64,000 nucleotides of DNA, from contig NZ_CP009354.1 in the NCBI RefSeq assembly GCF_000772105.1, positions 1,612,001-1,676,000 of the forward strand, given 5' to 3'. The notes beneath the pieces are model-generated. The model was not told the origin of the DNA. It searched no databases and saw only the letters and a list, made by a program, of their open reading frames with translations. The position numbers were made by a program, and so were the translations under genes. This DNA is from Vibrio tubiashii ATCC 19109 (GTDB lineage Bacteria; Pseudomonadota; Gammaproteobacteria; Enterobacterales; Vibrionaceae). This document shows positions 1 through 64,000 of the stretch, piece after piece (the first letter of the stretch is position 1; each line of letters begins with the position of its first letter).

Positions 1-1
1 A

Positions 2-1627
2 GAGTTTTCTTCGGATCTTGGTTCTCGCGCCGTAAATCGTATCAACAATGTTCGTATTATTCGTGGTCCACAGTTTGCGGAAGATGCGAGCCCAATGTCT
101 CACCCGATTCGTCCTGAGCAAGTTATTGAAATGAATAACTTCTACACATTAACTGTGTATGAAAAAGGCAGTGAAGTGATTCGAATGATGCATACTTTAC
201 TTGGCGAAGAAGGCTTCCAAAAAGGCATGAAGCTTTACTTTGAGCGTCATGATGGAACTGCAGCGACTTGTGAAGATTTTGTCTCGGCAATGGAAGACGC
301 ATCAGGTGTGGATCTGAAGCAATTCCGCTTGTGGTACAGCCAGTCTGGTACACCGACTGTAAAAGTCAGTAGTGAATATGATCAAGTAGCGAAAACTTAC
401 ACACTCACTGTAGATCAGGCTACTGAACCGACCCAAGACCAAACTGAGAAACAAGCACTCCATATTCCGTTTGACGTTGAGCTCTATGCACAAAATGGTG
501 ATGTGATTGAGTTACGCCGTAACAGTGAGCTGGTCAACAATGTGCTTAATGTCACTGAACTTAAGCAGACGTTTATCTTCGAGCAAGTGAACGAGCGCCC
601 AGTTCCTTCACTGCTGCGTGAGTTCTCTGCTCCGGTGAAATTAGAGTACGACTACAGCGATGAAGAGTTGATCTTCCTAATGGTGAAAGCACGCAACGAA
701 TTTGCTCGTTGGGATGCTGGTCAAATGCTGTTAGCGAAATACATCCGTAGCAACGTAGAGAAAGTTCAGGCGGGTAATGACGTAGAGCTGGCTGCTGAAG
801 TGATTGACGCATTCCGCGGTGTACTACTTTCAAGCGAGTTAGAGCCTGCATTTATTGCTGAAATGATGTCTCTGCCAAGTCACAACGAAGTGAGTGGTTG
901 GTATAAACAAGTTGATGTTGATGCGGTAGCGAAAGTACTTAAGGCAATCAAAGTCACCTTGGCGACGGAGCTTGAAGACGAGTTAAGCGCTATCTACCAC
1001 AGCCTTAAGCAGCAAGACTACACTATTGAACATGCCGCTATCGGTAAACGTTCTCTGCGTAATACGGCATTGGGTTATCTTGCCTACACTGAACAAGGCA
1101 ATACCTTGGCTAAAGCTCAGTATGCTGATGCGAACAACATGACAGATACCATTGCGGCAATGAGCGCAGCAAACAGTGCTCAGCTTGAATGTCGTGAGGC
1201 ATTGATGTCTGATTACAGTGACAAGTGGAAGCATGACGGACTTGTAATGGACAAGTGGTTTGCTCTGCAAGGGACAAATCCTGCTGAAAATGTACTAGAA
1301 GTGATCAAGCAAACAATGAATCATGAAGCGTTTAGCTTGAAAAACCCGAACCGTACTCGTAGCTTAGTGGGCTCGTTCCTCAATATGAACCCAGTACGTT
1401 TCCACGCAAAATCTGGTGAAGGCTACAAGTTTGCAGGGGAGATCTTACGCGAATTAAATAGCAGCAACCCACAGGTGGCGTCACGCTTAATTGACCCATT
1501 GTTGAAATTCCGTAAATATGATGATGAGCGTCAGGCTCTCATCAAAGCGGAACTTGAAACATTGAAAGCGATGGACAACCTAGCGAAAGATTTGTTTGAG
1601 AAAGTGACGAAAGCGTTGGAGTCTTAA
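2..1627 (+). CDS. pepN: Aminopeptidase N, C-terminal part (gene cut by window start)
   Basis: Zinc metallopeptidase of the M1 family that removes N-terminal residues from peptides in the cytoplasm. The frame is open from base 2, so about 541 C-terminal residues are present; the HEXXH zinc site must lie upstream of the window. The segment VYEKGSEVIRMMHTLLG holds the tyrosine known to stabilise the transition state in E. coli PepN, followed by the long helical C-terminal domain. E. coli PepN has about 870 residues, so roughly 330 are missing. A strong hairpin follows the stop codon. An internal ATG at 95 is not a real start because the homology continues upstream of it. Confidence 0.95.
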   Translation, partial: EFSSDLGSRAVNRINNVRIIRGPQFAEDASPMSHPIRPEQVIEMNNFYTLTVYEKGSEVIRMMHTLLGEEGFQKGMKLYFERHDGTAATCEDFVSAMEDASGVDLKQFRLWYSQSGTPTVKVSSEYDQVAKTYTLTVDQATEPTQDQTEKQALHIPFDVELYAQNGDVIELRRNSELVNNVLNVTELKQTFIFEQVNERPVPSLLREFSAPVKLEYDYSDEELIFLMVKARNEFARWDAGQMLLAKYIRSNVEKVQAGNDVELAAEVIDAFRGVLLSSELEPAFIAEMMSLPSHNEVSGWYKQVDVDAVAKVLKAIKVTLATELEDELSAIYHSLKQQDYTIEHAAIGKRSLRNTALGYLAYTEQGNTLAKAQYADANNMTDTIAAMSAANSAQLECREALMSDYSDKWKHDGLVMDKWFALQGTNPAENVLEVIKQTMNHEAFSLKNPNRTRSLVGSFLNMNPVRFHAKSGEGYKFAGEILRELNSSNPQVASRLIDPLLKFRKYDDERQALIKAELETLKAMDNLAKDLFEKVTKALES

Positions 1628-1641
1628 TCAATTTGTCTAAA

Positions 1642-1667
1642 ACAGTAGCACTTTAAAGTGCTACTGT
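1642..1667 (+). terminator. Hairpin terminator after pepN
   Basis: A perfect palindrome, each arm ACAGTAGCACTTT or its complement, 15 bases after the pepN stop. It is followed only by a weak T-rich stretch (TTATTTAT). Confidence 0.7.
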
Positions 1668-1723
1668 TTATTTATACAGGTGCTTTGTTTTATCAGAAAA
1701 ATCGTTACTTTTTTGACCAAACC

Positions 1724-1942
1724 ATGAATCAATATCACTTTACACTTAACATCTCTTATCAAACTTTTTTAGCTCACTACAATGGGGCAGCAAGCAACGT
1801 TTTAGTGGTTACAGACAAAGGCTTACGCCTGCAATTGCCTGCATCGCGTTTCAGACCATTTCTTAGTCAAATAGGGCTAAAAGGGCGTTTCAGATTAACA
1901 ACTGACCAAAATAATAAGTTTCTAAAGTTAGAACTTCTGTGA
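1724..1942 (+). CDS. DUF2835 family protein
   Basis: Small basic protein of 72 residues beginning MNQYHFTLNIS. Its pattern (N-terminal beta segment, then a GLRLQLPASRFRPF segment and a terminal beta strand) fits the DUF2835 family found beside pepN in many gamma-proteobacteria. I chose the ATG at 1724 because a longer reading from 1658 would begin inside the pepN terminator. Function unknown. Family assignment is from memory of the pattern and position. Confidence 0.7.
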   Translation: MNQYHFTLNISYQTFLAHYNGAASNVLVVTDKGLRLQLPASRFRPFLSQIGLKGRFRLTTDQNNKFLKLELL

Positions 1943-2129
1943 GCAACTGATTTTATAGAAGTTTAAATAGAACCTTAGTCACATTCTCAAACATTTCACC
2001 TCTTACCACTCCCAAAAGAATTAACTATTTATCAATAAAGCTTTTACAATAAAGCGGCATTACCCGTGTTAAGCACTATGCTTACAACAACCCCCAAAAA
2101 ACATACAATTCTAATTGTGGAGTGTGATT

Positions 2130-5100
2130 ATGACCGCGCGTGAAACATTGATGCCGGTTCTGCTTGAAAAAGTGTATAAGCTTATTCAAGACAAACTCGA
2201 GCTTGCTCATCAACCCCTAGTCACCCAACTAGCTCAACATTTATTTAGCAACATTTCTCAAGACGATTTAGTCGAACGTAACGAATCCGATCTTTACGGT
2301 GCCGTTGTGTCGCTATGGCATCATATTAATGAGAAAAAAGCTGACGAAATTTCTGTTCGAGTATTTAATCCAACCGTGAGCCGCCAAGGCTGGCAATCTA
2401 CCCACACAATCGTAGAGATTGTTGTGCCCGATGGTCCATTCTTAGTTGACTCAACAAAAATGGCATTGAGCCGTTTGGATCTTTCATCACACTTGATGCT
2501 GCATGGGCCAACACAGATTGCCCGTTCCGCAAAAGGCGAGATCACAGCGATTAACCAAGGAGACGGTGCACTTCAGTCTCTATTCCATATTGAGGTTGAC
2601 CGCTTAAGCTCCAAAGAAGAAATGGCTTCACTGAAAGCTGAACTATTAAGCATTCTGAATGACACCGGATTAGTTGTTCAAGACTGGTTACTGATGGTTG
2701 AAAAACTTGAAGAGGTAACTGCTCAGGTAGAGTCACAACAAGGAGAGGTGGAGATCCAACGTGATCGTTACGATGAGTCGATCCAATTCCTTCGTTGGTT
2801 GGGGAATCACAACTTCACGTTTATGGGGTATAAAGAGTACGATCTTGTTTCAGTTGATGGCGATACCGAACTTCGCCCAACCGCTGATAAAGGTCTAGGG
2901 CTATTTGCGAATCGCGAGCGCGTGCGCACTGTTAAGCTATCGGATTTCCCTGACTCTGCACGTTTAGAAGCGAAAAAGCCATTTCTTCTTATCGTGACGA
3001 AAGGCAACCGCGCATCTCGTATTCACCGTCCTGCTTACACTGACTATATCGGTATCAAGAAATTTGATAAGAACGGTAAAGTGATTGGTGAGCATCGCTT
3101 CACTGGTCTATACACTTCAGCGGTATACAACCAGAGTGTTGAAGGCATTCCACTGATTCGTGAGAAAGTGGAACGTATCCTCGAAGCAAGTGGTTACCGA
3201 GAAGGTTCATACTCTTACAAAGCACTTCACAATATTCTAGAAAACTACCCACGCGACGAACTTCTTCAAGCGAAAGAAGAGGAACTACTAGAAGTCGGTA
3301 TGGGTGTTGTACAGATGCAAGATCGAGATCTACTGCGTCTGTTCGTTCGCAAAGACCCGTTTGGTCGTTTCTTTAGCTGCATGGTTTATGTGACTAAAGA
3401 TCGTTACAACACAGAACTGCGTCGACAAACACAACGAATTCTTCAGCAGTATTTCGGCTGTAAACAAGAAGTGGAATTTACCACTTACTTCTCTGAGAGC
3501 CCACTAGCTCGAACTCACTATATTGTTCGTGTTGATAACAACAACATGGACGTAGACGTTAAAACGATTGAGCAAAACTTAATGGAAGCATCTTCAACTT
3601 GGGATGATCGTTTATCAGAAGCGATCGTGGCGAACTTTGGTGAAAGTAAAGGTCTGCCACTTTCTAAAGAATACCTACGTGCATTCCCACGTTCGTACAA
3701 AGAAGATGTGATGCCTGGCTCAGCTGTTGCTGATATTGAGCGCTTAGAAAAACTCAGCGATGATAACAAACTGGGTATGCTTTTCTACCGTCCACAAGAG
3801 TTGGGTGCAGATTCAAAATCAGTACGCTTAAAGCTTTATCATCGTGATGAGCCAATCCATCTATCCGATGTGATGCCAATGCTTGAGAACCTTGGCTTAC
3901 GCGTGATTGGTGAATCGCCATACGAAGTTCGTAAAGCGAATGGTCAGGTCTACTGGATCCTAGATTTCTCAATGCTGCATAAGAGCGAGAAAACCGTCGA
4001 TCTTCGTGAAGCGCGTGATCGTTTCCAACAGGCATTTGCTGCAATTTGGGCTGGCGAACTTGAAAGCGATGGCTTTAACCGTTTGGTCCTAGGTGCGTCA
4101 CTAACGGGTCGTGAGATTTCGATTCTTCGTGCTTATGCTCGTTATATGCGTCAAGTTGGCTTCCCATTCAGTCAACAATATATCGAAGATACGCTGAACC
4201 ATTACCCAGATCTAGCGAAAGGGCTGGTGGAGCTGTTTGGTAAGCGTTTCGAACCTAAATTCAAAGGCAGCCAAAAAGGTCAAAACGATCTTATCGCTAA
4301 GATTACTGAGCAGTTGGATCATGTTGAAAGCTTGGATGATGATCGTATTCTTCGTCGTTACATGGAGATGATCACTGCTACACTTCGTACTAACTACTAT
4401 CAGTTAAATGAAGACAAGCAGCCTAAGCCTTGGCTATCACTTAAGATGAAACCAAGTGATATTCCAGAAATTCCTCAGCCAGTACCTGCGTTTGAGATCT
4501 TTGTTTATGCACCAGATATTGAAGGTGTTCATTTGCGTGGTGGTAAAGTGGCGCGTGGTGGTCTACGTTGGTCAGATCGTCAAGAGGATTTCCGTACCGA
4601 AATTCTTGGCCTAGTGAAAGCGCAGCAAGTTAAGAACACGGTGATCGTTCCTGTTGGTGCAAAAGGTGGTTTCGTCTGTAAACGTCAGCCTATGCTAAGT
4701 GGCCGTGATGAAATCTTCGCTGAAGGTCAACGCTGTTACAAACGCTTTATCCGCGCACTACTTGATGTGTCAGACAACATTATCGAAGGCGAAGTGGCTC
4801 ATCCTAAGAGTGTAGTTCGTCATGATGAAGATGATCCATATTTGGTTGTTGCGGCTGATAAGGGTACAGCGACGTTCTCAGATCTTGCGAACTCTGTATC
4901 AGAGGAATACAACTTCTGGTTAGGTGATGCATTTGCTTCAGGTGGTTCAAACGGTTATGACCACAAAGCAATGGGTATCACAGCGAAAGGTGGTTGGGAA
5001 TCGGTTAAGCGTCATTTCCGTGAAATGGGAATTAACTGTCAGACTACAGATTTCACTGCTATTGGTGTTGGTGATATGGCTGGTGACGTATTTGGTAACG

Positions 5101-6971
5101 GTATGTTGCTATCTAAGCACATCCGCCTACAAGCTGCGTTTAACCATATGCATATCTTTATTGACCCGAACCCAGAATCAGCACCAAGTTGGGAAGAGCG
5201 TAACCGCTTATTCAATCTTCCACGTTCTAGCTGGGAAGACTACGACGCTAAGCTAATTTCCAAAGGTGGCGGTATTTTCTCTCGCCGTGCTAAGTCGATT
5301 TCTCTATCGCCAGAAATCCAAAAAATGCTGCGTACCAAGAAATCTTCAGTTGCCCCTAATGATCTGATTAAGATGATCCTATCTATGGAAGTTGATCTTC
5401 TATGGAATGGTGGTATCGGTACTTACGTTAAGGCTTCGAGTGAGACGCACACTGATGTTGGCGACCGTGCCAATGATGTATTGCGTATTGATGGTCGAGA
5501 TCTGAAAGCGAAAGTTGTCGGTGAGGGCGGTAACTTGGGTATGACTCAGCTTGGTCGTATCGAATATGCACTGACTGGTGGCCGCGTTAATACCGACTTC
5601 GTTGATAACGTAGGTGGCGTTGACTGTTCCGATAATGAGGTCAACATTAAGATCTTCCTTAATGGTCTAGTGACTAATGGTGATCTTACGGTTAAGCAGC
5701 GTAATAAGATCCTTGAGTCGATGGAAGACGAAGTGGGTGAAATTGTTTTAGATGACGCATACTGTCAATCTGAGTCCATCTCAGTGACTGAGCAGCAAGG
5801 TGTGTCATTAGTTAAGGAACAAATTCGCTTCATTCATACTATGGAAAAAGCGGGTCACCTTGATCGTGCACTAGAGTACATTCCAGATGACGAAACCTTA
5901 CTTGAGCGTGAAAAGCAGGGTATGGCATTGACTCGTCCAGAGCTTTCTGTACTGGTGGCATACGGTAAGATGGTTCTCAAAGAAGAGCTGGTACATGAAG
6001 ACATCGCAAAAGATGAGTTCCACGCCCAGCAACTTGTGAGTTACTTCCCGACTGAGTTACGCCGTAACTACTCTTCGCAAATGGATAATCATCCACTACG
6101 TGCTGAAATTATTGCAACAGCGCTTGCGAATCAAATGGTTAACGAAATGGGCTGTAACTTTGTTACTCGTCTACAAGAAGAAACGGGTGCGTGCGTCGTT
6201 GATATTGCAAACGCGTATGTAGCATCTCGTGAAATCTTTGGACTAGGCAAGGTACTAGAAGAAGTACGCTCGCTAGACAATGAAGCCTCAACCGAAGCGC
6301 AATATGACATGATCTTCTACGTGCGTAGAACGTTACGTCGTCTATCACGTTGGTTGTTACGCAATCGTACTGGTCGTCAGTCTGTTAAAGATCTGATTGA
6401 ACTGTACCAAGGTGACGTCGATACAATCAAAACGCATCTCGATGACATGCTTGTTCCTTCAGAAGTGGAAGAGCACAACGAGATGGCGCAAGCTTGGATT
6501 GATCAGGGCATCAAGGAAGAAGTGGCTAGCTATGTCGCTCGCTTGTCTAGTCTATACTCAGTACTGGATATATCTACAGTGTCTCGTGAAAAAGGCAAAA
6601 CTATCGAGCAAACGGCTAAGCTTTACTACAACTTGGGTGACCGCTTATCACTGCACTGGTTCTTGAAGCAAATCAATGGCCAAGCGGTGGATAACAACTG
6701 GCAAGCATTGGCAAGAGCAGCATTCCGTGAAGATCTCGATTGGCAACAGCGTCAGCTAACTGGTCAAGTACTGAGCTGTGGTTGTTCGCCAGAAGATCTC
6801 GATGTGATGAAAGCACTGGATGATTGGATCGAAACCAATGAGACATCTTTACACCGTTGGGAAAATATTCTCAATGAATTCAAGGTGGGTTCAGTGCATG
6901 AATTTGCGAAATTCTCTGTTGCATTACGCGAACTTATGCTGCTTAACCTTAATTGCAGTGCGAATGAGTAA
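2130..6971 (+). CDS. gdhB: NAD-specific glutamate dehydrogenase, large (GDH-180) type
   Basis: Oxidative deamination of glutamate to 2-oxoglutarate with NAD in the cytoplasm. The protein has about 1613 residues, typical of the large GDH class and far longer than the 450-residue type. An N-terminal regulatory region with ACT-like segments precedes the catalytic core, which carries VPVGAKGGFVCK (substrate-binding lysine) and the dinucleotide-binding segment GVGDMAGDVFGNGM. A long C-terminal helical region follows. The ATG at 2130 has GGAG upstream (GTGGAGTG); a TTG five codons earlier is less likely. It is a single-gene unit closed by a strong terminator. Confidence 0.92.
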   Translation: MTARETLMPVLLEKVYKLIQDKLELAHQPLVTQLAQHLFSNISQDDLVERNESDLYGAVVSLWHHINEKKADEISVRVFNPTVSRQGWQSTHTIVEIVVPDGPFLVDSTKMALSRLDLSSHLMLHGPTQIARSAKGEITAINQGDGALQSLFHIEVDRLSSKEEMASLKAELLSILNDTGLVVQDWLLMVEKLEEVTAQVESQQGEVEIQRDRYDESIQFLRWLGNHNFTFMGYKEYDLVSVDGDTELRPTADKGLGLFANRERVRTVKLSDFPDSARLEAKKPFLLIVTKGNRASRIHRPAYTDYIGIKKFDKNGKVIGEHRFTGLYTSAVYNQSVEGIPLIREKVERILEASGYREGSYSYKALHNILENYPRDELLQAKEEELLEVGMGVVQMQDRDLLRLFVRKDPFGRFFSCMVYVTKDRYNTELRRQTQRILQQYFGCKQEVEFTTYFSESPLARTHYIVRVDNNNMDVDVKTIEQNLMEASSTWDDRLSEAIVANFGESKGLPLSKEYLRAFPRSYKEDVMPGSAVADIERLEKLSDDNKLGMLFYRPQELGADSKSVRLKLYHRDEPIHLSDVMPMLENLGLRVIGESPYEVRKANGQVYWILDFSMLHKSEKTVDLREARDRFQQAFAAIWAGELESDGFNRLVLGASLTGREISILRAYARYMRQVGFPFSQQYIEDTLNHYPDLAKGLVELFGKRFEPKFKGSQKGQNDLIAKITEQLDHVESLDDDRILRRYMEMITATLRTNYYQLNEDKQPKPWLSLKMKPSDIPEIPQPVPAFEIFVYAPDIEGVHLRGGKVARGGLRWSDRQEDFRTEILGLVKAQQVKNTVIVPVGAKGGFVCKRQPMLSGRDEIFAEGQRCYKRFIRALLDVSDNIIEGEVAHPKSVVRHDEDDPYLVVAADKGTATFSDLANSVSEEYNFWLGDAFASGGSNGYDHKAMGITAKGGWESVKRHFREMGINCQTTDFTAIGVGDMAGDVFGNGMLLSKHIRLQAAFNHMHIFIDPNPESAPSWEERNRLFNLPRSSWEDYDAKLISKGGGIFSRRAKSISLSPEIQKMLRTKKSSVAPNDLIKMILSMEVDLLWNGGIGTYVKASSETHTDVGDRANDVLRIDGRDLKAKVVGEGGNLGMTQLGRIEYALTGGRVNTDFVDNVGGVDCSDNEVNIKIFLNGLVTNGDLTVKQRNKILESMEDEVGEIVLDDAYCQSESISVTEQQGVSLVKEQIRFIHTMEKAGHLDRALEYIPDDETLLEREKQGMALTRPELSVLVAYGKMVLKEELVHEDIAKDEFHAQQLVSYFPTELRRNYSSQMDNHPLRAEIIATALANQMVNEMGCNFVTRLQEETGACVVDIANAYVASREIFGLGKVLEEVRSLDNEASTEAQYDMIFYVRRTLRRLSRWLLRNRTGRQSVKDLIELYQGDVDTIKTHLDDMLVPSEVEEHNEMAQAWIDQGIKEEVASYVARLSSLYSVLDISTVSREKGKTIEQTAKLYYNLGDRLSLHWFLKQINGQAVDNNWQALARAAFREDLDWQQRQLTGQVLSCGCSPEDLDVMKALDDWIETNETSLHRWENILNEFKVGSVHEFAKFSVALRELMLLNLNCSANE

Positions 6972-7018
6972 ACGTTTGCCATAATTCGTTGAATTATTCG
7001 GTAAAACATTGAATAATA

Positions 7019-7046
7019 CAGCCCCGTTTATACGGGGCTTTTTTCT
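7019..7046 (+). terminator. Rho-independent terminator after gdhB
   Basis: GCCCCGT and ACGGGGC arms followed by TTTTTTCTTT. It lies between gdhB and pyrD, so pyrD needs its own promoter or readthrough. Confidence 0.85.
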
Positions 7047-7058
7047 TTCGGAGGCACA

Positions 7059-8069
7059 ATGCTTTACCGTCTAGCCAGAACTGGCTTTTTCCAACTCGAT
7101 GCCGAAAAGGCACACGATCTCGCAATCCAAAACTTCAAGCGCTTTACCGGCACACCACTTGATCTTCTTTACCGTCAGCAACTTCCTCATCGTCCAGTCG
7201 AATGTATGGGTTTAACTTTCCGTAACCCAGTTGGCCTCGCGGCTGGTCTGGATAAAAACGGCGAGTGTATTGAAGCATTCGATGCTATGGGCTTTGGTTT
7301 TGTTGAAGTTGGCACAGTGACACCTCGTCCACAAGCAGGAAATGACAAGCCACGTCTATTCCGTCTTGTAGAAGCAGAGGGCATTATCAACCGTATGGGT
7401 TTCAACAACCTAGGTGTTGATAACCTTGTCGAAAATGTCAAGAAAGCCAAATACGACTGCGTGCTTGGTATTAACATTGGCAAGAACAAAGACACTCCAA
7501 TTGAAAAGGGTGCGGAAGATTACTTGATCTGTATGGAAAAGGTATATCAATACGCAGGCTACATCGCGGTTAACATTTCTTCGCCAAATACTCCTGGATT
7601 GCGTTCACTGCAATACGGTGAAGCTTTGGATGAACTGCTGTCAGAGCTAAAAACGAAACAAGCGGAACTGGCTGAAAAGCATGGTAAATATGTTCCTCTT
7701 GCATTGAAGATCGCTCCGGATCTTAGTGATGATGAGATCAAACAGATCTGTGACTCTCTGCTTAAAAACAAGATCGACGCAGTTATTGCAACCAACACAA
7801 CATTGGATCGTTCAATCGTCGAAGGTATGAAGCATGCGAACGAGGCGGGCGGTTTAAGTGGACGTCCTGTTCAAAGCAAAAGTACTGAAGTGGTTCGCTG
7901 TCTACATGAACAGCTTAAAGATGAAATTCCAGTCATTGGAGTAGGTGGCGTTGATTCTTACGTTGCTGCTAAAGAAAAAATGATGGCGGGTGCGCAGTTA
8001 GTACAGGTTTACTCTGGATTTATTTACCACGGCCCAGCACTGGTACGTGATATCGTCAAAAACATCTAA
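7059..8069 (+). CDS. pyrD: Dihydroorotate dehydrogenase (quinone), class 2
   Basis: Membrane-associated flavoprotein that oxidises dihydroorotate to orotate using quinone, the fourth step of pyrimidine synthesis. It has 336 residues. The N-terminal [20 protein letters not shown] is the amphipathic membrane-docking segment of class 2 enzymes. [14 protein letters not shown] contains the catalytic serine, and GVGGVDSY lies in the FMN phosphate region. A GGAGG-like site (CGGAGGC) precedes the ATG. The order pyrD-zapC-rlmKL-uup matches E. coli apart from ycbX. Confidence 0.96.
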
Positions 8070-8095
8070 GTCATACTAAAATAGAAAGCCAATAG

Positions 8096-8112
8096 GTGTG
8101 ACATTGTCACAC
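8096..8112. other. matS site 1 (MatP binding), extended palindrome
   Basis: GTGACATTGTCAC at 8098-8110 matches the matS consensus GTGACRNYGTCAC exactly and sits inside a longer perfect palindrome, GTGTGACATTGTCACAC. It lies in the pyrD-zapC intergenic region, 30 bases after the pyrD stop and about 16.5 kb from dif. Confidence 0.85.
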
Positions 8113-8144
8113 GATAGATTTCTAATTAAAACTGATTGATAACA

Positions 8145-8178
8145 AGAGGAAATGAGTTTTCATTTCCTCTTTTTTTTC
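8145..8178 (+). terminator. Rho-independent terminator after pyrD
   Basis: Ten-base arms AGAGGAAATG and CATTTCCTCT with a six-base loop, followed by eight T residues. Confidence 0.88.
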
Positions 8179-8265
8179 GCCTATTAGCTAATAAAATCCA
8201 ATTATTGCTAGGAAAGGTAATTAAGCGTTTTACCTAACTTCAAATCAAATTTCAGAGATGGAACG

Positions 8266-8811
8266 ATGCTTAAACCCAGTGACAAATGGACTTGGTACTA
8301 TGATGACTCAGAAGGGCACCTTATGCTCGATCTGGGTGATGATATGGTATTTAAGACCAACCTTCCTCGTAAGCTGATTGTCGACTGCGCGATTGGCGTT
8401 AATGAATTCTCAGTAGATGACGCTTCAGCCTATCAAACCTATAAAGAGCAAATCGCTTTACTTGGCCTGAGTGAGCCAAGACAAGCAGAGCTCTCACTGT
8501 ATTGTGTTGCCGCGAAGCGTTTTCATAAACCCGTTCAACCGAAAAGTTGGTTTTTCGACTGTCTGTCGGATGGCCAAATCGCTCCAGAAGAAGGCGACTT
8601 GATACGTCTAACGAACTCCCTGAGTGAAGGCTTCTTTATTGTTTTAGAGGTAGGTGAGTGTGCTAGCCTGTGCGCATCTGTTTCACTAGACGGTTTTGAG
8701 CTCAATGGTTCTAAATCGCTCCAGTTTGGTCAGGCGATTAAAGTGATGCACGATAGGCTGACTGTAGCGAATCATCTATTTCACGCCCAACCAATCGCAT
8801 TGGTGGGCTAA
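8266..8811 (+). CDS. zapC: Cell division protein ZapC
   Basis: Cytoplasmic FtsZ-binding protein that promotes Z-ring bundling. It has 181 residues, matching the family length. The start MLKPSDKWTWYYDD and the segment LMLDLGDDMVFKTNLPRK are typical of ZapC (E. coli YcbW), and its place directly after pyrD and before rlmKL is the conserved one. GAGATGG lies upstream of the ATG. A strong terminator follows. Confidence 0.88.
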   Translation: MLKPSDKWTWYYDDSEGHLMLDLGDDMVFKTNLPRKLIVDCAIGVNEFSVDDASAYQTYKEQIALLGLSEPRQAELSLYCVAAKRFHKPVQPKSWFFDCLSDGQIAPEEGDLIRLTNSLSEGFFIVLEVGECASLCASVSLDGFELNGSKSLQFGQAIKVMHDRLTVANHLFHAQPIALVG

Positions 8812-8842
8812 CCCAAATTATCGTTCCTTTGTTTCATTTCCC

Positions 8843-8868
8843 GCCAGCATAATTGCTGGCTTTTTTTT
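8843..8868 (+). terminator. Rho-independent terminator after zapC
   Basis: GCCAGCA, loop TAAT, TGCTGGC, then eight T residues. Confidence 0.88.
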
Positions 8869-8869
8869 G

Positions 8870-9288
8870 CCCCTAACTCGGCTAAAGAGAGCCCACTAAC
8901 GCTCCTCATCTTTATTCTCATCTGTGAGATACGTTCAAATTATCATCACATAGCACAATTAATTTCCATGTTTTCATAGCCGCTGAATCTAGAAAAGCAG
9001 GGTTTATTCCTCTTTTGTGGCTTTTCTGTAACTTAATTACACGGAAATACACTGTTGGTATAGACCAAAATGATTGTGAATTAGTATTCACTTCGCTTTT
9101 AGAGCCGATTACTTGGTAGAAATGGGTTTTGATGTTTTGCGGGATTTGAAATAGAACAACGAAGTATGAAAGTGTCGATATTTCATTCAATTGAACGACA
9201 AAATGGGGGATTTATCTGATTGAGCTAACGATAACTATTGGAGTCAGGTATAATGCGGGGTCATTTTCTACAGAATTAAAACACCACT
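8870..9288. other. Intergenic region with likely rlmKL promoter
   Basis: About 420 bases without a gene I can support. A TATAAT hexamer at 9249-9254, about 35 bases before the rlmKL ATG, is a good -10 element; no well-spaced -35 is obvious. A minus-strand open frame (8918-9190) lacks a ribosome site and recognisable content. Confidence 0.5.
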
Positions 9289-11412
9289 ATGCATCAATAT
9301 CTTGCGGTTACGTCCAACGGTTTGGAAAACTTGTTGGTTGAAGAGTTAACTAAGCTAGGGATCACTAATGCCAAACCTGTTCAAGCAGGGGTACGCTTTA
9401 AAGCATCAAATGAGCAAATATATCGTTGTTGCTTATGGAGTCGCTTAGCGTCGCGTTTCGTCCGTGTGCTATCTGAGTTCACTTGTAACGACGATATGGA
9501 TCTCTACCTAGCAACTTCTTCAGTGAATTGGGTCAATCAATTCCATAGTTCGAAGATGTTTGTTGTTGATTTCAATGGTACTAACCGCGAAATCCGCAAT
9601 AGCCAGTACGGCGCAATGAAAGTGAAAGATGCCGTAGTGGATAGTTTCGAGAAAAAGAACTTACCAAGACCGTCGATCAGTAAAGATCGTGCCGATCTTC
9701 GCATCCATGTTCGTTTGCATCGCGATAAAGCGATTCTTGGTGTGGATATGGTGGGTGGCGGCCTTCATCAACGTGGCTATCGCCCTGAATCTGGCCGTGC
9801 GCCGCTTCGCGAAACTCTAGCGGCTGCTATTATCCTGCGTAGTGGCTGGAGTGCTGATAAGCCGCTATTAGACCCTATGTGTGGCTCAGGTACGCTCTTG
9901 ATTGAAGCGGCTATGATGGCGGCGAACATGGCTCCTGGCGTGAACCGTGAGAAATGGGGCTTTGAGTCTCTAGAAGACTTTGAACCTGAGCTTTGGGCTG
10001 AGATTAAATCGGAAGCGGCAGTACAGGCGAGAAGGGGCGTCAAAAAAGTTGACACTAAGTTTTTCGGCTTTGATAACGACGCGCGAGTGCTTAAAACCGC
10101 AAAAGACAACGCGCGCCGTGCAGGTGTTGACTCTCTGATTGAATTTAACCTTGGTGATGCCGCGCAGGTTAAGCGTCCTCAAGAGTTTGAAGCGGGCGTT
10201 ATTGTTTCAAACCCACCATACGGTGAGCGTTTAGGTACTCATCCTGGCTTGATTGCTCTGTACACGGCATTTGGTGCTCAGCTGAAGACTGAGTTCGGTG
10301 GTTGCCAAGCGTCTATTTTCTCCAGCTCTGATGAGCTTCTAAGCTGTTTGCGCATGCGTGCAGACAAACAGTTCAAACTGAATAATGGTGCGTTACCGTG
10401 TCACCAGAAGAACTACTCAATTAGTGACCGTCCGGTAGAGAATAAAGGTGACAATGTCACTGAGTCACTGATTGCACCTGATTTTTCTAACCGCTTGAAG
10501 AAGAACATTGCCAAAATTGGTAAATGGGCGCGTAAAGAGAAGCTCGATTGCTACCGTATCTATGATGCTGATTTACCGGAATACAATGTTGCTATTGATG
10601 TTTACCTCGATCACCTTGTAATCCAAGAATACGCGGCACCAAAGAATATCCCTGAAGAAAAGGCGAAGCGTCGTCTTACGGATATCATTCGCGCAGCCAT
10701 TCAAGTAACGGGTACAGAAGCGAATAAAGTTGTACTTAAAGTCCGTGAGAAGCAGAAAGGGCGTTCACAGTACCAAAAGCTGTCTCAAGAGTCTGAAACA
10801 CTCAATGTACATGAGTATGGTGTGCAGCTTAAAGTAAACCTTCATGACTACCTAGATACAGGCTTGTTCTTAGACCATAAGATTACTCGTCGTAAACTCG
10901 GTGAAATGGCTCAAGGTAAAGACTTTTTGAATCTGTTTGCTTACACCGGATCTGGCACAGTGCATGCCGCTTGTGGTGGCGCTAAATCAACAACAACGGT
11001 TGATATGTCGAACACCTATCTAGAGTGGGCAAAAGAAAACATGAAGCTGAATGGTCAAGTTGGCCGTCAGCATAGATTCGAGCAAGCAGATTGCCTGCAG
11101 TGGCTTGAGCGCTCAACGGCACAATTTGATCTAATCTTTATCGATCCGCCAACGTTCTCCAACTCGAAGCGCATGGAACAAAGCTTTGACGTGCAGCGTG
11201 ACCATATTCAGTTAATGAAGAACCTTAAGCGTTTGCTTCGTAATGGCGGCACGATCGTGTTTTCAAACAATAAGCGTCACTTTAAGATGGATATGGAAGG
11301 TTTGGATGAACTTGGTTTAACTGCGAAGAATATTTCACACCAAACTTTACCAATGGATTTTTCTCGCAATAAACACATTCATAACTGCTGGGTTTTGACT
11401 CACAAGGAATAG
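9289..11412 (+). CDS. rlmKL: Bifunctional 23S rRNA G2445-N2 / G2069-N7 methyltransferase
   Basis: Modifies two guanines of 23S rRNA (helix 74 region) during 50S assembly, using SAM. At 707 residues it is a fusion, as in E. coli (YcbY). The N-terminal half has a THUMP-like region, then [14 protein letters not shown] (SAM loop) and SNPPYGERL (NPPY catalytic motif of N2-guanine methylases). The C-terminal half has [16 protein letters not shown] and [11 protein letters not shown] of the N7-methylase RlmK. A matS site lies inside the coding sequence at 10448. Confidence 0.96.
10448..10460. other. matS site 2 (MatP binding)
   Basis: GTGACAATGTCAC, an exact match to GTGACRNYGTCAC, inside rlmKL. The encoded residues (GDNVTES) tolerate it without disrupting the frame. 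About 14.1 kb from dif. Confidence 0.85.
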
Positions 11413-11422
11413 TAGGTCACAC

Positions 11423-11665
11423 GTGATCACTTTATACAGTACAGAAGGGTGCCATCTATGTGAGATGGCATTTGACCTTACAAAACAGCTTAATATTTCT
11501 TATCAGGTCGAGATTGTCGATATTGCTTTCGACGATGAATTGTTTTCTCGTTACGGTGTCACCATTCCGGTGCTGAATTATCAAGGTAACGAGCTTAATT
11601 GGCCGTTTGATTTACAACAATTACAGCTTTGGTTAGACAAAAATGGCATTACTAACAATAAATAA
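11423..11665 (+). CDS. Glutaredoxin-like thiol protein (DUF836-type)
   Basis: A protein of 80 residues with a redox-type CHLC motif at residues 10-13 in TEGCHLCEMA, followed by the glutaredoxin-like fold pattern and a PVLNYQGNELNWPF segment with the cis-proline region (IPVL). It starts at GTG 11423, ten bases after rlmKL, and overlaps the start of uup by 23 bases, so the three genes are probably co-transcribed. The disulfide role and partner are unknown. Confidence 0.8.
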   Translation: MITLYSTEGCHLCEMAFDLTKQLNISYQVEIVDIAFDDELFSRYGVTIPVLNYQGNELNWPFDLQQLQLWLDKNGITNNK

Positions 11666-13559
11666 TGGATTACTGGCCTATGGTGATCATCCTCTTCTAG
11701 ATAATGCAGATTTCGCATTGCAAGAGAATGAACGCGTTTGTTTGGTTGGTAGAAACGGTGCGGGGAAATCCACGTTAATGAAAGTGCTTGCCGGTGAGGT
11801 GGTACTTGATGATGGAAAGCTAACAGTTACCCAAGATGTTGTCGTTTCACGCCTAGAGCAAGACCCACCAAGAAACCAAGAAGGCACTGTGTTCGATTAT
11901 GTTGCTGGTGGACTAGCAGAAATTGGTGAGCAGATTAAGATCTATCAAGATCAGCTCGATCTGATTGCGGTGGACCCATCAGAGCAGAACATCAATAAGC
12001 TTGCACGTATTCAAGAGAACCTTGAACACTCTGGTGCATGGCGCTTTGAAGACCGTATTAAGAACGTGTTAGCAGCACTTAAGCTCGATGGCCACACTAA
12101 ACTGACAGACCTTTCTGGTGGCTGGCAGCGTAAAGCTGCGCTTGCGAGAGCACTGGTTCGCGATCCAGACGTATTATTACTTGATGAGCCAACTAACCAC
12201 CTTGATGTTACGACGATTGAATGGCTAGAGAACTTCCTCAAAGACTTCCGTGGCTCGATTATCTTTATCTCTCACGACCGTGCGTTCATTAAATCGATGG
12301 CGACACGTATTGTCGACCTTGATCGCGGCAAACTGGCTTCTTTCCCTGGTAACTATGACAACTACCTAGTCGATAAAGAAGAGATGCTAAGAGTCGAAGA
12401 GATGCAGAATGCAGAATTCGATAAAAAGCTCGCTCAAGAAGAAGTTTGGATTCGTCAAGGTATCAAGGCTCGACGCACACGTAACGAAGGGCGCGTACGT
12501 GCGCTTAAGAAACTACGAGAAGAGCGAAGTGACCGCCGTGAAGTGCAGGGCAAAGCGAATATCCAGATTGATGATGCGTCGCGCTCAGGCAAGATCGTGT
12601 TCGAAGCGAAGAACATCAACTTCGACATTGACGGTAAGTCAATAGTTAAGAATTTCTCCTTCAATATCATGCGCGGTGACCGCATTGCACTGATTGGCCC
12701 GAACGGTTGTGGTAAGAGTACACTACTTAAACTGTTGCTGGATGAGCTTCAGCCTCAGTCCGGTAAGCTCCACTGTGGCACTAAGCTTGAGGTGGCTTAT
12801 TTTGACCAGTACCGTGAAGTGCTTGATCCTGAAAAATCGGTGATTGATAACCTGGCTGATGGCAAACAAGAAGTCATGGTTGGTGGCCGTCAGCGCCATG
12901 CGTTGAGTTATCTGCAAGATTTCCTATTTGCACCTAAACGCGCTCGTACTCCGGTTAAAGCACTCTCTGGAGGCGAGAAAAACCGTCTATTGCTAGCAAG
13001 AATCTTCCTAAGACCAAACAATTTGTTGGTGCTCGATGAACCAACCAACGATTTAGATATCGAAACTTTGGAACTTTTAGAAGATTTACTTGCCAATTAT
13101 CAGGGTACGCTTTTACTTGTCAGCCACGATCGTCAGTTTGTTGACAACACAGTAATGACAAGTTGGATCTTTGAAGGTGAAGGCGTTATTGAGGAATTTG
13201 TTGGTGGTTATCATGATGCGCAGCAGCAACGCATTCAAACTCAGAAGGCTCGCGCGTCTGAAAAACCAACAAAAAGCATTAAACAGGTTGAGGAAACTCC
13301 CAAAACCGCGGCAGTAAAGAACAAGCCTAAGAAGTTATCTTATAAACTGCAGCGAGAGTTAGAAGCATTGCCAGCCAAACTTGAAGAGTTAGAAGCAGAC
13401 ATTGAAAGCTTACAAGAGCAAGTCAACAGCGCTGATTTCTTTTCAAAACCCGTAGAGCAAACGCAACCCGTATTAGATAAGCTAACTGCTACAGAGCAGG
13501 AGCTTGAAATTGCCTTCGAACGATGGGAAGAGCTCGAAGCAATGCAACAGGAAAGTTAA
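11643..13559 (+). CDS. uup: ABC-F family ATPase Uup
   Basis: Soluble ABC-F protein with two ATPase domains and no membrane part. The family acts on ribosomes and affects transposon excision in E. coli. Of 638 residues, the first Walker A is GRNGAGKST (36-44), with signatures LSGGWQRK and LSGGEKNRLLL and second Walker A GPNGCGKST. The C-terminal coiled coil is rich in Glu, Lys and Leu, the DNA-binding C-terminal domain typical of Uup rather than of EttA. It overlaps the upstream glutaredoxin-like gene and is followed after seven bases by the DUF3466 gene. Confidence 0.92.
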   Translation: MALLTINNGLLAYGDHPLLDNADFALQENERVCLVGRNGAGKSTLMKVLAGEVVLDDGKLTVTQDVVVSRLEQDPPRNQEGTVFDYVAGGLAEIGEQIKIYQDQLDLIAVDPSEQNINKLARIQENLEHSGAWRFEDRIKNVLAALKLDGHTKLTDLSGGWQRKAALARALVRDPDVLLLDEPTNHLDVTTIEWLENFLKDFRGSIIFISHDRAFIKSMATRIVDLDRGKLASFPGNYDNYLVDKEEMLRVEEMQNAEFDKKLAQEEVWIRQGIKARRTRNEGRVRALKKLREERSDRREVQGKANIQIDDASRSGKIVFEAKNINFDIDGKSIVKNFSFNIMRGDRIALIGPNGCGKSTLLKLLLDELQPQSGKLHCGTKLEVAYFDQYREVLDPEKSVIDNLADGKQEVMVGGRQRHALSYLQDFLFAPKRARTPVKALSGGEKNRLLLARIFLRPNNLLVLDEPTNDLDIETLELLEDLLANYQGTLLLVSHDRQFVDNTVMTSWIFEGEGVIEEFVGGYHDAQQQRIQTQKARASEKPTKSIKQVEETPKTAAVKNKPKKLSYKLQRELEALPAKLEELEADIESLQEQVNSADFFSKPVEQTQPVLDKLTATEQELEIAFERWEELEAMQQES

Positions 13560-13565
13560 CAACTA

Positions 13566-15260
13566 ATGACTAGCAAGATTTTTAAAATTTCAGCAGTAGC
13601 GGCAACGGTTGCTGCTTCATTCGCGGCTAACGCGGCGCTTTATAATGTGTACCCAGAGCACCCAGAAGGAGCCAATACCAGTATCCTTACCTACGGTGTC
13701 GCGATTTCTCCAGAAACGGTAAAGAGCGGTACGAATACATGTTGGGACGAAGCTTGTAGTGAATCGACTTCCGCTATGGCTACAGAAGTTAAGCGCTACC
13801 GTGAAGGCTTTAACTACCGTGATGAAGCGCCTTTCTTCCTACCATTTGGTTGGAACTATCTTGATGATGATTGGGATGGTTTTCGTAACTACTGCCGAAA
13901 TTATTTAGGGTACGCTGATACACTCTGTGAAAATTGGGCAAACGCTCAATACAATAATGGCTACAAGAATGAGTGGGTAGATAAAAACTTTGCAGGCTCG
14001 ATCGCGTACTTGAATGGTAGCGTCGTTAAAGCTGATGTTAATACTGTTGTTACCGATATTTATAACGATGGCGGTACATTAAAGCCTGTAGGGAGTAGTC
14101 AGGATACAAATATTACGGCATATCGTAGTTTCAAAGGTTTTGTTGCCAGTGACTCGGTGACTGAGACAGGTGCAGCCGACTTTAACTCTGCTCTATATTG
14201 GGCAAGAAAAGAATTAGCTACAGCCGCTGGCACTAAGATTTTTACTGTTGGTAGTATTACTCGTAATAATATCAACACAGATAACCGTCGAATTTATACC
14301 TCTAAGCCTTCTGTTTGGCTTGGTACATCACCTGCCGTGTTGACTGAAATTCCGTGGCCTAATAGTGATCGTAAAGAAAATGGAGATAATAGGTCACAAG
14401 GCAGTGCCCGTGATATCATTGTAGATTCTAATGATAACTCGATTCTCTATGCCGTTGGTTATACCTCTGATGGTGATGTAAGGCTTAAAGCTGCGGTATT
14501 TAAATCTAAGGATAGTGGCAGTACTTGGGAGGCCTTCGGTTCTGGTGGCAGTAATTTAGTCACAGGTTTTCCATTTGACTCGGAAAAATATGCAAACCAG
14601 ACTTTACAAGCGGTTAATAACAACAAAATTGCCATTGGTACTACAAAGCTCAACGAGCGACAATCTGGTGCTTACGCAAACTCACTGTTTTATGTAACTA
14701 ACCTAGATGCACCTGCTTATACCGCTTTTTCGGGCAGTATTTTCTTTACTGGGGCAAATGGTAAAGCAGGCGCGATAAACAACCATAACGATGTTGTCGG
14801 TACTATCGATTTTGAAAGTCATCCAGAATCGAGTGGATCCGGTGGTAAGCCACGTGCACAACGCGGCTTTATTACTAACTTAGGCGCCGCGCCGGCTACA
14901 GTACCTGGTTCAGCCGCACCAATTGGCGGCCAAGCGCGTTACCTCGATGACTTGACATATGGTTCAGGTGCATCCACAGATAATAACCAGTTCCGTATCG
15001 TAGAAGCATCGGACATCAATGATGCGGGTGTGATTGCAGCGACTGCTTATTTCTGTAGTGGGGGCTTTGAGAGTGAAGCGATTGATGCAAAATGTACCGC
15101 AGGTGCTTCGCTGGTTGGCGTTAAGTTAGTCCCAATTTCAAGTTCGGATAGAAGCATTACCCCACGCCCAGTGACTCAAACAACGGTTGAGCGCCAGGGT
15201 GGTAGTTTAGGAATCTTGGTATTGACTGTATTAGGTCTGCTAGGGTTCCGTAGAAAATAG
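13566..15260 (+). CDS. DUF3466 family exported protein with GlyGly-CTERM-type tail
   Basis: Protein of 564 residues with a Sec signal peptide (cleavage expected after AAFANA-like SFAANA near residue 23) and a long extracytoplasmic region of repeated beta-propeller-like segments, several Cys residues and many Asn/Gly. The C-terminus is QGGSLGILVLTVLGLLGFRR plus K: a Gly-Gly-Ser motif, a hydrophobic helix and a basic end. This is the tripartite GlyGly-CTERM signal that Vibrio uses for rhombosortase processing, often linked to type II secretion. The start is six bases after uup. Substrate and role unknown. Confidence 0.78.
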   Translation: MTSKIFKISAVAATVAASFAANAALYNVYPEHPEGANTSILTYGVAISPETVKSGTNTCWDEACSESTSAMATEVKRYREGFNYRDEAPFFLPFGWNYLDDDWDGFRNYCRNYLGYADTLCENWANAQYNNGYKNEWVDKNFAGSIAYLNGSVVKADVNTVVTDIYNDGGTLKPVGSSQDTNITAYRSFKGFVASDSVTETGAADFNSALYWARKELATAAGTKIFTVGSITRNNINTDNRRIYTSKPSVWLGTSPAVLTEIPWPNSDRKENGDNRSQGSARDIIVDSNDNSILYAVGYTSDGDVRLKAAVFKSKDSGSTWEAFGSGGSNLVTGFPFDSEKYANQTLQAVNNNKIAIGTTKLNERQSGAYANSLFYVTNLDAPAYTAFSGSIFFTGANGKAGAINNHNDVVGTIDFESHPESSGSGGKPRAQRGFITNLGAAPATVPGSAAPIGGQARYLDDLTYGSGASTDNNQFRIVEASDINDAGVIAATAYFCSGGFESEAIDAKCTAGASLVGVKLVPISSSDRSITPRPVTQTTVERQGGSLGILVLTVLGLLGFRRK

Positions 15261-15277
15261 GTTAAATTGTAAACAAG

Positions 15278-15315
15278 GGCACAGGTTCACAGTTTTGAAT
15301 CTGTGCCTTTTTTTT
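15278..15315 (+). terminator. Rho-independent terminator after the DUF3466 gene
   Basis: Arms GGCACAGGTTCA and TGAATCTGTGCC with one G-T pair, then eight T residues. Confidence 0.88.
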
Positions 15316-15464
15316 AGCTTGAATTCACCGTTCTTTTGATCGAATCTTAATTGGGAAGCCATAAAAGCTTCACATTAATCGGTTATCAGGATCTTACAAA
15401 GATCGCTGTTGGCAGGTTAAGAAAGTAGTACGTTAAGAAACATTTTATGTATGAGGACGACACT

Positions 15465-15638
15465 ATGAAGAGACAAAAGCGTGACCGCTTAGAGCGAGCT
15501 CAATCTCAAGGATATAAAGCGGGCCTTAATGGTCGCTCTATGGAGGCATGTCCATACCAGCAGATGGATGCTCGATCTTATTGGCTTGGTGGTTGGCGCG
15601 ATGCCAGAGAAGATAAACACTCTGGTCTCTACAAATAA
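15465..15638 (+). CDS. rmf: Ribosome modulation factor
   Basis: Binds the 30S subunit and drives formation of inactive 100S ribosomes in stationary phase. It has 57 residues, the family length, beginning MKRQKRDRLERAQSQGYKAG and containing GRSMEACPYQ and YWLGGWRDAR, which are signature segments of RMF. The ATG at 15465 has GAGGACGA upstream; a longer reading from 15447 lacks a ribosome site. The gene lies next to fabA, as in E. coli. Confidence 0.94.
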   Translation: MKRQKRDRLERAQSQGYKAGLNGRSMEACPYQQMDARSYWLGGWRDAREDKHSGLYK

Positions 15639-15667
15639 CACTCATTCCACATACAACAAAGGAACTT

Positions 15668-15687
15668 AGCCCCGAAAGGGGCTTTTA
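15668..15687 (+). terminator. Terminator after rmf
   Basis: AGCCCC, loop GAAA, GGGGCT, then TTTT. Confidence 0.8.
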
Positions 15688-15697
15688 AGTCGTTATC

Positions 15698-15714
15698 TAA
15701 TGCACTATAACTAA
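15698..15714. repeat. 17-base direct repeat, copy 1
   Basis: TAATGCACTATAACTAA between the rmf terminator and the fabA terminator. An identical copy occurs at 20656-20672. Confidence 0.6.
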
Positions 15715-15726
15715 ATATGTTGGTTA

Positions 15727-15754
15727 CAAAAAAGCGACTCAAGTGAGTCGCTTT
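15727..15754 (-). terminator. Rho-independent terminator of fabA
   Basis: Arms AAAGCGACTC and GAGTCGCTTT with a four-base loop. On the minus strand the stem is followed by TTTTTTG, matching the direction of fabA. Confidence 0.85.
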
Positions 15755-15771
15755 CGTAAAGTACAGTATGC

Positions 15772-16290
15772 TTAGAAAGCAGATGTGTCTTGGAAAAGAC
15801 CAACTTTAAGATCTTTCGCTACGTAAATTTCTTTACCGTCAACAAGAACACGACCGTCAGCAAGACCCATCACTAGCTTGCGGTTAACGACGCGCTTCAT
15901 GTGAATTTCGTACGTCACTTTTTTCGCTGTAGGTAGGATTTGACCTGTGAACTTCACTTCGCCAACACCTAGAGCACGACCTTTACCTTTGCCGCCAACC
16001 CAGCCAAGGAAGAAGCCCACTAGCTGCCACATTGCGTCAAGGCCAAGACAGCCAGGCATTACTGGGTCGCCAGGGAAGTGGCAATCAAAGAACCATAGAT
16101 CTGGAGTAATATCTAGCTCAGCTAGAATCAGACCCTTACCGAAATCACCTTCAGTCTCAGACATCTTAGTGACGCGATCCATCATCAGCATATTTGGCGC
16201 AGGTAGTTGAGGGTAACCAGGACCAAACAATTCGCCTTGGCTAGACGCTAGAAGATCTTCACGGTTATAAGAATCACGTTTGTTTTGCAT
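15772..16290 (-). CDS. fabA: Beta-hydroxydecanoyl-ACP dehydratase/isomerase FabA
   Basis: Dehydrates 3-hydroxyacyl-ACP and isomerises trans-2 to cis-3-decenoyl-ACP, the branch point for anaerobic unsaturated fatty acid synthesis. It has 172 residues. Catalytic residues are His71 in [11 protein letters not shown] and Asp85 in [10 protein letters not shown], and the C-terminus GLFQDTSAF is invariant in the family. The ATG at 16290 is chosen because GGAG lies nine bases upstream; an earlier TTG is unlikely. The promoter contains a FabR-type palindrome. Confidence 0.97.
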
Positions 16291-16319
16291 TATCAATTAC
16301 TCCGATTTTTGATAGCAGC

Positions 16320-16348
16320 ATGTTAGTGAACACGTGTACGCTAAACAA
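16320..16348 (-). promoter_or_regulatory. fabA promoter with FabR-type operator in the spacer
   Basis: Read on the minus strand: -35 TTGTTT (16343-16348), a 17-base spacer, -10 TAACAT (16320-16325). The spacer and one base of the -10 form AGCGTACACGTGTTCACT (16325-16342), closely matching the FabR palindrome known from E. coli fabA and fabB. Repressor binding here would block RNA polymerase directly. I saw no clear FadR activator site. Confidence 0.7.
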
Positions 16349-16381
16349 CTCCGATCAGTCGATTTATGAGCGAAATTTTGT

Positions 16382-18028
16382 TCAAACGAACCAGTTTTTG
16401 ATGCGCTCCACAATTCCTTGCGGGTGCTCGTGTCTTTCAAAGTTTTCAATACGTTGCGCTATTTTACTAATAACGCTTTCTTCATCTTCACCGCGGAAAG
16501 GCTTACCCATAATGATAGGAATTGCCTCGTCCACAGTCGATACAGACCAGATATGGAATTCGTCTTTCTTAATGCTCTCAACCACGTCTTTGTTAAGCGA
16601 CAAATGCTTAAGGTTCGACTTAGGTAACACAACACCTTGCTTGCCGGTTAAACCTTGATGCTTACAGACGTGGTAAAAGCCTTCAATCTTTTCATTTAAA
16701 CCGCCAACGGCTTGCACGCGACCAAACTGGTCAACTGCACCCGTCACAGCAATCTGCTGATTGATAGGGTATTCAGAGAGTGCTGAAACGAAGGAGCAAA
16801 GCTCTGCTAACGTTGCGCTATCACCATCGACTTCACTATAAGATTGCTCAAATACGACGGAAGCTGAATATGGTAGAGGCTCATCAAGTTGCAATGCACT
16901 ACTAACAAATGCCTGCATGATCATCATGCCTTTAGCATGCAGATTACCGCCTAGCTCTGCTTTGCGCTCAACGTCAGAGATGTCGCCGTCACCAAAGTGG
17001 ATAACACATGAGATTCGTGCTGGCTCACCATAAGACATTGGGTGACCTGGGACATCAATAACAGTAAGGCCGTTTACCTGACCAATGCATTCGCCTTGCG
17101 TTTCTATGATGACTTGCCCGTCAGTGATGTCTGACAGTGCACGCTCTGGCAGGTAGGCTTCGCGATGGTATTTGGCATCTAGGGCTTGCTCAAGATCTTG
17201 CTCGGAAAGTACCTTGTTATTCGATGTGAGTAACGCTTCTTGAAACAGAGAAAGGTACCAAAGAACCTCGATAGGCATGTAGTTTTGATCTTCGGTGTAA
17301 CGTGCTCCCGCATTCATTAAACGGTGTATAGCGCCAAATGAAAGAGTAGGTAGCTCATATTTCTTAATGAGCCACGCAAGAAACCCTAAATACTGTTCGA
17401 TAGTCTGACTGCTTACCGCGAACTCATCTTCAATCTCAGTAAACATAGCGAGTCCGGTATACAGCTCTGGTTCCAAGTACTCAAAGTCAGCAATTTGGTG
17501 ACGATCACCGACCAAGACGATTTTGATGTCATAAGTTTTAGCTGGTGGACAGGTGGCGATCTTGTGTGGATTGGCGTTAACCGGGCTAACGGCTTGACCT
17601 AAGAGAACGGACTTTAGAGTTTGCCAACTTGCTGGGTTAGCGAGCAACAATGTCGCGGGAATCACCAGATAGCCACCATCTGCTTGCTCAAGTAGGCCAT
17701 GACTAGACGTGACAATGTCACCCTTGTCATCGCAAGTGTATGAGCCCAATAGCGTCGCAATGTTCAAAGACTCAGTGGTAGCGACAGGCTTTTGACCAAT
17801 AAACTTTTTCAGTCCATCTTTAATAAGATCGCGGTAGAACGAGTTGTCTGTGGAATTAATGATAAGTAAGCGGCTAAAGCCCTTGATCGCACTTAACGTT
17901 TCCAATGATTGCTTAAGTCGTGGTTGAATATCGAAGAAATCAACGTTATCCAGTTCGTCGAATCGTTGGATCTGTGCGTCAAATTGTGAATATTGTGGTG
18001 TGACAGCGTGCCAGCTTTCTTGGTTCAT
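16382..18028 (-). CDS. Lon-like protease LonH/YcbZ type with degenerate ATPase
   Basis: Protein of 548 residues homologous to E. coli YcbZ. The C-terminal S16 protease domain has the Ser-Lys dyad: Ser404 in DGDSATLAEL and Lys447 in GGLNEKIEGF. The N-terminal region corresponds to the AAA domain, but where a Walker A loop would be expected there is NSTDNSFYRD, with no GxxGxGK. ATP hydrolysis is therefore unlikely; its substrates are unknown. It is encoded on the same strand as fabA, 91 bases upstream of it, and is divergent from matP. A matS site lies inside it. Confidence 0.88.
   Translation of the reverse strand: MNQESWHAVTPQYSQFDAQIQRFDELDNVDFFDIQPRLKQSLETLSAIKGFSRLLIINSTDNSFYRDLIKDGLKKFIGQKPVATTESLNIATLLGSYTCDDKGDIVTSSHGLLEQADGGYLVIPATLLLANPASWQTLKSVLLGQAVSPVNANPHKIATCPPAKTYDIKIVLVGDRHQIADFEYLEPELYTGLAMFTEIEDEFAVSSQTIEQYLGFLAWLIKKYELPTLSFGAIHRLMNAGARYTEDQNYMPIEVLWYLSLFQEALLTSNNKVLSEQDLEQALDAKYHREAYLPERALSDITDGQVIIETQGECIGQVNGLTVIDVPGHPMSYGEPARISCVIHFGDGDISDVERKAELGGNLHAKGMMIMQAFVSSALQLDEPLPYSASVVFEQSYSEVDGDSATLAELCSFVSALSEYPINQQIAVTGAVDQFGRVQAVGGLNEKIEGFYHVCKHQGLTGKQGVVLPKSNLKHLSLNKDVVESIKKDEFHIWSVSTVDEAIPIIMGKPFRGEDEESVISKIAQRIENFERHEHPQGIVERIKNWFV
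17709..17721. other. matS site 3 (MatP binding)
   Basis: GTGACAATGTCAC, exact match to GTGACRNYGTCAC, inside the Lon-like gene. It lies 490 bases upstream of the matP start codon and 6.9 kb from dif. Confidence 0.87.
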
Positions 18029-18199
18029 TAAATCAGTTCATGTACTTAAAATGGATGAAAATTATATAGAAAAACCCCATCGGGAGATATAGATAATTTT
18101 ATCTGATGATCTTGATCGCTTTTCGATTACAATGGGGATTGTAACTTTTATCACTTAGGGTTACGCTGTCACCTAGAACGTTAACGGAATGGCTTTGCA

Positions 18200-18646
18200 A
18201 TGAAATATCAACAGCTTGAAAACTTAGAGTGTGGTTGGAAGTGGAATTACTTGATCAATAAATGGAAGGCGGGTGAAGCGATCACTTGTCATATTGATAC
18301 GAGTGAGGCGGATGCCGCAGTCAACGAGCTTCGCCAGTTAGAACACGAGCCAACGAAGGTTCTTGAGTGGATTGAGAACCACATGTCGCCAGAGCTTGAT
18401 AACAAGCTTAAGCAGGCCATTCGTGCGAAACGTAAACGTCATTTTAACGCAGAGCAAATTCATACCAAGAAAAAGTCGATAGACTTAGATTATCGCGTTT
18501 GGGAAAAGTTATCCCACAGAGCGAATGAGCTTGGATGTACTTTGTCAGATGCTATCGAATATTTGCTGTCCGAAGCGTCCCGGAGTGAAAAAGCAAGTAA
18601 AGCCGTAAGCAGTTTAAAGGAAGATTTGACCAAGTTACTCGACTAA
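18200..18646 (+). CDS. matP: Macrodomain Ter protein MatP
   Basis: Binds matS sites and organises the terminus macrodomain, delaying separation of sister termini and linking them to the divisome. It has 148 residues. The N-terminus MKYQQLENLE and the segment IRAKRKRHFNAEQIHTKKKS are nearly identical to E. coli MatP. An N-terminal helical bundle (about 5-80) is followed by a ribbon-helix-helix domain: beta strand KKSIDLDY (91-98) and two helices to about 126. The C-terminal coiled coil is the tetramerisation region. DUF3634 follows by 12 bases. Confidence 0.96.
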   Translation: MKYQQLENLECGWKWNYLINKWKAGEAITCHIDTSEADAAVNELRQLEHEPTKVLEWIENHMSPELDNKLKQAIRAKRKRHFNAEQIHTKKKSIDLDYRVWEKLSHRANELGCTLSDAIEYLLSEASRSEKASKAVSSLKEDLTKLLD

Positions 18647-18658
18647 CAAGGAGAGTTT

Positions 18659-18970
18659 ATGCTGTATGTTATTCTTATCGCGTCTATCGTGATTTTTTGG
18701 TTAGTGGCGGTTGATAGGCCAGTTCTAAAAGTAACGTTCTCTGACGGTAAAATTACTCGGGAAAAAGGGCATTTTCCCCCTAGCTTTAAACACAATGTGG
18801 TTGAGATTGCTGAACGTACGCCTTTTAGTGGTGAGTTAAAAGTATATCAACAGCGCACTGGCACCAAGCTCGTTATGTCGAAGCAGGTACCAAAGAAGGT
18901 GCAACAACGAATCCGCAATGTGTTCCCGCATCAAGGTTTTCGTAGTAAAGGGAAGAAACATACTGGCTGA
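18659..18970 (+). CDS. DUF3634 family membrane-anchored protein
   Basis: Protein of 103 residues with one N-terminal membrane helix (about 2-18), then a basic soluble part containing LKVTFSDGKITREKGHFPP and a very basic tail. GGAGAG lies upstream. It matches the DUF3634 pattern, small proteins next to matP in Vibrio and relatives. Role unknown. It is probably co-transcribed with matP. Confidence 0.75.
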   Translation: MLYVILIASIVIFWLVAVDRPVLKVTFSDGKITREKGHFPPSFKHNVVEIAERTPFSGELKVYQQRTGTKLVMSKQVPKKVQQRIRNVFPHQGFRSKGKKHTG

Positions 18971-19071
18971 TACACTTATCAATTTCCACCGTCCATAATC
19001 TCTCCCCAAAATCAGCTATCTCCAAGTTCAAAGTAAGACGCGATTTGCTACTTTGAGCTCGGAGGTAACCT

Positions 19072-19380
19072 ATGAAATCTAACAATATTTTTCTTTTGAT
19101 TCTATTGAGTTTGCCAGCAGTCGCTGACGATGCCGAGTCAAACCCATTGGCCAAAAAACTTAAAGTCATAATTCAAAAGCAAATCAGTAACAAAGATCTG
19201 CACGGCTATTGCGACCTGTTTATCGAGATGAACCATCATGATTCAGTGGCTATAGTTAAAAGAGTCTCGTCAACGGGCGACTATCAGCTGTGTAAATCGA
19301 GTAAAAAATCGCTGCGAATAGGTCAACGCTTTACCTATGTTACTCCAGAGAAATACATCCGATTACACATCGAAAACTAG
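19072..19380 (+). CDS. Small secreted protein resembling TolA C-terminal domain
   Basis: Protein of 102 residues with a signal peptide (hydrophobic 5-17, cleavage near AVA-DD, residue 18). The mature part of about 84 residues follows the TolA domain III pattern: amphipathic helix (KKLKVIIQKQI), a strand with Cys (YCDLFIEM, C47), a turn, VKRVSSTGDYQLC with the second Cys (C74), then a closing strand. E. coli TolA has the same Cys pair at similar spacing. There is no membrane helix or long helical domain II, so it would be a free periplasmic domain. The family call is by pattern only. Confidence 0.5.
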   Translation: MKSNNIFLLILLSLPAVADDAESNPLAKKLKVIIQKQISNKDLHGYCDLFIEMNHHDSVAIVKRVSSTGDYQLCKSSKKSLRIGQRFTYVTPEKYIRLHIEN

Positions 19381-19415
19381 TTTGTAATTAATGGATGACG
19401 TTAAGCGACTGAAGC

Positions 19416-20642
19416 ATGCAAAGCTCACTGATCAGTAACAAGAAATATAATGAGGAAGCGAACGCTTTAGCTCAAAAGATTACACATATGACGAGAGAGC
19501 GTCATGCTAAGTGGTTAGTGAGCTTAAAGTACATTCTCGATCAATCGGATGTTGATAGCACATTGAGTCGACAAAGCGAGTTCTGTGATAGTGTTATTTT
19601 AAAAGAAGAAGAGCGTATTACCCATAACCAGCGTTTACTGCTTGAGTGTGAAAAAGAAAAGGTGCAAGAGCGAAGGCAAGCGGTAGAAGACCGGCAAAAG
19701 GTCCTTGTTTCTGTGGTGTCTGATATTGCAGAGCACGCGCAACGATATATTTGTGAAAAGCTTGAAGCGATGTCTGTCCTTCAGCTGTTTGGGCGATTTC
19801 CAGATTTCTCCTATTTCTCTAGTATTGCGTACTCGCCATCCTTAACTTTTGGTAAGCTTGCTGTACTGACCACCAACGACAACCAGTTGAAATCGAATGT
19901 CGTCGATCTGGTGAACAACCCCAAATTCTGCAAACGCATAGGTCGCTCTCCGCGCAGCATTCAAGACCCCAAAATTGCGATAGGTTCAATAGGAATAGAC
20001 AACTGTGGGCTTTTACTGCCTATCTTAATGGTAAAACCGATTCTAAAATGGCATGACCCAGTGACCAAAAATATTGCTCCCAAGCTTTGGCAGTATATGG
20101 TATTAACCGCAAACGTGACTCGAATTCGACTGGAACAATCTGGATTGAAATGTCCGCAGCAGGGGATTCTACTTGGCGTGCTAAGAACCATGAGCCACTT
20201 CGCTATAGTTAACCATTTCAGTTTACTGTTCGAAGATGCGCAAGTGGCAAAAATGCAATGGTATCGAGAAAACAACTTGCGTGAAGAGTATTACGCATGT
20301 GGCGAGGTGCGGCCAGATTTAAGTGTCTTGCCGCATATCATTCATAATCTAGAGGCCACTCTTACTCGCAAAGTGTTAGAGGCAATTGAGTGGACCCCCT
20401 TTACTATACCTATTCGAAATGCACTTGAGGAAGACATTAACAACGTGCCAGTTATAGAGAGAAGTGACGCAGGGGTAGCGTTGGCTCAAGCACAGGCCTA
20501 TGCCATGTTCGACACTTTAGATCGAAGCAACGCTTTTATAGAAAAACACAAACCTTTTTGGTTTGCGAACGTTCAAATGCCGCCAGATGCCTTGCAAACT
20601 ATCAGAGACTTGAATCCCGGACGAGTTGGATTATCAAAATAG
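19416..20642 (+). CDS. HDOD-domain-like protein
   Basis: Protein of 408 residues without signal or membrane segments. The N-terminal part (about 1-110) is a charged helical region rich in Glu, Arg and Gln. The middle (about 170-330) resembles HDOD signalling domains: VDLVNNPKFCKRIGRSPRSI, then IAIGSIGIDNCGLLLP and a helix with TANVTRIRLEQSG, the positions where HD-GYP proteins carry metal ligands that HDOD proteins lack. Role probably regulatory, partner unknown. No ribosome site stronger than AGCGACTGAAGC is visible. Confidence 0.6.
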   Translation: MQSSLISNKKYNEEANALAQKITHMTRERHAKWLVSLKYILDQSDVDSTLSRQSEFCDSVILKEEERITHNQRLLLECEKEKVQERRQAVEDRQKVLVSVVSDIAEHAQRYICEKLEAMSVLQLFGRFPDFSYFSSIAYSPSLTFGKLAVLTTNDNQLKSNVVDLVNNPKFCKRIGRSPRSIQDPKIAIGSIGIDNCGLLLPILMVKPILKWHDPVTKNIAPKLWQYMVLTANVTRIRLEQSGLKCPQQGILLGVLRTMSHFAIVNHFSLLFEDAQVAKMQWYRENNLREEYYACGEVRPDLSVLPHIIHNLEATLTRKVLEAIEWTPFTIPIRNALEEDINNVPVIERSDAGVALAQAQAYAMFDTLDRSNAFIEKHKPFWFANVQMPPDALQTIRDLNPGRVGLSK

Positions 20643-20850
20643 TATTAGCATTATATAATGCACTATAACTAATCGAATTTTTATGCCAAATACATATTTA
20701 TCTACGGATAGGAGAAAAGTTAGGAGTAAATCCTTTAGAGCAGTATTTATTCAACAAGTGACAGGGTCTCTTATTAAGCTGGTTTGCGAGAAATGACGAA
20801 TCATGTAAGGATAAGTTTTTGCTTGAAAAATGTTCGACAAAGGAGTGTCC
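20643..20850. repeat. Intergenic region with second copy of the 17-base repeat and a palindrome
   Basis: TAATGCACTATAACTAA recurs at 20656-20672, overlapping a perfect palindrome GCATTATATAATGC at 20648-20661. The remainder is AT-rich with no supported gene. Confidence 0.55.
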
Positions 20851-21477
20851 ATGTTTCCCGCTGAAGTGTTTGTCACGTATACATTAGCCTGCGCATTATT
20901 AGTCATCTCTCCAGGCCCTGATAATCTACTGGCTATTGGTCGAGGTTTAAGTCAAGGCCGGTGGGCAGCCATTGTATCTGGTTTATCTTCGGGAGCCGGT
21001 ATCTTATTTCATGTTCTAGCTGCCACCTTCGGTTTGACACTACTCATACAAACATCTGAACTCGCTTTTTACGCCGTCAAAATAGTAGGAGCGATTTATC
21101 TGATTTCGCTCGGAATAAAAGTGTTGCGCTCTCGTAGTCTGTTCTCTCTTGAGCCCGCAAAGAAACTGCCGCTTTCAAAGATATTTCTCACTGGTTTTTT
21201 ATCGGCCGCACTCAACCCAAAGCCGGGTTTGTTTGTGCTTGCGTTCGTCCCTCAATTTGTCAATCCAACCTTAGGGTCAGTTACCGTTCAAATGGTGGGT
21301 TACGGCACTTGGTTTGCGCTCCTTACGGCGCTAGGCTTTAGCTTGATGGGTGTTTTCTCTTCTCAGCTAGCCAATTGGCTTCGCAATAAGCCTCGAACTG
21401 TCTCTGGCTTGAATATTGGGGCAGGGATGACGTTTATTGCTTCTGGTTTAACGATTGCGTTTATGAAGCAAAGGTAA
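20851..21477 (+). CDS. LysE/RhtB family amino-acid exporter
   Basis: Inner-membrane exporter of 208 residues with about six hydrophobic helices. The N-terminal SPGPDNLLAIGRGLSQGRWA is the family signature (SPGP followed by a polar loop), and ALNPKPGLFVLAFVPQFV is the second conserved segment. The ATG at 20851 has AAGGAGTG upstream. The substrate is probably a neutral or basic amino acid but cannot be read from sequence. Confidence 0.9.
   Translation: MFPAEVFVTYTLACALLVISPGPDNLLAIGRGLSQGRWAAIVSGLSSGAGILFHVLAATFGLTLLIQTSELAFYAVKIVGAIYLISLGIKVLRSRSLFSLEPAKKLPLSKIFLTGFLSAALNPKPGLFVLAFVPQFVNPTLGSVTVQMVGYGTWFALLTALGFSLMGVFSSQLANWLRNKPRTVSGLNIGAGMTFIASGLTIAFMKQR
21419..21426 (+). other. KOPS candidate (FtsK-orienting octamer)
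   Basis: GGGCAGGG fits GGGNAGGG. It lies left of dif on the plus strand, so it points toward dif, as expected for FtsK translocation. Confidence 0.55.
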
Positions 21478-21557
21478 CTTAACATATTGTTGGGACTTGC
21501 TTGACATTTACATTAAAAGAACGAGTAGGAAACCCGCTCTTTTACAGGAAACGATGG

Positions 21558-21965
21558 TTAGTTGTCGCGCTTTTCAAACTCGTAAATCATCTTGTACGTG
21601 TCTCTTCCCGACTTATCTGTAAACTCGGTATAACTGGTCACGATAAGTTTACTGTCTCTTCGAACGACAATCAGCCTTATGTCGGAGAAGTGGGTCGTCC
21701 AAGTTGCAATAGCCTCATCAGTGGATGGTTTCGCTCCCGGCGATAGTGCAACTAACCTAAGCGGGGTTTCGCCCCATTCGCAATCCGTGGGATGACATTT
21801 GCCCCATGCGCTAATCACGTAGCTATCATCGTTTCGCTTAATTTGTAATTCAGTGATACCATCGGAGCCATCATCGACGTTCTTCCATGAGCCAGTGTAG
21901 TTGGTTACCTGTGCGCTCACTTGTATACTCAAAAACAAGGTTAGGGCAATAAATGTACTTCTCAT
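21558..21965 (-). CDS. Secreted orphan protein
   Basis: Protein of 135 residues with a Sec signal peptide (MRSTFIALTLFLSIQVSAQ, cleavage near SAQ). The mature part begins VTNYTGSWKNVDDGSDGIT and looks like a small beta-barrel; it has two cysteines (CHPTDC) that could form a disulfide. The start with GGAGG upstream is at 21965. No family recognised. Convergent with the LysE gene. Confidence 0.7.
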   Translation of the reverse strand: MRSTFIALTLFLSIQVSAQVTNYTGSWKNVDDGSDGITELQIKRNDDSYVISAWGKCHPTDCEWGETPLRLVALSPGAKPSTDEAIATWTTHFSDIRLIVVRRDSKLIVTSYTEFTDKSGRDTYKMIYEFEKRDN

Positions 21966-22170
21966 ACTTACCTCCATGGTGGATAAGGGACACGGTTCTT
22001 ATTTACATGAGATGTATACCACTGTAACGCAGCTAAGTTTCTAATTATTGGTGAAAAAAACTAAAACATTCTCTGGCACATTGTCAATATGTGAGTATGC
22101 TTCATAATATTCGCTCACATATTGTTTACTGCAAAGATAGCGAGATATACAACGTAGGATGGAGGCTGTC

Positions 22171-22866
22171 ATGTCTGAGATGTATACAAAATACGCCCAA
22201 AAATACAGTGAAGCTGTAAAGGGCAATATCTACAATGCATATCTTGAAAGACCATCCACGCTTGCGTTGCTAGGGGATGTGAAAGGGAAAGCAGTAGTGG
22301 ATATGGGATGTGGTTCTGGAATTTATGCCCAGTGGTTTTTAGAGCAAAGTGTCTCAAGCCTAACATGTGTGGATCTTTCTGCTGAAATGATCGACCTTGT
22401 TAAGTCTGAATACTGTGCTCGTCTAACGGCCTATGTACAAGACCTATCAAAAGGGCTACCCAACGAAGCGAGCAACAGTGCAGATATCATCGTTTGTCCT
22501 TTAGTGCTGCATTACATCGAAGATTTGAATGTGGTATTTAATGACGTTTATCGCGTTCTTAAGCCCGGTGGTTACATAGTATTCTCGACTCACCATCCAT
22601 TTTCAGATTTTGAATGTACAATTAGCGGTAACTACTTTGAGCGTGAGCGAGTGACCGAAGATTGGAACACTGTTGGGGATCCTGTGGAAGTGAGTTTTTA
22701 TCGTCGCTCTTTGACTGAAATAAGTGATGCTGTCACTTCTTCTGGTTTAGTTATTTCAAGGATCTCAGAGGGCGAAGTTGATGAGCGTGCGAAAGCGATC
22801 TCTGAAGAGGCCTACCAACACCTCAAGCGCAATCCGAACTTTATTTTCTTTAGGTGCGAAAAATAG
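22171..22866 (+). CDS. Class I SAM-dependent methyltransferase
   Basis: Cytoplasmic protein of 231 residues. VVDMGCGSGIYAQWFLE is the SAM-binding motif I, VDLSAEMI the acidic end of strand 2, and ADIIVCPLVLHYIEDL the post-I region typical of the Methyltransf_11 group. The ATG at 22171 has GGAGG upstream. Substrate unknown, perhaps a small molecule. An AT-rich stretch precedes it, but codon use looks like its neighbours. Confidence 0.85.
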   Translation: MSEMYTKYAQKYSEAVKGNIYNAYLERPSTLALLGDVKGKAVVDMGCGSGIYAQWFLEQSVSSLTCVDLSAEMIDLVKSEYCARLTAYVQDLSKGLPNEASNSADIIVCPLVLHYIEDLNVVFNDVYRVLKPGGYIVFSTHHPFSDFECTISGNYFERERVTEDWNTVGDPVEVSFYRRSLTEISDAVTSSGLVISRISEGEVDERAKAISEEAYQHLKRNPNFIFFRCEK

Positions 22867-22923
22867 CCGCTCAGTACTTATCCTTTAATAAGGGGCTAGT
22901 CAAAGTTTAGGTGGTCATCTGCA

Positions 22924-23859
22924 ATGATTATAAGCGCTAGTAGAAGGACGGACATTCCTGCTTTTTATCATCGCTGGTTCATGAGTCGCATTCGTGAGGG
23001 GTTTCTACTGACTCGAAACCCCTTTAACGCAAGTCAGATAAAGCGTGTTTCTCTTGAACCTCAACATGTAGATGCGATTGTGTTTTGGACGAGAAATGCA
23101 GAGCCGCTAATCAAACACCTGCCAAAGCTTTCCGAGTTTAACTATTACTTTCAATATACCATTACAGGATATCCCAAAGCGCTTGAAGGGCATTTGCCGA
23201 GCACTTATCAATCAATAGAAACGTTTGTGCGTTTAAGCGACATTATCGGGCCATCGAAAATAATCTGGCGTTACGATCCCATACTTGTTTCCAATTTGAC
23301 ACCACTTAGTGAGCACAAAAGAAAATTCCACAAAATAGCGAGCCTGTTAGCGGGAAAAACATATAGAGTAGTGATAAGTTTCGTTGATTTGTATACGAAA
23401 ACCGAACACGGATTGAAGTCGGTACCCAGTTTAAATTATCGCGATTTAACCGCAAATCAAGGTGAGCTGAACGACCTGAGCATGTTTATGGTAGAGGTTT
23501 GTCAGCAGTATAATTTAGCCATTGAAACGTGTGCTGAAGGCATAGATCTCACGGATATCGGTATTCAACCTGGTAAGTGCATCGATGATGAGCTGATGAA
23601 ACATGTATTTGGTATTGATACGACGCATCGAAAAGACCCAAACCAAAGAACCGAATGTGGCTGCGTTAAAAGTATCGATATTGGTAGTTACAACACATGC
23701 TTACACGGCTGCAAATACTGTTACGCAACGTATAGTGAAACGTCGGTACAGAAGAACCGTTTAAAGCACGATCCGAATAGTCCATTTTTGCTTGGTGGTA
23801 TCGAAGGTATTGATAAACATTTATTAAGCAAATCAATTGCTCAACAAACTCTTTTCTGA
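22924..23859 (+). CDS. DUF1848 family protein
   Basis: Protein of 311 residues beginning MIISASRRTDIPAFYHRWF, the DUF1848 signature. The fold resembles a TIM barrel of the radical-SAM type: IVFWTRNAEP, IIWRYDPIL, AIETCAEGIDL. The C-terminus has the Cys cluster CGCVKSIDIG and CLHGCKYCYA, which suggests an iron-sulfur cluster although placed at the opposite end from classical radical-SAM motifs. Function unknown. Confidence 0.82.
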   Translation: MIISASRRTDIPAFYHRWFMSRIREGFLLTRNPFNASQIKRVSLEPQHVDAIVFWTRNAEPLIKHLPKLSEFNYYFQYTITGYPKALEGHLPSTYQSIETFVRLSDIIGPSKIIWRYDPILVSNLTPLSEHKRKFHKIASLLAGKTYRVVISFVDLYTKTEHGLKSVPSLNYRDLTANQGELNDLSMFMVEVCQQYNLAIETCAEGIDLTDIGIQPGKCIDDELMKHVFGIDTTHRKDPNQRTECGCVKSIDIGSYNTCLHGCKYCYATYSETSVQKNRLKHDPNSPFLLGGIEGIDKHLLSKSIAQQTLF

Positions 23860-23951
23860 ACCATACAAGTGTATGTGGTTAGTGTGCTGATGGACTCGTT
23901 TTGTGGTCTACACTTGAAATGTAACGTGACCCAATTGGTATAGGGGGTTGA

Positions 23952-24167
23952 ATGAAAAGAGTAATAGAACTCTTAAAAGAACACGCAGAAGACGATACGT
24001 TAGAGCACGTAGTTCTACTTGAGGCTGTAGAAAAAATGGCAGAAGTGGACATAAGCTACAGGGAGCTTTTCATTGCTATCGAGAAACATGCCAAATCAAC
24101 TAAACTTGCGCATGAGGCGTTAATTACAATGGCTGAAAAAATAAATCAGAAAGATTCTACTCGGTGA
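23952..24167 (+). CDS. Small acidic helical orphan
   Basis: Protein of 71 residues, predicted wholly helical and rich in Glu, Lys, Ala and Leu with heptad spacing (EHVVLLEAVEKMAE). GGGGGTTGA precedes the ATG. No family recognised. It is the last gene before the transposase relic and dif; it could be a real orphan gene or chance. Confidence 0.5.
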   Translation: MKRVIELLKEHAEDDTLEHVVLLEAVEKMAEVDISYRELFIAIEKHAKSTKLAHEALITMAEKINQKDSTR

Positions 24168-24214
24168 ACGGTCTAGATATAATTTGCCATTTTCTTCAAA
24201 GATAGCTAGCCAAC

Positions 24215-24543
24215 CTAATTTAATAGGTAAACTTTAGATTCATTAGGGGCGCTAGGAGTCGTATCATCGATAAAAACCAGTAGGCAGTATTTCTCAGAAC
24301 GTCCTTCAAACCAATCGTGGTGTGAGCCATCAATTTGGATAAGTTTGCCTAAACAGTCTCTGCGATAACGGGGTTGGTAAACGCGTGGCTGATGTTGCGA
24401 AGGCGGCGTTCGCGAACATCTTGCAGCACTTTAAAACGATTAATGTTTCGGTCACTCATTGGAATTAGCATCGGTTAAGATCCTCAAAGCTCAGCGTGTT
24501 CATTAAGCATAAGAGGACATTTTAAAATTGCTCAAACCGGACA
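24215..24543 (-). pseudogene. Relic of an ISNCY/IS1202-type transposase, next to dif
   Basis: On the minus strand a start at 24471 reads MLIPMSDRNINRFKVLQDV and on to RERRLRNI, then the frame is lost. In another frame, about 24380 to 24235, it reads PRYRRDCLGKLIQIDGSHHD then WFEGRSEKYCLLVFIDDTT, the DDE-core start of ISNCY transposases. Roughly 90 residues between the two parts are deleted with a frameshift, and the C-terminal half is gone. The likely IS end is TGTCCGG at 24543-24537, 24 bases before dif. The fragment cannot make active transposase. Confidence 0.75.
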
Positions 24544-24567
24544 TTACAACTTTGCTCTTACATGCTA

Positions 24568-24595
24568 AGTGCGCATTATGTATATTATGTTAAAT
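24568..24595 (+). other. dif: dif site of chromosome I (XerCD recombination)
   Basis: XerC arm AGTGCGCATTA, six-base centre TGTATA, XerD arm TTATGTTAAAT. It differs from E. coli dif only in one outer base and one centre-proximal base of the XerC arm and, as I recall, is identical to V. cholerae dif1. Chromosome dimers are resolved here under FtsK control. No second copy occurs in the window, so nothing is visibly integrated at the site. Confidence 0.95.
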
Positions 24596-24690
24596 ACTGT
24601 GTGCGTGTACGTGAAATCTGGCTTGTTTATGGCTGTTATTCCTCTACTTTGCTCTAATTCATTGAACATAATGGATTTACCATAAAATAC

Positions 24691-24737
24691 CTAATAAACA
24701 GTATTTATAATCTATCGATTCTAATACTGTTTATTAG
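24691..24737. repeat. Perfect 15-bp inverted repeat beside dif
   Basis: Arms CTAATAAACAGTATT (24691-24705) and AATACTGTTTATTAG (24723-24737) with a 17-base AT-rich spacer. It lies 96 bases from dif and seven bases beyond the hydrolase stop. There is no T-run for terminator action on either strand. Confidence 0.7.
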
Positions 24738-24744
24738 TGATCGT

Positions 24745-25890
24745 TTAGCACAGCGCTGAAGTTGTTCCACGAATTGCGAAGATGTTGTTGTTCAATACAT
24801 CGTAATGGTGTCTATTTACTGCGTTTTCGAATATTCCATCAATGCCCATTAGCACTGATGGTTTTGCAATACGATCTGGCGTTGATGTGAAAATCTGATT
24901 CTTCAGTGTATAAACATTACTCTGCATTTTTTCGAACTGTGCTTTGTTGCTTGCAATACGTTGGTACGTCTCTAGGATTTGCTCTTTCGAATAATTGAGC
25001 GTTGAATTGCTCGAAAAGTTTGTTCCCCAACTAGTCAGAACCTTTTCTGCGAAATCTCGGGTGATCTGTCCAGGGCCAAACAGTTTATGCTCACCCTTGC
25101 CACCGCCGCTCGTTTGTGATGCTCCCACTAATGTCGCATGTCTACCGGGAATCATGGTTGTGTAGAACTTAGTGTTCTTATGGAGTTTTGGCATTCTAGC
25201 CTTGAAGAATAAAGAACGTTCGTCTTTGGCATAGAAACAAACGATTTGCTTTACGTTTGAGCCTAGCGACTTATAGTTCTTAAAGGCGTTAAGACCACCT
25301 GGTACAGGATCGAGGGCGAATATATTGACACTTATGTTCGCAAGCTGCGGATGCTCAAGTAACTCGTTAGCAAGTTCGAAGCAACTTACGCCACCACGAC
25401 TCCAGCCGATAAGATTCAGCTGTGTTATGGGATCTCTCTGCCGCTCTCTTTTTATGTTCTCCATTTGTAAATCCAAGCCGCTTTTCAGATCGCTAGCCAA
25501 CTCGTTTCGTTCTTGTTTCCAGCGTGAATACGCAGAGCTAAGGCGATTAAAAGGTTTGGATTCATCCAACAAAGCACTTGCTCTATCTTTATAGTCTTTC
25601 TTTTCGCTAGAGCTGCCTTTAAGCAAGTTAATGACATGGGAGATATTGCTCTCTACGCCCCAGCCTGCCAGTTGGCCGAACACAGTCCAATGTACCTGAT
25701 CATCGGTCTGTTTGCGCCATTCACTTAGGTTCCCACTCCCTACTCCATCAACTTGTATATAGTCGATGTTATCTCGACCCAATACGTTTTTTGCGAGGAC
25801 AGAAACTAACTCACCGGAAGCATAACTTTTATGAACATGATTTTCCGATGTGGCGCCGGTACCACTAAAAAAGACTGTGACTGTGGACAT
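24745..25890 (-). CDS. Putative alpha/beta hydrolase (lipase/esterase-like), orphan
   Basis: Protein of 381 residues without a signal peptide, beginning MSTVTVFFSGTG. The nucleophile elbow is NLIGWSRGG (GxSxG, Ser164). Asp194 in ALDPVPGG and His251 in PGRHATL fit the second and third triad positions. This layout resembles type VI secretion lipases (Tle, DUF2235-like: GFSRG, then DP, then H), but no T6SS or immunity gene is adjacent apart from the small membrane protein upstream. The ATG at 25890 has GAGGG upstream. Confidence 0.65.
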   Translation of the reverse strand: MSTVTVFFSGTGATSENHVHKSYASGELVSVLAKNVLGRDNIDYIQVDGVGSGNLSEWRKQTDDQVHWTVFGQLAGWGVESNISHVINLLKGSSSEKKDYKDRASALLDESKPFNRLSSAYSRWKQERNELASDLKSGLDLQMENIKRERQRDPITQLNLIGWSRGGVSCFELANELLEHPQLANISVNIFALDPVPGGLNAFKNYKSLGSNVKQIVCFYAKDERSLFFKARMPKLHKNTKFYTTMIPGRHATLVGASQTSGGGKGEHKLFGPGQITRDFAEKVLTSWGTNFSSNSTLNYSKEQILETYQRIASNKAQFEKMQSNVYTLKNQIFTSTPDRIAKPSVLMGIDGIFENAVNRHHYDVLNNNIFAIRGTTSALC

Positions 25891-26098
25891 TATTTCCCTC
25901 GCATACGCTTCAAGCCGAGAACAAACTTGCAACTACTTGGTTAACTATCATTAATTGAAAAGATAGAACACGAGATTGATTTCACAAAAGAAATAGTCGG
26001 ATAAATGACAGGCTAAGTAACTTTATGCGGTAAACCTATCAAATCAGGTCACCGCATTAGAAGAAATTATTAGGAGAAAATTCAGGATGGCTTTTTGG

Positions 26099-26461
26099 TT
26101 AAATTCTAAACTTTACACCGACTATTTGGCTTTCTTGTAGATCGGATAATTGAATTTCTAGGTTATCGAATTCTTCCCCTTTTATTTGCCAATTATTTTC
26201 ATTTTCTATGATTTGAACAGACTTATTTTCGGTTGAAATCTTCCAGTTATTTGAGGGTTTATTCAGGGTTATTTTTCCCTCCAATTTCGAAGCTGAAAAC
26301 TGGTCATTTTTAACACTAAAAGTACAATTTGGTTTCAACTTACACTCTATTTCTTGCCCTTCGGTGAATGTGACCGTACGCCAAATAAACGCTGTAATAA
26401 GTAGGGTTAACATGATGATTATTTGAACAAAACGGCCTCGTGTGAGTTTCTGTGCTGCCAT
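26099..26461 (-). CDS. Single-pass membrane orphan protein
   Basis: Protein of 120 residues: short basic start, one membrane helix (about 10-27), then an extracytoplasmic part of about 90 residues with many Asn, Lys and Glu and a Cys pair (ECKLKPNCTF). The repeated short strands suggest a small beta-sandwich. The ATG at 26461 has GGAG upstream and is preferred over 26485. It is on the same strand as the hydrolase, 208 bases upstream of it. Role unknown. Confidence 0.68.
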   Translation of the reverse strand: MAAQKLTRGRFVQIIIMLTLLITAFIWRTVTFTEGQEIECKLKPNCTFSVKNDQFSASKLEGKITLNKPSNNWKISTENKSVQIIENENNWQIKGEEFDNLEIQLSDLQESQIVGVKFRI

Positions 26462-26714
26462 TATGTGGGGTTCTCCGTGTAACAAACTTCAAAGTTTTAA
26501 AATAAAAGGCCAAAACCAGACCGACTGTAAGGTTACTACGCTGTCATTGAATTGTTAAATGCAGTATAGTTGGCGGCTGAAAATGCCACTTTTTTTAAAA
26601 ACTGGCAAGAATATTTAACCAATGAATTTTGGTGTGATTTTCTTAACAGTTTTGGGTGGCATTACGACATGTGTCGTGTTGGAAGTAAAGTGTAGTTAAT
26701 TAGAAATTGGAAGC

Positions 26715-28148
26715 ATGCAAATGAGCCAAGAAAAGCAGCTTGAACAAAACTACAACTATACAGTCGTCCGTCAATTTACCCTTGTTACTATTCTTTGGGG
26801 CATTGTCGGAATGGCCGTTGGTGTTTTGATTGCCGCTCAATTAGTTTGGCCACAGCTAAACTTTGATACGCCGTGGTTGACGTACAGTCGCTTACGTCCT
26901 CTGCATACTAATGCGGTTATTTTTGCGTTTGGTACAAGTGCCCTGTTCGCAACGTCTTATTACGTTGTTCAGCGTACCTGTCAAACTCGTCTCTTTGGTG
27001 GCCCTCTTGTCGCCTTTACCTTTTGGGGCTGGCAAGCCATCATTTTAGCAGCTGCGATTACTCTGCCATTGGGTTTCACCTCTGGTAAAGAATACGCAGA
27101 GCTAGAATGGCCAATCGATATTGCCATCGCAGTTGTTTGGGTTTCTTACGCTATCGTGTTCTTCGGAACATTGATAACCCGTAGGACATCTCACATCTAC
27201 GTAGCAAACTGGTTCTTCGGTGCCTTTATCATCACTGTTGCGGTTCTTCATATCGTAAACAGCATGGCAATCCCTGTATCTCTTGGTAAGTCTTATTCGA
27301 TTTACTCAGGTGCGGTGGATGCAATGGTTCAGTGGTGGTACGGACACAACGCAGTAGGTTTCCTACTGACAGCTGGTTTCCTAGGTATGATGTACTACTT
27401 CGTGCCTAAGCAAGCTGAACGTCCTGTTTACTCTTACCGTCTGTCTATCGTTCACTTCTGGGCATTAGTATCTCTATACATCTGGGCTGGTCCTCACCAC
27501 CTACACTACACTGCACTTCCAGATTGGACGCAGTCTCTAGGTATGGTGATGTCACTGGTTCTATTCGCTCCTTCTTGGGGTGGTATGATCAACGGTATCA
27601 TGACGCTATCTGGTGCTTGGCACAAACTACGTTATGACCCTATCCTACGTTTCCTAATCGTATCTCTATCGTTCTACGGTATGTCTACGTTTGAAGGTCC
27701 AATGATGTCTATTAAGACAGTTAACGCACTGTCTCACTACACTGACTGGACTATCGGCCACGTACACTCTGGTGCACTAGGTTGGGTTGCTATGGTATCT
27801 ATCGGTTCGGTATACCACTTAGTCCCTCGCCTATTCGGTCAAGAGCGTATGTACTCTGTTGGTCTAATCAATACTCACTTCTGGTTAGCAACTATCGGTA
27901 CAGTTCTATACATCGTTGCAATGTGGATCTCTGGTGTAATGCAAGGTCTGATGTGGCGTGCGGTTAACTCTGACGGTACGTTGACTTACAGCTTTGTTGA
28001 GTCAGTTGAAGCGTCTTACCCATTCTACTTCGTACGTTTCCTAGGTGGATTTATTTTCCTAGCAGGTATGTTCCTAATGGCATACAACACGTATAAGACG
28101 GTAACAGCGCCTAAAGATAGCCTTAAAGCTATCCCACAGCCGGCATAA
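26715..28148 (+). CDS. ccoN: cbb3-type cytochrome c oxidase subunit I
   Basis: Catalytic subunit of the high-affinity cbb3 oxidase in the inner membrane; it reduces oxygen with electrons from cytochrome c and pumps protons. It has about 477 residues and 12 helices. Haem and CuB histidines are in [28 protein letters not shown] and [10 protein letters not shown]. Two starts six bases apart (26715 and 26721) are possible, with TTGGAAGC upstream. First gene of ccoNOQP. Confidence 0.96.
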
Positions 28149-28161
28149 GGAGATTTAAAGA

Positions 28162-28782
28162 ATGAGTTCTAATTCTAACAATCGCCACGAAATTGTTGAA
28201 CGCAATGTCGGTTTACTCGCGATTCTTATCGTTTTTGCAATCAGTTTAGGTGCTCTTGTAGAGATAACTCCCCTGATTTTCCAAAAGCAAACGACTGAGC
28301 CTGTAGAGAACCTACGTCCTTATACAGCGCTTGAAATGGAAGGTCGTGATGTTTACATCCGCGAAGGTTGTAATGTATGTCACAGCCAGATGATTCGTCC
28401 ATTCCGCTCTGAAACGGAACGTTACGGTCACTACTCTGTTGCTGGTGAAAGTGTATACGAGCATCCGTTCCTATGGGGCTCTAAGCGTACAGGTCCTGAC
28501 CTAGCGCGCGTTGGTGGTCGTTACTCTGATGAGTGGCACCGCGTACACCTAATTGACCCACGTGAGTTGGTTCCTGAGTCAAACATGCCTGGTTTCCCAT
28601 GGCTTGAAGAAAATGTTCTTGATGGTAAGAACACTCAGAAGAAACTTGAAATCTTCCGTGATCAGTTTGGTGTTCCATACACTGATGAGCAAATCGCAAA
28701 CGCGTCTAAAGATGTAGAAGGTAAAACAGAGATGGATGCAATCATCGCTTACCTTCAGTCTCTTGGTCACGCAATGAAGTAA
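28162..28782 (+). CDS. ccoO: cbb3-type cytochrome c oxidase subunit II (monohaem)
   Basis: Membrane-anchored cytochrome c that passes electrons to CcoN. It has 206 residues with one N-terminal membrane helix (about 17-35) and one haem-binding motif CNVCH (Cys70, Cys73, His74), with a later Met ([10 protein letters not shown]) as probable sixth ligand. AAGGAG lies upstream; it starts 13 bases after ccoN. Confidence 0.96.
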
Positions 28783-28797
28783 TAAAGGGGTGACATT

Positions 28798-28974
28798 ATG
28801 GATATCGGTACTATTCACAGTATTTGGACCATAGTTCTGTTCGTTAGCTTTCTAGGTGTGGTTTGGTGGGCTTACGGTAAGAGCCGTAAAGCACGCTTTG
28901 ATGAAGCTGCAAACCTTGTTTTTGCTGATGAGCAGAAAGCGCCTGAAAAAGAACAAGGAGTGACTAAGCAATGA
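28798..28974 (+). CDS. ccoQ: cbb3 oxidase small subunit CcoQ
   Basis: A protein of 58 residues beginning MDIGTIHSIWTIVLFVSF: one membrane helix and a charged tail. It stabilises the oxidase complex. It starts at 28798 after AAGGGGTG and overlaps ccoP by four bases (ATGA). Confidence 0.93.
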   Translation: MDIGTIHSIWTIVLFVSFLGVVWWAYGKSRKARFDEAANLVFADEQKAPEKEQGVTKQ

Positions 28975-29948
28975 CGACATTTTGGAGTCTTTGGATAATC
29001 ATCATCACAGTCGGAACACTGGTCGGCTGTGCTGCGCTCCTTTTTTGGTGCCTTAAAGATAAAATGGGTGTTGAAGAAGGTGAAGATATGGGCCACGAAT
29101 ACGATGGTATTCGTGAACTAAACAACCCACTGCCTAAGTGGTGGACTTATCTGTTTGTAAGTACGTTTGTATTCGCAGCTATTTACTTAACTCTGTACCC
29201 AGGTTTAGGTAACTTCAAAGGCGTTCTAGGTTGGCAGAGTTCTGACCAAACAGTACGCTCTCTTGAAGAGTCAAAAGCGTCGATTGCAAAAGCGCAAGAG
29301 AACAAGCAGTTGGTTCAGTACGCTAAAGAGCTAGATGATGCAGATACTTACTTCGGTGAAGCATTTAAAAAACTGGCTTACGTAGATGGCTCAACTGAGC
29401 TGCGCCCTATCCCTGAAATTGCAGCGGATAGCGAAGCAGTGAAAGTTGGTCAGCGTCTGTTCCTGCAAAACTGTTCTCAGTGTCACGGCTCTGATGCTCG
29501 TGGTCAGAAAGGTTTCCCTAACCTGACAGATGATGCTTGGCTATACGGCGGCGAACCACAAGCGATTGTTACGACTGTAATGCAAGGTCGTATCGGTCAA
29601 ATGCCAGGTTGGAAAGACGCGTTAGGCGAGCAAGGCGTGAAAGAAGTTGTGAGCTACACGCTAAGCCTGTCTGGACGTTCTGTTAACGCTCGCGAAGCAG
29701 AAGCTGGTAAAGCTCGTTTCGTAGTGTGTGCAGCGTGTCACGGTACAGATGGTAAAGGTAACCCAGCAGTTGGTGCACCTGATCTAACTGATCAAGACTG
29801 GTTGTTTGGTGGTTCTCGCGCAGAAGTAACAGAAACAGTAATGAACGGTCGTTCGGGCGTAATGCCAGCTTGGAAAGACATTCTAGGCGAAGACAAAGTT
29901 CAGCTAGTTTCAGCTTATGTGTGGAGCTTAAGCAACTCGGAACAATAA
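28971..29948 (+). CDS. ccoP: cbb3-type cytochrome c oxidase subunit III (dihaem)
   Basis: Dihaem cytochrome c that accepts electrons for the oxidase. It has 325 residues, with two N-terminal membrane helices (about 5-25 and 55-75) and two haem motifs, CSQCH and CAACH, each in a cytochrome c domain ending with a methionine ligand region (GQMPGW, GVMPAW). A stem-loop terminator follows. Confidence 0.96.
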   Translation: MTTFWSLWIIIITVGTLVGCAALLFWCLKDKMGVEEGEDMGHEYDGIRELNNPLPKWWTYLFVSTFVFAAIYLTLYPGLGNFKGVLGWQSSDQTVRSLEESKASIAKAQENKQLVQYAKELDDADTYFGEAFKKLAYVDGSTELRPIPEIAADSEAVKVGQRLFLQNCSQCHGSDARGQKGFPNLTDDAWLYGGEPQAIVTTVMQGRIGQMPGWKDALGEQGVKEVVSYTLSLSGRSVNAREAEAGKARFVVCAACHGTDGKGNPAVGAPDLTDQDWLFGGSRAEVTETVMNGRSGVMPAWKDILGEDKVQLVSAYVWSLSNSEQ

Positions 29949-29962
29949 GTTACATTTCTATT

Positions 29963-30005
29963 ACAGCCCCTTACTCTCTATAGATGGTAAAGGGGCTGTC
30001 TTTTC
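29963..30005 (+). terminator. Terminator/attenuator after ccoP
   Basis: ACAGCCCCTTAC pairs with GTAAAGGGGCTGT, followed by CTTTTCTTT. It separates ccoNOQP from ccoHIS, so downstream expression may be lower. Confidence 0.75.
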
Positions 30006-30055
30006 TTTACAGTTAAAGCCCTAATTTTTTTAATTTTTCAATTGAGAACTTTTTT

Positions 30056-30535
30056 ATGGAAAAGCCTTGGTATAAGCAGTTTTGGCCCTGGTTTATACTC
30101 TCCCTTACGGTTGGAGTATCTATACTAACTTTGGTTCGAGTGGCGATACTTACAAACCACTCTGTTCATTTGGTTACCGAGGATTACTATAAAAAAGGTA
30201 AAGGGATCAACGTCGATATTTCAAGAGTCAATGTGACCAAAGAACTTGGACTCAAAGCTTCAGTCCACTCTGAAGGGAACGCAGTGGTGATTGAATTTGA
30301 TAAAGGTCAACTAGATCACTACCCAGCAATCACTGCTATGTTTGCCCACCGTACCCTTCCTGACCACGATTTCACAAAACTGGTGACTTCAGATGCGCGT
30401 GGTGTATATCGATTCACTCTTGACGATGCGCTTCAAGGACCATGGTTTGTTGAGTTAACGCCCCATGATGAGGAGTGGTTAATCCAAGGCCGTATCGAGT
30501 TCCCAACGTCGGCAGCAGTACAACTATCTAACTAA
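30056..30535 (+). CDS. ccoH: FixH family cbb3 assembly protein
   Basis: Protein of 159 residues with one N-terminal membrane helix (about 8-28) and a periplasmic beta domain containing YYKKGKGINVDI and a terminal LIQGRIEFP segment, typical of FixH/CcoH. Required in other bacteria for stable assembly of cbb3 oxidase. Nine bases separate it from ccoI. Confidence 0.88.
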   Translation: MEKPWYKQFWPWFILSLTVGVSILTLVRVAILTNHSVHLVTEDYYKKGKGINVDISRVNVTKELGLKASVHSEGNAVVIEFDKGQLDHYPAITAMFAHRTLPDHDFTKLVTSDARGVYRFTLDDALQGPWFVELTPHDEEWLIQGRIEFPTSAAVQLSN

Positions 30536-30544
30536 GAAGCGTCT

Positions 30545-32917
30545 ATGTGTAAATCCTGTTATCACTGTGGTGAAGATGTACCAGCCAACACGGATTTCAA
30601 AGTCGAAATTTTGGGCGGCATACGCGAAATGTGTTGCCCAGGTTGTGAAACGGTAGCTCAGACTATCGTCGACAGCGGCTTGGTCTCTTACTATCAATAT
30701 CGTACTGCTCCTGCAGAAAAAGCAGACCTTGTCCCCGAGCAGCTTCAAGCATTGATTCATTATGACAATGACGACGTACAGTCTGAATTCGTCCGCAGTA
30801 GCAAAGATAGCTCTGAGGTGACATTGTCACTTGAAGGCGTATCTTGTGCAGCCTGTGCATGGTTGATCGAAAAGCAAGTCTCTTCCAAAAGTGGTGTTCT
30901 GTCGATTCGAGTTAATACGACAACCAACCGTGCTTTATTAGCGTGGGACAAGTCTCAAGTAAGACTGAGTGAAATACTCTCTCTGATTCACCAACTTGGT
31001 TATAAAGCCGCACCTTTTGAAGCTGATAAGCAAGAAGCCGCCTATCACCAACAGATGAAGCAATACCTGTATCGTTTAGGTATTGCAGGTCTAGCGACAA
31101 TGCAGGTGATGATGCTGGCTGTTGCGCTTTATCTAGAAGTGTTTGGTGACTTAGAGCCTGAGTTTAAAAACTACTTTCGCTGGGTAAGCTTGATCTTTGC
31201 CACGCCGGTGATGCTCTACTCTGCTCTCCCATTCTATATTAATGCGTGGCGTAGTCTGCGTAGCCGTACTCTAGGCATGGATGTCCCAGTTTCTATCGCG
31301 ATGATCTTTGCCTATTGTGCGAGTTTGGTCGCAACGGTGACCGAGCAAGGTGAAGTGTTCTTTGAATCTATCTCAATGTTTGCTTTCTTCCTTTTGGTTG
31401 GTCGGTTCCTAGAGATGCGCGCACGCCGCAAAGCCGCAGCGGCAAGCGGAAACCTGTTAAAACTGATTCCTGCTATTGCCAATAAACTTAACGGTGACCA
31501 AGTCCCTGTTAAAACGCTAAAAGTCGGTGACCAAATTCGCGTTCTACCGGGCGAACATATCCCGGCTGATGGTAAGATCATTGCTGGCCGCGTTCATATT
31601 GATGAATCGATGCTAACGGGCGAATCTCTACCCGTCGTTAAGCAAGTTGACGATCATGTCTTTGCGGGCACGCTAAATGGTGAAGAGTCGTTTGAGTTAG
31701 AAGTCACCTCTTCAAAAGCGGACTCAATGATCTCTAATATTGTACGCCTGCAAGATGAAGCACAGTTGTCAAAACCAAAAATTGCTGAAATCGCCGATAT
31801 TGTGGCGCGTTATTTCGTGGCGGTAATTCTAATTATCGCAGCGGGCACTTGGTTCTTCTGGCACTCTAGCAGACCTGATGATGCGTTCTGGATTATGTTG
31901 TCAGTGTTAGTTGCAACATGTCCTTGTGCGTTGTCTCTGGCGACGCCAACAGCATTAACCTGTGCGACATCACGTATGGGTAACTTAGGTATTCTACTGC
32001 GTAAAAGCCATGTGTTTGAAACTCTGTGTAAGGTGAACCACCTGATTGTTGATAAGACAGGTACACTCACCCACGGTGACATTGAAATCAATGAAGTAGA
32101 GGTTAATTCAGACTTCTCGAAAGATGAATTGCTAGCGGTTTCGGCTTCACTTGAGTCTCACGCGAACCACCCTATTGCTCGTGCATTCAAACCTTATGCG
32201 GATGTTAATATCACAGTATCTGACGTTGAGAATGTTATTGGTTCAGGCATCAAAGGTACCTATCAAAATAAAGAAGTTAAGATAGGTAGCGCTCAGTTTG
32301 TTTTGGGTGAAGGACAACGTTCTAAAGCGAATACAGTGTTTCTTTCTATTGATGGACAACATGTCGCGAGCTTTGGCTATCGTGACCCTATTCGTGTTGA
32401 AACCAAAGAGTTTATCGAAAAATTCCAGAAATCGGGTGTAAAGGTGACTCTTCTAACTGGTGACACGAAAGAAAACGCTGATCTCGTCGCAAACCAAATC
32501 GGCATTGAAGATGTCGTAGCAGGAGCTAAACCTCAAGATAAGTTATCTTACTTGCAGCAGGTAGACTCCAATGACATTACGATGATGATTGGTGATGGTA
32601 TTAATGATGCGCCAACGTTGGCCGGCGCGCACCTTTCTGTCGCTATGGGTGGTGGTGCTGATGTGGCGAAAGCATCGGCTGATATGGTGCTGTTAGGCGA
32701 CAGGCTTGACCGTATTTTAGAAGCGCGTGAATTAGCACTACAAACGCGTAAAATCATTCGAGAAAACCTTGCTTGGTCACTTGGCTACAATCTACTGATA
32801 CTGCCTTTAGCGGTAGCAGGATTTGTTGCTCCATATTTTGCGGTTGTCGGTATGTCTGCGAGCTCAATTATTGTAGTATCTAACTCTCTGCGTTTGCTCA
32901 AAGAAAAAGGTAAATAG
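30545..32917 (+). CDS. ccoI: Copper-transporting P-type ATPase of the CcoI/FixI type
   Basis: Inner-membrane ATPase that supplies copper for the CcoN active site. It has 790 residues. An N-terminal Cys-rich region (CKSCYHCG, CCPGC) precedes a heavy-metal domain with GVSCAACAWLIEK. Transmembrane CPC is in ATCPCALSLATP, the phosphorylation site is DKTGTLT, with TGES, SHANHPIARA and GDGINDAPTL. A matS site lies in the coding sequence at 30818, just before CAAC. The Cys-rich start distinguishes the CcoI type from CopA. Confidence 0.93.
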   Translation: MCKSCYHCGEDVPANTDFKVEILGGIREMCCPGCETVAQTIVDSGLVSYYQYRTAPAEKADLVPEQLQALIHYDNDDVQSEFVRSSKDSSEVTLSLEGVSCAACAWLIEKQVSSKSGVLSIRVNTTTNRALLAWDKSQVRLSEILSLIHQLGYKAAPFEADKQEAAYHQQMKQYLYRLGIAGLATMQVMMLAVALYLEVFGDLEPEFKNYFRWVSLIFATPVMLYSALPFYINAWRSLRSRTLGMDVPVSIAMIFAYCASLVATVTEQGEVFFESISMFAFFLLVGRFLEMRARRKAAAASGNLLKLIPAIANKLNGDQVPVKTLKVGDQIRVLPGEHIPADGKIIAGRVHIDESMLTGESLPVVKQVDDHVFAGTLNGEESFELEVTSSKADSMISNIVRLQDEAQLSKPKIAEIADIVARYFVAVILIIAAGTWFFWHSSRPDDAFWIMLSVLVATCPCALSLATPTALTCATSRMGNLGILLRKSHVFETLCKVNHLIVDKTGTLTHGDIEINEVEVNSDFSKDELLAVSASLESHANHPIARAFKPYADVNITVSDVENVIGSGIKGTYQNKEVKIGSAQFVLGEGQRSKANTVFLSIDGQHVASFGYRDPIRVETKEFIEKFQKSGVKVTLLTGDTKENADLVANQIGIEDVVAGAKPQDKLSYLQQVDSNDITMMIGDGINDAPTLAGAHLSVAMGGGADVAKASADMVLLGDRLDRILEARELALQTRKIIRENLAWSLGYNLLILPLAVAGFVAPYFAVVGMSASSIIVVSNSLRLLKEKGK
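30818..30830. other. matS site 4 (MatP binding)
   Basis: GTGACATTGTCAC, exact match to GTGACRNYGTCAC, inside ccoI (encoding VTLS). It is the only exact site to the right of dif in this window, 6.2 kb from it. Confidence 0.87.
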
Positions 32918-33082
32918 ATGGAAAGCCTTTATATCCTCATCCCTATCGCTATCGTACTGGTTTGTCTCGCGGTGGCTGTGTTCCTTTGGGCTGTGAAAAG
33001 CGAACAGTTTGAAGATCTAGAGCGTCAAGGTCACAACATCTTGTTTGATGAGGATGATCATAAAGAGAACCCTCCTAAATGA
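32918..33082 (+). CDS. ccoS: cbb3 assembly protein CcoS
   Basis: A protein of 54 residues beginning MESLYILIPIAIVLVCLAVA: one membrane helix, then a charged tail with FEDLERQGHNILFDEDD. Needed for cofactor insertion into cbb3 oxidase in other bacteria. It starts right after the ccoI stop and overlaps the next gene by four bases (ATGA). Confidence 0.92.
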   Translation: MESLYILIPIAIVLVCLAVAVFLWAVKSEQFEDLERQGHNILFDEDDHKENPPK

Positions 33083-33753
33083 GCCCTGACTGGATTGGGG
33101 CCTTCTTTATCGGTTTAGTAGGGGCTGGGCATTGTATGGGTATGTGTGGCGGTATTGCGTCCATGCTCACTATAGGCCAGTCTCAGCCATCAAAATTGGT
33201 CCCTCTGTTTTATAACGGTGGCCGTCTTATTAGCTACGCGCTCATTGGCGCAGTGATTGGCGGTGCGGTTTCTTCTATTTCAGAAGTTAGCCAGCTCAAC
33301 AACGTATTAGTTTGGTTACGCTTGGCGGCGGCGTTGTTCATGATCCTACTCGCTTGCTATATCGGCCGATGGTGGCATGGCCTGCTTTATATAGAGAAGC
33401 TTGGGCAAGTGATTTGGCGCAGGGTCTCGCCTGCGGGCAAATCTCTGCTGCCGTTAAAATCTCCGCTACATGCGCTCCCATTTGGCTTTATTTGGGGCTG
33501 GATTCCATGTGGTCTCGTCTACTCTACTTTAACTTGGTCGGCGGTGTCTGGAAGCGCAATCAACGGTGCTTTAGTGATGCTGGCATTTGGCGCAGGTACA
33601 TTACCAGCGATGCTGCTTGTTGGCCATGCGGCTACGTCGCTCCATAAGCTGCAAAATTCCGACATATTTCGTCATATCGTTGCTTTTACTATCTTAATTT
33701 ATGGATTGTACACAGCGTATGGCGCACTTAGTCTCTTATCAATTAGTTTATAG
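33079..33753 (+). CDS. Sulfite exporter TauE/SafE-type membrane protein in the cco cluster
   Basis: Polytopic membrane protein of 224 residues with about six helices. GAGHCMGMCGG near residue 17 and FGFIWGWIPCGLVYSTL near 135 are conserved Cys/His-containing segments of this family, often linked with cbb3 oxidase clusters and thought to move copper or another metal. Last gene of the cco assembly group; overlap with ccoS implies translation coupling. Confidence 0.82.
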   Translation: MSPDWIGAFFIGLVGAGHCMGMCGGIASMLTIGQSQPSKLVPLFYNGGRLISYALIGAVIGGAVSSISEVSQLNNVLVWLRLAAALFMILLACYIGRWWHGLLYIEKLGQVIWRRVSPAGKSLLPLKSPLHALPFGFIWGWIPCGLVYSTLTWSAVSGSAINGALVMLAFGAGTLPAMLLVGHAATSLHKLQNSDIFRHIVAFTILIYGLYTAYGALSLLSISL

Positions 33754-33811
33754 TTAACTGTTTTTATACATTTTTTTAAGCTACCCTTTAGGGCTAATGG
33801 ATGCTAAAATA

Positions 33812-33825
33812 TTGATGTATATCAA
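33812..33825 (+). promoter_or_regulatory. FNR box upstream of fnr
   Basis: TTGATGTATATCAA, a perfect FNR site (TTGAT-N4-ATCAA), 17 bases before the fnr start codon. Its closeness to the start suggests negative autoregulation, since it would overlap or follow the transcription start. Confidence 0.85.
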
Positions 33826-33841
33826 ATAGTGAAAGGTTGTT

Positions 33842-34591
33842 ATGATTTCTGAAAAGCCTGCAACAAAGCGTATTCAATCCGGTGGCTGTGCAATTCACTG
33901 CCAAGATTGTAGTATCAGCCAGCTTTGTATTCCGTTTACGCTAAATGAATCTGAACTCGATCAGCTTGATCAAATCATCGAGCGTAAGAAGCCAATCCAG
34001 AAAGGACAGGAATTGTTCAAAGCAGGAGATGAACTAAAGTCTCTTTACGCGATTCGTTCAGGAACAATCAAGAGCTACACAATCACTGAGCAAGGTGATG
34101 AGCAGATTACTGCTTTCCACTTAGCGGGTGACTTGGTAGGTTTTGACGCAATTACTGGCGACCTTCACCCTAGCTTCGCTCAAGCGCTAGAAACGTCGAT
34201 GGTATGTGAAATTCCATACGAAATTCTAGACGACCTATCAGGCAAAATGCCTAAGCTTCGTCAGCAGATCATGCGTTTGATGAGCAACGAAATCAAAGGT
34301 GACCAAGAAATGATCTTGCTGCTTTCTAAGAAGAATGCAGAAGAGCGCTTGGCGGCTTTCCTATACAACCTTTCAACTCGTTTTTCGCAACGTGGCTTTA
34401 GCCCGCGTGAATTCCGTCTAACCATGACTCGTGGTGACATTGGTAACTACCTTGGTTTAACGGTAGAAACGATCTCACGTCTACTTGGTCGATTCCAGAA
34501 ATCAGAGATCCTAAGTGTTAAGGGTAAATACATTACTATTCTTGACCACGATGCGCTGATGGAACTGGCAGGCGTATCAACAGAATCGTAA
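33842..34591 (+). CDS. fnr: Fumarate/nitrate reduction regulator FNR
   Basis: Oxygen-sensing transcription factor with a [4Fe-4S] cluster. It has 249 residues. Cluster ligands Cys20, Cys23, Cys29 and Cys122 (MVCEIP) are all present, with Cys16 also as in E. coli. A cyclic-nucleotide-binding fold is followed by a helix-turn-helix with [11 protein letters not shown], the recognition helix of E. coli FNR. It lies directly after cco genes, the expected targets, and is followed by uspE and ttcA. Confidence 0.97.
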
Positions 34592-34600
34592 TAATTTTCA

Positions 34601-34642
34601 ATGATGTAGCTCGCAATTCACTTCGAAATAGAGCTACATCAT
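34601..34642 (+). terminator. Hairpin after fnr (no T-run)
   Basis: Perfect 12-bp arms ATGATGTAGCTC and GAGCTACATCAT with an 18-base loop. It lacks a T-run, so termination is uncertain. Confidence 0.45.
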
Positions 34643-34734
34643 ACTTCTCTCAAATTCCGCAAAGTATTTCTAAAACTCTCCTCCCATCTAAGCTACATTA
34701 ATCATATACCCCTCCTCGTCTCTAAGGAGTCAAT

Positions 34735-35682
34735 ATGAGTATTTACAATAAGATTTTAGTCGTTGCCGACATTAACAAAGACGAACAGCCTGCGCTTGCG
34801 CGAGCGATGCAGTTAGCCGCAAAAAGCCGGTCGCCTAGTCGAGTGACTTTCTTCCTCTCTATCTATGACTTCTCTTACGATATGACGTCTATGCTGTCGA
34901 TTGATGAGCGCGATGCGATGCGCCGTGGCGTGATTCAACAGCGTGAACAGTGGATGCGCAAGATCGCCAAAGATTACATCAATGATGAGATTGAGTTTGA
35001 TGTTCGTGTTGTATGGCACAACCGCCCTTATGAAGCGATCATCGCAGAAGTGTTTGCCGGTGAGCATGACATCGTGATTAAAGGAACGCGTAAGCATGAC
35101 GTACTTGAGTCTGTCATCTTTACTCCAACCGATTGGCACTTGCTCCGTAAATGCCCTTGCCCTGTGTTATTGGTTAAGAACACAGAATGGCCAGCGGATG
35201 CGAGTGTTCTTGCCTCTGTGCATGTCGGATCAGAAAACGAAACCCACTTAGGCTTGAATGATGCCATGGTTGATCAACTAAATAGTTTAACCGAACGTTT
35301 AGGCGCTAAGCCTTATCTAGTTAACGCCTACCCTGTTACTCCTGCGAACATTACGATTGAGCTTCCTGAATTTGATCCTGCTACTTACACAGATGCAGTT
35401 CGTGGTCACCACCTTACGGCCATGAAGGCGCTACGTCAGAAACATGGCTATGATGAAGACCAAACGGTAGTAGAACAAGGCCTACCAGAAGATGTGATTC
35501 CAGATGCTGCTGAAAAGCTAAACGCAGCAATGGTCATTATCGGTACTACGGGTCGTACTGGGTTATCGGCTGTGTTTATTGGTAACACCGCAGAACATGT
35601 GATTGATAAGATTAATTGCGATGTGATGGCGCTGAAACCGCAAGGCTATATTAGCCCACTTGATCCCAAGACTGCCATTTAA
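34735..35682 (+). CDS. uspE: Tandem universal stress protein UspE
   Basis: Cytoplasmic protein of 315 residues with two universal stress domains in tandem (about 1-150 and 155-305). The second has the nucleotide-loop pattern GTTGRTGLSAVFIGNTAEHV. E. coli UspE has about the same length and also lies beside fnr. Linked to motility, adhesion and oxidative stress in E. coli. AAGGAG lies upstream. Confidence 0.93.
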   Translation: MSIYNKILVVADINKDEQPALARAMQLAAKSRSPSRVTFFLSIYDFSYDMTSMLSIDERDAMRRGVIQQREQWMRKIAKDYINDEIEFDVRVVWHNRPYEAIIAEVFAGEHDIVIKGTRKHDVLESVIFTPTDWHLLRKCPCPVLLVKNTEWPADASVLASVHVGSENETHLGLNDAMVDQLNSLTERLGAKPYLVNAYPVTPANITIELPEFDPATYTDAVRGHHLTAMKALRQKHGYDEDQTVVEQGLPEDVIPDAAEKLNAAMVIIGTTGRTGLSAVFIGNTAEHVIDKINCDVMALKPQGYISPLDPKTAI

Positions 35683-35698
35683 ATCAGTAAGATAAAGA

Positions 35699-35731
35699 AA
35701 AGGGAAGATAGCTGACTATCTTCCCTTTTTT
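35699..35731. terminator. Bidirectional terminator between uspE and ttcA
   Basis: Arms AAGGGAAGATAG and CTATCTTCCCTT with a four-base loop and a T-run after it on the plus strand. An A-rich stretch on the other side gives a T-rich tail on the minus strand. Confidence 0.88.
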
Positions 35732-35751
35732 AATGTGAGTGAAATGTCGTT

Positions 35752-36645
35752 TTAGATGTTTGTAACGTCGATAAACATAGATTCGTCGATGTTGGTTGAG
35801 GAGACAGTCGCCTCACTAAACTCGTATTCTTCACGGCTGCCTTCACGGTCTAATGGAAGGTTGACGAAATCAAACAGCTCTTTATCTGCAAGCTGGCTTG
35901 GGCTTACATTCTGAATTGATTTAAAGATGGCCTCTACACGGCCTGGCGTTTTTTTATCCCAATCAATTAGCATTGCTTTAATCGATTGACGCTGCAGGTT
36001 TTCCTGAGAGCCACAAAGGTTACATGGGATAATAGGGAAATCTTTGTGTTCCGCGTATTTGATCAGATCCTTTTCACGACAGTAAGTTAAAGGACGGATT
36101 ACCACATTGCGACCATCATCTGAACGTAGCTTAGGTGGCATCGCCTTTAATCGTGAACCGTGGAACATGTTGAGGAACATGGTTTCTACGATGTCATCCA
36201 TGTGGTGACCAAGTGCAAGCTTGGTTGCGCCGATTTTTTCTGCAAATGAGTACAAAGTACCGCGACGTAGACGAGAGCAAAGACCACAAGTTGTTTTGCC
36301 TTCAGGAACCTTTTCTTTTACCACTGAGTACGTATCTTTATCTACGATGTAGTAAGGAATGTTCAGCGTTTCGAAGTAGTCTGGCAAGATGTGCTCTGGG
36401 AATCCCGGTTGCTTCTGGTCTAAGTTAACCGCGACGACTTCAAAACTGATCGGTGCTGCTTTCTGTAGGTTGAGCAGAATATCAAGCATCGCAAATGAAT
36501 CTTTACCGCCACTGATACATGCCATTACAACATCGCCTTCTTCGATCATGTTGTATTCTGTAATAGCATTTCCAACATTTCTTCTCAGACGCTTTTGAAG
36601 TTTGTTGAATTCTAAGGTTTCTTTACGTGTATCTTTTTGATTCAT
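35752..36645 (-). CDS. ttcA: tRNA 2-thiocytidine(32) synthetase TtcA
   Basis: Thiolates cytidine 32 of certain tRNAs using ATP and an iron-sulfur cluster. It has 297 residues. The PP-loop is [10 protein letters not shown]; cluster cysteines are CGLC and the Cys of PCNLCGSQ. E. coli TtcA has about 311 residues. It is convergent with uspE. The start has no strong Shine-Dalgarno visible (CCCGCAATG). Confidence 0.95.
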
Positions 36646-36987
36646 TGCGGGCTCTCACATTGCCGAACAAGTCGACAGTAGCACTTCCTAAGTGGTTTTA
36701 TTTGGGGCGTGGATTATACGAGCTTTTTCACAAGGATTAAATGCTTCATTGATTCTCAAAGATGAATTATTGGCTTCGACTGACTTAGCGCAATTTGGTA
36801 TCAGAAAAATTAAGCGATTCATTGTGATACAAGTTGTTCAACCGCAAACGTTTATCTTGCTGCGTTTTTTGAGTTGAATCACAATACAAAAGCCCGTATA
36901 TTTCCGAATGTCTAACAGGCACACCCTACAATGCACGTCGCCATCCTGCCTCCATTGGTGTATTGATATTGGTGTTTATCTACTTTC
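36646..36987. other. Intergenic region between ttcA and the MATE gene
   Basis: About 340 bases holding the divergent promoters of ttcA (-) and the efflux gene (+). A small open frame (36692-36877) has no ribosome site or recognisable product. I found no defined operator. Confidence 0.4.
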
Positions 36988-38388
36988 ATGCAAAACACAT
37001 CTTTTTCTGTTTCTGGCCTTTTTAAGGAATCGGGTGCGCTGTTGCATCTCTCGATCCCTATTATTTTTATGCAGCTTGCCACTCAAGCAATGGGCTTTGT
37101 TGACACTACCATGGCTGGCCAAGTCAGTGCTGCTGATCTTGCGGCGATCGCGCTTGGGACAAGTTTGTGGTTACCTGTATCGTTGCTTCTCCGAGGCATC
37201 ATTATGGCGCTTACCCCAGTTGTTGCCTTCCATCGCGGAGCTCAACAGCTCGATAAAGTTCGGGTCGCATTCATTCAAATGCTTTGGCTAGCCGCGTTTG
37301 TGAGCGCTTGTTTGATGGTATATCTGATGCTTGGCGAAAACATACTTGTTGCGCTTGGCGTGGCACAAGAGATTATTCCAATTGCGAGCGATTATGTCGT
37401 TGCCTTGGCATTTGGTGTTCCAGGCATCGCGCTGTTTTACACCTTGAACGGTTTTTGTGAAGGGATGAACAATACACGTGCGCCTATGCTTATTTCTGTC
37501 TTAGGATTGCTTATAAACATCCCAGTCAACTACATCCTTATCTACGGAAAGTTTGGCTTCCCTGCTCTAGGAGCCGTTGGTTGTGGTTGGGCGACCAGCC
37601 TTGTTTATTGGCTGATGTCCGCTTTACTTTATAGCTACATAAAACATCACCATCACTATAAGCGTATTCTTCATTTTGGGCAGCTAAAGCCAGTTAGGAG
37701 TGAGATCAGTCACCTGTTTAAGCTAGGATTCCCCATCGGACTGAATATTGCGGTATGCGGTAGTATCTTTGCGGTGATCGCCTTACTTATTGGACGAATT
37801 GGTGCAGAAAATGTGGCAGCGGCTCAGATAGCACTAAACATTTCGAGCATGACCTACATGATTCCAATGAGTCTTTCGTTTGGCATCACAATACGTGTCG
37901 GACATGCGCTCGGCGAACAAAAAGACCAACTAGCTGCGATGCGAAGCTATGTCGGCGTTGTGACCGCAGCATTGCTGTCATTAATGTCCGTCGCATTCTT
38001 CCTTCTGTTTCCAGAGTGGATCATCCGCTTATACACAACGGATCCTATTGTTTCAGCGACAGCCGCAACTTTACTGGTGTTTACGGCGATGTATCAGCTT
38101 AGCGATGCACTACAAACCTCAGCTAACGGTGCACTTCGAGGGTATAAAGACACCAAAGTGCCGATGATGCTTGCGATTTTAGCCTACTGGGGATTGGCAC
38201 TACCACTGGGTATGGTGTTAGGTTTAACTGACTACCTAGTTCCTGCTATGGGTGAGAAAGGCTTTTGGATTGGAATTGTCACTGGGCTTTCAACTGCAGC
38301 TTTGGCCATGCTGATACGACTCTTTGTCGTGATCAGACGCAATCAACAAAGCGTATCAAGCGAAAAGTTAAATCAAGCTATCGTGTAG
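36988..38388 (+). CDS. MATE family multidrug efflux transporter (NorM-like)
   Basis: Inner-membrane Na+- or H+-coupled drug antiporter of 466 residues and 12 helices. The N-terminal LSIPIIFMQLATQAMGFVDT and central LGFPIGLNIAVCGSIFAVIA segments are typical NorM/VcmA features, including the Asp in FVDTTMAG (known as a coupling residue in the family). It is followed by a strong bidirectional hairpin. Confidence 0.9.
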   Translation: MQNTSFSVSGLFKESGALLHLSIPIIFMQLATQAMGFVDTTMAGQVSAADLAAIALGTSLWLPVSLLLRGIIMALTPVVAFHRGAQQLDKVRVAFIQMLWLAAFVSACLMVYLMLGENILVALGVAQEIIPIASDYVVALAFGVPGIALFYTLNGFCEGMNNTRAPMLISVLGLLINIPVNYILIYGKFGFPALGAVGCGWATSLVYWLMSALLYSYIKHHHHYKRILHFGQLKPVRSEISHLFKLGFPIGLNIAVCGSIFAVIALLIGRIGAENVAAAQIALNISSMTYMIPMSLSFGITIRVGHALGEQKDQLAAMRSYVGVVTAALLSLMSVAFFLLFPEWIIRLYTTDPIVSATAATLLVFTAMYQLSDALQTSANGALRGYKDTKVPMMLAILAYWGLALPLGMVLGLTDYLVPAMGEKGFWIGIVTGLSTAALAMLIRLFVVIRRNQQSVSSEKLNQAIV

Positions 38389-38394
38389 ATGAAC

Positions 38395-38420
38395 AAAGGG
38401 TCGCAAGTTGCGACCCTTTT
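38395..38420. terminator. Bidirectional terminator between MATE gene and DUF2987 gene
   Basis: Arms AAAGGGTCGCAA and TTGCGACCCTTTT almost complete and T-run on plus; the A-run at the left serves the minus strand. Confidence 0.82.
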
Positions 38421-38425
38421 AGCTT

Positions 38426-39082
38426 TTATGCCTTTGGCAGATACGGAAGTACTCGTGAAGTTTCCTGTGGAAGGGTCATAGTGCCACCCTCACCTATTTC
38501 ATCGAGCGCGACCTGAACCTTGCCATCGACAATTCGTTTTGTTGTACCGTTAGAGAACTGAATTTGCGAGTTCAGTTTGTTCGGGAACTCTAGCGTGACG
38601 CCTACGACATCCGGTGTAAACCAACTCGCAAACATCCCACCAAGCTGCTCTAAGATCGCCTGCATTTGAGGCAAAAGCACTTTCACTTGATCGTAGCTTA
38701 TCTCTCCTGAGAACGGTTCTTTGGTCATCACAACCATTGAGAAGTCGCAACGCATATCCATTGGGGTATGAACAAAGACAAGCGGATTGGCAGATTTTAG
38801 GTTGTTGTCGAGCGGGACAATCACCTCATTATATGGAGAGATAGTCAGCTCTTCGTAATGCTCTTCTTTTTCCATCCATGCTTTTTCAATATCACACAGT
38901 TGTTTTGTGTCCGCGTTAAGGAAAAAGAATCCCACTTTTACATCATCATGTCCTTCTTTGGCATTCTGTTTCATGTGCGAAAACAGCTTGGAGTAAGTAA
39001 ACATGTATTCTTGCGCTTGAACAGGCAAAACTGCCGCGCTAGATAGGGCTGCGGCTAAAATCGCTAACGATACTTTTTTCAT
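38426..39082 (-). CDS. DUF2987 family exported protein
   Basis: Protein of 218 residues with a signal peptide (MKKVSLAILAAALSSAAVLP, cleavage near VQA-QEY, residue 24). The mature part includes FTYSKLFSHMKQNAKEGH, then beta-rich segments with two Cys (residues 63 and about 111) and a C-terminal LPQETSRVLPYLPKA. The family is known only from Vibrio and relatives and has no function. It is 28 bases downstream of the glucosaminidase gene on the same strand. Confidence 0.7.
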   Translation of the reverse strand: MKKVSLAILAAALSSAAVLPVQAQEYMFTYSKLFSHMKQNAKEGHDDVKVGFFFLNADTKQLCDIEKAWMEKEEHYEELTISPYNEVIVPLDNNLKSANPLVFVHTPMDMRCDFSMVVMTKEPFSGEISYDQVKVLLPQMQAILEQLGGMFASWFTPDVVGVTLEFPNKLNSQIQFSNGTTKRIVDGKVQVALDEIGEGGTMTLPQETSRVLPYLPKA

Positions 39083-39110
39083 TACTTTCTTTTCTTATTG
39101 ATTTAGCATT

Positions 39111-39956
39111 CTATTGATTGGCTAAGGGTAATTCCCAGAACTGCTGATTGTGCCTGATCATGCTTTGCAAATCGTTGACGTATGCCTCACCTCGTTCAGA
39201 GTATTTAAGCAATCCATTGGTTAATGCCATTGCCGCATCCGTATCGGTCAAGCTTTGGTCATTGAGATGACGTTGGTAACGAATTTCACGTAGCGTTTTG
39301 TAGGCATTGTTTCGATTTACATTCATGAAGTAGCCATGAATAGATTGCTGAACAGAGCTAAACTTCGCGACTTCGTGAGTCATGCCTTCTCCGCGTTGCA
39401 GGGGCACTAAGCCACATCCGGAGCTGTAACACCACTGGCCAAAGTAATTGTTGGCCTGCGTTGCAAAGCGAGATGTCCCCCAAGCGGATTCATTGGCACC
39501 TTGAACAAGCACCAAGGCTTCAGGAATCACATCCACGCGATGGAGCATGTTGTTTAGCCAATATTGAGAAACGCCTTCAGCAGGCAGTTCAACCTTATAA
39601 AGTTTACCTAAGCGCTTAGCATAACTAGTATCAGAGGCAGTGATAGAGCCTGATTGGAAATTATCTCTGATGGAATCTAAGCGTTTGCGTTCAGAAACAA
39701 TTCGCTGATTCTCTAAAGCGATGCCCGGTCTTAGATAGTCAAAAAACGCTTGTTTCTTCTGCTTAACATCTTTAATCGCCGAAAAGTCCGGAGCGGCTCC
39801 GATAGACTTGCCAATAAACTCCGGTGCTTGTTGCTCAGCGACTTGCGCTTGTTTACGGCGCTCACGCTCTTCGGCTTGGTTTTGCTCATAGCCATAAAAA
39901 CTACAGCCGGCGATAACGCCAGCTGCAGCAATAGCAATGAATTCACTTTTACGCAT
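39111..39956 (-). CDS. Bax-like glucosaminidase (lipoprotein)
   Basis: Peptidoglycan hydrolase of about 281 residues. The N-terminus MRKSEFIAIAAAGVIAGCSF has a lipobox (VIAGC), so it is probably lipid-anchored. The catalytic domain has GANESAWGTSRFATQANNYF with the acid Glu, then FGQWCYSSGCGLVPLQR, typical of the Bax family (glucosaminidase domain). The start at 39956 overlaps the upstream gene by eight bases; longer readings would extend inside it. Confidence 0.82.
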   Translation of the reverse strand: MRKSEFIAIAAAGVIAGCSFYGYEQNQAEERERRKQAQVAEQQAPEFIGKSIGAAPDFSAIKDVKQKKQAFFDYLRPGIALENQRIVSERKRLDSIRDNFQSGSITASDTSYAKRLGKLYKVELPAEGVSQYWLNNMLHRVDVIPEALVLVQGANESAWGTSRFATQANNYFGQWCYSSGCGLVPLQRGEGMTHEVAKFSSVQQSIHGYFMNVNRNNAYKTLREIRYQRHLNDQSLTDTDAAMALTNGLLKYSERGEAYVNDLQSMIRHNQQFWELPLANQ

Positions 39957-40752
39957 TGAACACTTGTGAATCGTTGTCATTGTCGTCTTCATCTTTTGGT
40001 CTATCAGAAGCAATAATTTTTAACTTAATGCCAAACATATTGCGGTATACGATTCCCTTCACGTGGAAGAAGAAAGGCAGGACGAAAATCAGCCCTAAGC
40101 CGTAAAACATCATACCAACAACAAACATGACTGAGACAACAGAATATATTCCAGCTAGAACGAAGATCTTCTTATTGACTGCGCGAAGCGATAAAAGCAG
40201 AGATTGCATCGGTGGCACTTGCTTTTCACAAATCAGAAGAATGGAATTGGTAAATGCCAGTGACAAATATAGAGACAGTAGAGGGAAAATCATGCCTGCT
40301 ATACCTTGTAGCAGCAAGCTAAACAAGGTGGCTAGAATGACTGGCACTGTGTACTGCAGGCCTTTACCAATATGACGAGGTTTGGTCATCAGACCGGCGG
40401 CATGGCTCATCGCCATCAAAGAAATCCCTGCATAAATTGGTGCGCTAATTACTTCGTAGCTAAAGTTTGCCACCATAATCGCGTTGAAGATGCTTGGATC
40501 AAAGGCGTCTGGATTGGTAACGGCATCGATAATGATCCCCGGGTTACCTAATTGCAATTTCAGCGCGATGTAGAAAATGGCCAATTGCAGTACAATCAGC
40601 ACCACTATCGCTGGAGAAAAAGAAAGGAAGTGCTTTACGGTGTGTTGCCAAGCCTCCTTAAAGACCTCGCCGGCTTTAAGTTCGTAGTCGCCCGAAAGTG
40701 CGCGCTCTACGCTGCCACCTAAGTTGAAGTCTTTTTCAATGTCATTATTCAT
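39949..40752 (-). CDS. Polytopic inner-membrane protein, unassigned
   Basis: Protein of about 267 residues from ATG 40752 (a TTG nine codons earlier is possible). The soluble N-terminus is followed by five or six membrane helices, for example FLSFSPAIVVLIVLQLAIFY and YSVVSVMFVVGMMFYGLGLI, and a charged Asp/Asn-rich C-terminus. It resembles bacterial glycerophosphoryl-diester-type or BPSS1780-like membrane proteins, without certainty. It overlaps the glucosaminidase gene, so the two are likely one unit. Confidence 0.65.
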   Translation of the reverse strand: MNNDIEKDFNLGGSVERALSGDYELKAGEVFKEAWQHTVKHFLSFSPAIVVLIVLQLAIFYIALKLQLGNPGIIIDAVTNPDAFDPSIFNAIMVANFSYEVISAPIYAGISLMAMSHAAGLMTKPRHIGKGLQYTVPVILATLFSLLLQGIAGMIFPLLSLYLSLAFTNSILLICEKQVPPMQSLLLSLRAVNKKIFVLAGIYSVVSVMFVVGMMFYGLGLIFVLPFFFHVKGIVYRNMFGIKLKIIASDRPKDEDDNDNDSQVFNA

Positions 40753-40779
40753 TCTTGAATCCAGTGCCTGATTTGACAA

Positions 40780-41114
40780 TAACCAAGCTAACTTGTTGAT
40801 AAAAAATTGGCTTCATTATACGTCAACCAAACTCAGTCTAAAATCGGATCTCGCCTTGCTGCTTGCTTTATCGACTGTTTGGTTGATAATTAACCACTAA
40901 ACGCATCGTATCAGTATAGATATCTGACTCAGAAATAAAGGAAATTCTCCTCTGAATGCGCGGTTTATTTAGCATACAGAGAGTATGGTAAGGAATGTTT
41001 ACTTTTACCTGCAAAAATTTTTGTGTTTCAGAATAAGAAAATGCTTTGAATTCACAATTTTGGTGATTATGATGCGCGCCTCGAATTTGTGTAACGACGG
41101 GTCATTTCAAATCG
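40780..41114. other. Intergenic region with likely potA promoter
   Basis: TTGAAT (41046-41051), 16 bases, TATGAT (41068-41073) forms a plausible sigma-70 promoter about 40 bases upstream of potA. A 9-bp inverted repeat, CAACCAAAC (near 40823) and GTTTGGTTG (near 40878), could form a long stem. No gene is supported. Confidence 0.45.
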
Positions 41115-42257
41115 GTGACCAAGGTGGGAGAAAAACAGACGTTGAACGCTAAACAAGATGCAGGAAAACCAGTAGTTAAACTGACTGGAATTAGCAAAAG
41201 TTTCGATGGTAAGGAGATCATCGCAAATCTTAACCTTGATGTTAATCATGGTGAGTTTCTAACGATTTTGGGTCCTTCTGGTTGTGGTAAAACAACCGTG
41301 TTGAGGATGATTGCCGGTTTTGAAACCGCAGATAAAGGCGAAATTATCCTTGCCGACCAAAACGTAACTCAAGTTCCTGCTGAACAAAGGCATGTAAACA
41401 CTGTATTCCAGAGTTACGCACTCTTCCCTCATATGACGGTTTTTGAAAACGTGGCTTTTGGTCTACGCATGCAAAAAGTGCCATCTGACGATATTGAGCC
41501 TCGCGTAATGGAAGCATTACGTATGGTGCGTCTTGAAAAAATGGCCCAGCGTAAACCACACCAATTATCTGGTGGTCAACAGCAACGTATTGCTATTGCA
41601 CGTGCAGTAGTCAACAAACCAAAAGTGTTGCTACTTGATGAGTCGTTGTCTGCGCTGGATTACAAACTGCGTAAACAGATGCAGATCGAACTGAAGCAAT
41701 TACAGCGTCAGCTAGGTATTACCTTTATTTTTGTTACTCACGATCAGGAAGAAGCCCTTTCGATGTCAGACCGCATCATTGTTATGCGTGACGGCGTGGT
41801 TGAGCAAGACGGCTCTCCGCGTGAGATTTACGAAGAGCCGAAAAACCTATTTGTTGCGCGCTTTATTGGTGAAATCAACGTGTTCAACGCCACCATGATT
41901 GAACGTATCGATGAGAAACGTATTCGTGCAGAGATTGAAGGTGTTGAGTCGGTGGTTTACTACGATAAACCAGCCGCTAGCGGTGACAAACTGCAAGTAC
42001 TACTTCGCCCAGAAGACTTACGTATCGAAGAGATTAAAGAGTCTGAGCAGAAAGGCATTGTCGGTCACGTTACTGAGCGCACATACAAAGGCATGACTTT
42101 GGATTCGGTGATTGAACTTGAATCGGGTATGCGAGTGATGGTTAGCGAATTCTTCAACGAAGACGATCCTGATGTCGACCACTCTCTAGGTCAAAAAGTG
42201 GCGATCACTTGGGTTGAAAGTTGGGAGGTCGTACTCAATGAAAGCCAAGAAGTTTAG
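41115..42257 (+). CDS. potA: Spermidine/putrescine ABC transporter, ATP-binding subunit
   Basis: ATPase of the PotABCD importer. It has 380 residues if the GTG at 41115 is used; a GTG at 41124 (MGEKQTLNA) is equally possible. Walker A is GPSGCGKTT, the signature LSGGQQQR, Walker [11 protein letters not shown]. The C-terminal domain (about 245 onward) is the regulatory TOBE fold. It overlaps potB by 20 bases. Confidence 0.93.
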
Positions 42258-43098
42258 TCTTCAGAACGCGATCATCGCGTTAATCGTAGGTTGGCTAACG
42301 CTTTTTGTATTGGTACCCAATCTGATGATTATTGGGACCAGTTTCCTAACTCGTGATGAAGCAAACTTAATCGAGATGACCTTCACGTTGGATAACTATA
42401 TCCGCTTGATGGATCCTCTCTACGCCAAAGTATTGTGGCATTCATTCTACATGGCGATTATTGCGACCTTGCTATGTTTGGTGATTGGCTACCCATTTGC
42501 CTATATCGTGGCGAAAATGCCAGAGAAGTGGCGTCCGGTAATGTTGTTTTTGGTGATTGTGCCATTTTGGACTAACTCACTGATCCGCACTTACGGTTTG
42601 AAGATTGTCTTGGGGACACAAGGGGTCCTTAACAAGTCTTTGATGGCAATGGAAATTATCGATAAGCCAATTCGTCTTATGTATACAGAGTCGGCAGTAA
42701 TGATTGGTTTGGTTTACATTCTACTGCCATTTATGATTTTGCCGCTCTACTCTGCGATCGAGAAGTTAGATCACACTTATTTAGAAGCGGCAAAAGATTT
42801 AGGGGCGAACAAGTTTCAGACGTTCACCAAGGTTATTCTACCGCTCACGATGCCAGGTATTATTGGTGGTTGTTTGTTAGTGCTACTCCCTGCCCTCGGC
42901 ATGTTCTATATCTCTGACCTACTTGGCGGGGCGAAGAACTTGCTGATTGGTAATGTAATTAAGAGCCAAGTGCTGAATGCCCGAGATTGGCCGTTCGGCG
43001 CCGCGACCAGTATTGCTCTAACGATCGCGATGGCGATTATGCTATATGCCTACTATCGTGCAGGTAAGTTATTGAATAAGAAAGTGGACCTAGACTGA
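42238..43098 (+). CDS. potB: Spermidine/putrescine ABC transporter permease PotB
   Basis: Inner-membrane subunit of 286 residues with six helices and the cytoplasmic EAA loop ([16 protein letters not shown]). The ATG at 42238 is chosen because GGGAGG precedes it; an earlier start would lie inside potA. It overlaps potC by one base. Confidence 0.94.
42888..42895 (-). other. KOPS candidate (FtsK-orienting octamer)
   Basis: Minus-strand GGGCAGGG in potB. It lies right of dif and reads leftward, toward dif, the expected polarity. Confidence 0.5.
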
Positions 43099-43868
43099 TG
43101 GGACGTACAGTTAGATTTAGCTTTATGACCTTGGTATATGCGTTTTTGTATCTCCCAATCGTTGTGTTGATCGTTAACTCATTTAATGCCAATAAATTTG
43201 GAATGAAATGGGGTGGCTTTACCACTAAGTGGTACGAAACCTTAGTTAACAACGACAGCCTAATGCAGGCTGCTTGGCATTCGCTGAATGTCGCGGTGTT
43301 TTCCGCAACAGCAGCAACGATTATCGGTAGCTTAACCGCGGTTGCCCTATTCCGTTATTCGTTTAAAGGAAAAGGTGCAGTGAATGGCATGCTGTTCGTG
43401 GTGATGATGTCACCGGATATTGTAATGGCGATTTCATTGCTAGCGTTGTTCTTAGTGCTTGGCGCTCAACTGGGCTTCTTTACGCTATTAATCGCGCATA
43501 TCACCTTCTGTTTGCCGTTTGTCGTAGTGACGGTATACAGCCGCTTGAATGGCTTTGACGTGAAGATGCTAGAAGCAGCTAAAGACTTAGGTGCAAGCGA
43601 ATGGGTTATTCTAAAACAGATTATTCTACCGCTGGCTAAACCTGCAGTCGCTGCGGGCTGGCTATTGAGCTTTACCTTGTCTCTGGACGACGTGATTATC
43701 AGTTCATTCGTCACAGGGCCGACCTATGAGATTTTGCCATTGAAAATCTACTCGATGGTGAAAGTGGGAATTTCACCTGAGGTGAATGCCCTTGCAACAG
43801 TCATGTTGATTGTCTCTTTGATCTTGGTGGTTGCCTCTCAGCTACTTGCCAGAGAAAAAGTAAAATAA
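43098..43868 (+). CDS. potC: Spermidine/putrescine ABC transporter permease PotC
   Basis: Second permease, 256 residues, six helices, EAA loop [19 protein letters not shown]. The ATG overlaps the potB stop (TGATG), a sign of translation coupling. A terminator-like hairpin follows before potD1. Confidence 0.94.
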   Translation: MGRTVRFSFMTLVYAFLYLPIVVLIVNSFNANKFGMKWGGFTTKWYETLVNNDSLMQAAWHSLNVAVFSATAATIIGSLTAVALFRYSFKGKGAVNGMLFVVMMSPDIVMAISLLALFLVLGAQLGFFTLLIAHITFCLPFVVVTVYSRLNGFDVKMLEAAKDLGASEWVILKQIILPLAKPAVAAGWLLSFTLSLDDVIISSFVTGPTYEILPLKIYSMVKVGISPEVNALATVMLIVSLILVVASQLLAREKVK

Positions 43869-43890
43869 GACTTAGCATGTAATTCACTAA

Positions 43891-43919
43891 ACAGAATGGC
43901 TATCAGTCATTCTGTTTTT
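43891..43919 (+). terminator. Terminator/attenuator after potC
   Basis: ACAGAATG and CATTCTGT arms, then TTTT. It could reduce read-through, so binding proteins may be transcribed from their own promoters. Confidence 0.7.
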
Positions 43920-43987
43920 CTATCTACTGCTGATTAGCGCAGACCCCCTTAGCGCGAAAGGCAACGTTTGGTTTGGAGCTAACGTAA

Positions 43988-45022
43988 ATGAAAAAATGGG
44001 CTACTCTCTTAGCTGGTAGTGCATGTGCGCTTTCCCTGTTGTCTGGTTCAGTGGCAGCGGACGAAAACAAAGAACTCGTCTTTATGAACTGGGGACCTTA
44101 CATCAACAGTAATATCCTAGAACAGTTCACCAAAGAAACAGGTATTAAGGTTATCTACTCAACTTATGAGTCTAATGAAACCTTATACGCGAAGCTAAAA
44201 ACGCATAACCAAGGTTATGACTTAGTGGTTCCTTCAACTTACTTCGTCGCTAAGATGCGCGACGAAGGCATGTTGCAGAAGATCGACAAGACTAAGTTAA
44301 ATAACTTCTCAAACCTAGATACCAATTATCTGGATAAGCCATACGATCCAAACAACGACTACTCTATCCCGCATGTTGTTGCGATTACTGGTCTAGCGGT
44401 CAATGCCGATATGTACGATCCTAATGACTTTACAAGCTGGGCTGACTTATGGAACCCAGAGCTTGAAGGTCAGTTGATGCTGATGGATGACACGCGAGAA
44501 GTGTTCCACATTGCGCTGCGCAAACTGGGTTATTCAGGTAACTCAACCGATCCTAAACAGATTGACGAAGCTTACGCAGAACTACAAAAGCTGATGCCAA
44601 ACGTTCTAGTGTTTAACTCAGATAACCCAGGCGCACCATACATGTCAGGTGAAGTGGGCGTCGGTATGTTGTGGAATGGCTCTGCGGCCGCGGCGCAAAA
44701 CGAAGGCATGAACCTTAAATTAGTATTCCCCAAAGAAGGCGGCATTGGTTGGGTTGATAACTTTGCCATTTCTTCCGGTGCGAAAAACGTAGCAGCGGCG
44801 CATAAGATGATCGACTTCTTACTCCGCCCTGAAATCGCAGAGCAAATTTCTCGTGACACCGGCTATCTAACCGCGGTTACAGAGTCAAACGCGAAGTTTA
44901 AAGATGTTGCTCCACTATTCCCTTCTCAAGAAGATTTGGATCGCGTTGAATGGCAGGACTCGGTCGGTGATTTAACCGTAAAGTATGAAGAGTACTTCTT
45001 AAAACTCAAAGCGGGACAATAA
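43988..45022 (+). CDS. potD1: Polyamine-binding periplasmic protein, first copy
   Basis: Periplasmic binding protein of 344 residues. Signal peptide MKKWATLLAGSACALSLLSG, cleavage near VAA-DEN. The pattern LVFMNWGPYINSNILEQFTK, YDLVVPSTYFVAKMRDEGML and MLMDDTREVFHIAL is typical of PotD. Close to but distinct from the next copy: MNWGPYI here and YNWSEYI there. Substrate preference cannot be read directly. Confidence 0.93.
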   Translation: MKKWATLLAGSACALSLLSGSVAADENKELVFMNWGPYINSNILEQFTKETGIKVIYSTYESNETLYAKLKTHNQGYDLVVPSTYFVAKMRDEGMLQKIDKTKLNNFSNLDTNYLDKPYDPNNDYSIPHVVAITGLAVNADMYDPNDFTSWADLWNPELEGQLMLMDDTREVFHIALRKLGYSGNSTDPKQIDEAYAELQKLMPNVLVFNSDNPGAPYMSGEVGVGMLWNGSAAAAQNEGMNLKLVFPKEGGIGWVDNFAISSGAKNVAAAHKMIDFLLRPEIAEQISRDTGYLTAVTESNAKFKDVAPLFPSQEDLDRVEWQDSVGDLTVKYEEYFLKLKAGQ

Positions 45023-45050
45023 TCCTTCATCTAGGTAAATGACCAAAGTA

Positions 45051-45080
45051 AAAATAGGTAGCAGTAGCTGCCTATTTTTG
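45051..45080 (+). terminator. Terminator after potD1
   Basis: AAAATAGG-AGC arm, loop AGTA, GCT-CCTATTTTTG arm. Confidence 0.78.
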
Positions 45081-45208
45081 TTTTGGCTGATATACTTACC
45101 CGTTGCTAGGTTTGTCGCTACGACAAGCAAGTTTAATAATCATGTTTTTTCAGAGTACTCAGTTCGGAGTGACTGTGTGCTGATAAACACAGATAAAACG
45201 GAAAACCA

Positions 45209-46246
45209 ATGAAAAGTAAATTCTACGCAAGCGCACTATGTGCTGCGACGCTATTCGCTGCGCCGGCAATGGCCGCTGATCAAGAGCTTTATTTCTACAA
45301 CTGGTCTGAATACATTCCAAATGAAGTTCTTGAAGACTTTACAAAAGAAACTGGAATCAAAGTTATCTACTCAACTTACGAGTCTAACGAAAGCATGTAC
45401 GCCAAGCTTAAGACTCAAGGTTCTGGTTACGATCTAGTAGTACCGTCTACTTACTTTGTCTCTAAGATGCGTAAAGAAGGTATGTTGCAGCAAATCGATA
45501 AAACGAAACTTACGCACTTTGCTGACTTGGATACCAACTTCCTAAACAAACCTTTTGATCCAAACAACAACTACTCTATCCCTTACATTTGGGGTGCGAC
45601 AGGCATCGGTATCAACTCCGACATGCTAGATAAATCATCGGTGACTAAGTGGGATGATTTCTGGGATAGCAAGTGGGAAGGTCAACTAATGCTGATGGAT
45701 GACTCACGTGAAGTTTTCCATATTGCACTGACCAAACTAGGTTACTCGCCAAATACGACTAACCCAGATGAAATCAAAGCCGCTTATGAAGAGCTAAAAA
45801 AACTGATGCCTAACGTATTAGTATTTAACTCTGATTTCCCTGCGAACCCATATCTAGCGGGTGAAGTATCATTAGGTATGCTTTGGAATGGTTCTGCTTA
45901 CATGGCTCGTCAAGAAGGTGCATCGATCGATATCGTATGGCCAGAAAAAGGCGCTATCTTCTGGATGGACAGCCTAGCGATTCCAGCAGAAGCGAAAAAC
46001 GTCGAAGCAGCACATAAGATGATCGATTTCCTACTTCGCCCAGAAAACGCAGCTAAGATTGCACTAGAGATTGGTTACCCAACTCCAGTTGCAACAGCTC
46101 ACAAGCTACTACCTGAAGAATTTGCGAATGATCCAAGCATTTTCCCTCCTCAAGAAGTGATGGATAGCGGTACATGGCAAGATGAAGTGGGTGAAGCAAG
46201 TGTGCTTTATGACGAGTACTTCCAAAAGCTAAAAGTTGATAACTAA
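45209..46246 (+). CDS. potD2: Polyamine-binding periplasmic protein, second copy
   Basis: Periplasmic binding protein of 345 residues. Signal peptide MKSKFYASALCAATLFAAPA, cleavage near AMA-ADQ. LYFYNWSEYIPNEVLEDFTK is the classical PotD N-terminus, and EVFHIALTKLGYSPNTTNPD is shared with copy 1. The 186-base gap to copy 1 contains its terminator and room for a separate promoter. The tandem pair is a duplication known in Vibrio. Confidence 0.94.
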   Translation: MKSKFYASALCAATLFAAPAMAADQELYFYNWSEYIPNEVLEDFTKETGIKVIYSTYESNESMYAKLKTQGSGYDLVVPSTYFVSKMRKEGMLQQIDKTKLTHFADLDTNFLNKPFDPNNNYSIPYIWGATGIGINSDMLDKSSVTKWDDFWDSKWEGQLMLMDDSREVFHIALTKLGYSPNTTNPDEIKAAYEELKKLMPNVLVFNSDFPANPYLAGEVSLGMLWNGSAYMARQEGASIDIVWPEKGAIFWMDSLAIPAEAKNVEAAHKMIDFLLRPENAAKIALEIGYPTPVATAHKLLPEEFANDPSIFPPQEVMDSGTWQDEVGEASVLYDEYFQKLKVDN

Positions 46247-46272
46247 CAACTTTAGATATCAGTTATATACTT

Positions 46273-46301
46273 AAAGAGCGGCAAGAAGCCGCTCTTTTTT
46301 G
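46273..46301 (+). terminator. Rho-independent terminator after potD2
   Basis: AAAGAGCGGC, loop AAGAA, GCCGCTCTTTTTT. Confidence 0.9.
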
Positions 46302-46341
46302 TATTTGAGGGACACCTCTTAACGCTAGCTAAGGATGAGCT

Positions 46342-47124
46342 ATGAAAAGAAGGTATAAAGTCATACTGATAATATTATGCCTACTGTTTGCGACGTCTAC
46401 TCTCATAGCGTTTTTAACTCATAGCGACTATATCGACTCTCGCAATGACGTTTGGTTTGAAAGCAATACCCTCTTTGTTCTGATCTTCATCTTTGTTATT
46501 TCTAGGAACACTATCCTCGACAATGGCTACATCAAATACGGCTTCTTGTTACTCATCTTTAATCAAGCATACGACGTCTTAACCGAAGTCAGCTATCTAG
46601 ATGCAATCTCAGATGAATACGATCTGGTTGATACTATGATTGAAGATGGCAGCCTTCAAATCGCCTACCTCTTAATTGCATTTGGCTTTACTAAACTGAT
46701 CAAGCAAATCAACAATGATGCTTGTATAGATGAACTAACCGGCCTCTATAATCGAAAAAAATTGTCTGATATCAGAATGCAGACGTTTGATCTTATCTAT
46801 TTAGATCTAGATGGCTTAAAGGCAGTTAATGATAATAAAGGCCATGCTGTTGGAGACTTAATGATTATCCGCTTTGCACAGGCAATCAATCAGATCATTG
46901 ATCGGCATGAACAAGCATTTCGAATTGGTGGTGACGAATTTGTTGTTGTCGTTAAGCCAACTGAAGGACGAAAGTTTGTCGATAAACTCAAACGAGAGTT
47001 AGAAGGTGAAAGTATTCGTTTCAGCTATGGCATTGAGGCGACATCAAAAAATGAGCTGAGTGAAGCATTAGAAAAAACGGATCAAGCAATGTATGAAATG
47101 AAAAACTCCCGACGAAAACGTTGA
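46342..47124 (+). CDS. Diguanylate cyclase (GGDEF) with four-helix membrane sensor
   Basis: Membrane protein of 260 residues. Three or four helices (about 7-26, 42-56, 64-78, 106-120) precede a GGDEF domain beginning DELTGLYNRKKL. The active-site loop is RIGGDEFVVV (GGDEF at 196-200) and YLDLDGLKAVND supplies the metal Asp. The inhibitory RxxD site expected five residues before GGDEF is DRHE here, so product inhibition is probably absent. Signal unknown. Confidence 0.88.
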   Translation: MKRRYKVILIILCLLFATSTLIAFLTHSDYIDSRNDVWFESNTLFVLIFIFVISRNTILDNGYIKYGFLLLIFNQAYDVLTEVSYLDAISDEYDLVDTMIEDGSLQIAYLLIAFGFTKLIKQINNDACIDELTGLYNRKKLSDIRMQTFDLIYLDLDGLKAVNDNKGHAVGDLMIIRFAQAINQIIDRHEQAFRIGGDEFVVVVKPTEGRKFVDKLKRELEGESIRFSYGIEATSKNELSEALEKTDQAMYEMKNSRRKR

Positions 47125-47139
47125 GAGTTTTACTACTCA

Positions 47140-47877
47140 CTAAGCATGTTTTACGTCTGGTTGCTGTAGGCTTAAAATCTCTTCTACTAACTTAGGGACT
47201 TCAATACTCGCCTTGCCGTAACGCTTCTCTTCAAACTCACTTTCAACGGCACTCGGCTCAAGATTAATTTCTATCGTGTGTGCACCATGCATTTTTGCGT
47301 CATGGACAAAGCCTGCCGCAGGATAGACTACCCCAGATGTACCGATTGAAATGAACAAGTCTGCTGCCTCTAATGAGGCATAAATATCACCCATTCTTAG
47401 TGGCATTTCTCCAAACCAAACCACATGAGGTCGCATCTGCGAAGGGATCTGACAACAATGACAAAGATCGCCTGTTTTGATTTCGCCCTTTTCCTCAACA
47501 ACTTGATTAGACTCACTACAGCGCGACTTCAGCAACTCACCATGCATATGAATGACATTGCTACTTCCTCCACGCTCATGGAGGTTATCGATGTTTTGCG
47601 TGATAATGGTGACCGTTCCTTCAAGCTGCGCTTCAAGCTTTCCTAAGGCAATATGAGCAGCATTCGGTTCGATTGATGGATCTTGCAGCCCCAAACGACG
47701 CTGGTTATAAAAGTCTTGAACCAAATCGGGATTACGTTCGAAACCCTCTGGAGTGGCAACATCCTCGATTCGATGGTTTTCCCACAAACCGTCTTGAGCA
47801 CGGAAAGTTTGGATGCCTGACTCAGCAGAGATTCCAGCTCCAGTTAAAATAACGACATTACGATACGGGAAATTCAT
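47140..47877 (-). CDS. cobB: NAD-dependent protein deacylase, CobB sirtuin
   Basis: Removes acetyl or succinyl groups from lysines of cytoplasmic proteins, using NAD. It has 245 residues. [20 protein letters not shown] is the NAD-binding site, TQNIDNLH the ribose pocket, and HMHG carries the catalytic His112. Tyr57 and Arg60 (FYNQRR) match the class III residues that let E. coli CobB remove succinyl groups. Cys ligands of the zinc are in KSRCSES and CHCC. Confidence 0.94.
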
Positions 47878-47995
47878 ACTACTTCCTTGTTACTGTTCTT
47901 GAGATTAGCTTAGCATTGACTTTCCCTCTTCCCTAGCGCTGCAAGTTAGACCATGGTCGAAATATGCAATGTTTTACCTAGTTTTTGTGAGGTTA

Positions 47996-48025
47996 AACAA
48001 AAAGGCAGCCTAACTTGGCTGCCTT
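47996..48025 (-). terminator. Rho-independent terminator of amt
   Basis: Arms AAGGCAGCC and GGCTGCCTT with six-base loop; on the minus strand the stem is followed by TTTTTG. Confidence 0.85.
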
Positions 48026-48046
48026 ATCTATTGAGTGAACGAAAGA

Positions 48047-49267
48047 TTAGTCTTCGTTTGTGGCTGAAATCTTATGAATGGCTAAGTCTGCTCCGTTAAA
48101 CTCATCTTCCTCTGACAAGCGTAAACCAGATAATTTATCAATAGCTCCGTAGACTATTAGCGCACCAATCACTGCGATGGCAATACCTGAAATAGTACCG
48201 AGTAGCTGAACGGTAAAGCTCACGCCTCCTAACCCGCCTAGCGCGCTTTGACCGAAGATTCCTGCTGCGATACCGCCCCACGCTCCACAAACGCCGTGCA
48301 GAGGCCATACGCCAAGTACGTCATCAATCTTGGTTTTGTTTTGAAGATAGGTAAATAGATAAACAAACAACGCACCCGCAACGCCGCCAGTAATGAGCGA
48401 GCCGATGGGATGCATTAGGTCAGAACCGGCACAAATCGCCACAAGTCCCGCTAAAGGACCGTTATGAATAAAGCCCGGGTCGTTTTTACCCGCGATAAGC
48501 GCTGCAACAATACCGCCAACCATCGCCATCAATGAGTTCATGGCAACTAGCCCGCTGATACCATTCAATGTTTGCGCTGACATCACATTAAAGCCAAACC
48601 ATCCGACACAGAGAATCCATGCGCCCAAAGCTAAGAATGGGATGTTTGAAGGCGCGAAGTTGGTGTGTTTCCCTGCTCTAATACGCCCTTTACGCATACC
48701 TAGGAAGATAACGGCAACTAATGCTATCCAACCGCCAACGCCATGTACCACGACTGAACCTGCGAAGTCATGGAATCCATAGCCAAATTGCGCTTCAAAC
48801 CATGCTTGCAAGCCAAAGTTACCATTCCAGATCATGCCTTCAAAGACGGGATAAACTAATCCGACCGTAAAGAATGTGGCGACTAATATAGGATAAAAAC
48901 GTGCACGCTCAGCGATACCACCTGAAACAATGGCAGGAATAGCAGCAGCAAATGTTAGTAGGAAGAAGAACTTAACTAATTCGTACCCGTTACCCTGTGA
49001 CAAAACTTGAGCGTCTGCGAAAAAGTTAGCACCATACGCGACCCAATAGCCAATAAAGAAGTAAGCAAGTGCTGAAATACCAAAGTCAGCAAGGATTTTG
49101 ACTAACGCATTCACTTGGTTTTTGTGCCTCACCGTACCAACTTCCAAAAAGGCAAAGCCAGCGTGCATTAAGAACACCATGATGGCGCCAAGAAGAAGAA
49201 AAAGTGTGTCCGAACTTTGAGTCAGGGTTTGAACGGCTCCATGAACCTGACTTGCTGTTACGCTCAT
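48047..49267 (-). CDS. Ammonium transporter (Amt family)
   Basis: Inner-membrane channel for NH4+/NH3, 406 residues, 11 or 12 helices. Family features: LLLGAIMVFLMHAGFAFLEV, DFAGSVVVHGVGGWIALVAV (with the pore His) and HGVCGAWGGIAAGIFG (second pore His). The ATG at 49267 has GGAG upstream; an earlier start is unlikely. There is no glnK beside it, unlike the usual glnK-amtB pair. Confidence 0.92.
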   Translation of the reverse strand: MSVTASQVHGAVQTLTQSSDTLFLLLGAIMVFLMHAGFAFLEVGTVRHKNQVNALVKILADFGISALAYFFIGYWVAYGANFFADAQVLSQGNGYELVKFFFLLTFAAAIPAIVSGGIAERARFYPILVATFFTVGLVYPVFEGMIWNGNFGLQAWFEAQFGYGFHDFAGSVVVHGVGGWIALVAVIFLGMRKGRIRAGKHTNFAPSNIPFLALGAWILCVGWFGFNVMSAQTLNGISGLVAMNSLMAMVGGIVAALIAGKNDPGFIHNGPLAGLVAICAGSDLMHPIGSLITGGVAGALFVYLFTYLQNKTKIDDVLGVWPLHGVCGAWGGIAAGIFGQSALGGLGGVSFTVQLLGTISGIAIAVIGALIVYGAIDKLSGLRLSEEDEFNGADLAIHKISATNED

Positions 49268-49582
49268 TCGTATAAGTCTCCATTTTTGTTGTCGCGCACT
49301 TTTCCTGTGCGTCATATAACGTTGCTCACCACATTGGTGATATTGCTTGAAGCACTGATACGGCAAGTTATATGCCAGTAAGTTATGATTCTATAAATTA
49401 GAGCTAAGCTTATGAATGATAGATATTTTATCTAGTAGCTAGAAATCAGACAAAGGAATCGGACGCACACCTTTGGTGAAGCAATGCACGGTTATGGGGA
49501 TAAGTGCACCAGATTGAGGCGGGTTATTGTGGTGCAAAAAAAAGCCCTGAATGTTCAGGGCTTATCTAGATTAAGTTTAAAT
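49268..49582. other. Intergenic region, amt promoter side and fdh terminator
   Basis: About 315 bases. The right end (49535-49562) is the fdh operon terminator; the remainder should hold the amt promoter, but no clear operator was seen. Confidence 0.4.
49535..49562 (-). terminator. Terminator of the fdh operon
   Basis: AAGCCCTGAA, two-base loop, TTCAGGGCTT; on the minus strand it is followed by eight T residues. Confidence 0.88.
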
Positions 49583-49999
49583 TTAAAGGTTTGGACCTTT
49601 AGAGAAGCTAAATGGTTGGTTCTCTTTAAGCTTATTCATACCTTGGAACATACGAACAAACCAGAACGCAATGGCAATCAAACCGAATAACATGCCTACG
49701 TAAGGGATATAGTAAGCGATGTCATCAATCAGATGGCTCTTATACCAGTAGTCATTCACACCAATAAGAACACCATTCGACGTCGCGACTGTAATAATCA
49801 GTACAACGAAGTAAGTTAGGTTGAGGAAAAAGGTTCTAATCAACCCATAATAATGAGAGTCAATGATCTCCCCATCCTCTCCCTTATCTAAACGGTAACC
49901 CGCATAAATGATGGCTATCACACCTGAAATTAAGCAGGTGAACGGTGTAAAGCAGCTTAGGATGTACGCAACCCAAATACCCTTATGAGGTTTGTTCAT
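49583..49999 (-). CDS. DUF4870-like membrane protein in the fdh operon
   Basis: Protein of 138 residues with three or four membrane helices: about 9-31, 54-72, 92-116. The segment YIPYVGMLFGLIAIAFWFVR resembles DUF4870/Tic20-type membrane proteins. It overlaps the fdhI reading frame by 17 bases, so it is likely the last gene of the operon. Role unknown; it may help the cytochrome b subunit. Confidence 0.7.
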   Translation of the reverse strand: MNKPHKGIWVAYILSCFTPFTCLISGVIAIIYAGYRLDKGEDGEIIDSHYYGLIRTFFLNLTYFVVLIITVATSNGVLIGVNDYWYKSHLIDDIAYYIPYVGMLFGLIAIAFWFVRMFQGMNKLKENQPFSFSKGPNL

Positions 50000-51050
50000 T
50001 TGTCTGCGCTCCTTTTACTTGGTTACCAGAGTTGTTGTCCGCAGTACTTACTCCCTGCTCTTGACGCTCTTTTTCCATCATTTCTTGATACCAAAGATCG
50101 TGGTGCTCTTTCGCCCAAGTTTCGTCAACCTCACCCGTTACCATGCCTTCTAGTGCGCCTTCCATACCGAACAGACCGATATAAATATGGAACACGAAAC
50201 CACAGATCAGAATGAGTGCCGCTAACATATGGACGAGGTTAGACAGCTCCATATCACGGCGAGTCTGACCAAAGATCGGGAAATCTAACACCAGACCACT
50301 AAGCGCAACCACAGAGCCCACGACAATAAGCAACCAAAATAGTGCTTTTTCACCTGCGTTTGAAAACTCTGCCGAAGGATGTGAACCTTTGTGTTTGCCA
50401 ACCATACCACCAAGCTTCATAAACCAAGCAATATCGACTTTCTTAAAGATTGATTTACGCCACCACTTAATCAGAACACACAGCAGTAACACGTAGAAGA
50501 TAGGTCCAATGTAGTTATGGTATTGCTTCGCCAACATGATGATGAAACCCCATAGCTCTGACGGAATGTACGGCTTAAGGAAATGTTTACCGTAAACCAA
50601 CATCAGCCCGCTAAACGCGAGTGTTAAGAAGGTAAACGCCATACTCCAGTGCAAGGCGCGATCCAGTCGAGACCAGCGTTTGATCTTCTTACCTGTTCTT
50701 GGCGCACTCAACATGAGAGGACCAATCACAATGTACATTAAGGTAACGAATGCGATACTACCGAAAATCGCCACAGCTCCCGCAGGTGACATCCATTTCT
50801 CTTTCAAAATGTACCAAGTTTGACCTGGGGTACTAATTAGCATTCCATGCTCAGGGAACTGAGACGTCGTGTAGCCCTCTTCGCCTTGACGAACTTGACG
50901 CCAGAAATCGGCTCCTGCCAATTGGGTCATTTCACGTTGTGCAACTTCAGACTCTTTTTGCTCAGCATGCGCAGGCAGCGATAAAGCAAAGAGTAATGCT
51001 GCCATCATTGACAGCATTACAAGAGATGCACGTTTAAACATTGAAAACAT
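49983..51050 (-). CDS. fdhI: Formate dehydrogenase cytochrome b subunit (gamma)
   Basis: Membrane b-type cytochrome that passes electrons to quinone. It has 355 residues. A signal-like N-terminus (LVMLSMMAALLFALSLPAHA) is followed by a periplasmic stretch, then helices with RALHWSMAFTFLTLAFSG, KQYHNYIGPIFYVLL and MLAALILICGFVFHIYIG, whose His residues are the haem ligands. The charged C-terminal tail is long. It follows fdhB after 14 bases. Confidence 0.93.
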   Translation of the reverse strand: MFSMFKRASLVMLSMMAALLFALSLPAHAEQKESEVAQREMTQLAGADFWRQVRQGEEGYTTSQFPEHGMLISTPGQTWYILKEKWMSPAGAVAIFGSIAFVTLMYIVIGPLMLSAPRTGKKIKRWSRLDRALHWSMAFTFLTLAFSGLMLVYGKHFLKPYIPSELWGFIIMLAKQYHNYIGPIFYVLLLCVLIKWWRKSIFKKVDIAWFMKLGGMVGKHKGSHPSAEFSNAGEKALFWLLIVVGSVVALSGLVLDFPIFGQTRRDMELSNLVHMLAALILICGFVFHIYIGLFGMEGALEGMVTGEVDETWAKEHHDLWYQEMMEKERQEQGVSTADNNSGNQVKGAQTNEQTS

Positions 51051-51064
51051 GAATCTCTCCAGTC

Positions 51065-51673
51065 TTAGCTTTTCGTTGCGTCGTAAGACAGATCGTTACC
51101 GTCTGTCCAACCAGCGCCTTTAGCACCACGCTCTACAACACGTTGACGGAAGATGTCAGATACCTTCTCAGCATCACCTGCCAAAAGAGCTTTGGTTGAA
51201 CATAGTGAAGCACACATTGGCAGCTTACCTTCAGCAATACGGTTCGCACCGTACTTCTGACGCTCTTCAACAGAGCCCGCTTCTGTTTCAGGACCACCTG
51301 CACAGAAGGTACACTTGTCCATTTTTCCGCGCTCGCCAAACGCTTCCTGTTTAGGGAACTGAGGAGCTCCAAACGGACAAGCAAACAAGCAGTAGCCACA
51401 ACCGATACAAAGATCTTTGTTGTGTAGCACGATGCCATCTTCTGTGTGCTCGAAACAGTCTGCCGGACAAACCGCCATACAAGGCGCATCGGTACAGTGC
51501 ATACAAGCAACAGAAATCGAGTTCTCACCCGGTTCACCATCGTTCAAAGTAACGACGCGGCGACGTTGGATACCCCACTCTAACGCGTCATCATTTTCGT
51601 TCTTACATGCAGTGACACAGCCGTTACATTCGATACAGCGCTTGGTGTCACAAAGGAATTTCATTCTAGCCAT
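51065..51673 (-). CDS. fdhB: Formate dehydrogenase iron-sulfur subunit (beta)
   Basis: Electron-transfer subunit of 202 residues with four [4Fe-4S] motifs: CIECNGCVTACK near the start, CMHCTDAPCMAVCP, CIGCGYCLFACP and CTFCAGG with a terminal CASLC. No Tat signal, so it is probably co-exported with the alpha subunit. It lies 11 bases after fdhA. Confidence 0.95.
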   Translation of the reverse strand: MARMKFLCDTKRCIECNGCVTACKNENDDALEWGIQRRRVVTLNDGEPGENSISVACMHCTDAPCMAVCPADCFEHTEDGIVLHNKDLCIGCGYCLFACPFGAPQFPKQEAFGERGKMDKCTFCAGGPETEAGSVEERQKYGANRIAEGKLPMCASLCSTKALLAGDAEKVSDIFRQRVVERGAKGAGWTDGNDLSYDATKS

Positions 51674-51684
51674 TTGTTGACTCC

Positions 51685-54540
51685 TTAAGCTTTGCGAATG
51701 TTACATAGGGTGACTTTGGTTTCCTGCATTTGCGTGACAGGGTCATAACCGTAAGTCGTGGCGATGTTGGCAGATTCACCAATAACGTATGGGTCAGTGC
51801 CTTCTGGGTATTTGCCGCGAAGATCTTCACCTTGGAACTTGCCGCCGAAGTGGAATGGGATAAATGCCATACCCGGTTTAACGCGTCGCGTGACCATCGC
51901 TTTGACATGGATGCGGCCTTTCTCTGCACCTTCAACCCAAACCATTTCACCATCTTTGAAGCCAAGGTCATTGGCATCTTTCGGGTTCACTTCAACAAAC
52001 ATTTCTTGTTGAAGCTCAGCTAGCCATGGGTTCGAACGCGTCTCTTCACCACCACCTTCGTACTCAACCAGACGACCCGAGGTTAAGATGATTGGGTACT
52101 CACCCGATACATCTTTATCTTGAATCGACTTGTACATGGTTGGTAGACGGTAGATAGACTCGCTGTCGTCCCATGTTGGGTAATCCGCAACAAGATCACG
52201 ACGTGGTGTGTAGAGCGGTTCACGGTGAAGTGGTACGCGGTCAGGGAAGGTCCAAACCACAGCACGCGCTTTCGCGTTACCGAAAGGAATACAGCCATGC
52301 TTGATTGCAACACGCTGAATACCGCCAGATAGGTCTGTCTTCCAGTTTTTACCTTCCGCTGCTGCTTTCTCTTCAGCGGTAAGGTCATCCCACCAACCGA
52401 GAGACTTCAATAACTTGTCGCTGAATTCTGGGTAGCCATCTTCGATTTCACAACCTTTTGAGTAGCTATCTTCGGCAAGGATATTAGTGCCTTCGAATTC
52501 AACGCCAAAGCGTGCGCGGAAGTTGCCGCCGCCTTGAGCCACTGGCTTAGACGTATCGTAAAGAATATGCGTACCAGGGTGCTTCATTTCTGGTGTACCC
52601 CAACATGGCCAAGGTAGACCGTAGGTTTCACCATGAGCAACACCACCTTCGGCTTCTAGTGACGTTTTGTGGAATGTGTGCCAGTTTTGTTGGTGCGCTT
52701 TTAGACGCTCTGGGCTTTGACCTGTGTAACCGATTGTCCACATACCGCGGTTAAATTCACGGGTAATGTCTTCGATTACAGGTTGGTTGTTTTCCACCTT
52801 CACATTCTTAAACAGCTGATCTGCAAAACCTAGCTTCTTGGTCAGCAAGTACATGATTTCGTGGTCAGGTTTTGATTCAAACAGAGGATCAACCACCTTG
52901 TCGCGCCACTGAATAGAACGGTTAGACGCCGTTACACTGCCGTACGTTTCGAACTGGGTCGTTGCAGGTAGAAGATAAACGCCATCGGTACGATCGTTCA
53001 TTACCGCTGCAACTGTTGGGTATGGGTCAACGATGACCATCATATCCAGCTTCTGCATCGCCTTCTTCATTTCAACGCCACGAGTTTGCGAGTTTACCGC
53101 GTGGCCCCAATAGAACATGGCGCGGATATTGTCATTTTGCTCGATGTTGTCTTTGTTTTCTAATACACCATCGATCCAACGTGACACAGGAATACCCATG
53201 TTATTCATCGGTTTCTTGCCGCGATACTCATTTTGATCGAATCGATCTTGAACCCATTTGTGTTCTAGATTCCAAACCTTCGACCAGTGCTTCCAAGCTC
53301 CATCAGAAAGGCCGTAGTAACCAGGAAGTGTATGAGATAGAACACCAAGGTCTGTTGCACCCTGCACGTTGTCGTGGCCGCGGAAGATGTTCGCACCACC
53401 ACCCGATTTACCCATGTTGCCAAGCGCAAGCTCTAGCACACAGTAAGCACGCGTGTTGTTGTTACCTGTGGTGTGCTGAGTACCACCCATACACCAAACC
53501 ACACACCCTGGGCGGTTTTCTGAAAGTAGTTTAGCTGTCTTGTAAACATCCGCTTCAGACACGCCAGTAACGCGTTCAACTTCCGCCGGGCCCCACTTGG
53601 CGACTTCTTCACGAATTTCATCCATACCAAATACGCGTTGACGGATGAACTCTTTGTCTTCCCATTTGTTAGCAAAAACGTGCCACAAAATACCCCAAAT
53701 GAAAGCAACGTCTGAACCAGGACGAAGAGAGACATAGTGATCCGATTTTGCAGCAGTGCGCGTGCGACGCGGGTCAGCAACAACGATCTTACAGTTGTTT
53801 TTCTCTTTAGCGATCAGGATGTGCTGCATTGCAACTGGGTGAGCTTCTGCCGGGTTTGAACCAATGAATAGCATCGACTTACAGTTATGCATGTCATTGA
53901 ACGAGTTAGTCATCGCGCCGTAACCCCAAGTGTTTGCTACACCTGCTACGGTTGTTGAGTGACAGATACGCGCTTGGTGATCGACGTTATTGGTGCCCCA
54001 AAGTGACGCCATTTTACGGAACATGTACGCTTGTTCGTTGCTGTGCTTCGCACTACCTAGCCAGTAGACAGAGTCAGGACCAGATTCTTTGCGAATATCG
54101 AGAACCTTGTTACCGATCTCTTCAATCGCTTGATCCCAAGAAAGCTTCTTCCACTTACCGCCTTCAAGTTTCATCGGGTACTTTAAGCGACGTTCACCAT
54201 GTCCGTGCTCACGTAATGCTGCGCCTTTCGCACAGTGTCCACCAGCGTTAAATGGGTGGTCAAATGCAGGCTCTTGGCCGGTCCATACGCCGTTTTGGAC
54301 TTCAGCGTAAATACCACAACCAACAGAACAGTGAGAACAGATGGTACGTTTGATCTCTGTTTTTGCATTAGGATCAACAGCTTTGGCTTCAGCTTTTTTA
54401 ATCATGCCGGGTGCAAACAAACTCGCACCTACGACAGCGCCACCAGCAGCAAGCGAGCTGTTTTTCATGAAGGCACGTCTCGATACACCTAGCTGACTCT
54501 GTTCTTTGCTCACGTTATCGGAGCGTTTGACTAATTTCAT
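51685..54540 (-). CDS. fdhA: Formate dehydrogenase catalytic subunit (alpha), cysteine type
   Basis: Molybdenum or tungsten bis-MGD enzyme that oxidises formate in the periplasm. It has 951 residues. The Tat signal is SRRAFMKNSSLAAGGAVVGA. A [4Fe-4S] cluster is held by Cys68, Cys71, Cys75 (CSHCSVGC) and Cys103. The active-site residue, selenocysteine in E. coli FdnG, is Cys193 in ARICHSTTVAG, with His next to it, so no Sec machinery is needed. The rest follows the DMSO reductase fold. Confidence 0.96.
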   Translation of the reverse strand: MKLVKRSDNVSKEQSQLGVSRRAFMKNSSLAAGGAVVGASLFAPGMIKKAEAKAVDPNAKTEIKRTICSHCSVGCGIYAEVQNGVWTGQEPAFDHPFNAGGHCAKGAALREHGHGERRLKYPMKLEGGKWKKLSWDQAIEEIGNKVLDIRKESGPDSVYWLGSAKHSNEQAYMFRKMASLWGTNNVDHQARICHSTTVAGVANTWGYGAMTNSFNDMHNCKSMLFIGSNPAEAHPVAMQHILIAKEKNNCKIVVADPRRTRTAAKSDHYVSLRPGSDVAFIWGILWHVFANKWEDKEFIRQRVFGMDEIREEVAKWGPAEVERVTGVSEADVYKTAKLLSENRPGCVVWCMGGTQHTTGNNNTRAYCVLELALGNMGKSGGGANIFRGHDNVQGATDLGVLSHTLPGYYGLSDGAWKHWSKVWNLEHKWVQDRFDQNEYRGKKPMNNMGIPVSRWIDGVLENKDNIEQNDNIRAMFYWGHAVNSQTRGVEMKKAMQKLDMMVIVDPYPTVAAVMNDRTDGVYLLPATTQFETYGSVTASNRSIQWRDKVVDPLFESKPDHEIMYLLTKKLGFADQLFKNVKVENNQPVIEDITREFNRGMWTIGYTGQSPERLKAHQQNWHTFHKTSLEAEGGVAHGETYGLPWPCWGTPEMKHPGTHILYDTSKPVAQGGGNFRARFGVEFEGTNILAEDSYSKGCEIEDGYPEFSDKLLKSLGWWDDLTAEEKAAAEGKNWKTDLSGGIQRVAIKHGCIPFGNAKARAVVWTFPDRVPLHREPLYTPRRDLVADYPTWDDSESIYRLPTMYKSIQDKDVSGEYPIILTSGRLVEYEGGGEETRSNPWLAELQQEMFVEVNPKDANDLGFKDGEMVWVEGAEKGRIHVKAMVTRRVKPGMAFIPFHFGGKFQGEDLRGKYPEGTDPYVIGESANIATTYGYDPVTQMQETKVTLCNIRKA

Positions 54541-54550
54541 TGGTTAGCTC

Positions 54551-54748
54551 CTATAGCGTTTCGTAGTAGTCACGAATATGTTGAGTTTCGTGATAGCCCG
54601 TTTTCTTTTCGTCTTGCTTCACTTCTACAGATTCTGCAGCGCTAGCCACTTTGGTAGTGCCAGCGACTACGGCTCCAGCGACTGCTGCGGTCGTTAAGCC
54701 TTTGAGAAGATCCCTACGGCTTTGATTTAACTCTTTATTATCTTTCAT
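54551..54748 (-). CDS. Twin-arginine signal peptide protein of the fdh cluster
   Basis: Protein of 65 residues: SRRDLLKGLTTAAVAGAVVA is a Tat signal, and the remaining 30 residues (VKQDEKKTGYHETQHIRDYY) are a conserved tail. Such proteins appear between the alpha subunit and chaperone genes in many fdh operons and may be a small subunit or export partner. It ends 11 bases before fdhA. Confidence 0.85.
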   Translation of the reverse strand: MKDNKELNQSRRDLLKGLTTAAVAGAVVAGTTKVASAAESVEVKQDEKKTGYHETQHIRDYYETL

Positions 54749-54796
54749 TATTGCTTCCTTACCCTTTTTAGTAGGTATTGCTATCGACGTGAGACG

Positions 54797-55432
54797 TTAT
54801 TGCTGAGGCTGCTCATACTCAGTCACGTTTTTCACATCAATTTTTAATTTGGTTTTGCTGTTTTGTAGATTGGCACTGAAACGGACCTGCTCTAAAGTCA
54901 TAAAAGCGTTCGTCAGTTCGGCTACAGCCAAGTAAAAGCTCGCGCTCTTTGCCTCTTTCACTTGCTTAACTAGAGAGTTGAACCATGTACCTAAATGTTT
55001 GTTGAAGAACACTTGCTGTAGCTCTTCCTCTTCTTCGGCAAGGACCGACATCACTTCACAGAGTGCCGAAAAGTGATCTTCTGGCTCTTTTACTTGCTCT
55101 TCTCGCTCTAAGCCAAGAAGTCCAAGATCATGACGAATAGACGCAAGCGGCTTTTCCATTAGCGATCCTGTTAGATGCCAAGACGCAAAAGGCACGACTT
55201 CACCACGACCAATGCCAATAAATAGCTCTTGGTATTCATCTTCTAACTGCTCTTGGCTGCTTTCGATTGCTGCTGATTTCACTTTGTGCCAAGCCAGCTG
55301 CATGGCACTTTCTGCTAGCTCTGTCTCTAGTTGGGACAGGAAAGCGATCAGTTCAGTTGATGGCTGCTGACGGTATAGCGTTGACAGCAGTAGGTAGATA
55401 TCTGCACGAATTGTTTGTTGTTGATTATCCAT
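54797..55432 (-). CDS. TorD/DmsD family chaperone
   Basis: Cytoplasmic all-helical chaperone of 211 residues that probably binds the Tat signal of FdhA during cofactor insertion. Pattern: YLLLSTLYRQQPSTELIAFL at the start, then LEDEYQELFIGIGRGEVVPF ending with PFASWHLTGSLM, which is the TorD family signature (E-Y-x-x-LF-x-G and VPP-like turn). It lies between the ferredoxin and the Tat-signal gene. Confidence 0.88.
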   Translation of the reverse strand: MDNQQQTIRADIYLLLSTLYRQQPSTELIAFLSQLETELAESAMQLAWHKVKSAAIESSQEQLEDEYQELFIGIGRGEVVPFASWHLTGSLMEKPLASIRHDLGLLGLEREEQVKEPEDHFSALCEVMSVLAEEEEELQQVFFNKHLGTWFNSLVKQVKEAKSASFYLAVAELTNAFMTLEQVRFSANLQNSKTKLKIDVKNVTEYEQPQQ

Positions 55433-55444
55433 CGTACTTACACC

Positions 55445-57106
55445 TTAATAATTTAATTGCTTGGTTGGGTCTTCTGCCATGGACTCAAACATGTCCACCA
55501 CTCGGCAGTCTTCACACATAGCAATGCGATTCAGAGCTGCTTCATCGGCAAAATGAGAGTGACCGCGTAACTTACTTTGTAGCATGTCAATCATCGACTG
55601 CGGTGCAAAAGGTTTGTGGCAGCGTACACACTCGGCTGCTTTTTCCTGATGGATGACTTGGGCTTGCTGGCGACTCTCTTTGTCCCAGTTCATACGAGGC
55701 GTCAGAGTCAAAACTTGTTCAGGACACGCTTTAGCACATAGCCCACATTGAATGCAGTCTTGCTCGACGAATTGAAGTGAAGGAGAAGATCCATCGGTGT
55801 GTAGTGCTCGGGTAGGACAAACCGCGACACAACTCATACACAAGGTACAATCTTTACTTTCACAGCTGACATTACCGTAAGGCGCACTTTCTGGCAGTTC
55901 AACGATGTTCTCAACAGGAATACGAGCTTGTGCGAGAGAATCCAGTGCGGTGAAAAGACGTTGACGTTTATTCCCTTGAAGATCGCCTAATGCCAAATCA
56001 AACGATTCGGTGCAAAGCGTTGGTGCCCCTTCTCTCAGTGATTCTAGATAAAGAATATCTATGGTCTCTTTTGCAATGCCGAGCTGAGTCAGTAATTCTT
56101 GCGCAGTAGCCACTTCGTTATTGAGGACACGAAGAATAGTTTCTGGCATAAAACGACTAGCGGCAAACAGTACTTGAGTAGCCCCATTCACTAATGCTGC
56201 AAACCACGAATCAATTCCAACTGAAGGCAATTCTTCTACAACAACAGGAACCACATTATCTGGTAGTGCTTTAAGCGTCATGACGTTGTATTGTTCATGG
56301 CGTGAGCTACAAATTAAAACAATAGGATCTTGCCCGCCCGCTTGCTCATAGTTTGCTAGTGTGCGTTCTATGAATTTCTGGGTTTCTTGCGGAGTAGGAA
56401 GCGCGTAATGAATCGCCTCTGTCGGACACGCGGTTGCACACGTGCCTACGCCTTGACAAAGGTAAGGGTTAATTTCAATTCTATGCCCTGTTTTATCTGT
56501 ACCTTCACTGGATAATGCACCGGCAGGACAAGCATCAACACATCGCTCACACCCTTTCACGCCACGAGAGCTATGCGCACATAAGTCTGTGTTTAAACGA
56601 AAGAACTTGGGCTTATCAAACGTGCCCATCAAAGTCGGAATCTCTTCCAGCGCCTCTGCGAGTTTTGGATAACCGCGCCCCACAGGGTAATAACCAGGTA
56701 CTGGGACTTCTTCACTCATGCAGCTGCTAAGGCACAAGTCTAGAACGATATCGAAGCAATCATGATTGATGGCGACTTGCGCAAGATTACTTTCAATTCC
56801 GTTGTTCTCGGTAACGACAGTAAACGTCCCTAGAAAACCCGATACTTGAACTGAGCTAGCAAAATAGAGGTTGTTAGACTCACCTTTCTCACCGTCAGTA
56901 GAAAGCAAGGTGATACTTTTTAACTGCTCTAACTGAGCAGCGGCGCTCTCAATAATGGATGTAGGCCCCACGATGAGTGTATTTCCACCACTTTCATAGC
57001 TGACGGTTGGTGGAATAAGATTGGTTAGCTCAACGGTATTCTCAAACGCATAGCGTCGTGCCTTTCCGTTTGCCGATGTTGATTCTTGTAGTAGTTCTTT
57101 TAGCAT
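55445..57106 (-). CDS. Multi-cluster ferredoxin protein of the fdh operon
   Basis: Cytoplasmic protein of about 553 residues with several [4Fe-4S] motifs: CERCVDACPAGA, CQGVGTCATACPTEA, CTLCMSCVAVCPTRA, CIQCGLCAKACPEQV, and a C-terminal CVRCHKPF with CEDCR. The middle part is a non-ferredoxin domain. The ATG at 57106 is chosen (GGAACAGAGC upstream), though a GTG ten codons earlier exists. Probable electron-transfer partner. Confidence 0.86.
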   Translation of the reverse strand: MLKELLQESTSANGKARRYAFENTVELTNLIPPTVSYESGGNTLIVGPTSIIESAAAQLEQLKSITLLSTDGEKGESNNLYFASSVQVSGFLGTFTVVTENNGIESNLAQVAINHDCFDIVLDLCLSSCMSEEVPVPGYYPVGRGYPKLAEALEEIPTLMGTFDKPKFFRLNTDLCAHSSRGVKGCERCVDACPAGALSSEGTDKTGHRIEINPYLCQGVGTCATACPTEAIHYALPTPQETQKFIERTLANYEQAGGQDPIVLICSSRHEQYNVMTLKALPDNVVPVVVEELPSVGIDSWFAALVNGATQVLFAASRFMPETILRVLNNEVATAQELLTQLGIAKETIDILYLESLREGAPTLCTESFDLALGDLQGNKRQRLFTALDSLAQARIPVENIVELPESAPYGNVSCESKDCTLCMSCVAVCPTRALHTDGSSPSLQFVEQDCIQCGLCAKACPEQVLTLTPRMNWDKESRQQAQVIHQEKAAECVRCHKPFAPQSMIDMLQSKLRGHSHFADEAALNRIAMCEDCRVVDMFESMAEDPTKQLNY

Positions 57107-57222
57107 TGCTCTGTTCCAGTAGAACGGAATATTCACTTAGGCGAGTAAAAGCAATTGCTGTACCAACTTTATATACCTATTAAATCAATGCTTTATGGTA
57201 ATTCGATGACCAATTACACAAT

Positions 57223-57257
57223 AAAAAAACGGAGTGAGACAATTTGTCCCACTCCGT
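57223..57257 (-). terminator. Terminator of the DUF3305/DUF3306 unit
   Basis: ACGGAGTG and CACTCCGT arms with additional inner pairs (GGGAC with GTCTC on the minus strand), followed by seven T residues. It separates this unit from the ferredoxin-fdh operon. Confidence 0.88.
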
Positions 57258-57283
57258 AAATTGATGATTTAGTCAAAATGTAC

Positions 57284-57805
57284 CTATTCTTTGTGTGGTA
57301 TATTTTGTCCCACTGTTTCCGTACTTTCTACCGATTGCGAAGAATCGCTCATCGTTTGTTCTTCAACTTCATCATGCTTAGCTAAGTCTTCATCACTGCT
57401 TATCAACTGAGCATTGCTTTCCATCTCTTCTTCATCAGATTGCATCCAATCGCGAAGCTTTTCAGCAACATCTGAAGAGAGGCTTTTTACCGCTTTATAG
57501 TCGTGGTCATAATCATTCAAGCCATCGACTTCACTAAATTGACCCGATAAGAACAGCTTTCTTAATGCGGCTTTTTTTAACGCAGATTCAGCTTCTGAAG
57601 CGAGAAGTGAGGCGATGTTCGTCTCAGGTTGCTCCGTAGCTTCAACCTCTTGGCTACTTTGTTCTATAGCGGCTTCTGGTTCCCCTGCTGTCTCTGACTC
57701 GGTTTTGACGACATCTTGATCGAGCTCGGCCAAAGGCTCATCCTGAGAAGCGCTTTCACCTTCTAACTTCTTTTTAGACCAACGATTAAAAAAACTAGTT
57801 GCCAC
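57284..57805 (-). CDS. DUF3306 family protein
   Basis: Acidic protein of about 173 residues. The N-terminal VATSFFNRWSKKKLEG is the DUF3306 signature (SFFxRWSRRK), and PLAELDQD follows; the middle is disordered and Glu-rich, then a helical core ending with VAEKLRDWMQSDE. The GTG start at 57805 overlaps the DUF3305 stop, which would couple translation. Function unknown; it always travels with formate dehydrogenase. Confidence 0.82.
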   Translation of the reverse strand: MATSFFNRWSKKKLEGESASQDEPLAELDQDVVKTESETAGEPEAAIEQSSQEVEATEQPETNIASLLASEAESALKKAALRKLFLSGQFSEVDGLNDYDHDYKAVKSLSSDVAEKLRDWMQSDEEEMESNAQLISSDEDLAKHDEVEEQTMSDSSQSVESTETVGQNIPHKE

Positions 57806-58259
57806 TTGCTCTACCTGCCCCTTTACGTTTTTTGCGCCTTTGTTCGAGTAGCTCCCCATGTCGACCTATAAAGGCTTCCATCCACGCTTGAACAGGGAGT
57901 GGCATATCATTAGAAAGCACCAAGTAATCGCCATCCATATACTGGCCTGCAACACTTTGTGACGCCGTAAGCGTAACGATGTTTGGCGTCTCATCAGAGT
58001 CGACATTGTCTAAAACCAAAAATAGTTTTGGCTGAGTTGAGCTTAGGTTAAATCGATAATCGGTGCGCTCATCTCGGTGTAATTGAAGCATCGCAACCGA
58101 GGTATTTGCTTGGTTTGGAGTAAGGTCGAATGAAGCTAACTGCCATTGTGTCGTCGTCCATAGACCTGTGGCGATTTCATGTGCGACAAGTTGGCATTCA
58201 ATTGGCCATAGCTCTTCAGATTTTTCTACTTTTTCAGTCACAGTTTGATGTTTTGACAT
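57795..58259 (-). CDS. DUF3305 family protein
   Basis: Protein of 154 residues. Conserved EELWPIECQLVAHEIATGLW near the start and LHRDERTDYRFNLSSTQPKL in the middle match DUF3305, paired with DUF3306 in fdh gene clusters. No membrane segments. It is the first gene of a two-gene unit divergent from fdhD. Confidence 0.85.
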   Translation of the reverse strand: MSKHQTVTEKVEKSEELWPIECQLVAHEIATGLWTTTQWQLASFDLTPNQANTSVAMLQLHRDERTDYRFNLSSTQPKLFLVLDNVDSDETPNIVTLTASQSVAGQYMDGDYLVLSNDMPLPVQAWMEAFIGRHGELLEQRRKKRKGAGRASGN

Positions 58260-58502
58260 GGTTCACCAGCGTCGAATTTGATATTTAATGGATTTACACA
58301 AATCACTTAAATAGAGTTATATGCTCATGCTGCAAGCAATATCTGTACCCATAACTGACTTGCTCTATATTCAACCAATTTAGTTGAAATTTCTGACTGA
58401 GATGGCGTTGGTTTGTCAAAATTAGAGGATCGACAAATAGGAACGCTAATTGCAAGCAACAAGTAGCAAAAATAATACTGAGAATTTAGATAGGAAACGT
58501 CT

Positions 58503-59321
58503 GTGGTTAAACCAAACATTATTAAAACCAGTGAAAACCCTTTGCAAACCATCGAAGTAGAAGTGTTTGATGAATACGGTGAAAGGCTGACCAAGCAGAT
58601 CGCCTGTGAACGCCCTCTTACGGTGATGCTAAACTGGAAAGAAGTCGTAACCTTAATGACGCTTGGGTCTCGCCCTGAGTCCTTGGTTCTCGGATATTTG
58701 AAAAACCAAAGCTTTATCAGTGATCCTGAATCGTTGGAGTCTGTCATTATTGACTGGGAAACGCACACTGCAGCGGTAATCACTAAAGAAGGCATTCAGC
58801 AAGTCGAAAGCGCACTCAAGAAAAAGACCGTCACTTCTGGCTGCGGGCAAGGCACCATGTATGGCAATGTGATGAAGCAGCTCGAAGGCTATCAAGTACC
58901 TCAAGTCCCTCTCAAGCAATCTGAAATCTATTCCGCGCTGGAAGCATTAACTCATTACAACGACACGTATAAAAAAGCGGGTGCGGTTCATGGTTGTGCG
59001 GTGTGCAAAGGTAATGAAGTCCTCTCTTTCGTTGAAGATGTGGGTCGTCACAATGCCGTAGATACGTTGGCAGGTGAAATGTGGCTTAATCAAGAGTCTG
59101 GTGAAGACAAGATTTTTTACACAACCGGTCGCCTTACTTCTGAAATGGTGATTAAAGTGGCGCAAATGGGGATACCAGTTCTGTTATCTCGCTCTGGTGT
59201 TACGCAAATGGGGTTAGAGCTTGCTGAGAAGTTTGGCATTACCACGATTGCTCGTGCAAAAGGTTTACGTTTTCAGGTCTTTACAGGTGCCAGCAAGATT
59301 GATTTCGACGTAAAAGGCTAA
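58503..59321 (+). CDS. fdhD: Formate dehydrogenase sulfurtransferase FdhD
   Basis: Transfers sulfur to the molybdenum cofactor so that formate dehydrogenase becomes active. It has 272 residues from GTG 58503. The CxxC motif is HGCAVCKG (Cys165 and Cys168), followed by EDVGRHNAVDTLAG; GCGQGTMYG earlier is also conserved. It is divergent from the fdh genes with a 243-base gap between. A strong terminator follows. Confidence 0.94.
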   Translation: MVKPNIIKTSENPLQTIEVEVFDEYGERLTKQIACERPLTVMLNWKEVVTLMTLGSRPESLVLGYLKNQSFISDPESLESVIIDWETHTAAVITKEGIQQVESALKKKTVTSGCGQGTMYGNVMKQLEGYQVPQVPLKQSEIYSALEALTHYNDTYKKAGAVHGCAVCKGNEVLSFVEDVGRHNAVDTLAGEMWLNQESGEDKIFYTTGRLTSEMVIKVAQMGIPVLLSRSGVTQMGLELAEKFGITTIARAKGLRFQVFTGASKIDFDVKG

Positions 59322-59348
59322 TCTTGTAATCGTTCCTACCACATATTA

Positions 59349-59374
59349 AACGCATCGTCTGGATGCGTTTTTTT
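59349..59374 (+). terminator. Rho-independent terminator after fdhD
   Basis: AACGCATC and GATGCGTT arms with a five-base loop, then TTTTTT. Confidence 0.88.
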
Positions 59375-59496
59375 ATCTCTCGAAACTTGCAATGACGCGA
59401 TGCACTGCTATTAGTTTTATATATGTGTCATAAATATTTTATAAAATTGTCATATAAGTAAGCTACCGACGTCACTAGGCTATCAGGGAGGTGTTC

Positions 59497-61389
59497 ATGG
59501 ACGATTCTCCAGGCACTCAGCATTCTAAAGGCTTTGCTTTATCTATTCGCGCAAAACTGTTTCTTATTAACGCCATGCTGTTAATTTTTGTTGGCCTCTA
59601 CGGCTTTGTGGAGCACTCTAGCCTCGAGCGACTCCAGTCCTTAGAGCATGCTGCGAGCCAAAACCTCGCTAGTGAAGTCGATCTATTGATGCTAAGACGC
59701 CATGAGAAAGACTTCTTAGCACGTAAAGACCTTAAGTACCCAAAGCGATTCGATTCAACATTTGATCAAATGACGGCACGTCTAGCAGACTTGTCTAATA
59801 CCTTGGTGCTCAACGATCTTGACTTCACTTCTTCGACCAAAACAATTTCGCAGACACTTGAACAATATCAAGCTCAGTTCCATCAACTGGTTAATCAAGT
59901 CAATCTGCTTGAAGGAAAAGGCAGCGAAACAAGTTATATCAATCAGTTGGAGCGAGCTCGCCTTGAACTAAGACAATTGGCCGTTGAGCAACGTGACATT
60001 AACTTAAAAGTCGCCCTATTTGAGTTAATGGAAGCGGATTTCCGATATCTATCCGATATATCGAAAGAGAGTGAAACTCTTCTGGTCAATGCGCTAAGTC
60101 AGTTTGAATCGACTGTCGGGCAATACCCACCGATAGCGAATTACTTCTTTAACTATCGCTCAAAAGCGGATCAACTGATCAATGCTAGAACGTTACTAGG
60201 CTACAGCGCTAATGAAGGTTTACGGGGGCAATTGAGAAGCAATGTTCATAATACGGAAGAAGAAATTGCCTCTTTGCAGTCTACTATTGTGCAAGAAATA
60301 TCATTAGCGACGGTACAAGTTAAGCAGCAGCTGCAAATAATCGGCTTAGTCATGGTTACCCTACTCTCTTTACTGCTGTTTATGATTGGTAGAAGTATCC
60401 TTAAACGGATCAAAATCATTAATACCTTAATGAAAGATATTGCATCAGGCAGCGGCGATCTCACCGTCAGGATGAACGCCAAAGGTAATGATGAACTAGC
60501 TCAATTAGCTAACTCATTCGATACCTTTGTCAGCCAGTTACACACGCATATAAAAGATGTCGCCTCGGTGATGGAAGTACTCAGTGAAAGTTCATGCAGT
60601 TCTGAACAAGCGGCTTCGAAAAGTATGAAGAACGCCGAGCAGCAGAAGCTAGAATCAGAGTCTGTAGCCACTGCAGTTAATGAGTTGGTCATGACGACTA
60701 ATGAGATCACCGCGAATATTGAGTCTGCAGCGCACAATGCCGAGCGCGTGAAAACAGAAGCACAGAATGCGCTAGATATGACACATGCAACAGGCGACCG
60801 AATTGATGTGTTAGCAGCAAGTATCGAAGAATCTCAAACCCACGTTGTATCACTTGAAGAGCAAAGCCGAGAAATCAATCAGGTGGTATCTACGATTCAA
60901 GGCATTGCGGAACAAACCAACCTACTTGCACTTAACGCCGCTATAGAGGCAGCTCGAGCGGGTGAAAGTGGTCGTGGCTTTGCCGTGGTGGCGGATGAAG
61001 TTCGTCAGCTTTCATTAATGACCAATGACTCTACTCATCAAATCGAATCAACGATTCAGTCACTGACTCAGGGTATTTCGCAAACGGCCAATCAAATGGC
61101 AACCAGCGCAGCTCAGGCAAGAACGACCAACGAACACACTCATAAAGTGGTGGAAGCCATTGAAGGTATCAGTGAGCAGATTGGCGAAATGTTTGATATG
61201 AACACACAAATTGCGACTGCCTCTGAGGAGCAATCAATGGTCTCTGCTGAAATTGATCGCAATATCACTGAAATTGCGCATTTGGCGGGCAACACCTTTG
61301 AGGTAGTGTCAGGCTCTGTAAGGTGCAGTGAGCAAGTATCAGGAGTTAGCCACAAACTTGAGAAAATCGTCGCGCAATTTAAGTACTAA
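59497..61389 (+). CDS. Methyl-accepting chemotaxis protein
   Basis: Transmembrane chemoreceptor of 630 residues. First membrane helix about 17-35, a periplasmic helical ligand domain (about 38-275), second helix about 277-297, a HAMP domain with [20 protein letters not shown], and a signalling domain with the hairpin tip [18 protein letters not shown]. No CheR-binding pentapeptide is present at the C-terminus (VAQFKY). The ATG at 59497 has GGGAGG upstream. Ligand unknown. Confidence 0.93.
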
Positions 61390-61403
61390 TCGCAGACTTA
61401 TAA

Positions 61404-61427
61404 AAAGAGCCTCTGCGGAGGCTCTTG
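61404..61427 (-). terminator. Terminator between the chemoreceptor and lipocalin genes
   Basis: AAGAGCCTC, loop, GGAGGCTCTT; on the minus strand followed by TTTTTATAAG. It mainly serves the lipocalin gene. Confidence 0.78.
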
Positions 61428-61433
61428 GTTTAC

Positions 61434-61967
61434 CTAACTTTGAGGCTGTTCTACAAAGATCAACTCGTCAGTATTAAACCCTCGCTCTTTGGACATGGTT
61501 TTAAACTTCTCTATCACAGTATTACTAACTGTTGGTGTCCGAGCTAATAGCCATAAGTACTCATTGTTAGGTCCAGACACAAACGCATAATCATAGTTAC
61601 TACGTTCTAACTCAAACACCACATAGGAACCATAAAAAGGCCCGAAAAAGGAAACTTTTAAATACCCTTGGTTCTTCGCATCGACAAAGTACGCTTTTCC
61701 TTCAGCCTCTTTCCAATGTTGAGATTCGCTGTTATACCCGCGATTAATGACCTTTACCCCGCCATCATCGCGTAAGCTGTATTCTGCGGTAACTTGTGTA
61801 AGCCCTTGTTCAAAAGAATGGTCTAAACGAGCTATCTCATACCATTTACCAAGATAGTTAGTGAGTTCAAAATCACCAACAGGTGTCACTGACTTTGGCA
61901 TTCCCAAGCAAGCGGTCAAAGTGAAAACCGTACTAAGTAATAGAACCGTTTTAAATGTTACCTTCAT
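61434..61967 (-). CDS. blc: Bacterial lipocalin (outer-membrane lipoprotein)
   Basis: Lipoprotein of 177 residues with lipobox VFTLTAC before LGMPKS, so probably outer-membrane anchored. The lipocalin signature is GKWYEIARLDHSFEQG; LRDDGGVKVINRGYN is the second conserved block and WLLARTPTVSN the third. Binds fatty acids or lysophospholipids in E. coli Blc. Confidence 0.92.
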   Translation of the reverse strand: MKVTFKTVLLLSTVFTLTACLGMPKSVTPVGDFELTNYLGKWYEIARLDHSFEQGLTQVTAEYSLRDDGGVKVINRGYNSESQHWKEAEGKAYFVDAKNQGYLKVSFFGPFYGSYVVFELERSNYDYAFVSGPNNEYLWLLARTPTVSNTVIEKFKTMSKERGFNTDELIFVEQPQS

Positions 61968-62000
61968 ACACCAAACCTTATGGATTACATATTTCGTCGT

Positions 62001-62498
62001 TTACACTGAACGCACTAATCGATAGCGCCTCACCACACCTTCATTTTTATCCTCGTAGTTACCGAGGTATTCTCCGCCACTCTTTTCTATCACTTTCTGA
62101 GAGCTTGGATTATCGATTGAGCACGTCACGATAACAGGATCGGTCACAACATGAGCGCGAACCCAGCCGAGCAAATAAGAAGCAACCCCTTTACCTCGGG
62201 CAGATGGCCTAGTCTCGTAACCAATATGCCCAATCACATTTTCTACGTTAGCGTTACTTCCTCTCCTTACCCGAATCGCACCTAAAATCTTGTTATCCTT
62301 AAGACAATAATATGTGGTACTGGGGAGATAGCCATTTGGTAATTCAGAGGTTTCTTGAGAACGTGATATCAAACCAGATAAGTAGCTTTCCGGGTCACGC
62401 TCTACATTGGCATATTTAGGAATTCCGGATTCATAGCACTCTTTAGCATAACTCGCGAGCAAAGGCGCTAAGCCTAAGTTTGCTTCTACTACTTCCAT
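62001..62498 (-). CDS. GNAT family N-acetyltransferase
   Basis: Protein of 165 residues. The acetyl-CoA loop is RPSARGKGVASYLLGW (motif A, RxxGxG/A) after IGHIGYET, and the end VVRRYRLVRS closes the fold. The ATG at 62498 is preferred because GAGG lies upstream and a longer reading would extend into the neighbouring gene. Substrate unknown. It is seven bases after the DUF1330 gene. Confidence 0.86.
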   Translation of the reverse strand: MEVVEANLGLAPLLASYAKECYESGIPKYANVERDPESYLSGLISRSQETSELPNGYLPSTTYYCLKDNKILGAIRVRRGSNANVENVIGHIGYETRPSARGKGVASYLLGWVRAHVVTDPVIVTCSIDNPSSQKVIEKSGGEYLGNYEDKNEGVVRRYRLVRSV

Positions 62499-62505
62499 GT
62501 AATAA

Positions 62506-62808
62506 TTAAACCTCTTTGTTGTAACTCGAAATAATCGTTGTATGAGATACAGCCGTATCAAAGAGTTGCTCCTTTACTTTCAAATACTCACTGTCTGTAA
62601 AGAAATTTTCGGCAACGGATTGATCTGGAAACCGTATCGTAAAGACTCGATTAATGGGTTTATCGACTTCAGATCTGAGAACCTCTGAAACAATGAAGTC
62701 AAAACCGAACTCGCCTCCATATGAAGTGAGGATAGGTTTCATAGCCGCTCTATAGTCTGAATATACTTCATTATCTGACACGTCTAGACCAACTAAGAAC
62801 TCGTACAT
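62506..62808 (-). CDS. DUF1330 family small protein
   Basis: Protein of 100 residues with the dimeric alpha/beta-barrel pattern of DUF1330 (VGLDVSDNEVYSDYRAAMKP and INRVFTIRFPDQSVAENFF). Such proteins bind small ligands or act as stress proteins. It forms a unit with the GNAT gene. Confidence 0.8.
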   Translation of the reverse strand: MYEFLVGLDVSDNEVYSDYRAAMKPILTSYGGEFGFDFIVSEVLRSEVDKPINRVFTIRFPDQSVAENFFTDSEYLKVKEQLFDTAVSHTTIISSYNKEV

Positions 62809-62845
62809 ACTATCGTTTCCTATTTTCGTTGTTACTGTGTGAACG

Positions 62846-63463
62846 TCATTGTTGGCGACTAAACAACAAACTTGCCCCTGACATCGCCAAAAAGGTAGCG
62901 CAACCTCTGTTGAATCGCTTTGTCATTTTAGGTTTAGTGAACCATCGCCTTAAATATATTCCGAATATGGCATAAATAGATATTGCGGCCATTTCTAGTA
63001 TCAGGAAAGTCACACCTAAAGCGAAAAACTGTTCCTTTACATTAGCCGAAACATCAACAAACTGCGGAAGGAATGCAGTGAAAATCAATATAGCTTTGGG
63101 GTTACCAGCTGCTAGAAAAAATTCTTGCTTCGCTAAACCCAACCGGCTTTGAGCATCTGAAAACTCCTTTATAGGGTTTGACTCTGAACGCCATAGGTTA
63201 AAAGCAATCCACAACAAATACGCTGCGCCTGCTATTTTTATGGTCAGAAAAAGGGTCTCGGAGGCATATAAAACGACTGCCAGGCCAGAAGCGGCTAACG
63301 CAATCATTACAGAAAACGCTGCTATTCGCCCAAGACCAGCAATGAAAGCAGACTTGAAGCCGTAACAACGAGCATTATTCATAGATAATAGGTTATTTGG
63401 GCCAGGCGTCATGTTTAGCGCAAAACACACAGGTATAAAAAACAGTAGCTTCCAGATTTCCAC
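62846..63463 (-). CDS. LysE/RhtB family amino-acid exporter, second copy
   Basis: Inner-membrane exporter of 205 residues, six helices. TPGPNNLLSMNNARCYGFKS is the family signature and AAGNPKAILIFTAFLPQFV the second conserved segment. Distinct in sequence from the LysE-type protein at 20851. Substrate unknown. Confidence 0.9.
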   Translation of the reverse strand: MEIWKLLFFIPVCFALNMTPGPNNLLSMNNARCYGFKSAFIAGLGRIAAFSVMIALAASGLAVVLYASETLFLTIKIAGAAYLLWIAFNLWRSESNPIKEFSDAQSRLGLAKQEFFLAAGNPKAILIFTAFLPQFVDVSANVKEQFFALGVTFLILEMAAISIYAIFGIYLRRWFTKPKMTKRFNRGCATFLAMSGASLLFSRQQ

Positions 63464-63610
63464 AATATTCGCTCCATGAAATTAACGCTAGATTAAGGCT
63501 TTAGTACGGCTTCGACTAAAATCTTAAGCACTAAGGCCAATTTAAACAGAAAATACGAAGCTTTGGGAATCTGACTTAAACATTTCTTACGTTAGCTATC
63601 GATTATAACT

Positions 63611-63946
63611 CTATCTCGATGAGAATGAGATCTCAGGCATTTTGGCTTTAAAACCTACTTTTATTTCGCTACAACACAAACCAAACTCCCAAAGATCGTC
63701 TTCTTTCTGATACGAATCAAACCGGATTATGTCCCAGGGTAAGTTAAAGTCGGTACAGGAATCTTGAGTGCCGCTATCGGCTTCAATGTAGCTCATTTCT
63801 AGTTCACTAAAGACGGCTACGGCTTCATCTTCGAGGTTTTCCCAAGGTGCAACAACTAACGTTAATCCTCTCTCGGACAATGAAAAAGCTTTAAGAGCGT
63901 GTGTACCTAAAGATCTAAACAAACGTTCAGAAATTTCCTTACTCAT
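63611..63946 (-). CDS. Orphan cytoplasmic protein
   Basis: Acidic protein of 111 residues, beginning MSKEISERLFRSLG. No membrane or signal segment. DLWEFGLCCSEIKVGFKA near the end is a beta segment with a Cys pair. Not recognised. GGAG lies upstream (AGGAGCT-like TTGGAATG region). It stands alone at the right end of the window. Confidence 0.6.
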   Translation of the reverse strand: MSKEISERLFRSLGTHALKAFSLSERGLTLVVAPWENLEDEAVAVFSELEMSYIEADSGTQDSCTDFNLPWDIIRFDSYQKEDDLWEFGLCCSEIKVGFKAKMPEISFSSR

Positions 63947-64000
63947 TCCAAGCTCCTATCACGGTTGTTAAGTGTGCTTTCTATATAGCTTCTGATGGAT

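Follow-up and report, generated by a model that had tools for sequence, protein, structure and literature searches.

Beside the dif site of chromosome 1 of Vibrio tubiashii ATCC 19109 lie the remains of a transposase gene, raising the questions of what kind of mobile element was inserted here, where it ends and whether it arrived by targeting of the Xer recombination site. An original prediction made within the window (the whole stretch of 64,000 nucleotides analysed here) described a decayed IS1202/ISNCY-type insertion sequence (IS), placed its end at a TGTCCGG motif 24 bases from the XerC arm of dif and ascribed it to a Xer-targeting subgroup with target repeats of 24-29 bases. It also proposed to search related strains for an intact copy or a long duplication at dif. 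Intact copies are present at dif in related Vibrio; where a duplication accompanies them, it is 5-6 bp long.

The relic and the dif site of chromosome 1

Comparison with the intact Vibrio IS at locus L007 by blastn and tblastn and with the NCBIfam model NF033594 (ISNCY family transposase) confirmed a decayed IS1202/ISNCY element beside dif (Table 1). As had been predicted, the start of the transposase and the DDE entry motif IQIDGSHHDWFEG are present in different frames with an internal deletion between them, and both remnants are located on the minus strand pointing away from dif. The DDE remnant is identical to the intact Vibrio transposase at 44 of 55 positions and was recovered with E 5.6e-25 upon tblastn searching of the whole genome with this transposase as query. 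A 44-amino acid piece of it, i.e., a fragment, matches NF033594 with 50.5 bits compared to a cut-off of 250, and the intact relative transposase scores 505 bits. The N-terminal remnant gave no NCBIfam match, and Pfam was empty for both transposase remnants.

Table 1. Features of the relic and of the adjoining dif site, in window coordinates; residues are those of the L007 transposase.
Feature	Position	Strand	Basis
Decayed IS1202-family (ISAjo2-type, ISNCY) insertion sequence, as judged by similarity	24242-24562	-	blastn and tblastn comparison with the intact IS at L007 (Vibrio)
Terminal inverted repeat of the left end, TGTAAGAGCAAAGTTGTAATGTCCGG; TGT at its outer edge, 24562-24560	24537-24562	-	dif-side ends of relatives and alignment with the intact IS
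Subterminal repeat, outer copy GGACATTACAACTTTGCT	24539-24556	+	read from the sequence; layout as in PMC10132070
Subterminal repeat, inner copy GGACATTTTAAAATTGCT, separated from the outer one by 6 bp	24515-24532	+	read from the sequence
Transposase N-terminal remnant MLIPMSDRNINRFKVLQDVRERRLRNISHA, residues 9-38	24382-24471	-	tblastn E 7e-9 (against the short window segment alone)
DDE-domain remnant PRVYQPRYRRDCLGKLIQIDGSHHDWFEGRS..., other frame, residues 129-183	24242-24406	-	tblastn E 6e-28 (against the short window segment alone); NF033594 E 1.7e-13
TGCTA, 5-bp gap separating the IS from the XerC arm; in intact relatives, the target duplication lies here	24563-24567		
dif of chromosome 1, AGTGCGCATTATGTATATTATGTTAAAT	24568-24595	+	intact; pattern search
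dif parts: XerC arm AGTGCGCATTA, centre TGTATA, XerD arm TTATGTTAAAT	within 24568-24595	+	

On the nucleotide level (blastn), window positions 24562-24425 align to positions 1-136 of the 1502-bp L007 IS and 24401-24257 to positions 455-599. The window copy has lost an internal stretch of about 300 bp and everything beyond IS position ~600, including the right end. As this end is gone, its own target duplication, a second TGCTA, cannot be assigned. No intact copy was found in the source genome, where at E 1e-10 or better the transposase search matched the window remnant alone. Near its end, the window copy carries the subterminal repeat in an outer and a second, internal copy; this repeat is probably the transposase-binding site, resembling the second site described in PMC10132070.

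The dif pattern has one match within the window, with an expectation by chance of 0. It is located at 1,636,568 on contig C1 (3,294,490 bp), near the contig midpoint; contig C2 (1,766,582 bp) has a dif at 897,213 with 3 mismatches to the pattern. The cumulative GC skew, calculated in 4-kb windows, has its maximum at about 44 kb of the window, approximately 20 kb to the right of dif and not at dif. An AT-rich inverted repeat, CTAATAAACAGTAT...ATACTGTTTATTAG, is found at 24691-24737, about 95 bp to the right of dif and just beyond the stop of a convergent gene, and variants of it with matching changes on both arms occur at a similar position in a few of the 21 further dif loci examined, most clearly at L009, L028 and L029.

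Position of the IS end and target duplications in intact relatives

In the relatives from the genus, the sequence upstream of the transposase start passes through a GGACATTTTAAAATTGCTCAAACCGGACATTACTAAATTGCTCTA-like stretch and stops at ACA, which is TGT on the transposase strand. When the dif-side ends were aligned, most relatives showed ACA followed by 5 variable bp and the XerC arm; the exceptions are the end relics L006 and L020, to which no dif is adjacent, and L005 with a gap of 10 bp. Since the conserved end of the relatives extends 19 bp past TGTCCGG to the TGT, the true end of the window copy is at the corresponding TGT, leaving 5 bp to the XerC arm. The TGTCCGG motif does exist at 24537-24543 (minus strand) with 24 bases between it and the arm, but, on the evidence of these alignments, the IS does not end with this motif, which forms the inner border of the terminal repeat.

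The intact element at L007 has TGT and ACA at its ends and is flanked on both sides by TAGGA, one copy of which forms the 5 bp between IS and dif. At 17 of 32 Vibrio loci a perfect duplication of 5-6 bp was found, one copy of which occupies the interval that separates the IS from the XerC arm. In one of these, L231, the duplication spans a composite of 2133 bp; the 16 others, simple copies, have lengths of 1502-1549 bp. The remaining 15 of the 32 loci lack a clean duplication, showing either none or a spurious pair. Target repeats of the predicted 24-29 bases were thus not borne out, as intact Vibrio copies have 5 or 6 bp where a repeat is present. In the intact relatives both ends are present, with terminal inverted repeats matching at 13-18 of 26 positions; of these ends the window copy retains the left one.

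For the spacing, 227 genomes of the genus were searched with a pattern consisting of the IS end, a free gap of 0-30 bp and the XerC arm; the end part of this pattern was drawn from loci already seen and the gap was left free. It yielded 76 matches in 52 of the 227 genomes, on both large replicons, with a spacing of 5 bp in 70, 6 bp in three and 4, 10 and 15 bp in one each, and the reversed pattern gave 0 matches in the same 227 genomes. Independently of the end pattern, transposase matches were obtained in 82 of the 227 genomes, a count that includes long-TSD (target duplication) relatives of about 30% identity. From the matches listed, 32 Vibrio loci were picked by hand for their transposase and not for a dif, some of them sharing a genome, and the left end could be defined in 31 of them. 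In these 31 copies, the best site resembling dif is 5 bp away in 29, 6 bp in one and 4 bp in one; it scores at least 17/22 in 27 copies and 14-16/22 in the other four, which also show the 5-bp distance. On the right side of the same 31 copies, the control found none (0/31).

A wider set comprised the best 80 of 319 relatives in named genomes, of which 75 have at least 160 bp of upstream DNA. A dif-like site of at least 18/22 is present upstream in 49 and absent in 26 of these 75, and it is present downstream in one. For the 49 loci with an upstream site, 41 end motifs were found, at a distance of 5 bp (34), 6 bp (5), 7 bp (1) and 15 bp (1).

Family placement and the origin of the relic

A tree of 39 transposases was calculated, in which the named reference elements are the plasmid-annotated ISLad2, ISKpn21 and ISEsa1; the window pieces were too short and were left out, the bootstrap was not settled, and ISKpn21 and ISEsa1 form long branches. 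The Vibrio elements with 5-bp duplications and one Enterovibrio element form a clade (support 99/97), which nests together with ISLad2, ISKpn21, ISEsa1 and Acinetobacter elements in a group of 34. This group is split with 100/100 from Vibrio elements with a 510-amino acid transposase and TSDs of 16-18 bp. The DDE piece of the window shares 78-88% identity with the Vibrio 5-bp elements (50-55 amino acids), compared to about 42% with the long-TSD group, and 84% with a clade with 15-bp spacing (43 amino acids). The N-terminal piece (30 amino acids) shows 57-67% identity to most Vibrio 5-bp elements and 33% to the 15-bp clade. Because the DDE piece by itself is also close to the 15-bp clade (84%), the subgroup within the ISAjo2-like elements was assigned from the N-terminal piece, the spacing and the end sequence. 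By sequence, the window element is a decayed member of the IS1202 family, ISAjo2 subgroup.

As members of this subgroup PMC10132070 names ISAjo2, ISAba71, ISAba32, ISKpn21, ISLad2 and ISSen13, and it describes for Acinetobacter how they hunt dif and pdif sites at 5 bp, including the chromosomal dif. The subgroup traits compared here are an imperfect terminal inverted repeat of 24-26 bp, TGT/ACA ends, a TSD of 3-5 bp, a distance of 3-6 bp from the XerC arm and a glutamine in the seventh position after the catalytic glutamate. By eye, the glutamine is in this position in the L007 transposase (E-RANLTL-Q); the region is missing in the window copy. The Vibrio elements share with the subgroup as described in PMC10132070 an ISNCY/TnsB-like DDE transposase, the TGT/ACA ends, the subterminal repeat, a length of about 1.5 kb, the 5-bp TSD, the distance of 5 bp from the XerC arm, the orientation with the left end beside dif and the acceptance of a chromosomal dif. 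They differ in their Vibrio host and in the intact transposase, which shares 55-58% identity with those from Acinetobacter, and the window copy differs in being decayed. ISLad2, which lies in the same large clade, is 64% identical to the Vibrio transposase but stems from enterobacterial plasmids and has a reported TSD of 4 bp (PMC10132070). TnpAjo2, a relative of the window transposase, was already modelled structurally (PMC10132070). The tables of PMC10132070 contain no Vibrio dif-targeting member and assign ISVbsp4 and ISVisp7 to the long-TSD group; in the titles and abstract starts among the open-licence PMC matches listed, no description of a dif-targeting IS in Vibrio was found. Compared to the published geometry of the ISAjo2 subgroup, it is mainly the host and the prevalence that are new; otherwise the element is ordinary for its subgroup.

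The window copy is very probably the fossil of an ISAjo2-subgroup element of the IS1202 family that landed at the dif of chromosome 1, by a mechanism that we infer to involve the XerC arm. Following this, the TnsB-like DDE transposase would recognise the arm to which XerC is bound in a dif-like site, a contact also proposed in PMC10132070, and would cut the two strands at staggered positions, nicking one where the XerC arm ends on its outer side and the other at a distance of 5 bp. The IS would end up in one orientation only, 5 bp from the arm and with the transposase pointing away, and dif would stay untouched. A later internal deletion and the loss of the right part would then have killed the copy, leaving the dif-proximal end. 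In essence, the predicted fossil of targeting on a chromosomal dif was upheld. The finding extends the hunting of chromosomal dif sites by transposons from Acinetobacter, plus enterobacterial plasmid sites, to Vibrio.

That the IS ends at TGTCCGG, 24 bp from dif, and belongs to a Xer-targeting subgroup with TSDs of 24-29 bp is extremely unlikely. The motif opens with TGT, its distance from dif is indeed 24 bases, and a clade with 15-bp TSDs abutting dif exists elsewhere; however, 19 of the 24 bases between TGTCCGG and dif are the end conserved among the relatives, and the intact copies with 5-6-bp duplications already refute this position of the end. Moreover, the long-TSD subgroup is described in PMC10132070 as having no dif targets, and the Vibrio elements that represent it (L232-L251; 1742-1744 bp, 510-amino acid transposase, TSD 16-18 bp) showed no convincing dif at 20 loci, not all of them independent, the best score being 14/22. 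Their membership in this subgroup is inferred from length and TSD. The long-TSD elements (IS1202, ISVisp7, ISVbsp4, ISShha1 in PMC10132070), taken here as those with TSDs of 16-28 bp and a transposase of that clade, belong to the same family, have TGT ends and occur in Vibrio, but those from Vibrio are 28-29% identical to the 5-bp elements. The relic was thus wrongly attributed to a long-repeat subgroup, being ISAjo2-type. Insertion near dif at random, which a single locus on its own could reflect, has a practically negligible probability and was already refuted, given that spacing and orientation are fixed in 29 of the 31 transposase-chosen copies and that 5 bp recurs in 70 of the 76 pattern matches.

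An origin of the dif-proximal sequence from a Xer-integrating phage (with a gene start M-S-G-L-S-N-F-K-M-S-S), in which only the transposase pieces would be IS, was prompted by a second IS-end relic in the source genome. This paralogue on C2 (884810-884893, L003 6811-6894) is 89% identical to its window counterpart (24513-24595), has the same TGCTA and opens into a phage-like DUF3653 ORF. Its distance to the C2 dif is 12.3 kb and its surroundings contain phage-like ORFs; next to it, visual inspection shows a XerC arm, followed by a centre of 7 bp and a XerD arm that is imperfect. Against a phage speaks that the same kind of end is found on intact transposase genes at many loci, that the terminal-repeat architecture and the duplications fit an IS, and that the C2 ORF would most simply read through an IS-end relic. 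The phage origin is accordingly very improbable and was dropped, as intact IS copies carry the same end. In Vibrio, dif and dif-like sites are also used by Xer-dependent phages, i.e., filamentous phages and NO16/Asemoviridae (PMC9966536), but these recombine at dif via XerCD, whereas the IS transposes beside dif and leaves it intact.

The same 5 bp beside the XerC arm in the end relics of both large replicons were likewise observed in G130, G011 and G569; segments composed of IS and dif may move between replicons by Xer recombination or with Xer phages. Records of Vibrio cyclitrophicus filamentous phages (PQ189311, i.e., L136, and similar matches) terminate within a transposase of the window IS type, which suggests that the boundaries of these records took in an IS adjoining dif.

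Spacing variants, stacked insertions and the long-TSD elements

Besides the 5-bp elements, ISAjo2-like elements with a spacing of 15 bp from a dif-like XerC arm were found at L084 (identical to L227), L226, L072, L074, L083 and L086, in Moritella and also in Shewanella and an Aliivibrio MAG. At two independent Moritella loci, L084 and L226, a perfect 15-bp TSD abuts the XerC arm; none was found at the other four. This breaks the link of long TSDs with the lack of dif targeting as published in PMC10132070 and is the part of the results that a specialist would not expect. At L078, which belongs to the 15-bp clade, the best dif-like site (17/22) is 5 bp away and no TSD was found; in the related pair L223 and L225, the duplications measure 16 bp and a dif-like site is absent.

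Sites with a 7-bp centre are used at nearly the same spacing from the XerC arm (L202 at 5 bp, L218 at 4 bp, L037 at 5 bp). In genome G196 (C1; L267, L222), an IS of the 5-bp type lies inside the 15-bp spacer of an IS of the 15-bp type, in the order dif-like site (18/22), CGCGC, IS, CGCGC, 10 bp and 15-bp-type IS. The right flank of the outer element does not repeat the left 15-mer, which counts against the simple reading. At L117, L209, L215 and L230, the right end and the TSD are directly followed by another TGT IS end, head to tail. Successive insertions thus seem to pile up at one dif with the newest nearest, the order following from the geometry.

These observations might be united by a ruler that is placed on the XerC arm, a reading to which we give an even chance. 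One nick would always be made at the outer edge of the arm and the TSD length would equal the distance to it, mostly about 5 bp and 15 bp, one helical turn more, in the nested Moritella/Shewanella/Aliivibrio clade. The arm and not the whole dif would be read, since sites with 7-bp centres are also used, and dif would be a landing pad stacking IS elements with the newest nearest, the window relic being the last layer. The 7-bp-centre sites, the 15-bp clade and the nesting in G196 fit such a ruler; L078 and the pair L223/L225 argue against a uniform rule within the 15-bp clade. The 5-bp and 15-bp duplications, the 7-bp centres and the stacks constitute natural experiments on how a DDE transposase, acting alone, recognises a site to which a tyrosine recombinase is bound.

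Finally, the long-TSD Vibrio elements seemingly have a specific target of their own. In 17 of the 20 loci, some of which share flanks, GGGGCA or TGTCCA is located directly to the left of the TSD (by eye), usually after a TAAC-like stretch, and subsets of L232-L251 have up to about 100 bp of upstream sequence in common. As the motif by the TSD resembles an attC box, integron attC was considered as target and rejected, because no second attC half stood out. A pattern of the motif drawn from these loci occurs eight times in four of the six genomes searched, and seven of the eight occurrences lie beside the long-TSD IS.
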